Of a DNA stretch of 33,640 bases, positions 1 to 33,640 are shown in pieces (the stretch's first letter is position 1; every line of letters starts with the position of its first letter). Under the pieces are notes generated by a model. The model saw only the letters and a program-made list of their open reading frames with translations. It was not told where the DNA came from and made no database searches. The position numbers were made by a program, and so were the translations under genes. The DNA comes from Thermoleophilia bacterium (lineage in GTDB: Bacteria > Actinomycetota > Thermoleophilia > Gaiellales > Gaiellaceae): the NCBI GenBank assembly GCA_025925195.1, contig JAICLU010000009.1, positions 1 to 33,640 of the forward strand, read 5' to 3'.

Positions 1-8
1 CCTCGGAT

Positions 9-26
9 ATTGACTGACCAGTCAAT
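9..26. promoter_or_regulatory. TetR-type operator palindrome
   Basis: A perfect inverted repeat with 8-bp arms and a 2-bp centre (ATTGACTG-AC-CAGTCAAT). This size and symmetry are typical of operators bound by TetR-family regulators of acyl-CoA metabolism. It contains TTGACT (10-15), which could be a -35 box for the amidase at 72 with a weak -10 TACCAG at 34-39, but a leftward gene beyond the window edge could equally be the target. The cognate regulator is not proven; two TetR genes lie in this window but neither is adjacent. Confidence 0.6.
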
Positions 27-71
27 CGAATCGTACCAGCGCCGACCGCACGCGGCTGGCACGATTGCCCC

Positions 72-1169
72 GTGCGGGCGGCACTGACACTCGTCGCGCT
101 GGCGGCGCCCTTCGTTCCGGCCGCCTCGACGAACTACTCGCACCATCATCGCCCGGCTTCGGCCGTCCGGCTCGTCGTCGTCCACGAGACCGAGGGCTCG
201 TTCGGCGCGACGATCAGCTGGTTCCGCAACCGGCGGGCCCACGCCGCCGCGAACTACGTCGTCGGCCGCGACGGGCGGATCGTGCAGATGGTCCCGGACT
301 CCGTGGTCGCCTGGCACGCCGGCAATGCGTACGTCAACGCTCACTCGATCGGAATCGAGCACGAGGGCTACACCGGCGTCGAGGGGACGCTCACCGACGC
401 CGAGTACCGGTCGTCCGCGCGGCTCGTCGCGGCACTCTTGAAGCGCTACCGCCTGCCCGCCGACCGTGGCCACGTGATCGGGCACGACGAGGTGCCCGAC
501 CCCTACCACCGGGGCGCGTTCGGCGGCTTCGCGCACCACACCGATCCCGGCCGCTTCTGGGACTGGCCGCGATACATGTCGTACGTCCGCGACTACCGCG
601 CGGGGGTCACGCCGCCGCCGCGGCCGCTCGACGTGACGATTCCCGGGCTGACGCTCGACCAGACCGTCACCGGCCTGGTCGCATGGAACGCGGCGACGAC
701 CGGCGAGGCGGTGTCGCACGTCGACTTCGCGGTCGACGGGATCGTGCGGGCGAGCGTCACGGCCGCTCCCTACACCTGGGGCTGGGACGCCTCGCTCGAG
801 ACGAACGGCCGGCACGTCCTGTCGGCACGTGCGGTCGGCGTCGACGGTCGCACGGCGCTCGCCACGGTCGTCGTCGACTCGCAGACGCCGCCGGCGCCGC
901 CGCCGGTCGTGACGCTGCCCGAGCTGCCGCCGCTCGGCGGCGTCGTCGCGATTACGCCACTTCTCTCGGGCGGGCCGGTCGCCCGGGTCGAGCTCTGGAT
1001 CGACGGCGTCGTCACGCAGACGGCGACCGCCGCACCGTGGACGCTGACGTGGGACACCTCGACCATCCCTCCCGGCCCGCACACGCTCGCGATCCGCGCC
1101 GTCGGCCCGCGTGGCCGCTCGACCGCGGCGATCACGCAGGTGACGGTTCCGGAGCCGGCGCAGCCGTAG
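72..1169 (+). CDS. Secreted N-acetylmuramoyl-L-alanine amidase with two Ig-like C-terminal domains
   Basis: Predicted zinc amidase (Amidase_2/PGRP-like) that cleaves the bond between N-acetylmuramic acid and the stem peptide of peptidoglycan, acting outside the membrane. Residues 1-19 form a short hydrophobic signal segment ending in PAAS. The amidase domain covers about residues 30-180: VVHETEG carries the first candidate zinc histidine (H38), followed by ANYVVGRDG, WHAGN, IGIEHEG, the GHVIGHDEVP segment and HHTDPG with the last candidate ligand (H156). After residue 195 come two beta-sandwich-like segments, each with a VELWIDG/VDFAVDGI and YTWGWD/WTLTWDT pattern, resembling bacterial Ig-like wall or carbohydrate-binding domains. 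The GTG start at 72 is chosen because it gives the signal segment. The 3' end overlaps the convergent transporter gene by 38 bp. Confidence 0.88.
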   Translation: MRAALTLVALAAPFVPAASTNYSHHHRPASAVRLVVVHETEGSFGATISWFRNRRAHAAANYVVGRDGRIVQMVPDSVVAWHAGNAYVNAHSIGIEHEGYTGVEGTLTDAEYRSSARLVAALLKRYRLPADRGHVIGHDEVPDPYHRGAFGGFAHHTDPGRFWDWPRYMSYVRDYRAGVTPPPRPLDVTIPGLTLDQTVTGLVAWNAATTGEAVSHVDFAVDGIVRASVTAAPYTWGWDASLETNGRHVLSARAVGVDGRTALATVVVDSQTPPAPPPVVTLPELPPLGGVVAITPLLSGGPVARVELWIDGVVTQTATAAPWTLTWDTSTIPPGPHTLAIRAVGPRGRSTAAITQVTVPEPAQP

Positions 1170-1926
1170 TCCCGAGCGCGAACCCTGCCGCCAGCACGAG
1201 CGCGAACGCGACGCCGCGGAGCACACCGCCGGTCGCCTCGGCGAAGAGCGCCATGCCGGCGGCGATCGGCACGGCGTTCGTCCACAACACTGCGACGCCG
1301 GCGGTCGCAAGCCGGCGGCCGCGCTGGAACGCGAGCTGCATCGCGACGAACGCGAGGCCGTGACAGGCGAGCAGCCCGGGCACGAACCAGAGCCGCGCGC
1401 CGCCGACGACCGCCGCCTTCGTGCCCACGTCACCGGCCGCGTAGAGGATCCCGGCCGCGACCGCCAAGCCGACGCCGGTCCGTGAGGCGGCGACGACCGC
1501 CGCGACGGCGACCGAGGCCGCCATCCAGAGTGCGACGTGCGAGGCCCGGCCGTGACCGGTCCCGGTGTGTGAGCCGAGCGAGAGCCCGAGCAACGCGAGA
1601 CCGAGCAGCGCGAGCACGACCCCCGCGAGCTCGCGACGGTGCAGCCGGCCCGCGCCGAGCGCGAGCACGCCGATCCCACCCGCTGCGGCAGCCTGGACGA
1701 GCGAGAGCGGCGCCAGCCGCAACGCGATGACGTACAGCACCCAGCCGCCGATGCCGCCGAGGAAACCGACGAGCCAGCGGCGCTCGCGGAAGAGCGCAGC
1801 GAGCGACCGCAGCGGCTGACGTAGACGAAGCGGCGGCAACGACGCGGCGGCGCCGTGCTGGAGCGCGTACCCGCCGTTGATCGCGATCGTGGAGGCGGCC
1901 CCGAGCAGCAGGCCGAGCGCGATCAC
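1132..1926 (-). CDS. EamA/DMT-superfamily membrane transporter
   Basis: About 264 residues, almost entirely hydrophobic, with roughly nine to ten predicted membrane helices (first around IALGLLLGAAS, others at VLYVIAL, GVVLALLGLALLGLSL, AAGILYAAGDVGTKA). The internal two-fold pattern and the LYAAGDVGTKAAV signature fit the drug/metabolite transporter superfamily; the substrate cannot be read from the sequence. The GTG start overlaps the stop of the upstream lipid aminoacyltransferase gene in a GTGA quartet, so the two are probably translationally coupled. Inference: it may move a substrate or product of the aminoacyl-lipid pathway encoded just upstream, but a generic metabolite exporter is equally possible. 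The 3' end overlaps the amidase gene tail to tail. Confidence 0.8.
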   Translation of the reverse strand: MIALGLLLGAASTIAINGGYALQHGAAASLPPLRLRQPLRSLAALFRERRWLVGFLGGIGGWVLYVIALRLAPLSLVQAAAAGGIGVLALGAGRLHRRELAGVVLALLGLALLGLSLGSHTGTGHGRASHVALWMAASVAVAAVVAASRTGVGLAVAAGILYAAGDVGTKAAVVGGARLWFVPGLLACHGLAFVAMQLAFQRGRRLATAGVAVLWTNAVPIAAGMALFAEATGGVLRGVAFALVLAAGFALGTTAAPAPEPSPA

Positions 1927-3989
1927 TGGAACGGCAAGTACGACTCGGCCGCGAGCGCGGCGACGCCGACGCGCGGCAGGTCGCGCTTGCGCTCGTACAC
2001 GACGTACCGCCGCTGCCACTCCGGAAAGAACTTGCGATTGAACTGCAACAGGTTGTCGAGCTGGAACCAGCCCTTCAGGCCGTGCAACGTGCCCCGCACG
2101 ACGAGTTGCGACCGCGTGGGCTCGCTCGACGCGAAGAGTGCCGCGAACGGCGCGAAGTTCAGCGACACGCGCCGGAAGCCGCTCGCGCGGGCCCATTCGA
2201 TGGAACCGCAGATCAGCCACTCGACGAACCCGTTCGGGACGTCGCGGCGCCGCGGCATCGAGGAGAGCGACAGCGCCGATCCGGCACGGGAGAGCGCGAA
2301 GTGCAAGAAGCCCTCGGCCCGGCCGTCCGCGTCGAAGCCGACGAAGAACACTGCGTCGTCGTCGCCGAGCGCGAACAGGGTGTCGAGCGCCATCACGAAC
2401 CCGCGCTCCGGCGCGTCGCCGCGCCAGGCGTCCATGATCGCCTCGAGCTCTGCGCGCAACTGCGGATCGATCTCGCTCGGTCGCAGCACGCGCATCTCGT
2501 ACCCGCTCCGGCGCAGCCGGTGCGTCGATTGCCGCACCTTGCGGATCGCCCGGCCGTCGAGGGTGAAGGTCGCAGTGTCGACGACGGCCTCGTCGCCGTG
2601 GTAGAGCACGCGCAAACCCAGCGCCCGGTACACGTCGAGCCGTTCCTCGCCGGCGCCGAGGACGGCGACCCGCCAGCCGCGCTCGTGCGCGAAATCGAGA
2701 AAGCGGCGGAACAGCGGCTCGCAGGACTGGATCGGCCCGATCGGGTCGCCGGCGACGATCGCGACGCCGCCGACCACCCGGTACCCGAGGAAGGCCGTCT
2801 CGTCCTCGCTGAAGAAGTACGACTTGTCGGAGCGCAGGGCGAAGGGGGCGAGCGTGTCGATCCCCCACGCGGAGACGAGCCGGGCGGCCAGCCCGCGCTC
2901 GTGCGACTCCTGCTGCAGCCGGTAGCGCCACGGTGCGAGCCATTCCGTGAGCACGAACGCGATCGAGCCCCACGCGAGCAGAAACGCCGAGACCGGGAAC
3001 CAGTCGGCGACCGGTTCGCTCAGGTGTTCGGCCCCGCGGAAGCTCATCCCGGCGATCGCACGCCCCGTCACGCGGAGCGCGAAGCCGAGCGTGTACGGCT
3101 GGTCGGCCATCAGGCGATTCAGCCAGAGGGTTGCGATCCCGTAGACGAGCGCACCGACGAGCGCGATCGCCAGGTGCACGATGACCCGCGGACGGCTGCC
3201 GGGGTCGCCGCTGCGGCGGAAGTCGTCGCGGCGCGCGATCAGCGCGACAACCGCCACCGCTGTCACGACGGCGCCCTCGTCGAAGCGCCGCCCGACGTGC
3301 AACACGAGCAGCGCGGCGAGCAGCGCCACGCCGACCTGCCAGCCGCGCCGGCTGCCGCGGCCGAGCGCCCGCGCCACGACGAACAGCGCCGCCGCGATCG
3401 GGACGACGAGCGCCTTCGAGATGCCGTGGACGTGCGTCGGGTCGAACGCCGCGACGAGTGACCGACGGTGCTCGGGCAGCATCGCATCGCCGATCGCGAG
3501 CGCCGAGACACCGCCGACCGCCCACGCGAGCACGGTCCGCGAGCGGTCGCGGCCGGAGGAGCGCGTGCGACCGAGCAGCGCTCCCAGCACGCCGGCCAGG
3601 ACGGCCGGCAGGATGACGGCCTGCTCGGAGGCGGCGGAGCGGAACGCGTCGTGCGCAGGGATCTGCCGCACGACGAGAATGGACGTCCCGTTCAACGCGT
3701 ACAGCCAGGCGCCGACGGCAAGACCGAGCAGCAGTCCGGCGGTGAGTCCGTCGGCTCGCGCCCAGCGCGCGACGAGCGCGAGGAGAATCGCGGCGGCGAG
3801 CCACACCGACACGTAGAGGACGAGCGGCACCCCCGACCGGTGCGGCAGCTCGTCGAGGGCGAGCGCATCCCTCACCGTCGGGCCGGGCAGCCGAACGCGG
3901 GGGCGCACGAGATAGAGCCAGCCGGTGGCGGCCACGATCGTGCCGGCGCCCAGCAGCACTGCCGCGCCGCCGCGCAGCGCGCTACGCAT
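1923..3989 (-). CDS. MprF/LysX-like phosphatidylglycerol aminoacyltransferase (DUF2156 domain)
   Basis: 688 residues. The first ~365 hold about ten membrane helices (for example GAAVLLGAGTIVAATGWLYL near the N-terminus and FLLAWGSIAFVLTEWLAPWRY as the last). Residues ~370-688 match the DUF2156 catalytic domain of lysyl/alanyl-phosphatidylglycerol synthases, with the family-typical stretches DKSYFFSEDETAFLGYRV, VVAGDPIGP-like AIVAGDPIGP, RKVRQSTHRL, FVMALDTLFALGD, SLSSMPRRRDVPNGF and LKGWFQLDNLLQFNRKF. Family members transfer an amino acid from charged tRNA to membrane PG, lowering surface negative charge. The amino acid cannot be called. The ATG at 3989 overlaps the end of the upstream esterase gene by 8 bp. 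No tRNA-synthetase-like C-terminal fusion as in M. tuberculosis LysX is present. Operon context with an esterase mirrors known synthase/hydrolase pairs. Confidence 0.85.
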   Translation of the reverse strand: MRSALRGGAAVLLGAGTIVAATGWLYLVRPRVRLPGPTVRDALALDELPHRSGVPLVLYVSVWLAAAILLALVARWARADGLTAGLLLGLAVGAWLYALNGTSILVVRQIPAHDAFRSAASEQAVILPAVLAGVLGALLGRTRSSGRDRSRTVLAWAVGGVSALAIGDAMLPEHRRSLVAAFDPTHVHGISKALVVPIAAALFVVARALGRGSRRGWQVGVALLAALLVLHVGRRFDEGAVVTAVAVVALIARRDDFRRSGDPGSRPRVIVHLAIALVGALVYGIATLWLNRLMADQPYTLGFALRVTGRAIAGMSFRGAEHLSEPVADWFPVSAFLLAWGSIAFVLTEWLAPWRYRLQQESHERGLAARLVSAWGIDTLAPFALRSDKSYFFSEDETAFLGYRVVGGVAIVAGDPIGPIQSCEPLFRRFLDFAHERGWRVAVLGAGEERLDVYRALGLRVLYHGDEAVVDTATFTLDGRAIRKVRQSTHRLRRSGYEMRVLRPSEIDPQLRAELEAIMDAWRGDAPERGFVMALDTLFALGDDDAVFFVGFDADGRAEGFLHFALSRAGSALSLSSMPRRRDVPNGFVEWLICGSIEWARASGFRRVSLNFAPFAALFASSEPTRSQLVVRGTLHGLKGWFQLDNLLQFNRKFFPEWQRRYVVYERKRDLPRVGVAALAAESYLPFQ

Positions 3990-4917
3990 GGAGCCTCGTG
4001 GCGGCGACCATGTACGCCCGCGTCGCGTTCTTGCGCCAGAGCGCCCAGTTGTGCCCGCCGAACGACTCGAAGAAATGGTGCGGAACGCGTGCCGTTGCAA
4101 GCTCGCGCGCGAAGGCACGGTTCTGCGTGCGGAACCTGTCCTCGGTCCCCGAGTAGAACCAGAAGTACGTCTGCAGCCGCCGCAGGTCCGGCGCGACGCG
4201 AGGCAGCTGGGTCTGCGGGTCGTTCCGCGCGAGCAACTGCAGCTTCGGTCCGAAGATGGAGCGCAACTTGTCCGGACGCTCGTACCCCGACCAGCTCTCG
4301 ACGACGGAGAACTCATCGGGATGGTGCAGCGCGATGTCGATCGCGCCGTAGCCGCCCTCGGAAAGACCGACGATCGCGCGCGCCGCGCGCGCCCGCACGG
4401 TTCGGTAGTGGGCGTCCACGTATCGGACGACGTCACGGGAGACGAACGTCCCCCAGCCGTTGCCCGGCGCGGCGCCGTCCACCCACTCCTTGTCGGTGAA
4501 GGTGCCGGTCGATCCGAACGGCATGACGAGGATCGTCGGCTGCGCGCGCCCGCGCGCGCCGAGCGAGTCGTCGATCACGCCCATCCGCAGTGTCTCGAGC
4601 CATGCGAGCGGCCGGCCCGGAAAGCCGTGCAGGAGGTAGACGACGGGATACCGCTTCGTCGGGTGCGAGGTGTAGCCGGACGGCAGGTAGACGTACACCT
4701 CCTGGCCGCGACCGCCGAGCGCCGGGCTCGTGACGTCGACCTTCTGGGCGGTCCCCGGATGCGCGACCCACGCCGGCTCGCGCGGCGGGTCGAAGCCGCG
4801 GTACGTGAGGAAGTTCGCCACATAACCATGGGCGCCGTACAGCCCGCCCACCAGGAAAAGCGCGCCGAGCACCGCAACCAGCCCGCCCGTCACGACGTTG
4901 ACACGACGGAGCGTCAC
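3982..4917 (-). CDS. Membrane-anchored esterase D/PF00756-type alpha/beta hydrolase
   Basis: 311 residues with an N-terminal hydrophobic anchor (GGLVAVLGALFLVGGLYGA) followed by an extracytoplasmic alpha/beta hydrolase of the putative-esterase family that also includes mycolyltransferases. Visible hallmarks are YLPSGY, YPVVYLLHGFPG, the nucleophile elbow GLSEGGYG, the aspartate candidate in SGTED and the histidine in FGGHNW, so the triad looks intact. The GTG start at 4917 places the anchor at the N-terminus. It is the first gene of a three-gene operon, overlapping the PG aminoacyltransferase by 8 bp. In Pseudomonas aeruginosa PA0919/PA0920 an alpha/beta hydrolase removes the alanyl group made by the neighbouring synthase; by analogy this enzyme may hydrolyse aminoacyl-PG. 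Substrate assignment is inference from context. Confidence 0.82.
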   Translation of the reverse strand: MTLRRVNVVTGGLVAVLGALFLVGGLYGAHGYVANFLTYRGFDPPREPAWVAHPGTAQKVDVTSPALGGRGQEVYVYLPSGYTSHPTKRYPVVYLLHGFPGRPLAWLETLRMGVIDDSLGARGRAQPTILVMPFGSTGTFTDKEWVDGAAPGNGWGTFVSRDVVRYVDAHYRTVRARAARAIVGLSEGGYGAIDIALHHPDEFSVVESWSGYERPDKLRSIFGPKLQLLARNDPQTQLPRVAPDLRRLQTYFWFYSGTEDRFRTQNRAFARELATARVPHHFFESFGGHNWALWRKNATRAYMVAATRLHA

Positions 4918-4950
4918 GGACGGAAGCTACGGTCGCGAGATGAGGCGAGG

Positions 4951-5781
4951 ATGAGATTTCGCCTGGCTTTCGCCGCCCTCGTCGTCGCCGCGGCTGCGGC
5001 CTCGATCGTGGCGGTGGCGGACGGCCATCAATCGAGCCGGACGAAGGACGTCGTCGTCCACACCCACGCCGGCGCGCTCGGCTACGAGGTGTATCTGCCG
5101 AGCGGCTACGGCACGAGCGGGCTCCGCTATCCCGTCGTCTACTTCCTGCACGGGCTCCCTGCGGGCGCCGGCGCCTACATGTCGTTCGGCTGGCTCGAAG
5201 ACGCGCTCGACGCGACGGGGCGCAAGGCGATCCTCGTCGTGCCCCAGGGTGCGCGCGCGGGCGACACCGACCCGGAGTACCTCGGGCAGTGGGAGCAGGC
5301 AATTGCGGGTGACATCCCGCGCGCGATCGACCGGCGGTTCCGGACGATCGCGTCACGGCACGGCCGCGCGATCGTCGGCGTCTCCGCAGGCGGCTACGGC
5401 GCGATGCACCTCGCGCTCGCGCACCTGTCGACGTTCGCCGCCGTCGAGTCGTGGAGCGGCTACTTCCATCCGACCGACCCGACCGGCTACCAGGCACGCG
5501 ATCTCGGCTCGACGGCGAAGAACGCACACGCGAACGTCCACAACCAGTTCAGGGCTCTGCGGGGAGCGCTGCGCGCGCAACCCCTCTACGTCGCGTTCTA
5601 CGTCGGGCGCAGCGACCCGATGTTCGTGGCCGAGAACGAGCAGCTGAACCAGGAGCTCTCGGCCGCGGGCGTCGCACACGTCTTCCGTCTCTATCCGGGT
5701 GGCCACACGCAGAGGCTCTGGTCGTCGCAGGCGACGCCCTGGCTGACGCTCGTGCTGAACCACCTGACCCCGGCCCGGTAG
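4951..5781 (+). CDS. Secreted esterase D/PF00756-type alpha/beta hydrolase
   Basis: 276 residues with a signal peptide or anchor (FRLAFAALVVAAAAASIVAV) and then an esterase fold paralogous to the divergent neighbour: YLPSGYG, YPVVYFLHGLP, nucleophile elbow GVSAGGYGA, VESWSGY shared with the paralogue, acid candidate in GRSDPM and histidine in PGGHTQ. The ATG at 4951 has AGGCGAGG directly upstream as a ribosome-binding site, and it is the first start that gives a signal peptide. Only 33 bp separate this start from the divergent esterase start. The two genes are likely an ancient duplication. This copy probably acts outside the cell on an ester substrate; whether it shares the aminoacyl-lipid substrate suggested for its paralogue is unknown. 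Confidence 0.82.
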   Translation: MRFRLAFAALVVAAAAASIVAVADGHQSSRTKDVVVHTHAGALGYEVYLPSGYGTSGLRYPVVYFLHGLPAGAGAYMSFGWLEDALDATGRKAILVVPQGARAGDTDPEYLGQWEQAIAGDIPRAIDRRFRTIASRHGRAIVGVSAGGYGAMHLALAHLSTFAAVESWSGYFHPTDPTGYQARDLGSTAKNAHANVHNQFRALRGALRAQPLYVAFYVGRSDPMFVAENEQLNQELSAAGVAHVFRLYPGGHTQRLWSSQATPWLTLVLNHLTPAR

Positions 5782-5792
5782 CCTTCGTCACG

Positions 5793-6980
5793 ATGGCGAC
5801 GACCACGAAGCCGACGGCGCTCGATCCGCGGGACTTCCTCGCGATCGACGCGCTGCTCGACGACGAGGAGCGCGCGATCCGCGACACCGTCCGGCAGTTC
5901 GTGCGCGACCGCATCCTGCCGGAGGTCGGCGAGTGGTTCGAGCAGGCGATCCTGCCCCGCGAGCTCGTACAGGAGATCGGCAAGCTCGGGCTCTTCGGCA
6001 TGCACCTCGAGGGCTACGGCCTGCCGGGCGCGAGCGCCGTCGCCTACGGGCTGACGTGCATGGAGCTCGAGGCCGGTGACTCCGGCGTGCGCTCACTCGT
6101 GTCGGTGCAGGGGTCGCTCGCGATGTTCTCGATCTGGAAGTGGGGCTCGGAGGAGCAGAAGCAGCGCTGGCTGCCGGGCATGCACACGGGCGAGCTGATC
6201 GGCTGCTTCGGCCTGACCGAGCCGGACGCCGGCTCCGACCCCGGCTCCATGCGGACGACCGCGCGCCGCGACGGCTCCGACTGGGTGTTGAACGGCTCGA
6301 AGATGTGGATCACGAACGGCACGATCGCCGACGTCGCCACCGTGTGGGCGCGCACGGAGGACGGCCAGATCAACGGCTTCCTCGTCGAGCGTGGGATGCC
6401 GGGGTTCGAGGCGCCGGAGATGCACCACAAGATCTCGCTGCGGGCCTCCGTCACGTCGGAGCTCGTGCTGCACGACGTTCGCGTGCCGGAGGAGAACCGG
6501 TTCCCCGAGGTCTCGTCGCTGCGCGGGCCCCTGTCGTGTCTCAACGAGGCGCGGTACGGAATCGTCTGGGGTGCCGTCGGCGCCGGACGCGCCTGCTACG
6601 AGTCGGCGCTCGAGTACGCGAAGGAGCGAATCGTCTTCGGCAAGCCGATCGCCGGCTACCAGCTGACGCAGCAGAAGCTCGCCGAGATGGCGCTCGAGAT
6701 CAACCGGGCGACACTCGTCGCGCTGCACATCGGCCGCATGAAGGACGACGGCACGTTGCTCCCGCAACACGTCTCGATGGGAAAGATGGGCAACGTCCGC
6801 GGCGCGATCGAGGTCGCGCGCAGCGCCCGCACGATCCTCGGCGGCAACGGCATCACGCTCGAGTACCCGGTCATCCGGCACGCGAACAACCTCGAGTCGG
6901 TGCTGACGTACGAGGGCACGCACGAGGTGCACACGCTCGTCGTCGGCCAGGCGATCACCGGCGAGAACGCGTTCCGCTAG
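5793..6980 (+). CDS. gcdH: Glutaryl-CoA dehydrogenase
   Basis: 395 residues. FAD-dependent oxidation and decarboxylation of glutaryl-CoA to crotonyl-CoA in lysine/tryptophan or aromatic catabolism. The protein follows the family along its full length: GELIGCFGLTEPDAGSDP, LNGSKMWITNG, KISLRASVTSELVL, RYGIVWGAVGA, RTILGGNGITLEYPVIRH and TYEGTHEVH, in which E374 is the catalytic base. R100 and S104 in SGVRSLVS fit the Arg and Ser that human GCDH uses to hold the gamma-carboxylate (R94, S98), which separates decarboxylating GCDH from other acyl-CoA dehydrogenases. The ATG at 5793 follows the esterase stop by 11 bp, so co-transcription is possible. Its stop codon shares a CTAG with the convergent SET gene. 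Confidence 0.93.
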   Translation: MATTTKPTALDPRDFLAIDALLDDEERAIRDTVRQFVRDRILPEVGEWFEQAILPRELVQEIGKLGLFGMHLEGYGLPGASAVAYGLTCMELEAGDSGVRSLVSVQGSLAMFSIWKWGSEEQKQRWLPGMHTGELIGCFGLTEPDAGSDPGSMRTTARRDGSDWVLNGSKMWITNGTIADVATVWARTEDGQINGFLVERGMPGFEAPEMHHKISLRASVTSELVLHDVRVPEENRFPEVSSLRGPLSCLNEARYGIVWGAVGAGRACYESALEYAKERIVFGKPIAGYQLTQQKLAEMALEINRATLVALHIGRMKDDGTLLPQHVSMGKMGNVRGAIEVARSARTILGGNGITLEYPVIRHANNLESVLTYEGTHEVHTLVVGQAITGENAFR

Positions 6981-7357
6981 CGCGGCCGCAGCGTCCGGTC
7001 GTTCCAGTAGGCCGGGCCGTACGTGTGCGTCAGCTCCTCGCCGGCGGCGATGTCGCGCAGCGCGACGAACTCGATCAGCAGGCGCCCGGCGGTGCGGTGG
7101 TAGACGTTCGGCTTCGCCGAATGGTTGTAGAGCATCCCGTAGCCGAGGACGAGGAGCACCTTGCCGGGCTGCCGCGCGCCGAAGACGTAGTCGCGCAACA
7201 CGCCGTCGACGCCGTCGTCGTCCAGCAGGACGGTCGGGCACACCTCGACGACGTCTCCCTCGCGGAAGTCCTCCAGCGCGAACACGCCGCGTCCACGGCG
7301 CCCGCGCCCGATCTCGATCCCCGGCCCGCGGGAGAAGCGCTGCGGATTGAAGCTCAG
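6977..7357 (-). CDS. SET-domain protein (putative protein-lysine methyltransferase)
   Basis: About 126 residues making up a bare SET domain: GRGRRGRGVFALEDF at the N-terminus, DDDGVDGVLRDYVF, LVLGYGMLYNHSAKPNV (the NHS motif that contributes to the SAM site and pseudoknot), FVALRDIAAGEELTHTYG and the C-terminal YW. Such stand-alone bacterial SET proteins are usually assumed to methylate lysine side chains; the substrate is unknown. The start is uncertain: no ATG, GTG or TTG in frame keeps the whole SET N-terminus, and the best candidate is a CTG at 7357 overlapping the stop of the upstream gene as CTGA, matching the GTGA couplings seen throughout the window. The gene is an operon partner of the enolase-superfamily gene. 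Confidence 0.72.
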   Translation of the reverse strand: MSFNPQRFSRGPGIEIGRGRRGRGVFALEDFREGDVVEVCPTVLLDDDGVDGVLRDYVFGARQPGKVLLVLGYGMLYNHSAKPNVYHRTAGRLLIEFVALRDIAAGEELTHTYGPAYWNDRTLRPR

Positions 7358-8367
7358 AAGCCGGGCCCCTCGAACGCCGGCAACGGGCTGGTGGGGAGCC
7401 CGGGCCGCGGCGGGCCGTCGTTGTACTCCGAGGGCGCGACGTCGTTCGGGCCGTCCGGGTAGAAGACGCTCGCGAGCTTCTGGATCTGGCGGCGGCCGGC
7501 GCCGAGCTCGAACTGGCCGCCGCCGTACATGCGGATCCCCTTCTCGTCGCAGCGCTCGATGCACTCGAGCAGGGCCTCGGTCGTCCCGAACCGCGACGGC
7601 TTGATGTTGAGCCAGCGGGGCTCGACCGGGAGCTTGCCGACGTCGGACCAGGAATGGATCGGCGCGTCGAAGCTGAGCTGTTCCTCCGCCCCCTCGAGCG
7701 CCTCGCGGCAGCCGTCCTCGAGCCACGCGTCCTCGAGGACCGCGTCCGGCAGTGCCTCCTTGATGCGCCGGTAGAGCTCGGGATCGGGCGCAAGGTCGAC
7801 CGACGTGCCGCGGTAGTACGCCTTCAGGTCGACGACGCGCACCCGGTCGGTGGCGGCGAGCCGTGCGAGCAGCCCGGCGTCCCAGGTGTCGTCCGCGTCG
7901 AGCTTGAACTCGAGGTCGGGATTCAGCTCGCGGTACGGCGCGATGTCGGCGCGCGTCGACGCGACGAACCGCACCGGCGAGTACTCGCGACCGAGCGCCT
8001 CGGCGAACGACTGTCCCGACTGCTGTAGCGCGAGGTCGAGCGCCGCGCTCTCGAACGCCCAGCGCCTGTAGTCGCGTGACGCCTCCATCCCGGGCGCCGC
8101 GGCCTCCCACAGGTCGACGTCGTCGAGGCGGCGCGAGTAGTCGTGCAGCGTCCAGGTGCCGGCCAGCATCTCGTGCGCAGGAAAGTCGTCGTGGTCGGAA
8201 GCCGTGTACGTCACGTCCTCGCCGCGCCCCAGCTCATCGCCGCCGTGGAGCAGCACCGTCGTCGTGACGCGCGTGAACTCGGGCGAGACGACGAGCTCGC
8301 GACGCTGGACCGAGTAGTCGTCGATGCGGACCTGCAGGTCTGCGAGCGACTGCCAGAGCGAGGGCAT
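7354..8367 (-). CDS. Enolase-superfamily (mandelate racemase-like) protein of unknown substrate
   Basis: 337 residues with the two-part architecture of the enolase superfamily: an N-terminal capping domain (about 1-125) and a TIM-like barrel. Candidate active-site strands are FKLDADDTW, VVDLKAYYRG, VLEDAWLED (metal-ligand acid), FDAPIHSW, LNIKPSRFGTTEALLE (base lysine in the usual NIKPSR position) and MYGGGQFELGAGR near the C-terminus. The family abstracts a proton alpha to a carboxylate using a divalent metal; the exact reaction cannot be named. The ATG at 8367 lies only 11 bp from the divergent GFA gene start. The gene leads an operon with the SET-domain gene, an unusual pairing. Confidence 0.8.
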   Translation of the reverse strand: MPSLWQSLADLQVRIDDYSVQRRELVVSPEFTRVTTTVLLHGGDELGRGEDVTYTASDHDDFPAHEMLAGTWTLHDYSRRLDDVDLWEAAAPGMEASRDYRRWAFESAALDLALQQSGQSFAEALGREYSPVRFVASTRADIAPYRELNPDLEFKLDADDTWDAGLLARLAATDRVRVVDLKAYYRGTSVDLAPDPELYRRIKEALPDAVLEDAWLEDGCREALEGAEEQLSFDAPIHSWSDVGKLPVEPRWLNIKPSRFGTTEALLECIERCDEKGIRMYGGGQFELGAGRRQIQKLASVFYPDGPNDVAPSEYNDGPPRPGLPTSPLPAFEGPGF

Positions 8368-8378
8368 ACTCCGATCCT

Positions 8379-8756
8379 ATGCGCGAGCGGACCGGAGGAT
8401 GCCTGTGCGGCGCGGTGCGCTACGTCGTCCGCGGCGAGCCGTTCCACGTCGGCCGCTGCCACTGCGCCGACTGCCGCAAGCGCTCTGGGAGCACGTACAC
8501 GATCTACGGCCAGTGGCCGCGCGACGCATTCGAGCTCGAGGGCGAGCCCGCGAGCTTCCGCTCCGACCACTTCTGCCCGACGTGCGGCTCGCACCTCGGC
8601 CTCCTCGACGAGGCCGAAGGCGTCGAGCTCTCCCTCGGCACCCTCGACGAGGCGCCGTTCGAGCTCGTCCCCGAGGCCGAGCTCTGGATCAAGCGGCGCG
8701 AGCCCTGGCTGCCCGCCGTCGAGGGCGCGGCACAGCACGAGGAGAACCGGCATTGA
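8379..8756 (+). CDS. GFA-family zinc protein (glutathione-dependent formaldehyde-activating enzyme/CENP-V fold)
   Basis: 125 residues with the complete cysteine pattern of the family: GGCLCGAVRY at the N-terminus, CHCADCRKRSG in the middle and FCPTCGSHL toward the C-terminus, which together bind zinc. The family name comes from a GSH-dependent formaldehyde-activating enzyme, but most members, especially in organisms lacking glutathione, have no proven activity, so no reaction is assigned here. The ATG at 8379 is the only start that keeps the first Cys pair near residue 8-10. The stop codon overlaps the TTG start of the next gene (TTGA), indicating a three-gene + strand operon ending in the dehydratase. 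Confidence 0.85.
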   Translation: MRERTGGCLCGAVRYVVRGEPFHVGRCHCADCRKRSGSTYTIYGQWPRDAFELEGEPASFRSDHFCPTCGSHLGLLDEAEGVELSLGTLDEAPFELVPEAELWIKRREPWLPAVEGAAQHEENRH

Positions 8757-9181
8757 TCGCCGCGCTGCCGCCCGCGGGCACGTTCGCCGCCGGCTCCTCG
8801 CTCGGCGGCGTCCGTCTCGGCGCGACCGCTGCCGAGGTCAGGCGCCGCTTCGGCTCGGACTACGGTGTGTGCCGGGGCTGCGCGACGACGACGTGGTACT
8901 TCACGTACCGCCGCTTCGACGACCGCGGCGTCGGGGTCGAGCTGACCGGCGGCCGCGTCTCGGCGGTCTACACGCTCTGGCGGCCGCCCGGCTGGCGCGG
9001 GCCGCACGGCCTTCGCTTCGGCGCGTCGTCGGGAGCGGTGACGGCCGCGACCGGTGCCGTCGTTCCGTTCTCGTGCTCGGGCTACACCGCTCTCGTCGAC
9101 CGGACGAGCGTCTATTACATCGTCGACGAGAAGCTCTGGGGCTTCGGGCTGATCCGCAGGGGACGCTCGCCGTGCCGGTGA
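8753..9181 (+). CDS. Hypothetical protein with two short internal repeats
   Basis: 142 residues, not recognised as a named family. It contains two related segments: GGVRLGATAAEVRRRFG near residue 20 and GLRFGASSGAVTAATG near residue 85, each followed by a Cys-containing beta-like stretch (CRGCATTTWYF; FSCSGYTALV). This resembles the doubled small alpha/beta repeat found in BamE/SmpA-like and other envelope proteins, but similarity is weak. The TTG start at 8753 overlaps the GFA stop; the N-terminus LIAALPPAGTFAAGSS is only mildly hydrophobic and not a convincing signal peptide. The 3' end overlaps the start of the dehydratase gene by 10 bp, so translation of the three genes is probably coupled. 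Confidence 0.68.
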   Translation: MIAALPPAGTFAAGSSLGGVRLGATAAEVRRRFGSDYGVCRGCATTTWYFTYRRFDDRGVGVELTGGRVSAVYTLWRPPGWRGPHGLRFGASSGAVTAATGAVVPFSCSGYTALVDRTSVYYIVDEKLWGFGLIRRGRSPCR

Positions 9182-10119
9182 TCGAGCTCGCCGACGTCCA
9201 GGCGGCGGCGCGGCGGATCGACGGCGTCGCCCACCGCACGCCCGTGCTGAGATCGCGCACGCTCGGCGAAGGCGTCTTCCTGAAAGCCGAGTGCTTCCAG
9301 CGCACCGGTGCGTTCAAGTTCCGCGGCGCGTACAACAAGCTCGCGTCGCTCCCGGAAGGGCGGGACGTGATCGCGTTCTCGTCCGGCAACCATGCGCAGG
9401 CGGTCGCGCTCGCTGCACGGCTGCGCGGCGTCCGCGCGACGATCGTCATGCCGGCGGACGCGCCGGCCGCGAAGCTCGCCGCGACGCGCGGCTACGGGGC
9501 CGAGATCGTGACGTACGACCGCTGGACGGAGAACCGCGAGGAGATCGGCGCGCGGCTCGCCGCCGAGCGCGGCCTCGAGCTCGTGAAGCCCTATGACGAC
9601 CCGCTGATCATGGCCGGCCAGGGAACGGTCGCGCTCGAGCTGCTCGACGAGGTGGCCGAGCTCGACGCGATCGTCGTGCCGGTCAGCGGCGGCGGGCTGA
9701 TCGCGGGCTGCGCGACAGTGGTCAAGGCGCTGCGGCCGTCCTGCCGCGTGATCGGGGTCGAGCCGGCTGCCGGCGACGACACCGCTCGGTCGCTCGCGGC
9801 GGGTGAGCGCGTGCGCGTCGAGATCCCCCGCACGATCGCCGACGGGCTCGGGGCTCCCGAGCCGGGCGAGCTCACCTTCGAGGTGAACCGGCGGCTCGTC
9901 GACGAGGTCGTGACCGTCGAGGACGACGAGCTGGTCGAGGCAATGGCGTTTCTCTTCGACCGGCTCAAGGTCGTCGTCGAGCCGAGCGGCGCGGCCGGCG
10001 TCGCCGCGCTCCGGCAGGGACGCATCCCGGCCGGCGGCCGGGTCGGCATCGTCCTCTCAGGCGGAAACGTCGGCGCCGGGCGCTTCGCGGAGCTCGTGGC
10101 CGGCCGCAACGAGGCCTGA
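9172..10119 (+). CDS. PLP-dependent threonine/serine dehydratase-family enzyme
   Basis: 315 residues of a fold-type II PLP enzyme. FQRTGAFKFRGA carries the Schiff-base lysine (K49), SSGNHAQAVA binds substrate carboxylate, and the SGGGLIAG loop binds the PLP phosphate; the terminal LSGGNVGAGRF holds the residue near the pyridine nitrogen. The likely reaction is deamination of L-threonine or L-serine to a 2-oxoacid. The length matches the short form without the C-terminal ACT-like domain of biosynthetic IlvA, so catabolic threonine ammonia-lyase or a serine/threonine racemase are the main options. The GTG at 9172 (after AGGGGACG) is preferred over the GTG at 9178 for its ribosome-binding site. 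Its 3' end overlaps the convergent TetR gene by 63 bp. Confidence 0.88.
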   Translation: MPVIELADVQAAARRIDGVAHRTPVLRSRTLGEGVFLKAECFQRTGAFKFRGAYNKLASLPEGRDVIAFSSGNHAQAVALAARLRGVRATIVMPADAPAAKLAATRGYGAEIVTYDRWTENREEIGARLAAERGLELVKPYDDPLIMAGQGTVALELLDEVAELDAIVVPVSGGGLIAGCATVVKALRPSCRVIGVEPAAGDDTARSLAAGERVRVEIPRTIADGLGAPEPGELTFEVNRRLVDEVVTVEDDELVEAMAFLFDRLKVVVEPSGAAGVAALRQGRIPAGGRVGIVLSGGNVGAGRFAELVAGRNEA

Positions 10120-10698
10120 CGAGAACGCGTCGACGACATGCCGCTCGGCCGCCGCGACCTCGTGCTCGCCGCCCGGCAGGCGTCCGAGCACCCAGCCGCT
10201 GATCAGCTCGTCGATGCCACCGTAGAAGACGATCGCGGCAAGCGCCGGATCGAGGTCGGCGCGTAGCTCGCCGCTCGACTGGCCGCTCTCGATCACGCGG
10301 CGGATCGCGCCGATCGGCTTCACGAGCTCGCCGACGTGCTCCTCGATCTCGGCCGTGCGGGCGATCTCCCTGATCACGACGCGGACGACGTCCGGCTCCT
10401 CCAGCCAGGTGCCGAGCAACGCACGGGTGATCGCGCGCAGGCGCTCGATCGCGCTCCCTTCCGAGGTCTCCGCGTCGTGCACCTGTTCGAGGACGTTCGT
10501 CCAGTGCTCGCGGAAGATCGTCTCGAGCACCTCGTCCTTCGACGAGAAGTAGTGGTAGAGCAGCCCGTGCGCGACGCCCGCCTCCTCGGCGATGTCGCCG
10601 ACACGCGAGGTGTGGAATCCCTTGCGCGCGAACACCCGCGCGGCGGCGTCGAGGATCAGACGCCGTTTCTCCTCCGCTGCGGTCGCGCGCTCGGCCAA
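10057..10698 (-). CDS. TetR-family transcriptional regulator
   Basis: 213 residues. N-terminal helix-turn-helix: RRLILDAAARVFARKGFH, VGDIAEEAGVAHGLLYHYFSSKDEVL, the classic TetR signature at residues ~12-60. The larger alpha-helical C-terminal part (AIERLRAITRALLGTWL, IEEHVGELVKPIGAIRRVIE) would bind a ligand and dimerise, in a style common to fatty-acid-degradation repressors. The TTG start at 10698 leaves 33 bp to the divergent CaiB/BaiF-type gene at 10732, so it probably controls itself and that gene. I did not find a copy of the left-edge palindrome in that gap. Its 3' end runs 63 bp into the convergent dehydratase gene. Confidence 0.9.
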   Translation of the reverse strand: MAERATAAEEKRRLILDAAARVFARKGFHTSRVGDIAEEAGVAHGLLYHYFSSKDEVLETIFREHWTNVLEQVHDAETSEGSAIERLRAITRALLGTWLEEPDVVRVVIREIARTAEIEEHVGELVKPIGAIRRVIESGQSSGELRADLDPALAAIVFYGGIDELISGWVLGRLPGGEHEVAAAERHVVDAFSSGLVAAGHELREAPGADVSA

Positions 10699-10731
10699 GG
10701 CCGACGCAGGGTAGTGCTAGGTTCGCGGCGG

Positions 10732-11685
10732 ATGCAAGGGGCGCCCCAACCGACGGCGCTGCGGGGGATTCTCGTGGTCGACCTGTCGCGCTACCTTCCG
10801 GGCGCTTTCGCGACGTCCGAGCTGCACCGGCTGGGGGCCCGCGTGGTCCGCGTCGAGCAGCCCGGCGGCGACCCGATGCGGCATACCGCCGCCGACTGGC
10901 ATGACGAGCTGAACGCGGGCAAGGAGTCGGTCGTCTGCGACCTGCCGGTCGAGGCAGAGTTCGCGCAGGCGCTGCTCGCGCGCGCCGACGTCGTCGTCGA
11001 GTCGTTCCGGCCCGGCGTCGCTGCGCGCCTGGGCGTCGGCCCCGACGACGCACCTGAGTCGTGCATCTACTGCTCGATCACCGGCTTCGGGCTCGGCGGC
11101 GAGCACGAGCAGCGCGCCGGCCACGACCTCAACTACCTCGGTTGGGCCGGCGTGCTCGAGCGAACCGCCCCGGCCCTCCCGCCCGTCCAGGCGGCCGACC
11201 TGGCCGCAGGGGCACTCGGCGCAGTCACGGAGATCCTCGCGGCCCTGCTCCGGCGCGAGCGCACCGGCGAGGGAGCGCGCGTCGCCGTCTCGATGACGCA
11301 CGGCTCGTATCCACTGGCGGCCCGCACGCCGGTGCTGACCGAAGGCTTCGCCTGCTACTCGATCTACGCGTGCGCCGATGGGCGCCACCTGACCGTCGCG
11401 GCGCTCGAACCGAAGTTCTTCACCCGGCTCTGCGAGCTGCTCGGCCGGCCGGAGCTCGCGCCGGCCCAGTACGACGACGACCAGGCGATGCTTCGCTCGG
11501 AGCTTGCCGCCGCCTTCTCACGGCAACCGCTGGCACACTGGCTCGGGTTGTTCCGGGGGGAAGACGTCTGCGTGGGGCCGGTCGCGACGCGCGCCGAGGC
11601 GGCGGAGTTTGCGCCGTTCGCGCGCGGTCGCGCGCCCGAGCTCGGCGAGCACACGGCGCAATGGCGCGAGGAGCTTGCTGCGTGA
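10732..11685 (+). CDS. Class III CoA-transferase / alpha-methylacyl-CoA racemase family (CaiB/BaiF)
   Basis: 317 residues. Family landmarks: VVDLSRYLPGAFAT at the N-terminus, GARVVRVEQPGGDP, LNAGKESVVCDL, ADVVVESFRPGVAARLGVG, then YCSITGFG and the AGHDLNYLGWAG stretch corresponding to the His-containing GHDINYL motif of alpha-methylacyl-CoA racemase, followed by a candidate acid in VQAADLAAGAL. The reaction is either CoA transfer between acids or racemisation at C2 of a branched acyl-CoA; the GHD..YL motif favours the racemase branch. At 317 residues it is shorter than the usual ~360. It overlaps the next gene as GTGA although the two products have no obvious shared pathway. Confidence 0.85.
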   Translation: MQGAPQPTALRGILVVDLSRYLPGAFATSELHRLGARVVRVEQPGGDPMRHTAADWHDELNAGKESVVCDLPVEAEFAQALLARADVVVESFRPGVAARLGVGPDDAPESCIYCSITGFGLGGEHEQRAGHDLNYLGWAGVLERTAPALPPVQAADLAAGALGAVTEILAALLRRERTGEGARVAVSMTHGSYPLAARTPVLTEGFACYSIYACADGRHLTVAALEPKFFTRLCELLGRPELAPAQYDDDQAMLRSELAAAFSRQPLAHWLGLFRGEDVCVGPVATRAEAAEFAPFARGRAPELGEHTAQWREELAA

Positions 11686-13130
11686 TCTACGCCGGCGGCA
11701 GCCACGCCGAGCCGCACGCGGCACGGCTGCTCGTCGCCGACCGCGGCGCGATCGTCGCGAACGCTCCCGACGCGTCGCGCTCGACGCTGATCGCCGACGC
11801 GCAGGACGCGGCGTACTCGCCCGACGGGACGTTCGTCGCATTCGCGCGCGACGGCGACCTGTGGCTCGCGAACTCCGACGGCAGCGGGCAGCGACGGCTC
11901 GCCACGACGCCGAACGTCGCCGAGTCGGGACCGAGCTGGCTCCCGGACGGGAGCGCGGTCGTGTACACAGCCGACGTCGGCGGCGCGCGTCAGATCCGCG
12001 TCATCCCGTTGCCGACCGGCATGTCGCGACGGATCGCGGCGAGCGGCGCCGAGGAGTATTCGGCGACGGTCTCCCGGCAGGGGCGGCTGGCCTTCGTCTC
12101 GACGCGCAACGGCACGCCGCAGATCTTCGTCGCGCAGCAGGACGGAACGGGAGCGGCGCAGTTCTCGGCCGAGGCGTATGCCGACGTCCACGACCTGGCG
12201 TGGTCGCCCGACGGAAAGCTCCTGGCCTATGACGCCGACCAGGGGGACGGGACGACCGCGATCGTGGTCGACGACGGCAGCGCGCAGCTGGTCGCCCCCG
12301 CCGGGACGCGGCCGGTGTGGGCGCCCGCAGGCGGGCGGATCGCCTTCGACGGCGGTGGCGGCTCGCTCGAGTCGATGGCCGCGGACGGAACAGACGTGCG
12401 GCAGCTCGGCTCGGGCTCGCCGCTCGACTGGCGGATCGTGCCGACCGGGAAGCCGCTCTTCCCGAACCTCGTGCAGCGGCCGCCGAGCGGGCTCGTCGTC
12501 GTCCCTGCCGCGCACCGGCACTGGCTGCTCGGCTTCACGTCGATGGTCGACAGCCGCGGGCCGGGCATCGTGTGGATCCACGGCAACCGCACGCCGGGCG
12601 CGCACGTCATGCAGGTGCGGCAGCTCATCCAGCTCGCCGGCGGCGGCACGCGCGTCGATCCGCCGTCCGGGGAGCTGCACTACGTCGTCGCGCCGCCGCA
12701 CTACCACTGGCACATGCTCGGGTTCGTGCACGCCGAGCTCCGCACCGCGGGCGACTTCGCGCTGCGCGTGCGCGACCACAAGAGCGGCTTCTGCATCGCC
12801 GACCATTACGGGACGGCGATCGGCATCCCGCACGGGCCGCCGCGGTTCCTCGGCAATTGCGCGCAATTCGATCCGCGCGCGCGGTTCGTCGAGGAGGGTG
12901 CGTCGGTCGGCTACACCGACCGCTACCCGGCGTTCTTCCACGGGCAGCAGCTCGACATCACGAAGCTCCCCGCCGGCCGCTACTGGCTCGTCCACCGCGC
13001 GAACCAGGACCTCCACCTGCGCGAGACGCGCTACGACGACAACGCCGCGTCGGTGCTCATCCAGCTCACGTGGCGCGCCGGAACGCCGCGCGTCACAACC
13101 CTCCGGACCTGTCTAAAAGAGCGCTGCTAG
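11682..13130 (+). CDS. PD40/TolB-type beta-propeller fused to a lysyl oxidase domain
   Basis: 482 residues. Residues ~35-255 contain repeated PD40 (WD40-like) blades: AAYSPDGTFVAFARDGDLWL, PSWLPDGSAVVYTAD, LAWSPDGKLLAYDAD and VWAPAGGRIAFDG. Residues ~265-470 match the copper amine oxidase domain of lysyl oxidases: the HxHxH copper site HYHWH (H340, H342, H344), K367 in DHKSGFC and Y415 in DRYPAFFHGQQLDIT, equivalent to the Lys and Tyr that form the lysine tyrosylquinone cofactor in animal LOX, with GRYWLVHRAN and a C-terminal YDDNAASV strand. It would oxidise primary amines to aldehydes. The GTG at 11682 gives no signal peptide, odd for a protein class that is normally secreted. Alternative: an in-frame ATG at 11661, also lacking a signal. 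Confidence 0.83.
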   Translation: MIYAGGSHAEPHAARLLVADRGAIVANAPDASRSTLIADAQDAAYSPDGTFVAFARDGDLWLANSDGSGQRRLATTPNVAESGPSWLPDGSAVVYTADVGGARQIRVIPLPTGMSRRIAASGAEEYSATVSRQGRLAFVSTRNGTPQIFVAQQDGTGAAQFSAEAYADVHDLAWSPDGKLLAYDADQGDGTTAIVVDDGSAQLVAPAGTRPVWAPAGGRIAFDGGGGSLESMAADGTDVRQLGSGSPLDWRIVPTGKPLFPNLVQRPPSGLVVVPAAHRHWLLGFTSMVDSRGPGIVWIHGNRTPGAHVMQVRQLIQLAGGGTRVDPPSGELHYVVAPPHYHWHMLGFVHAELRTAGDFALRVRDHKSGFCIADHYGTAIGIPHGPPRFLGNCAQFDPRARFVEEGASVGYTDRYPAFFHGQQLDITKLPAGRYWLVHRANQDLHLRETRYDDNAASVLIQLTWRAGTPRVTTLRTCLKERC

Positions 13131-13144
13131 GCCCGTGACCGCTT

Positions 13145-13167
13145 AAACCGGGGATTATCCCCGTTTT
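13145..13167. terminator. Terminator-like palindrome, copy 1
   Basis: CGGGG (13149-13153) and CCCCG (13159-13163) form a stem around ATTAT and are followed by TTTT (13164-13167), with AAA upstream able to extend pairing past one mismatch. It lies 18 bp after the propeller-lysyl oxidase stop, as expected for a rho-independent terminator of that gene. It is near-identical to copy 2 in inverted orientation. Confidence 0.65.
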
Positions 13168-13191
13168 AGAAGTCGTCACCAATTCGTTGCA

Positions 13192-13227
13192 CGCCGCAGG
13201 CGCGAATGGCTTGCCACAGCTGCGGCG
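13192..13227. repeat. Inverted repeat in the 178-bp non-coding gap
   Basis: CGCCGCAG (13192-13199) and CTGCGGCG (13220-13227) are perfect 8-bp complements with a 20-nt loop. It sits between the two terminator-like palindromes in a gap (13131-13308) with no gene. No function can be assigned. Confidence 0.4.
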
Positions 13228-13277
13228 CTCAACTGACGTCACGGCTTCCGCACGGCCGCGTCGCCGACGACCCTTCG

Positions 13278-13299
13278 AACGGGGATAAGCCCCGGTTTT
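13278..13299. terminator. Terminator-like palindrome, copy 2 (inverted)
   Basis: CGGGG (13280-13284) and CCCCG (13290-13294) enclose ATAAG and are followed by TTTT on the + strand (13296-13299). Read on the minus strand it repeats copy 1 at 20 of 21 positions (13278-13298 versus 13145-13165; core CCGGGG[A/C]TTATCCCCG). It lies 10 bp beyond the stop of the convergent SPFH gene and probably ends that operon. Confidence 0.6.
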
Positions 13300-13308
13300 G
13301 GCGTGAGG

Positions 13309-14181
13309 CTAGGTCACGTCCTTGTCCTCGTCGCGGCCGATGCGGCCGAGGGCCCGCTGGAACTCGGCGGGGATGATCCACACCTTGTTCGAGTCGCCGG
13401 CCGCGATCTGCGGCAACGCCTGCACGTACTGGTAGGCGAGCAGCTGCGGGTCCGGCTTGCCCTCGTGGATCGCCGTGAACACCGTGTCGATCGCCTTCGC
13501 CTGCCCCTCCGCCTGCAGGATCGTCGCCTCCCGCTGGCCCTGCGCGCGCAGCACGGCCGCCTGCTTCTCACCCTCGGCCGTCAGGATCGCCGCCTGCTTC
13601 TGCCCCTCCGCCTGCAGGATCGCGGCCCGCTTCTCGCGGTCGGCGCGCATCTGCTTCTCCATCGACTCCTGGATCGACGCGGGCGGATCGATCGCCTTCA
13701 GCTCGACGCGGTTGACGCGGATACCCCACTTGCCGGTCGCCTCGTCGAGCACGCCGCGCAGCGTCGTGTTGATGTGGTCGCGCGACGTCAGCGTCTTCTC
13801 GAGCGCGATGCCGCCGATCACGTTGCGCAGCGTCGTCACGGTGAGCTGCTCGATCGCCTGCAGGTAGTTCGCGATCTCGTAGCTCGCCGCCTTCGCGTCC
13901 GTCACCTGGAAGTAGATGACCGTGTCGATGTTGACCACGAGGTTGTCCTCGGTGATGACGGGCTGGGGCGGGAACGAGACGACCTGCTCACGCAGGTCGA
14001 TCAGCGGCCGCAGCCGGTCGATGAATGGGACGATGAGCGCCATGCCGGGCGTCAGTGTCCGGTTGTACCGGCCGAGCCGCTCGACGACGCGCGCCCGCGC
14101 CTGCGGGACGATGCGGATCGAGCGCGCGAGCACCGTCAGCACGAGCACCGCCACGATGAGAATCACGATCAGACCGGCCAC
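13309..14181 (-). CDS. SPFH/Band-7 membrane scaffold protein (stomatin/paraslipin type)
   Basis: 290 residues: one N-terminal membrane helix (IVILIVAVLVLTVLA), the SPFH domain (VPQARARVVERLGRY to about residue 190, with PGMALIVPFIDR and VNRVELKAIDPP), then a helical region of consecutive 11-residue units of the type AAILQAEGQKQ, AAILTAEGEKQ, AAVLRAQGQRE, ATILQAEGQAK. Such proteins oligomerise on membranes to organise microdomains or guard proteases. The GTG at 14181 has GGAGCAGG upstream. It lies 11 bp downstream of an NfeD-like gene; SPFH-NfeD pairing is a well-known operon type (QmcA/YbbK, FloT-NfeD). Confidence 0.92.
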   Translation of the reverse strand: MAGLIVILIVAVLVLTVLARSIRIVPQARARVVERLGRYNRTLTPGMALIVPFIDRLRPLIDLREQVVSFPPQPVITEDNLVVNIDTVIYFQVTDAKAASYEIANYLQAIEQLTVTTLRNVIGGIALEKTLTSRDHINTTLRGVLDEATGKWGIRVNRVELKAIDPPASIQESMEKQMRADREKRAAILQAEGQKQAAILTAEGEKQAAVLRAQGQREATILQAEGQAKAIDTVFTAIHEGKPDPQLLAYQYVQALPQIAAGDSNKVWIIPAEFQRALGRIGRDEDKDVT

Positions 14182-14192
14182 AACCTGCTCCT

Positions 14193-14621
14193 TTACTCGT
14201 AGACGAGCGCGGTCGCGCCCTCAATCTTGACGACCTCGACCCGCGTGCCGGGCTCGATCACCTGGTCGGGCATGTACGCGCGCGCCGACCATTCCTCGCC
14301 GCCGATCTTCACGCGGCCGCCGCCCTGGTCGACGCGCTGCAGGACGACGGCGTGCGCGCCTTCGAGCGCCGCCGTGCCGGTGCGCAGCGCGGCCGGCATG
14401 TGCAGGTGCGCGCGGGCGAGCGGCCGCAGGACTGCGAGCGACGCGAGGGCGGCGACTGCGAACACGATCAACTGCAGCGCGACCGCCGCGCCGGCGAGCG
14501 CCGCCGCGGCCCCCGCGACCGCCGCGAGCGCGATCGGCCCGAGAAAGAAGAGCCCCGGCGTGAAGATCTCGCCCACGGCGAGCAGCGCTGCTGCGATCGC
14601 CCAGGCGAGCCATGCCGACAC
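14193..14621 (-). CDS. NfeD-like membrane protein
   Basis: 142 residues: about three N-terminal membrane segments (WLAWAIAAALLAVGEIF, LGPIALAAVAGAAAALAGAA, LQLIVFAVAALASLAVL) followed by a soluble OB-fold domain (GTAALEGAHAVVLQ, GRVKIGGEEWSARAY, VIEPGTRVEVVKIEGATALVYE), the short NfeD1b layout without the ClpP-like protease domain. Its OB fold is thought to work with SPFH proteins, here encoded 11 bp downstream. The GTG start at 14621 is 2 bp after the HAD-hydrolase stop, so the APH kinase, HAD hydrolase, NfeD and SPFH genes form one leftward transcript. Confidence 0.9.
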   Translation of the reverse strand: MSAWLAWAIAAALLAVGEIFTPGLFFLGPIALAAVAGAAAALAGAAVALQLIVFAVAALASLAVLRPLARAHLHMPAALRTGTAALEGAHAVVLQRVDQGGGRVKIGGEEWSARAYMPDQVIEPGTRVEVVKIEGATALVYE

Positions 14622-14623
14622 GC

Positions 14624-15283
14624 TCAGATCCTAAGGTCGTCGAGCGTCTCTATGCGGGGTCGGAAATCCGGACGGAGCCCGAGCCGGTCGATGAGCACCG
14701 CCTGCATGCCCGCGGCCAGGGCGCCCTCGATGTCGTCCTCGACGGTGTCGCCGACCATCAGCGCCTCGTGCGGCTGCACCTCCAGCAGCCCGAGCACCGC
14801 GCGGAAGATCGACGCGTGAGGCTTCGTCTTCCCGTGATGGAACGAACTGATGCCCGCGTCGATGTCGAGCGCATGGTGCCGCGCGAACTCGCGGACGTCG
14901 CGCGCGGAATTCGAGACGAGGCCGATCCTGATGCCGCGCTCGCGCAACGTCTGCAGCACCGGAGCGGTGTCCTCGTACAATTCGAAGTTCTCGTGGCGCG
15001 CCCACCGGCTCGTGATCTCGACCGCACACGCACGCGAGGCAGGCTGCCTCCCGCCCATGCCGATGACGATGCGCTCCGTGAACGCGATCCAGATCTCCTC
15101 GTCATGGTCGAAATCGGGATGCCGCTGCAGGTCGACGAACGCGGCATCGCGCGCCGGCTCGTACAGCGCGGCGTCGAGCGCCAGGCCGCAGCGCGCGCCG
15201 GCCCGCACGTAGCCCTCGGGCCCGAGCTCGGGGCCCGGCCGCGCGAGCGTGAAGTCGACATCGAAGAGAACGGCGCGGATCAC
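14624..15283 (-). CDS. HAD-superfamily hydrolase
   Basis: 219 residues with all four HAD motifs: DVDFTL (catalytic Asp pair, motif I, residues ~8-13), LVSNS (motif II), the lysine in GKTKPHASIF (motif III) and VGDTVEDDIEGA (motif IV). The roughly 100-residue helical insert after motif I is a class I cap. It is likely a phosphatase acting on a small phosphorylated metabolite; the substrate cannot be named. The GTG start overlaps the kinase stop in a GTGA quartet, suggesting coupling of a kinase and a phosphatase, although no shared substrate is known. Confidence 0.88.
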   Translation of the reverse strand: MIRAVLFDVDFTLARPGPELGPEGYVRAGARCGLALDAALYEPARDAAFVDLQRHPDFDHDEEIWIAFTERIVIGMGGRQPASRACAVEITSRWARHENFELYEDTAPVLQTLRERGIRIGLVSNSARDVREFARHHALDIDAGISSFHHGKTKPHASIFRAVLGLLEVQPHEALMVGDTVEDDIEGALAAGMQAVLIDRLGLRPDFRPRIETLDDLRI

Positions 15284-16020
15284 GAGAGCCACTCCAGCAC
15301 GGCGCCGTGCGACGGCAGTGTCGCGCCTTCCGACCACGCCGTCGTCTGCACGATCGTCCACAGCCGCGCCCGCTCGCGGTCGAGCCCGAGGTCGGCGCAC
15401 AGCCGGTCGAGCCGGTAGAGCGCCTGCCGCCGCGTGTGCCCGAGCTCGCCGGACCGCACGATCGGGGCCGCCTGAAACTCCCGCTCGGCCGCCAGAGGCT
15501 TGGGATCGATCACGAGCCACGGCTCCCGCTGCGCGGCCAGGACGTTGTCGCCGTGCAGATCCTGGTTGCACAGCACGAGCTCGCCCTGCGTCCCGGCGAG
15601 CTCCCGCGCGAGCGAAAGCCGTTCGCCCGCCAGCTCGCCGCTCTCGTCCCAGGCATCGATCTCCTCGCTGATCCCACGGAAGCCGTCGGCGCGCGTCCAG
15701 AGGCGCGGCAGCAGCTCGGCGAGCACGTCCATCGCAGCCGCGGTCTCGAGACGAGAGAGCGGCGTGCCCGGCTCGCAGCGCTCGAGCAGCATCGCGCTCC
15801 GCTCGTCGTCGCGTTCGAGCAGCCGGACGGCGCCGTCGCCGTCCCAGCGCTCGAGCGCGTCCGGCTCCTGCACCGCTTCCCGGTGGGGCAGTCCGAGCTT
15901 CAGGACGGCAGGGCTCCCGTCACTGCGCTCCACCTGGAGCACGCGGCCGCCGGCGCCCGACGGGTACTCGGGGCCGCGCGTCAACTGCCAGCGCGCCAGC
16001 AGGTCGTCGAGGTCCGGCAC
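15280..16020 (-). CDS. Aminoglycoside/hydroxyurea phosphotransferase-like kinase (APH_6_hur type)
   Basis: 246 residues. An APH/choline-kinase fold with VLKLGLPHREA (ATP-binding lysine), AMLLERCEPGTPL, the catalytic loop LCNQDLHGDNVLAA and the metal-binding segment VIDPKPLAAEREF, matching the family of streptomycin 6-kinase and hydroxyurea phosphotransferase. In soil actinobacteria such genes may give antibiotic resistance or act in ordinary metabolism; the sequence does not decide. The GTG at 16020 follows GGAA and gives an N-terminus (VPDLDDLLARW) typical of the family. First gene of the leftward operon, with tRNA-Pro 84 bp upstream on the other strand. Confidence 0.83.
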   Translation of the reverse strand: MPDLDDLLARWQLTRGPEYPSGAGGRVLQVERSDGSPAVLKLGLPHREAVQEPDALERWDGDGAVRLLERDDERSAMLLERCEPGTPLSRLETAAAMDVLAELLPRLWTRADGFRGISEEIDAWDESGELAGERLSLARELAGTQGELVLCNQDLHGDNVLAAQREPWLVIDPKPLAAEREFQAAPIVRSGELGHTRRQALYRLDRLCADLGLDRERARLWTIVQTTAWSEGATLPSHGAVLEWLS

Positions 16021-16103
16021 CTTCCGAGGATAGTGCGGAGTCCCGAGCAGATCCTCCGGGCACGCCGACGATCTCTGAGGCTCCGCTACCCTTCGGCGCT
16101 GTC

Positions 16104-16177
16104 CGGGGTGTGGCGCAGCCTGGTAGCGCGCTCCGTTCGGGTCGGAGAGGTCCCCAGTTCGAATCTGGGCACCCCGA
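16104..16177 (+). tRNA. tRNA-Pro (anticodon CGG)
   Basis: 74-nt cloverleaf: acceptor arms CGGGGTG (16104-16110) and CACCCCG (16170-16176) with discriminator A (16177), D-arm GCGC-AGCCTGGTA-GCGC, anticodon stem CTCCG/CGGAG around loop TTCGGGT (anticodon CGG, reading CCG) and T-arm CCCAG-TTCGAAT-CTGGG. CCA is not encoded. A TACCCT 12 bp upstream (16087-16092) could be its -10 box. Confidence 0.97.
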
Positions 16178-16186
16178 TGCTCTCGG

Positions 16187-16218
16187 GACTGTCGCCTGCA
16201 CTCGTGCAGGCGACAGTC
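16187..16218. terminator. Perfect 14-bp hairpin after tRNA-Pro
   Basis: GACTGTCGCCTGCA (16187-16200) pairs perfectly with TGCAGGCGACAGTC (16205-16218) around a CTCG tetraloop, 10 bp after the tRNA. No T-tract follows, so it is a terminator of the U-less type often proposed in actinobacteria, or a processing signal. It also sits 18 bp before the next gene start at 16237. Confidence 0.65.
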
Positions 16219-16236
16219 GTGCACTAGCGTGCGCCC

Positions 16237-17298
16237 GTGATTCGTGCCGCCCTCATTGCTGCCGCGGCGCTCGGCATCTCGGGCGGTCACGTCACCGCGG
16301 GCGGCGCCCCGGTGTTCCCGATCCTCGGCTACTACCAGTGCGGGGCCTCGGCCGCGCAGGCTGCCGCTGCCGGCATCGACTTCTTCGTCGAACAGCCTTA
16401 CACCGCCTGCTCGGCGCTTCGGCCGAACGACTTCGGGGACGATCCGCCGCCGCCCGGCGTCCGCGTGCTGAGCGACGACGACTCCATGGCCGGCGGCGGT
16501 GACGGCGGCTGGTACCTCCCGGACGAGCCTGACGGCGCCGCCCTGAGTGCCGCGCAGCTGCCCGCGCTGCCGCCGGCAGCCGAGACCGGGCGACTGCGCG
16601 TCGTCAACCTCTCGGAGCACTTCTACAGCGGCCAGGCGTCGATCCGTCCCGGCTACGACCCCGGCGAGTACTCGCGCTTCGCCGGCCTCGCCGACCTCGT
16701 CGGCTTCGACCTGTATCCGATCACGAAGTTCTGCGGCCGCATCTCGTTGCTCGACGTCTTCCGAGCGCAGCGTGAGCTGCGAACGCTGTACGCCGTCGGC
16801 AAGCCGACGTTCCAGTGGATCGAAACCGGCCCGATGACCGGCGAGTGCCCGACCATCCCCGTGACGCCCGCGATTGCGAACGCCGAAGCGTGGCTCGCCG
16901 TCGCGGGCGGAGCGGTCGGGATCGGCTGGTTCACGAGCAGCTGGACGAGCGGCTCATGGAACCGTTGGGACGTCAGCCCGGCGATGCTCGCGCGAATGAC
17001 GGCGACGGACGCGCAACTGCACGCGCTCGCGCCGGTGCTGACCGGCCCTCCGGCCGACGTCGTCGTGCCGTGGGACGGGACGGTTGCGGCGAGCACGCGC
17101 ACGAGCGGCGGCGCGCTCTACGTGATCGCCGTGAACGCGGGTGACCGGCCGACGACGATCCCGATGCGCCTCGACGGGCTGCGCGGACGAACCCTGACGG
17201 TGCTCGGCGAGCATCGGACGATCACGCCCGTCAAGCGTGTGTTCATCCGCGACTCGTTCGGCCCGTACCAGGTTCACCTCTATACGACGGCGCACTAA
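16237..17298 (+). CDS. Secreted TIM-barrel/glycoside-hydrolase-like protein
   Basis: 353 residues. Signal peptide at the N-terminus (AALIAAAALGISGGHVTAG). The mature part looks like a (beta/alpha)8 barrel of glycosidase type: FPILGYYQCG, AAGIDFFVEQPYT, LRVVNLSEHFYSG, ADLVGFDLYPITKFCG, PTFQWIETGPM (candidate acidic residue), AEAWLAVAGGAVGIGWFTSSW, and a C-terminal beta-sandwich-like tail (GALYVIAVNAGDRPTTIPM, ERRTI-like GEHRTITP) of the kind that follows GH barrels. No exact family is recognised and the catalytic pair is not certain, so the activity is left open. The GTG at 16237 gives the signal peptide. The 3' end overlaps the convergent Ig-repeat gene by 56 bp. Confidence 0.72.
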   Translation: MIRAALIAAAALGISGGHVTAGGAPVFPILGYYQCGASAAQAAAAGIDFFVEQPYTACSALRPNDFGDDPPPPGVRVLSDDDSMAGGGDGGWYLPDEPDGAALSAAQLPALPPAAETGRLRVVNLSEHFYSGQASIRPGYDPGEYSRFAGLADLVGFDLYPITKFCGRISLLDVFRAQRELRTLYAVGKPTFQWIETGPMTGECPTIPVTPAIANAEAWLAVAGGAVGIGWFTSSWTSGSWNRWDVSPAMLARMTATDAQLHALAPVLTGPPADVVVPWDGTVAASTRTSGGALYVIAVNAGDRPTTIPMRLDGLRGRTLTVLGEHRTITPVKRVFIRDSFGPYQVHLYTTAH

Positions 17299-18385
17299 TC
17301 GAGAGAGCTCCGTTGACGGTCGCGACGAGCGAATGCCCCTCGTCGTCGGCGGCGGGCACGTAGGTCGGCTTCGTGGCGCCGGCGATCGGGACGCAGAGCC
17401 GTCCGTTCGCATTGCAGCGCAGCCAGGCGTAGGTGAACGCTGCCGGTGCCGTCTTCCAGGCGCCGTTGTCGACCGTGAGCTTCGTCGTTCCCGAGACCTT
17501 CGGCTGCCCGGTCGAGACGGCCACGGCACTCGACGCTGCGATCGGCCCGACGGCCGGCAGGAACACCGGCACCGTCGCGACCGCATCGGTCGCCTTCAGC
17601 GTCAGCGCAACCGTCGCGCCGACGTCCTTCGTGCCGAGCCTGTACCCGGCGGCGGTCGCGCCGTGGATCGATGAGCAATGGGAGACCTGCGCGTCGCACC
17701 GATACCACTGGTAGGCGAAGGTCACGGCTCCGGATCCCGTCCAGGTTCCCGTCGCGACGCTCAGTCGCTGTCCCCGCTGCGCCGTGCCCGTGACCGCAGG
17801 TGGAACGGTCGCGACCGGGCCGCTCGCGGCAAGCACCGCCGCGGTCGTCGTCGAGAGCGCAGGCTGCGCCGTCGTCCCGGCGCTCGCGGTCACCCGCGCC
17901 TCGAGCGTGTGACCGACGTCGACGGCGGTCGGCGTGTACGCCGCCTGGGTCGCATCGGCGATCGAGATGCAGATGCGGCCGTTGCCGTTGCAGCGCAGCC
18001 AGTCGTACGTGTAGCCCTTCGGCGTCTTGCTCCAGGTTCCGTTGCCGACGGTGAGAGGCTTGCCGACGATCGCGTCGCCGGTGACCGTGGGCTGCACGGT
18101 CGAGACGAGCTTCGCGGCCGGCGCCGCGATCGGGCCGACCGCCGCCGCGTAGGAGGACGCCCCACCAGCAGGGTGCGCCGTCAACCCGAGCGTCTTGCCG
18201 ACGTCCTTCGCACCGAGCGTGTAGGACGCGCCCTTCGCGCCGTGCACGGACAGGCAGTGCGACGCGTCGGGCGCACAGCGGTACCACTGATACACCGTCC
18301 CCGGCGTCGACGGCACCGAGAGCCGCTGGCCCTGTTGCGCGCTACCGGTCACCACCAGGACGACCGCCGCGGCCAGCGCGACCAT
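17243..18385 (-). CDS. Secreted protein with four Ig-like repeats in A-B-A-B order
   Basis: 380 residues: a short N-terminal hydrophobic segment (MVALAAAVVLVVTGSA) and four ~85-residue repeats, each built on a W-[YL]-R-C-x6-C core followed by GATxxxYxxxxxDxG. Repeats 1 and 3 carry YQWYRC and LG(A/T)KDVG; repeats 2 and 4 carry Y(D/A)WLRCN(G/A)NGR and YTP/YVP, so the arrangement is A-B-A-B and suggests duplication of a two-repeat unit. Such repeats occur in large surface proteins of actinobacteria; no enzymatic domain is present. The ATG at 18385 is 12 bp after the maf stop. The 3' end overlaps the convergent glycosidase-like gene, and the last ~20 residues look unstructured. Confidence 0.75.
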   Translation of the reverse strand: MVALAAAVVLVVTGSAQQGQRLSVPSTPGTVYQWYRCAPDASHCLSVHGAKGASYTLGAKDVGKTLGLTAHPAGGASSYAAAVGPIAAPAAKLVSTVQPTVTGDAIVGKPLTVGNGTWSKTPKGYTYDWLRCNGNGRICISIADATQAAYTPTAVDVGHTLEARVTASAGTTAQPALSTTTAAVLAASGPVATVPPAVTGTAQRGQRLSVATGTWTGSGAVTFAYQWYRCDAQVSHCSSIHGATAAGYRLGTKDVGATVALTLKATDAVATVPVFLPAVGPIAASSAVAVSTGQPKVSGTTKLTVDNGAWKTAPAAFTYAWLRCNANGRLCVPIAGATKPTYVPAADDEGHSLVATVNGALSISAPSYRGEPGTGRTSRG

Positions 18386-18397
18386 CAGCGCGCGGGA

Positions 18398-18991
18398 TCA
18401 GCCGAAGCCGTACGTGCCGGCGAAGCGCTCGGCAAGCAGGCGCACGAGGCGCGCCGCAGGCAGCCCGACGACGTTGAGGTAGTCACCTTCGATCCGTTCG
18501 ACGAGGGCCGCTCCCTTTCCTTGGATCGCATACCCGCCGGCACGCCCCTCCCACTCGCCCGAGGCGACGTACGACGCGAGATCGCGCGCCGTCAGCGGCC
18601 GGAACCGAACCCGGGTCAGCTCGACCTCGACGTGCTCCCAGCCGGGCGTGATCATCGCGAGCCCCGAGACGACGGCGTGCGTACGGCCGCCGAGCTCCTC
18701 GAGCATGCGTTCGGCGTCGCCCGCGTCCGTCGGCTTCGCGTACAGGCGGCCGCCGAGCACGACCGTCGTGTCGACGCCGAGCACCGGGCGATCACCGGCA
18801 TCGGCCGCGACCGAGCGGGCCTTGCCGAGTGCGTGGTCGCGGACGAGCTGCTCCGCGTCGGCCTCGGGCGGGTCGTGCTCGACGTAGTCGGGCGCGACGA
18901 CGTCGAACGGGATGCCGAGCTGCTGCAGGATCGTCCGCCGCTGCGGAGAGGTCGACGCGAGTAGCAGCGGTGGCGCGGGCGAAACGCTCAT
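18398..18991 (-). CDS. maf: Maf-family nucleoside triphosphate pyrophosphatase
   Basis: 197 residues. Maf proteins hydrolyse non-canonical or specific NTPs (dTTP, UTP, m7GTP by subfamily) to the monophosphate and pyrophosphate, acting as house-cleaning enzymes. Hallmarks: LLLASTSPQRRTIL at the N-terminus, GVDTTVVLGGRLYAKPTDAGDAERML, GRTHAVVSGLAM and GGYAIQGKGAALVERIEGDYLNVVGLP. The subfamily is not assigned: the first motif reads STSPQRR where canonical Maf reads S.SPRR. The ATG start overlaps the upstream methyltransferase stop as ATGA. Confidence 0.92.
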   Translation of the reverse strand: MSVSPAPPLLLASTSPQRRTILQQLGIPFDVVAPDYVEHDPPEADAEQLVRDHALGKARSVAADAGDRPVLGVDTTVVLGGRLYAKPTDAGDAERMLEELGGRTHAVVSGLAMITPGWEHVEVELTRVRFRPLTARDLASYVASGEWEGRAGGYAIQGKGAALVERIEGDYLNVVGLPAARLVRLLAERFAGTYGFG

Positions 18992-19761
18992 GCGCGCCGA
19001 GCTACCCAGATCTCCTCCGCGGGCCACTTCTTCGCCCACTCGAGATCGACGAAGTCGTAGTAGCTCGGGTTCTCGGCCGTGGCGCCGGGTTGCGGCTCGT
19101 GCAGCGCCTCGACCTCGAAGCCGTTCTCGCGGAGCAAGGCGATCCAGTCGCCGTGGGAGAGGTGGTACTCGATTCCCTGCGCGCCGGCCCACTGCATCCG
19201 GTACATCGCGAATTGGTCGCGGAGGAGCTCCGTCCCGACCATCTCCTCGGCCGAGTCGGGCGCGGTCAGGTACACGAGCGTGGAGTTCGTCAGGAAGACG
19301 AGCAACCCGCCGGGGCGGAGCAACCGCGCCGCCTCGGGAATCCAGCGGTGCGGATCGGCCCACAACGACGCGCCGTACTCGGAGACGGCGAGATCGAAGC
19401 TCGCATCGGGCAGCGGCACCGACTCGGCCGGAGCTTCCACGAGCTCGAGCTCGATGCCGGTCTGCTCGATCATCCGGCGCGCGGTCGCGAGCTGCGCCGG
19501 CGTCGGGTCGACCCCAGTGACGCGGGCGCCGCGGCGCGCGAGCCACGAACCGAAGTACGCGGTGCCGCAGCCGAGCTCGACGACGTCGAGACCGTCGACG
19601 CGCTCGGGCAGCGCACGGATCTCGGCCTCGGGAATTGCGAACACGCCCCACAGAATGCCCGGGTGCGCCCATGCCCGTTCGGCGTTCGCGTCCGTGTGCT
19701 CCTCGTTGGTCTGCGTCCACTCCGCGACGTTCGCGGCGATGCTGTCTACGTCTTCCTGCAT
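18988..19761 (-). CDS. Class I SAM-dependent methyltransferase (paralogue 2)
   Basis: 257 residues. Rossmann-like methyltransferase: [20 protein letters not shown] (motif I), GVDPTPAQLATARRM (motif II acid), [20 protein letters not shown] (motif post-II/III), [18 protein letters not shown] (motif IV). The end reads YYDFVDLEWAKKWPAEEIW. It is clearly a tandem duplicate of the next gene upstream, sharing the N-terminal SIAANVAEWTQTN-type segment and most core motifs. The ATG at 19761 overlaps that gene by 16 bp. Substrate unknown; the family resembles small-molecule methyltransferases of the Methyltransf_11 type. Confidence 0.88.
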   Translation of the reverse strand: MQEDVDSIAANVAEWTQTNEEHTDANAERAWAHPGILWGVFAIPEAEIRALPERVDGLDVVELGCGTAYFGSWLARRGARVTGVDPTPAQLATARRMIEQTGIELELVEAPAESVPLPDASFDLAVSEYGASLWADPHRWIPEAARLLRPGGLLVFLTNSTLVYLTAPDSAEEMVGTELLRDQFAMYRMQWAGAQGIEYHLSHGDWIALLRENGFEVEALHEPQPGATAENPSYYDFVDLEWAKKWPAEEIWVARRA

Positions 19762-20507
19762 TCCCACAGGTCCTCTCCCGGCCACCGGCGCGCCCAGTCG
19801 GCGGGAATGACGAGGTAGTACGGATGCGATTCGGCGCCGGGCGGCGCCTGCAACTCGTGCAGGCCGTCGATGACGAAGCCGTTCGCCCGCAGCAGCGCGA
19901 TCCAGTCCCCGTGCGAGAGGTGGAACTCGACTCCGCTGTAGCCCTCCCAGCTGACTGCCCACGGTGCGAACTGCGGCCGGACGAGCCGGTTCTCGATGCC
20001 CTGCTCCTCGCGGTCGGGCGTGCAGAGGTGGGCGAGGGTCGACATGGTCAGGAACAGCAGGCGACCACCGGGACGCAGGAGCCGGGCCGCCTCGGCCAGC
20101 CACCGCTCGGGATCGGCCCAGAGCGACGCGCCGTACTCGGAGACCGCGAGGTCGAAGCTCGCATCCGGCAGCGGCACCTCCTCGGCCGGCGCCTCGACGA
20201 GCTCGAACCGGATGCCGGTCGCGCCCATGAGCCGCCGGGCGGTGTCGAGCTGGAGCGGCGTCGGGTCGACGCCGACCGGCCGCGCACCGGCGCGCGCGAG
20301 CTTCGCGCTCAGATAGGCGGTGCCGCAACCGAGCTCCACGACGTCGAGGCCGGCGACGTCGCCGAGCCACTCGTCGCGAACCTCGAACTCACCCCAGTAG
20401 ACCTCGGGATCGCGCCACTGCCGCTCGGCGTCGCCGTCGGTGAACTCCCGATTCGTGCGTGTCCACTGGGCGACGTTCGCCGCGATGCGCGATTCAGCCG
20501 AGCTCAT
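19746..20507 (-). CDS. Class I SAM-dependent methyltransferase (paralogue 1)
   Basis: 253 residues with the same layout as its neighbour: [13 protein letters not shown] at the N-terminus, [20 protein letters not shown] (motif I), [57 protein letters not shown] and [13 protein letters not shown]-like [17 protein letters not shown]. The strong similarity to the following gene marks a tandem duplication; divergence is largest near residues 170-200, where the substrate pocket would lie, so the two may have different substrates. The ATG at 20507 overlaps the ndk 3' end by 14 bp, placing both in the ndk-maf transcript. Confidence 0.88.
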
Positions 20508-20913
20508 CGGCGGAGAACCAGAGCGCGACCTCGCGCTCAGCGGACTCCGGCGAGTCCGAGCCGTGGACGAGATTGTCCGGCATCGACATCGCGAGATCGC
20601 CGCGGATCGTTCCCGGCTCGGCGTTCGCCGGGTTCGTGGCGCCGATCGTCTTGCGCATCGTCGCGATCGCGCCCTCGCCCTCGACGACGAGCGCCCAGGT
20701 CGGCCCCGACGTGATGAAGTCGACGAGCTCGCCGAAGAACGGCTTCTCCCTGTGCTCGGCGTAGTGCGTCTCGCCGAGCTCGCGGCTCGCGGTCAGCAGC
20801 TTGCCCGCGCGGATCGTGAACCCGCGCGCCTCGATCCGTCCGAGGATCTCGGCGGCGAGGCGCCGCCGGACCGCGTCCGGCTTGATGAGGATGAGTGACC
20901 GTTCGACCGCCAT
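20494..20913 (-). CDS. ndk: Nucleoside diphosphate kinase
   Basis: 139 residues, the usual length. Transfers phosphate between nucleoside tri- and diphosphates through a phosphohistidine. Hallmarks: [14 protein letters not shown] at the N-terminus, [29 protein letters not shown] and the active-site stretch [16 protein letters not shown], with H117 as the phosphorylated residue. First gene of a leftward operon with two methyltransferases, maf and the Ig-repeat gene. A TACACT at 20928-20923 could be its -10 box in the 80-bp divergent gap shared with padR; no good -35 is visible. Confidence 0.96.
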
Positions 20914-20956
20914 CGGGGCGGCAGTGTAATCACGCGCCGGTCCGCCCGGCCGCGAC

Positions 20957-20985
20957 TTGACACATAGCGTCGCTATGCATACCAT
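20957..20985 (+). promoter_or_regulatory. Promoter with PadR-type operator in its spacer (leaderless)
   Basis: Consensus -35 TTGACA (20957-20962), 17-bp spacer and -10-like TACCAT (20980-20985). The spacer contains the palindrome ATAGCG-T-CGCTAT (20964-20976), the kind of site bound by PadR regulators. The padR ATG at 20994 is 9 bp after the -10, so transcription should start at or next to the A of the start codon: a leaderless, probably self-repressed gene. Confidence 0.75.
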
Positions 20986-20993
20986 CGCTCGGT

Positions 20994-21308
20994 ATGAAGG
21001 CCGACACGTTGAAGGGTCATCTCGACGCGCTCGTCCTGTCGGTGCTCGCCGCCGAGCCGGCGCACGGGTACGCGATCATCGAGCGGCTGAAGCTCCGGAG
21101 CGGCGGCGCGTTCGCGCTGCCGGAGGGCACCGTGTACCCGGTGCTGCACCGGCTCGAGCGCGGCGGCTTCCTGTCGAGCGAGTGGACAGAGGTTGCCGGG
21201 CGGCGCCGCCGCGTCTACCGGCTCACGCGGAGCGGGCGGCGCGAGCTCGGGCTGCGCAAGAACGAATGGAATGCGTTCTCGCGCGCCGTCCAGGCTGTGC
21301 TGGCGTGA
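20994..21308 (+). CDS. PadR-family transcriptional regulator
   Basis: 104 residues of a stand-alone PadR winged helix: [23 protein letters not shown] (helices 1-2), [24 protein letters not shown] (recognition helix) and the wing [18 protein letters not shown], ending shortly after the dimerisation helix. It most likely represses its own promoter through the ATAGC palindrome immediately upstream and, through it, the two following genes, whose reading frames overlap as GTGA quartets. PadR genes followed by a HAAS-type membrane protein form a widespread actinobacterial and firmicute pair. The ATG at 20994 is chosen for the N-terminal match and the leaderless promoter. Confidence 0.92.
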
Positions 21309-22147
21309 TCGACGGGCTGCACTCGGAACTGGGGCGCGTCGGGATTTGTGGTCGCCTGCGCAGCCGGATCGTCGCCGAGCTCGCCGACCACCTGGCCTGC
21401 GACCCGGAGGCCGACGTCGGGAGCCCGCGCGACCTGGCCGAGCAGTTCGCAAACGAGCTCGGCACGAGCCGGAGCCGTGTCGCCGCATTCGGCGCCTTCG
21501 CGGCCCTCTCGCTCGCCGGAGCCCTGTACGCCGCCTCGTTCGCGGCGATGAGCGTCGTGGCGCCGTCGCTGGGGCAGGCACACGCGAGGACCGGTTGGCT
21601 CAGCGCGCTCGCGGTGCTCCTCTTGCTCGGCGCGCCACAGGTCTCCTTCGCGGCCGGCTCCCTCGCACTCGTCCGCGCGCTCCGCCGGCGTCGCTCGACC
21701 GCATTGCCGGCCGCCGAGGTACGCGTGATCCTGAGGCGGGCAGCCGTCGCGCTCGCCTTCGGCGCCGCTGCGATGATCGGCATCGCTCTCGCCGGGTACG
21801 AGTACGCCGCCGAGCTGCCGGGCTGGGTGCGCCTGCTCGACTACGTGTCGGCCGGCGGGGGCGTCGCCGCGATCGGGGCTGCAGCCTTTCCGCTGCTTGC
21901 CGCGAGGCGCGTGGCCGTGTCGCAGGGCGGTGGCGCGGGAGATCTCTCGGACGATCTGGTGCCCGGCGTCGAGCCGCACCGGCTCGCCCTCCTCGTCGCG
22001 GCGCTCGTCACCCTGGTCGTAGCCGCCGCGGGCATCGTCCAGTCCGATCCGATCGACGGGGTCGTGCGCGGGCTCGCAGACGGCGGCGCCTGTCTCGCCG
22101 GTTACGCCCTGCTCGGCCGGTTCCTCGGCCTGCGCGCCCGCGCGTGA
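21305..22147 (+). CDS. HAAS-like six-helix membrane protein, PadR partner
   Basis: 280 residues. A soluble N-terminal helical segment ([30 protein letters not shown], residues ~1-60) resembles the HAAS domain found downstream of PadR regulators; it is followed by about six membrane helices (for example FAALSLAGALYAASFAAMSV, LLDYVSAGGGVAAIGAAAF, LLVAALVTLVVAAAGIV). No transporter signature is visible. The GTG start overlaps the padR stop and the 3' end overlaps the VOC gene start, so all three are one coupled unit. The function is unknown; a sensing or stress role alongside PadR is only inferred. Confidence 0.75.
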   Translation: MIDGLHSELGRVGICGRLRSRIVAELADHLACDPEADVGSPRDLAEQFANELGTSRSRVAAFGAFAALSLAGALYAASFAAMSVVAPSLGQAHARTGWLSALAVLLLLGAPQVSFAAGSLALVRALRRRRSTALPAAEVRVILRRAAVALAFGAAAMIGIALAGYEYAAELPGWVRLLDYVSAGGGVAAIGAAAFPLLAARRVAVSQGGGAGDLSDDLVPGVEPHRLALLVAALVTLVVAAAGIVQSDPIDGVVRGLADGGACLAGYALLGRFLGLRARA

Positions 22148-22488
22148 GGATCGACCACGTGCAGCTCGCCGCGCCCACCGGCTGCGAGGCCGCGGCGCGC
22201 GCGTTCTACGGCGGCATGCTCGGCCTGGCGGAGATCGAGAAGCCCGAGCCGCTGCGCTCGCGCGGCGGCGTCTGGTTCGAGCTCGGCGGAGGGCAACAGC
22301 TGCATATCGGCGTCGACCCCGGCTTCACGCCGGCGCGCAAGGCGCATCCGGCGTTCGCGGTCGAGGATCTCGACGCGCTGGCCGGAAAGCTCGGCGAGGT
22401 CGACTGGGACGACGACGTCGCCGGTCTGCGGCGGTTCTACGCGGCCGACCCATGGGGCAACCGTCTCGAGTTCGTCGCCTCGGGCTAG
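22144..22488 (+). CDS. VOC-superfamily (glyoxalase/bleomycin-resistance fold) protein
   Basis: 114 residues. A beta-alpha-beta-beta-beta VOC unit pair: RIDHVQLAAPTGCEAAARAFYGGMLGL at the N-terminus (metal-ligand-position His), VWFELGGGQQLHIGVD, HPAFAVEDLDALAGKLG and FYAADPWGNRLEFVASG at the end (Glu ligand position). Members include glyoxalase I, dioxygenases and antibiotic-binding proteins; the length fits a small binding or lyase-type member that would act as a dimer. GTG start overlapping the previous stop. The TAG stop shares a CTAG with the stop of the convergent zinc-ribbon gene. Confidence 0.85.
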   Translation: MRIDHVQLAAPTGCEAAARAFYGGMLGLAEIEKPEPLRSRGGVWFELGGGQQLHIGVDPGFTPARKAHPAFAVEDLDALAGKLGEVDWDDDVAGLRRFYAADPWGNRLEFVASG

Positions 22489-22985
22489 CGGGCGCGCCGC
22501 CGGCGCGGCGGCTCGATGCTCGGCAGCGCAACGGCGGTCGGCTCGACCTGCGTCTCGCAAAACGGACAGACCTGCCAGAGCGCCTCGAGCGGCTGCTTGC
22601 AGTTCGTGCACGCCTGCTTGAGCTTCGTCGTGCAGATCGGGCAGACGAGGAACGACGAGTCGACCTCCGAGCGGCAGACCGGGCAGTGCAGGTCGCGCTT
22701 CGAGAGCCTGTCCTCCATCGCACGGATCTCGAGCTCGCGCTCGCGCACGTCCTCGAGATACTCGGGCGGCCGGAACAGCATGTAGACGAACACGCCGAGG
22801 AACGGCACGATCACGCCGAGCATCACGGCGACTCCGATCAGCCACGGGTCTTCCATCCGGCGCCGGGCGTCCTTGTAGATCCAGAACACCGTCGCGAGCC
22901 AGAAGACGACCGCGAAGAAGATGAGCAGGTTCCGGATCGCGAGCCACGTTCCAGATCCGAAGAAGTTGGCTGCGACGAGGCTCAC
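22485..22985 (-). CDS. Membrane protein with zinc-ribbon C-terminus
   Basis: 166 residues. Two N-terminal membrane helices (LLIFFAVVFWLATVFWIY and GVAVMLGVIVPFLGVFVYMLF) joined by the cytosolic KDARRRMEDPW stretch, then a helical linker (ELEIRAMEDRLSKRD) and four CxxC knuckles (CPVC, CPIC, CTNC, CPFC), enough for two zinc ribbons. Function unknown. The GTG at 22985 overlaps the stop of the 42-aa membrane protein as GTGA. It is the last gene of the leftward valS-folC group, and its stop shares a CTAG with the convergent VOC gene. Confidence 0.83.
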   Translation of the reverse strand: MSLVAANFFGSGTWLAIRNLLIFFAVVFWLATVFWIYKDARRRMEDPWLIGVAVMLGVIVPFLGVFVYMLFRPPEYLEDVRERELEIRAMEDRLSKRDLHCPVCRSEVDSSFLVCPICTTKLKQACTNCKQPLEALWQVCPFCETQVEPTAVALPSIEPPRRRRAR

Positions 22986-23110
22986 AGGAGGATCCTTCCA
23001 ATCAGGTAGCCGGCGGCAAACGCGCCGCCGACGATCACGAGCAGCACGAAGAGTGCCAGCGCGAAGACGCTGACCTTCTCACCACGGCTATGGACGGTCG
23101 CCGGAGTCAC
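22982..23110 (-). CDS. 42-aa single-pass membrane protein
   Basis: A short reading frame with GTG at 23110 encoding a basic N-terminus (TPATVHSRGEK) and one long membrane helix (FALALFVLLVIVGGAFAAGYLIG) ending RILL. It overlaps the end of folC by 23 bp and the start of the zinc-ribbon gene by 4 bp. In mycobacteria a small membrane protein gene (Rv2446c) sits between folC and ndk; this may be a reduced positional equivalent, though no sequence relation is claimed. The start is inferred, as no ATG is available. Confidence 0.6.
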   Translation of the reverse strand: MTPATVHSRGEKVSVFALALFVLLVIVGGAFAAGYLIGRILL

Positions 23111-24191
23111 CGAGCTCTGCCAGAAGATAGAGCGAGCCGGTGACGACGACGGCCCCCGACCGGCCCGCGAGCTCGCGGGCGCGGGCCACCGCCGCAGACG
23201 GGTCGGGTTCGGCGTGGACATCCTGGAAGTACGGTTCGGCACGGGCGGCCAGCTCCCCTGCCGGCAAGGCACGGGGATTCGACGACTCGGTGGCGACGAT
23301 CCGGGTGCCCAGGACGGACAGCGCCTCGAGCATCGACTCCGGCCGCTTGTCGCCGAGAACCGACGCCACGACGACCCAGTCCTCGCGGTCGGGCAGACGC
23401 GGCAGGAGATACCCGAGGCCGGCGAGGTTGTGCGCGCCGTCCCAGATCTCGAGCGGCGCGTCGCCGCGGTGCTCGAGCCGGCCCGGCAGCGAGACGCCGT
23501 CGGCGGCGTGCGGGTCGACGTCGCGGCCGAGAAAGGCCTCGGCCGCCATGACCGCGAGCGCGAGGTTGCTGCCGCCGCCCACGACGACCTCGGCGGCGCC
23601 GTTCGCGCGCGCGAGCTCCGACCACTCCTGCTCGCCGAGCACGACCGTGCAACCGGGCCGGACGACGGCGAGCTTCTCGGCCGCGATCTGCTCGCGCGTG
23701 TCGCCGAGCACCTCGGTGTGCTCGAGCGCGACGTTCGTCAGCACGACGACGCGCGTGTCCAGGACGTTGGTCGCGTCGTGGCGACCGCCGAGCCCCGCCT
23801 CGACGACGGCGACGTCGACGCCGGCCTCCGCGAACGCGGTCAGCGCCGCGGCGGTGAGGATCTCGAACTGCGTCGCGTCCTCCGCCGCCGGTCTGACGCG
23901 CTCGACCGCCCGCTCGAAGTCGGCCTCGGCGCCGTCGACCCGGATCCGCTCGCTCCACGAGCGGACGTGCGGGGAGTAGTAGGCGCCGACGCGCAGTCCC
24001 TCGCCGGCCAGGAGCGCCTCGGTCAGTCGCGTCGTCGTCGACTTGCCGTTCGTGCCGACGACGTGGATCGCAGGGAACCTGCGTTGCGGGCTCCCGAGCC
24101 GGCCGAGCAGCGCGTGCATGCGATCGAGCCCGAAGCCGTCCTGCGGCCACGGGCTGAGCGACTCGATGTAGCTAACTGCCGAGCGCGTCAA
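23088..24191 (-). CDS. folC: Folylpolyglutamate synthase / dihydrofolate synthase
   Basis: 367 residues. Adds glutamate to (dihydro)pteroate and folates. Mur-ligase fold: HVVGTNGKSTTT (P-loop), GAYYSPHVRSWSERI, FEILTAAALTAFAEAGVDVAVVEAGLGGRHDATN, NVALEHTEVLG, WDGAHN and VVVASVLGDKRPESML. It is shorter than the typical ~430 residues because the region between the central and C-terminal domains is reduced. The TTG start at 24191 overlaps the valS 3' end by 20 bp and precedes TRSAVSYIESLSP, the family's usual N-terminus; no ATG or GTG is available there. valS-folC adjacency is conserved in actinobacteria and firmicutes. Confidence 0.92.
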   Translation of the reverse strand: MTRSAVSYIESLSPWPQDGFGLDRMHALLGRLGSPQRRFPAIHVVGTNGKSTTTRLTEALLAGEGLRVGAYYSPHVRSWSERIRVDGAEADFERAVERVRPAAEDATQFEILTAAALTAFAEAGVDVAVVEAGLGGRHDATNVLDTRVVVLTNVALEHTEVLGDTREQIAAEKLAVVRPGCTVVLGEQEWSELARANGAAEVVVGGGSNLALAVMAAEAFLGRDVDPHAADGVSLPGRLEHRGDAPLEIWDGAHNLAGLGYLLPRLPDREDWVVVASVLGDKRPESMLEALSVLGTRIVATESSNPRALPAGELAARAEPYFQDVHAEPDPSAAVARARELAGRSGAVVVTGSLYLLAELGDSGDRP

Positions 24192-26577
24192 GCTCGGCAC
24201 GGTACTGCTCGAGCTTCTGCCGCTCGGCGTCGACCACCTCCGGCGCGGCGTTCGCGACGAACTTCTCGTTCGCGAGCATCCGCTCCGAGCGCTCGATCTC
24301 GTTGCGCACGCGCCCGAGCTCCGCAGCGAGATCGCCCTCGCCGTCGCCGGTCGGCCGCACGACGGCTTCGAAGATCCGCTGCGCGTCGCCCTCGAGCGCG
24401 ATGCGCACGCCGCTACGGCGGTAGATGCGCGCCGCGGTCTGCGCGCGCTCGATCTCGCCACCCGCCGACTCGTCCGCGGCCTCGGGCCACGGCGCGACGA
24501 TCAGCCGCGACTCGCGCTGCGGGAGGTGCGACCAGATCTCCTCGGTCACGTGCGGCATCACCGGATGCAGCAACTTGAGCACGCGCTCGAGCGCGGCGAA
24601 CGCGGTCGCACGCGTCTGCGCGTCGTCGAGCCGCGGCTTGATCGCCTCGAGATACCAGTCGCAGAAGTCGTCGAAGATCAGGTGGTAGAGCCGCTCGACC
24701 GCGTGCGAGAAGTCGAACGCGGCGAGGTCGGCCTCGACTCCGGCGCGTGTCGCGTCGATGCGCGCGAGGATCCACCGCTCCTCGACCGACGACGGCTCGC
24801 TCGCGGCGCGCTCGCCGCCCCCCAGCAGAAGCAGCCGGCTCGCGTTCCACAACTTGTTCGCGAGCCGCCGTCCTTCCTCGATCTGCTGCTCCGCGAAGCG
24901 GACGTCCTGCGTCGACGACATCTTCAGCAGCCCGTAGCGGGTCGCGTCGGCGCCGTGCTTTCCGATCAGCTCCCGCGGGTCGATGCCGGTGCCGAGCGAC
25001 TTCGACATCCGCCGCCCGTCCGGCGCCAGGATCGTCGAGTGGATGATCACGTCGTGGAAGGGGATGTCGCCGAGCAGCTCGAGCCCGGCCATCACCATCC
25101 GCGCCTCCCAGAGGAAGATGATCTCGCGTGCCGTCGAGTTGACGTCGCCTGGGTAGTAGCGGCGGAGCTCGGGTGTGTCCTCGGGCCAGCCGAGCGTGGC
25201 GAACGGCCAGAGGGCGGAGCTGAACCACGTGTCGAGGACGTCCTCGTCGCGCGTCAGGTCGGCGCTGCCGCACTCCGCGCACGCGCCGGGCTCGGTGTCC
25301 GCGCAGGTGACGTGCCCGTCGGGGCAGTACCAGATCGGCAGCTGGTGGCCCCACCAGAGCTGGCGTGACACGTTCCAGGGGCGGATGTTCTTCAGCCAGT
25401 CGAGTGCGACGCGGTTCTGCGCCGGCGGGTGGAACGTCACGCGGCCCGACTCGATCGCGTCGATCGCGGCCTGCGCCATCGGCTTCATGTCGCACCACCA
25501 CTGGAGCGACACGAGCGGCTGGATGCGCGTGCCGCTGCGCTCGCAGTGACCGACGGCGTGACGGTAGCTCTCGCGCTTCTCGAGCTGATCGTGATCCTTC
25601 AGCCACTGCACGACGAGCTCCGCCGCCTCGTCCTCGGTCTTGCCGGCGTACTCCTCGGGGACATCGCCCGTCATCCGGCCGTCGAGACCGATCACCGTCA
25701 GCTCCTCGAGGCCGTGGTCCCGGCCGATCTCGAAGTCGATCGGGTCGTGGCCCGGCGTGATCTTCAGCGCGCCGGTGCCGAATGCGGGGTCCACGCGCTC
25801 GTCGGCGATCACCTGCACCGTCCGGTTGACGACCGGGACCTTCACGTCCTTCCCGATCAGCTGGGTGTAGCGCTCGTCGTCGGGATGCACCGCGATCGCG
25901 ACGTCCGCGAGGATCGTCGCCGGCCGCACGGTCGCGACCGTCACCGAGCCCTCGCCGTTCATGAGCGGGTACCGCGCGTACGTCAGCGCGTCGTCGACGT
26001 CGATGTGCTCCACCTCGAGGTCGGAGATCGACGTGCGGCAGTCGCTGCACCAGTTGACGATCCGGTTGTCGCGGAACAGCCAGCCGCGCGCGTAGAGGTG
26101 GACGAAGAAGCGCATGACCGCCCGCACGTAGCCGTCGTCCATCGTGAAGCGCTCGCGCTCGTAGTCGAGCGAGCAGCCAAGCGTGCGGAACTGGCTCATG
26201 ATCACGCCGCCGTACTCGCGCAGCCACGCCCAGACGCGTTCGACGAACGCGTCGCGTCCGATGTCGAGCCGCGACGTCCCCTCGTTCCGGAGCTCCCGTT
26301 CGACGACCGCCTGCGTCGCGATGCCGGCGTGGTCGAAGCCCGGCTGCCAGAGCGTGTTGTAGCCCTGCATGCGGTGCATGCGGATGAGCGCGTCCTGGAT
26401 CGAGCCGTTCAGGGCGTGGCCCATGTGGAGGGCACCCGTCACGTTCGGCGGCGGCACGGCGATCACGAAGGTCTCGCCGGGCTGCTCCGGGTCGGCGTGG
26501 TAGAGGCGCTCCGCTTCCCAGATGCGCTGCCAGCGTTCCTCGACGCCGTGCGGGTTGTAGAGAGTCGCGAGCTCCAT
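24172..26577 (-). CDS. valS: Valyl-tRNA synthetase
   Basis: 801 residues, class I synthetase. PPPNVTGALHMGHALN holds the HIGH-type motif (HMGH) and GRRMSKSLGTGIDP the KMSKS motif. The editing domain is present (VATVRPATILADVAIAVHP, FGTGALKITPGHDPIDFEIG), the CPDGHVTC...CAEC segment is a zinc knuckle, and the C-terminal ~70 residues (GRVRNEIERSERMLANEKF to the end) are the shortened coiled-coil arm. Somewhat shorter than the ~880 residues of E. coli ValS. The ATG at 26577 has AAGGTGG upstream. The upstream leader is too short for a T-box. First gene of a leftward group with folC and two membrane-protein genes. Confidence 0.96.
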   Translation of the reverse strand: MELATLYNPHGVEERWQRIWEAERLYHADPEQPGETFVIAVPPPNVTGALHMGHALNGSIQDALIRMHRMQGYNTLWQPGFDHAGIATQAVVERELRNEGTSRLDIGRDAFVERVWAWLREYGGVIMSQFRTLGCSLDYERERFTMDDGYVRAVMRFFVHLYARGWLFRDNRIVNWCSDCRTSISDLEVEHIDVDDALTYARYPLMNGEGSVTVATVRPATILADVAIAVHPDDERYTQLIGKDVKVPVVNRTVQVIADERVDPAFGTGALKITPGHDPIDFEIGRDHGLEELTVIGLDGRMTGDVPEEYAGKTEDEAAELVVQWLKDHDQLEKRESYRHAVGHCERSGTRIQPLVSLQWWCDMKPMAQAAIDAIESGRVTFHPPAQNRVALDWLKNIRPWNVSRQLWWGHQLPIWYCPDGHVTCADTEPGACAECGSADLTRDEDVLDTWFSSALWPFATLGWPEDTPELRRYYPGDVNSTAREIIFLWEARMVMAGLELLGDIPFHDVIIHSTILAPDGRRMSKSLGTGIDPRELIGKHGADATRYGLLKMSSTQDVRFAEQQIEEGRRLANKLWNASRLLLLGGGERAASEPSSVEERWILARIDATRAGVEADLAAFDFSHAVERLYHLIFDDFCDWYLEAIKPRLDDAQTRATAFAALERVLKLLHPVMPHVTEEIWSHLPQRESRLIVAPWPEAADESAGGEIERAQTAARIYRRSGVRIALEGDAQRIFEAVVRPTGDGEGDLAAELGRVRNEIERSERMLANEKFVANAAPEVVDAERQKLEQYRAELDALGS

Positions 26578-26644
26578 CAGGCACCCACCTTAGAGCGGGG
26601 CCGAGAGCGAGGTGCGGGGTCAAGCAGCGACTATGTCTTCCAGT

Positions 26645-26758
26645 ATGCCGAAGCTGCTGCGCCCGCGCCAGGAATTCCCGACGCCGCTCTTCAAGGTGAC
26701 GCTGCCGCTGCTCGTCGCCGCGGCGGTCGCGCTCGCCCTGTGGCTCGCGCTCCGCTAA
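26645..26758 (+). CDS. 37-aa membrane microprotein
   Basis: A short ORF of 38 codons: a polar, basic and Pro-containing N-terminus (MPKLLRPRQEFPTPLFK) followed by one membrane helix (LPLLVAAAVALALWLALR) that ends at the stop, a layout typical of real small membrane proteins. It occupies the divergent space between valS and the convergent gntR, and its TAA shares CTAA with the gntR stop. No clear Shine-Dalgarno is seen. TATGTC at 26632-26637 may be a -10 box, which would leave a very short leader. No family recognised. Confidence 0.5.
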   Translation: MPKLLRPRQEFPTPLFKVTLPLLVAAAVALALWLALR

Positions 26759-27489
26759 CGCCGGGCTGCGCGACCCTTGGCCCAGTCCCGCGGCTGCGCG
26801 CCGACCTGCTCGAGGATCGTCTCGAGCAGGTGGAAGCTCGACAGGACGTGCTCGCGCGCGAGCGCGCGGGCGCCGGCGGCGCTGCCCGCGAAGAGGGCCT
26901 GCTTGATGGCGCGGTGCTGCTCGGCGTTCTTCGCGTAGAGCTCGTCGATCGAGTGGTCGCCCGGCGCCCACACGGCGGGGCCGGAGAACGACCGGCGAGC
27001 GCTCTTCGCAAGCTGCTCGACGAGCGGCAGGTCGGCGGCGCGGAAGATGACGTCGTGGAACGCGTGGTTCGCGCGCACCCAGTCGCCCATGATCGAGCGC
27101 CGCTCCTCCCCGGGCTCGCGGGAGCGGAGATCCTGTGAGATCTCGGCGAACCGCCGCTCGCAGGCGTCGAGCTCGGCCAGCCCGTCGGGGGTGATCTTCT
27201 CGGCCGCGACCTCGGTCGCGAGCCCCTCGAGCTCGGCCCGGACGAGAAACGCCTCGTGCAGCTCGTCCCGGGCGAGCGTCCGCACGCGCACGCCGCGGTT
27301 CGGGACGAACGAGACGAGGCCGAGCGCGGCGAGCCGCCGCAGCGCCTCGCGGATCGGCGTCCGCGAGACGTTGAACTGCTCCGAGAGCTGCTCCTGGCGG
27401 AGGACGGTCCCCGGGGCGAGCTCGCCCGAGACGATCGCCTCCTCGATGACGAGCGCGATGTCGTCGGCCTTCGTGCTGTCGAGGCTCAC
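26755..27489 (-). CDS. GntR-family regulator, FCD (FadR-type) subgroup
   Basis: 244 residues. N-terminal winged helix: ADDIALVIEEAIVSGELAPGTVLRQEQLSEQF, VSRTPIREALRRLAALGLVSFVPNRGVRV, ending about residue 70. The C-terminal all-helical FCD domain has metal/ligand-binding candidates in FLVRAELEGLATEV, NHAFHDVIF and EQHRAIKQALF, and would bind a small organic acid. It is the last gene of the glyoxylate-shunt operon, 9 bp after the Cys-rich microprotein gene, so it probably senses a metabolite of this pathway and controls the aceA promoter; this is inference from position. Confidence 0.9.
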   Translation of the reverse strand: MSLDSTKADDIALVIEEAIVSGELAPGTVLRQEQLSEQFNVSRTPIREALRRLAALGLVSFVPNRGVRVRTLARDELHEAFLVRAELEGLATEVAAEKITPDGLAELDACERRFAEISQDLRSREPGEERRSIMGDWVRANHAFHDVIFRAADLPLVEQLAKSARRSFSGPAVWAPGDHSIDELYAKNAEQHRAIKQALFAGSAAGARALAREHVLSSFHLLETILEQVGAQPRDWAKGRAARR

Positions 27490-27498
27490 GCCCCGATG

Positions 27499-27618
27499 TT
27501 AGTCCTGCTCGTGGTCCCGTTCACAGAAGTCGGGGCACGTGCACTCGGCGGCCTCGGCCGTGCACGGCTCGTCGGCTGCGTCCGTCTCGATCGTCTCGGG
27601 GCTCTCGATGGTCTCCAT
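27499..27618 (-). CDS. 39-aa acidic Cys-rich microprotein
   Basis: Short ORF with ATG at 27618, a near-perfect Shine-Dalgarno (GGAGGAG) a few bases upstream and a TAA stop. The product is strongly acidic (METIESPETIETDAADEP start) and carries four cysteines in a C-x6-C-x-C-x3-C pattern (ECTCPDFCE near the end), enough to bind one zinc or iron ion. It lies between aceB (27 bp upstream) and gntR (9 bp downstream) in the glyoxylate-shunt operon. No known family is recognised; possible roles are metal binding or a small regulator of malate synthase or isocitrate lyase, both speculative. Confidence 0.7.
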   Translation of the reverse strand: METIESPETIETDAADEPCTAEAAECTCPDFCERDHEQD

Positions 27619-27645
27619 CGCTCCTCCTTCGGTGAGGGTTGGGCT

Positions 27646-29042
27646 TCAGTCCAGGTGGGCGTAGGCGGGCACGGTGAGGAAGTCGACGAGCTCGTCGGCG
27701 AGCGCGAGGTCGAGGAAGAGCCGCTTCGCCTCGTCCGAGGCGTCGACGGCGGCCGCCTCGGCGCGCACGTCGTCCGGTGTGAAGCGACCGACGTGGACCC
27801 ACTGCCAGACCTGCGAGCGCGAGATCTCGGCGGTCGCCGCGTCCTCCATCAGGTTGTCGATCGCGGCCGCGCCGACGCCGTTCAGCCACGCGTCGAGGTA
27901 GCGGATGCCGACCGAGACGTTCGTCCGCAGGCCGTCGGGCGTGACCTCGCCCGGCGTGTCGGCGATCGACAAGAGGTCGGCCTCCGTCACGTGCACGTCC
28001 TCGCGAAGGACGTCGAGCTGGTTGACGCGCGGGAAGCACTCGAGCGCCACCGGCACGAGATCGGGATGCGCGACCCAGGTGCCGTCGAAGCCCTGCGACG
28101 CCTCGCGTTGCTTGTCCTCCCGCACCTTCGCGAGCGCGACGCGGTTCACCTCGGCGTCCTTGCGGGACGGGATGAACGCGGCCATGCCCCCGATCGCGTG
28201 CGCCCCATGCTTGTGACAGATCGTCACGAGCGACTCGGCGTACGCGCGCATGAACGGCACGGTCATCGTCACCTGCGCCCGGTCCGGGAGCACCCAGTCG
28301 CGGGCGCGGAACTTCTTGATCGCGCTGAAGATGTAGTCCCAGCGGCCGGCGTTCAGAGCGCAGCCGTAGTCGCGCAACTCGTGGAGGATCGCCTCCATCT
28401 CGAAGGCCGCGAGGATCGTCTCGATCAGGACGGTGCAGCGAATCGATGCGTCGTCCGCGATGCGGAACGCGTCGGCCCAGAGTCGCGCTTCCAGGTGGGA
28501 CTCGAGCTTCGGGAGGTAGAAGTAGCGGGCGCCGTTCCAAAACGAGACGCCGAAGTCGAAGAGCGAGGCCGAGACCGGCTCGCCGTCGACCTCGAAGTGG
28601 CGCTCCTCGAGGTGCCAGCCGCGCGGCCGGATCAGCATCGTCGCGATCTCGTCGTTCAGCCGGTAGCTCTTGTCGGCCGTGTCCAAGGACAGATCGCCGT
28701 GGATCGCGTCGCGAACGTTCGCGTGGCCCTGCACGACGTTCTCCCACGTCGGCGAGTTCGCGTCCTCGAAGTCGGCCATGAAACAGCTGGCGCCCGAGTT
28801 GAGCGCGTTGATCATCATCTTTCGCTCGACCGGGCCGGTGATCTCGCACCGGCGGTCGACGAGATCCGGCGGGGCCGGCGCGACGCGCCAGTCGCCGTCG
28901 CGCGTCACGAACGCCGGGTCCTCGCCGGCGTCGAGCCGCGTCTGGCGCTCGCGGCGAGCCTCGAGCAGCTCGCGCCGTCTCGGCCCGAGCTCGCGGTGGA
29001 GGCGCTCGACGACCGCGAGCGCCTCCGCGGCGATGGGTTCCG

Positions 29043-29046
<4 letters not shown>
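27646..29046 (-). CDS. aceB: Malate synthase A
   Basis: 466 residues. Condenses glyoxylate and acetyl-CoA to malate. Form A hallmarks: [49 protein letters not shown]-type [76 protein letters not shown] and [13 protein letters not shown]. Shorter than E. coli AceB (~530), as the N-terminal clasp is reduced. The GTG at 29046 overlaps the aceA stop as GTGA, a direct coupling of the two shunt enzymes. The stop is followed by the Cys-rich microprotein gene. Confidence 0.94.
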
Positions 29047-30310
<1,264 letters not shown>

Positions 30311-30332
<22 letters not shown>

Positions 30333-30443
30333 TCGGTCTCCCTGGGTCGCGTGATCAATTTTCGGATCCTAGATCACCAGCCGGACGGGAATCAAACCCG
30401 AAACCGGACATAACCGGATCCGAAAGCCCGTCGCGCTGGATCC
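30311..30443. promoter_or_regulatory. Four phased GGATCC-core palindromes around the aceA promoter
   Basis: GGATCC occurs at 30311, 30364, 30416 and 30438, each with a C before or a G after (CGGATCC or GGATCCG); the second and third are flanked as TTTCGGATCC (30360-30369) and GGATCCGAAA (30416-30425), a 10-bp inverted repeat, and the first and fourth share the 10-mer TGGATCCGAG. Spacings of 53, 52 and 22 bp are near 5, 5 and 2 helical turns. Possible multi-site operator, binding protein unknown. Confidence 0.5.
30366..30395 (-). promoter_or_regulatory. Putative aceA promoter
   Basis: Minus strand: -35 TTGATT (30395-30390), 18-bp spacer, -10 TAGGAT (30371-30366), leaving a leader of about 27 nt before the ATG at 30332. 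One GGATCC palindrome overlaps the -10. GTGATC (30351-30356) and GATCAC (30372-30377) form another inverted repeat that brackets the -10 and start site, a second operator candidate for GntR or another repressor. Confidence 0.55.
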
Positions 30444-30453
30444 GAGACGGGCT
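30425..30453 (-). terminator. Hairpin terminator after the SDR gene
   Basis: AGCCCGTC (30425-30432) and GACGGGCT (30446-30453) are perfect 8-bp complements around a 13-nt loop, beginning within the stop codon of the SDR gene (30454-30452) and followed on the minus strand by TTTC. Probably ends the acyl-CoA ligase-SDR operon before the aceA promoter. Confidence 0.6.
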
Positions 30454-31123
30454 AGCGGGCCGTCCAGCCAAGATCCATGACGAACGGCGTGCCGGTGACG
30501 GCGCGTCCGTCCGGGCCGAGCAGGAAGGAGGCGGCGGCGGCGACCTCGCTCGGCTCGAGCATCCGCTTCACCGCCTGCGGCGCGAGGAGGTCGTCCGCGC
30601 CCCGCTCGGCCAGTTGCCGCTCGGCGATCTCGGTCCGGACGTAGGCCGGGCAGAGCGCCGACGCCGAGATGCCTGCGTCCGCCCCCTCGAGCGCCAGCAC
30701 CTTGACGAGCCCGAGCACGCCGTGCTTCGCCGCGACGTAGCCCGCCTTGAAGGGCGAGGCCACGAGCCCGTGCGTCGAGGCGACGACGAGGAAGCGCCCG
30801 TCGCCCGAGGCCGCGAGCGCATCCCAGGCGTACTTCGCGAGCAGGAACGGGCTCGTCAGAAGCACCGCCTGCAAAGCGTCCCAGCGGTCTTCCGGGAAGT
30901 CGCGCACCGGTGCGACGTACTGGAAACCGGCGTTCGCGACGACGGCGTCGAGCCGGCCGTCGAATCGCTCGAGCGCGGCGTCGACGACGGCGCGGTTGCC
31001 CTCGCGCGTCGCGAGGTCGCCGTCCTCCACGTCGACGCCGTGCACCTCCCACCCGTCGGCCCGCAGGCGCTCGGCGATCGCGGCGCCGATGCCGCGCGCG
31101 GCACCCGTGACGAGCGCGTTCAC
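30452..31123 (-). CDS. SDR oxidoreductase, 3-hydroxybutyrate dehydrogenase-like
   Basis: 223 residues. Classical short-chain dehydrogenase: LVTGAARGIGAAIAERL (NAD-binding TGxxxGIG), VVANAGFQYVAPV (NAG motif, with the FQYV extension typical of 3-hydroxybutyrate dehydrogenases), ASTHGLVASPFKAGYVAAKHG containing the catalytic Ser, Tyr and Lys, and ALCPAYVRTEI. The STHGLVASPFK stretch closely follows D-3-hydroxybutyrate dehydrogenase (BdhA), so oxidation of 3-hydroxybutyrate to acetoacetate, or reduction of a similar 3-oxoacid, is likely. The GTG at 31123 overlaps the MaoC stop. Last gene of its operon. Confidence 0.87.
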   Translation of the reverse strand: MNALVTGAARGIGAAIAERLRADGWEVHGVDVEDGDLATREGNRAVVDAALERFDGRLDAVVANAGFQYVAPVRDFPEDRWDALQAVLLTSPFLLAKYAWDALAASGDGRFLVVASTHGLVASPFKAGYVAAKHGVLGLVKVLALEGADAGISASALCPAYVRTEIAERQLAERGADDLLAPQAVKRMLEPSEVAAAASFLLGPDGRAVTGTPFVMDLGWTAR

Positions 31124-31545
31124 CGGTAGTAGCGGAAGATCAGCTCGGCGACGCAGACCGGCTTGTCGCCGTCCTCGCGCTCGATCGTCGCGGCCATCGT
31201 CGCCTGGAAGCCCCAGTCCGACTCGTCGATCGCCGCGACCGTGAACGTCCCGCGCACCCGCGAGCCGGAGGGGACGGGTGCCGGGAAGCGCACCCTGTTC
31301 AGGCCGTAATTGACCGCCATGCCGCCGTCCTGGCGCGGCACCACCTCGTACGACATGACGGGCAGCAGCGAGAGCGTCAGGTAGCCGTGGGCGATCGTGC
31401 CGCCGAAGGGGCCGGACGCCGCCTTCTCGGGGTCGACGTGGATCCACTGGTGGTCGCCGGTCGCGTCGGCGAACGCGTCGATTCGCTCCTGCGTGACGTC
31501 GATCCACGACGACGGCCCGAACTCGTCCCCCGGGCTCATGTTCAT
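31120..31545 (-). CDS. MaoC-like (R)-specific enoyl-CoA hydratase
   Basis: 141 residues, a single hot-dog domain. ADATGDHQWIHVDPEKA carries the catalytic pair D31 and H36 at the same positions as in PhaJ-type hydratase 2, followed by GPFGGTIAHGYLTLSLLPVM. The protein resembles mycobacterial Rv0130 (HtdZ). It would hydrate 2-enoyl-CoA to (R)-3-hydroxyacyl-CoA, or run in reverse; with the downstream SDR it forms a two-step 3-hydroxyacid route. The ATG at 31545 overlaps the KASIII stop as ATGA; an in-frame ATG at 31539 is an alternative start. Confidence 0.9.
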   Translation of the reverse strand: MNMSPGDEFGPSSWIDVTQERIDAFADATGDHQWIHVDPEKAASGPFGGTIAHGYLTLSLLPVMSYEVVPRQDGGMAVNYGLNRVRFPAPVPSGSRVRGTFTVAAIDESDWGFQATMAATIEREDGDKPVCVAELIFRYYR

Positions 31546-32546
31546 GCGCCCCACCGTACGACACTCGCCGCCCACGTGTAGCCGGTGCCGGCCGCGAGCA
31601 TCAGGACGAGCTCGCCGTCGCGCAGGTCGCCGTTCCGGGCCGCGCGATCGAGCGCGAGCAGCGGGTCGACGCCGCTCATGTGGCCGGTGTCGTCGAGGTA
31701 CGCGGCGCGTGACGGCTCGAGCCCGAGCGCCTCGACGAGCGCGCGGTGCATCGAAGGCTTCATGTGGATCCCGCACAGGTAGCCGACGTCGGCAGGGGTC
31801 GCGCCGCTCCGCTCCAGTGCGCCGCGCGCGGCGGCGACGAAGTTGGGGAGGGATACGACGTCCAGGCCGGTCTTCATCGCCGCAGGATCCGCGACGTCGA
31901 GGAAGCGGTAGCCGCCGTTCGGCGAGACGCTGCCGCCAGAGGGAACCTTCACCTGCAGCGAGAACGAGCCGTCCGTGATCCCGTGGCAGCCGAGCAGCTC
32001 GTTGCGGCCGCCGTCCTTCTCCAGCAGTCCTGCGACCGCACCGTCTCCGAAGTTGAACATGAAGCGCGAGCGCTCGTTGCCGTAGTCCAGGAGATACGAC
32101 TCGCGGCACGCGGCGACGACGAGAACGCGCTGCAGCTCGTCCTCCGCGAGCAGCATGTCGCGTGCGATGCGGAGCGCGACCGGCGTTCCGCAGGAGACGT
32201 TGTCGTACTCGACCGCGTACGCGTTCGTCGCGCCGATGCGGTGCGCGATCCACGGCGCCGCCTGCCAGACCGCATAGTCCTTCCACATCGAGCCGTAGTA
32301 CATGACGACGTCGATCGATTCGGGGTCGACGTCCGACTCCTGGAGTAGCGCCTCGGCGGCGCGCACCGACAGATCGCTCACGTGCTCGTCCTCTGCAGCG
32401 ATGTGCTTGCCGCGCAGCCCGAACTTCTCGACGAGCACCGGCTCGGGGATGCCGCTGCGGTCTGCGATCTCGGCCGCGGGCATCCACCGCTCCGGCAGGT
32501 ACGCGGCCGTCGCGGCGAGTGAGATGGGGGGCCTCGGGTGGATCAT
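31542..32546 (-). CDS. Ketoacyl synthase III-like (FabH-type thiolase fold) enzyme
   Basis: 334 residues. Thiolase-fold condensing enzyme: VEKFGLRGKHIA at the N-terminus, VDVVMYYGSMWKDY, and active-site C119 in DNVSCGTPVALRIA. H261 in GIHMKPSMH takes the catalytic-His place. The position that is Asn in FabH (GNTS) is His here (H289 in TGHMSGVD), giving a Cys-His-His set as in other thiolase-fold branches. The C-terminal MLAAGTGYTWAASVVRW is typical. Probably makes a C-C bond between acyl-CoAs or an acyl-CoA and a malonyl unit, or acts as a non-FabH acyltransferase. The ATG overlaps the TetR stop by one base (TGATG). Confidence 0.82.
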   Translation of the reverse strand: MIHPRPPISLAATAAYLPERWMPAAEIADRSGIPEPVLVEKFGLRGKHIAAEDEHVSDLSVRAAEALLQESDVDPESIDVVMYYGSMWKDYAVWQAAPWIAHRIGATNAYAVEYDNVSCGTPVALRIARDMLLAEDELQRVLVVAACRESYLLDYGNERSRFMFNFGDGAVAGLLEKDGGRNELLGCHGITDGSFSLQVKVPSGGSVSPNGGYRFLDVADPAAMKTGLDVVSLPNFVAAARGALERSGATPADVGYLCGIHMKPSMHRALVEALGLEPSRAAYLDDTGHMSGVDPLLALDRAARNGDLRDGELVLMLAAGTGYTWAASVVRWGA

Positions 32547-33145
32547 CAGGCCTCGAGCACGCGGCGGATGATCCGCGCCAGCTCCTGCTCGACGTGCGCG
32601 GGCACCGTGCCGTCGCCCCAGAGGATGTACCGCATGCCGAGCATCTCGCCGGCGGCCATCAGGGCCCAGGCCGTCACCTCGGGATCGATCGCGCCGACGT
32701 CGCCGCGGGCCATCGACTCGCGCAGGCCCTCGACGTAGCCGGCTGCGAGCCGTTCGTAGTGGTACTCCAGCATCTCCGGCGACACGAACTCGGCCTGCCG
32801 GATGATCCGGTAGAGGGCCGGGTGCTCGGACGTGAACCGGAAGTAGGCGCCGAAGCCGAGCAGCTCCGCCTCGAGCCGCGTCTCGCCGCGCGAGGAGGCC
32901 TCCTTCATCGCGTGGCGGACGCGGTGGTTGAGATCGCGCACGAGCTCGTCGAAGACGTCCTTCTTCGAGGCGAAGTAAAGATAGAAGGTGCCCTGCCCGA
33001 CGCCGGCCGCCTCGGTGATCTTCACGATCGAGGCGTCGACGTAGCCGACGTCGGCGAAGACCTGCTCCGCCGCCTCGAGCAGCTTTGCGCGCGTCTCGAC
33101 GCCACGCGCCGAGAGCGTGCGTCCGTCTGCGCCCTGGATGCTCAT
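32546..33145 (-). CDS. TetR-family transcriptional regulator
   Basis: 199 residues. HTH at the N-terminus: RAKLLEAAEQVFADVGYVDASIVKITEAAGVGQGTFYLYFASKKDVFDEL region, residues ~18-65, followed by a helical ligand domain (FGAYFRFTSEHPALYRIIRQAEF, YHYERLAAGYVEGLRE, MAAGEMLGMRYILWG) close to acyl-CoA-responsive FadR-like TetR proteins. It is embedded in the operon, with ATGA overlap to the acyl-CoA ligase upstream and a one-base overlap with the KASIII gene downstream, so autoregulation of the operon is likely. Its operator would lie upstream of the ligase start, outside the window. Confidence 0.92.
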   Translation of the reverse strand: MSIQGADGRTLSARGVETRAKLLEAAEQVFADVGYVDASIVKITEAAGVGQGTFYLYFASKKDVFDELVRDLNHRVRHAMKEASSRGETRLEAELLGFGAYFRFTSEHPALYRIIRQAEFVSPEMLEYHYERLAAGYVEGLRESMARGDVGAIDPEVTAWALMAAGEMLGMRYILWGDGTVPAHVEQELARIIRRVLEA

Positions 33146-33640
33146 GAGGTCACCTCTCCCAGCAGCGCCTGCTTCTGGATTTTGCCGAGCGAGTTGCGCG
33201 GGATCTCGGGAACGAAGCGGACGGACGCCGGCACCTTGAAGCGGGCAAGCCGGGCGCGGCACCAGTCGACGAGCTCCGCCTCCGTCACGCCGTCGGCGAC
33301 GACGAACGCGACACCGCACTCGCCCCACTGCTCGTGTGGGGCGCCGACGACGGCGGCGTCGGCGACGTGCGGGTGGTCGTGCAGGACGGCCTCGACCTCT
33401 GCCGGGTAGACGTTCTCGCCGCCCGAGATGTACATGTCCTTGAGCCGCCCCTTGATCCGGTAGCAGCCCTCGTCGTCGACGTCGGCGACGTCGCCGGTGC
33501 GCAGCCAGCCGTCGGCCGTGAACGCCTCGGCGGTCGCCTCGGGGTTGCGCCAGTAGCCGGCGAAGACGTTCGGGCCCTTGACCTGCAGCTCGTGCTCGTC
33601 GGAGAGCCGCACGTCGACGAACGGGTACGGCTTGCCGGCG
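33142..33640 (-). CDS. AMP-forming acyl-CoA synthetase, C-terminal part (cut by window edge)
   Basis: About 165 residues visible; the reading frame stays open to base 33640, so the N-terminal adenylation core lies beyond the window. Conserved C-terminal motifs: DGWLRTGDVADVDDEG, YRIKGRLKDMYISGGENVYPAEVE and the NSLGKIQK segment with the catalytic lysine of the rotating small domain. It would activate a carboxylic acid as acyl-CoA via acyl-AMP; the substrate-binding part is not visible. It is the first visible gene of the operon with TetR, KASIII, MaoC and SDR, and may supply their acyl-CoA substrate. Confidence 0.93.
   Translation of the reverse strand, partial: AGKPYPFVDVRLSDEHELQVKGPNVFAGYWRNPEATAEAFTADGWLRTGDVADVDDEGCYRIKGRLKDMYISGGENVYPAEVEAVLHDHPHVADAAVVGAPHEQWGECGVAFVVADGVTEAELVDWCRARLARFKVPASVRFVPEIPRNSLGKIQKQALLGEVTS

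Follow-up and report, generated by a model that had tools for sequence, protein, structure and literature searches.

Lysyl oxidases (LOX), a group that includes the copper enzyme responsible for cross-linking collagen in humans, are usually confined to the outside of the cell, and we know of no function assigned to the bacterial members. Prokaryotic LOX mostly consist of the LOX domain alone, with or without a signal peptide, an export signal being usual in them and not a defining requirement; the same survey records three exceptions to the single-domain architecture in bacteria, whose domains are unnamed in its main text (Grau-Bove 2015, PMC4448552). The LOX of the archaeon Haloterrigena is an active amine oxidase of broad specificity (PMC6452851). 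In human LOXL2, a review names H626, H628 and H630 as the copper ligands and K653 and Y689 as the pair forming the lysine tyrosylquinone (LTQ) cofactor. Cys657 and Cys673 of LOXL2 are disulfide-bonded in the crystal structure (PMC9180022). Our searches of a literature library for LOX combined with PD40 repeats or a β-propeller found no such protein.

The gene lies in the window, the whole stretch of 33,640 nucleotides that was analysed. An earlier note on this DNA had read it as a LOX domain fused to a PD40 propeller, and this is borne out by Pfam, with both domains over their cut-offs (Table 1).

Table 1. Features of the propeller-LOX locus, in window coordinates.
Feature	Position	Strand	Details and evidence
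Propeller-lysyl oxidase gene	11682..13130	+	482 aa, GTG start; ORF and translation, Pfam PD40 and Lysyl_oxidase above cut-off
GAGGAG ribosome-binding-like site	11668..11673	+	8 nt before GTG 11682; sequence, start-codon scan
CoA-transferase family III ORF, upstream	10336..11685	+	Pfam 9.7e-62; true start uncertain; stop overlaps LOX start
Band7/SPFH gene, convergent, downstream	13309..14181	-	Pfam 5.3e-41
Vestigial signal region if the start is ATG 11661	11661..11708	+	MARGACCVIYAGGSHA, then EP; L039 homology; hydrophobicity within background
TolB-like PD40 β-propeller, aa 10-250	11709..12431	+	Pfam PD40 4.3e-17, phmmer, AF2 model
Lysyl oxidase catalytic domain, aa 256-478	12447..13115	+	Pfam; LOXL2 5ze3 by profile
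HYHWH, putative copper site H340/H342/H344	12699..12713	+	Aligned to LOXL2 H626/H628/H630; invariant in 35 LOX domains
K367, lysine of predicted LTQ cofactor	12780..12782	+	Aligned to LOXL2 K653; invariant in 35 LOX domains
Y415, tyrosine of predicted LTQ cofactor	12924..12926	+	Aligned to LOXL2 Y689; invariant in 35 LOX domains
C371 (first codon) and C393 (last codon), LOXL2 Cys657-Cys673 disulfide positions	12792..12860	+	Profile alignment

The C-terminal half scores as a member of the Lysyl_oxidase family (PF01186; 2.4e-7, 31 bits against a gathering cut-off of 20.4). When 35 related LOX domains were combined in a profile and this was compared with solved structures, the sole structure matched was human LOXL2 (5ze3, at 2.1e-19). 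In this alignment, for which the LOXL2 chain was converted to protein numbering by an offset of 317 counted in this analysis, both the HxHxH copper site and the LTQ-forming Lys and Tyr of PF01186 are present. The residue numbers given earlier for the copper site and the Lys/Tyr pair proved correct, and the Tyr-to-Gln spacing, likewise described as preserved, is +7 in the window protein and in LOXL2. Because the catalytic residues are invariant in the 35 aligned LOX domains, the match is not a matter of chance. C371 and C393 are also invariant in these domains, and a conserved C-terminal cysteine pair is kept in the window protein as well. Unlike LOXL2, the window protein is bacterial, carries a propeller in front and no clear signal peptide, and lacks the SRCR domains and most of the other LOXL2 cysteines. 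Two AF2 models, one covering the entire protein and one the LOX domain by itself, gave a pLDDT of ~30-36 over the LOX half, a poor result that we attribute to an input of just three sequences. It would be very surprising if the domain were a non-catalytic binding fold merely resembling lysyl oxidase: the absence of most of the other LOXL2 cysteines would fit such a fold, as would the fact that the LOX identity of this subfamily is known from sequence alone, but all five catalytic residues are retained across the 35 domains and a LOX as remote as the archaeal one is an active amine oxidase (PMC6452851).

The N-terminal half is a propeller of the TolB-type PD40 fold according to Pfam, phmmer and Foldseek, with approximately six blades by repeat count. 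It matches TolB at 2.8e-20 in phmmer, and residues 22-217 of the AF2 model (pLDDT ~75) match TolB at 1.2e-10 in Foldseek. It does not belong to the TolB equivalog family TIGR02800 (74.6 bits against a cut-off of 343.15). What it shares with TolB (PDB 6pnv, 2hqs) is the PD40 repeats, forming a propeller by sequence and model; in contrast to TolB, it has neither the TolB N-terminal domain nor a Tol-Pal context. By analogy with the TolB propeller, the role of this half is probably to present a ligand, and it is plausible that it binds the substrate. Established LOX chemistry is the basis on which we infer copper-dependent self-processing to LTQ and amine oxidation for the window protein. Copper bound by the three histidines would allow Y415 to be oxidized and linked to K367, yielding lysine tyrosylquinone, and the enzyme would then deaminate primary amines, either small ones or those of lysine side chains, to aldehydes, giving off ammonia and hydrogen peroxide, with a protein or cell-surface ligand held by the propeller.

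The search for other propeller-LOX fusions that had been proposed was successful: 15 of the 103 genomes from the family to which the window belongs encode full-length proteins of this kind. In the window's genus, 3 of the 16 genomes examined carry the gene. Public MAG contigs account for two close relatives, and one of these contigs is labelled Thermoleophilia. Apart from the window, no full-length match was found among 396 genomes spread over the phylum; one long LOX frame in that set (G155) was considered and rejected as a fusion, since it consists of a signal and LOX only. LOX as such is common in the class (139 of 399 genomes), and the window's own genome, an assembly ~82% complete, holds no second LOX domain. 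The 15 propeller fusions group together as one clade in a tree built from 55 LOX domains (support 100/99, present in 100% of bootstrap trees). This clade is nested among single-domain LOX, and so the simplest reading is that the fusion arose a single time. An exported single-domain LOX ancestor would have acquired a TolB-like propeller of six blades on one occasion, inside a single bacterial family. The subfamily shares with the single-domain bacterial and archaeal LOX its catalytic domain, its prokaryotic setting and, in some members, the lack of a signal peptide, and differs from these mostly LOX-only proteins in its propeller (PMC4448552, PMC6452851).

Other Thermoleophilia have a different kind of multidomain LOX, distinct from the propeller fusions, in which LOX is followed by PKD, CBM_4_9 or Ig-like domains (L086:3-2468 (-), L089:2840-6001 (+), L088:905-3433 (+), L095:152-1885 (-)). 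Two of these, L086 and L089, resemble the propeller-LOX in joining bacterial LOX to extracellular-type binding modules, but their LOX domain is N-terminal and is joined to PKD, CBM_4_9 and Ig-like domains rather than to a propeller. A C-terminal LOX was also seen in frames of 583-682 residues in L082, L083, L084, L077 and L076; their N-terminal part matched no Pfam family, and their start codons are uncertain.

Two in-frame starts lie in the CoA-transferase tail HTxxWRxEL, both in the window and in the nearest of its relatives that are linked to a CoA-transferase. One is an xTG at the Trp codon; the other, also an xTG, is seven codons further on, at the stop codon. The second of these, GTG 11682, overlaps the TGA stop of the CoA-transferase ORF and has the better ribosome-binding site in a start-codon scan. 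The first, ATG 11661, lies at the same conserved Trp codon at which the signal peptide of the relative L039 begins. We rejected a longer reading of this frame, extended upstream through 208 open codons, as the extension is Arg-rich, out-of-frame CoA-transferase coding sequence, and L034 has a stop 24 codons upstream. A long, mostly open antisense frame, of a kind expected in GC-rich DNA, was also set aside; the domain matches and the conserved relatives all lie on the + strand.

Signals were judged by hydrophobicity and by comparison among relatives, with the soluble proteins of the window as background (99th percentile of the hydropathy measure, 1.84). From its Trp codon, L039 reads MARRARFLTAALLPVALAALAVAALGA, a textbook signal, and L036 and L038 have 14-residue hydrophobic cores from the same codon, although L036 would require a CTG start. 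The relatives L005/L036, L007/L038 and L008/L039 combine CoA-transferase coupling with a hydrophobic, signal-like leader from the conserved Trp codon. Hydrophobic N-termini at other positions are seen in seven further relatives, of which L037 lacks an obvious start codon. Within the window's genus, the core dwindles from VIAAYAAAAAI in L034 (11 hydrophobic residues) to GACCVIYA in the window and almost nothing in L035. Mean hydropathy over the best 14 residues reaches 1.99-2.61 in the other relatives; for L034 it is 1.24-1.44, for the window 0.94-1.19 and for L035 1.15. Most relatives exceed the 99th percentile of the background, the window and L035 do not, and L034 is intermediate. Neither GTG 11682 nor ATG 11661 gives a canonical signal peptide, the best 14-residue stretch being within the soluble-protein background. 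The export signal typical of LOX is therefore vestigial at most in the window and present in most relatives. The statement of the earlier note that no plausible start yields a signal holds for a working-looking one, but it missed ATG 11661, which opens a short vestige at the position of the L039 signal start. Three separate assemblies (the window, L034 and L035) show this absence, which represents a derived loss inside a single clade. By sequence comparison, the absent signal is a lineage-specific loss or near-loss of the Sec signal in one genus, and SHA, followed by EP, downstream of the window's Trp-codon start may be the remnant of an old cleavage site.

The protein could still be exported if ATG 11661 were the true start and GACCVIYAGG with SHA, then EP, acted as a weak Sec signal. 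We regard this as rather doubtful: the start coincides with that of the L039 signal, the n-region contains an Arg, SHA before EP is an AxA-like site and the disulfide cysteines are kept, but the hydrophobic core is ~8 residues long and within background, the ribosome-binding site favours GTG 11682, and the sister L035 has nearly no hydrophobic residues at that position. A truly cytoplasmic enzyme, in which the signal was lost, the oxidase came to act on an intracellular amine and the propeller holds an intracellular partner, is somewhat easier to credit and still falls short of an even chance. No usable signal is found at either window start or in L035, the three independent assemblies agree, and the catalytic domain remains under purifying selection; against this, the LOX disulfide cysteine positions and the conserved C-terminal cysteine pair are kept, signal-bearing relatives are likewise coupled to CoA-transferase, and a short hydrophobic start persists in L034. 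A cytoplasmic function of the propeller-LOX is possible. The more specific course, in which an exported LOX became a cytoplasmic, propeller-targeted copper amine oxidase within one genus by stepwise erosion of the signal, with its start pinned inside the CoA-transferase gene, can be offered only tentatively.

The gene context holds no clue to the substrate. The CoA-transferase gene precedes the propeller-LOX gene in 9 of 12 relatives, and the other 3 are without that neighbour. Because the signal-bearing relatives are coupled too, the coupling is a matter of inherited synteny and uninformative about an intracellular role, and we rejected the CoA-transferase as a guide to function. The Band7/SPFH gene is syntenic in 6 of the 12 relatives' contigs, and Band7, NfeD and HAD genes follow on the opposite strand in several of them; the Band7/SPFH gene, though a conserved neighbour, is probably functionally unrelated to the propeller-LOX gene. 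The earlier suggestion of an intracellular or non-classically exported target is a step that these data do not support: relatives coupled to the same CoA-transferase have signal-like leaders, the signal was lost in a single genus, and the protein has kept a pair of cysteines that is typical of exported folds.

Selection on the gene was estimated by pairwise NG86 dN/dS, in which dS is rough at such high GC. Among the window, L034 and L035, the LOX domain gave a dN/dS of 0.27-0.29 and the propeller one of 0.40-0.53; the signal-bearing pairs gave 0.18 in both domains (L043/L044) and 0.22 for LOX with 0.42 for the propeller (L041/L043). These values point to a LOX enzyme that is constrained, perhaps slightly relaxed, and not a pseudogene. 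A gene declining toward a pseudogene after signal loss would suit the propeller values when set against the pair L043/L044, and also the presence of the gene in so few genomes of the genus, but it is improbable given three intact frames, the full set of catalytic residues, the LOX dN/dS of ~0.28 and a LOX tree with no unusually long branches. The reading that we favour, and hold to be likely, is that the gene encodes a copper amine oxidase of the LOX type with the propeller as its targeting domain; the enzyme was exported ancestrally, and a single genus has lost all or nearly all of the Sec signal. With the signal eroded and the enzyme still selected, the outcome may be retention in the cytoplasm, poor export or another route. 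Both substrate targeting and relocation can be put to the test in a subfamily that couples its catalytic domain to a binding propeller and whose sister genes have gone successively further in losing the signal. Should the signal-less form indeed work in the cytoplasm, copper loading and quinone formation would take place inside a bacterial cell.

Four other genes of the window deserve mention. In this actinobacterium, an ORF at 6977-8110 (-) carries a SET domain (Pfam 7.4e-13); SET domains are protein-methyltransferase domains and are most familiar from eukaryotes. At 8143-10119 (+), a PLP-dependent threonine/serine dehydratase-like domain follows ~345 open-frame residues that match no Pfam family; L034 and L035 have a similar frame, and these residues may be either an extra domain or a sign of a later true start. 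The kinase at 15280-16620 (-) resembles APH(6) aminoglycoside/hydroxyurea phosphotransferases and scores well under resistance-gene cut-offs. Finally, the bacterial protein encoded at 17243-18385 (-) matches PF16709 (1.6e-19) and PF23197 (4.1e-18), Ig-like domains of the plant actin-binding SCAB and of AIR9.
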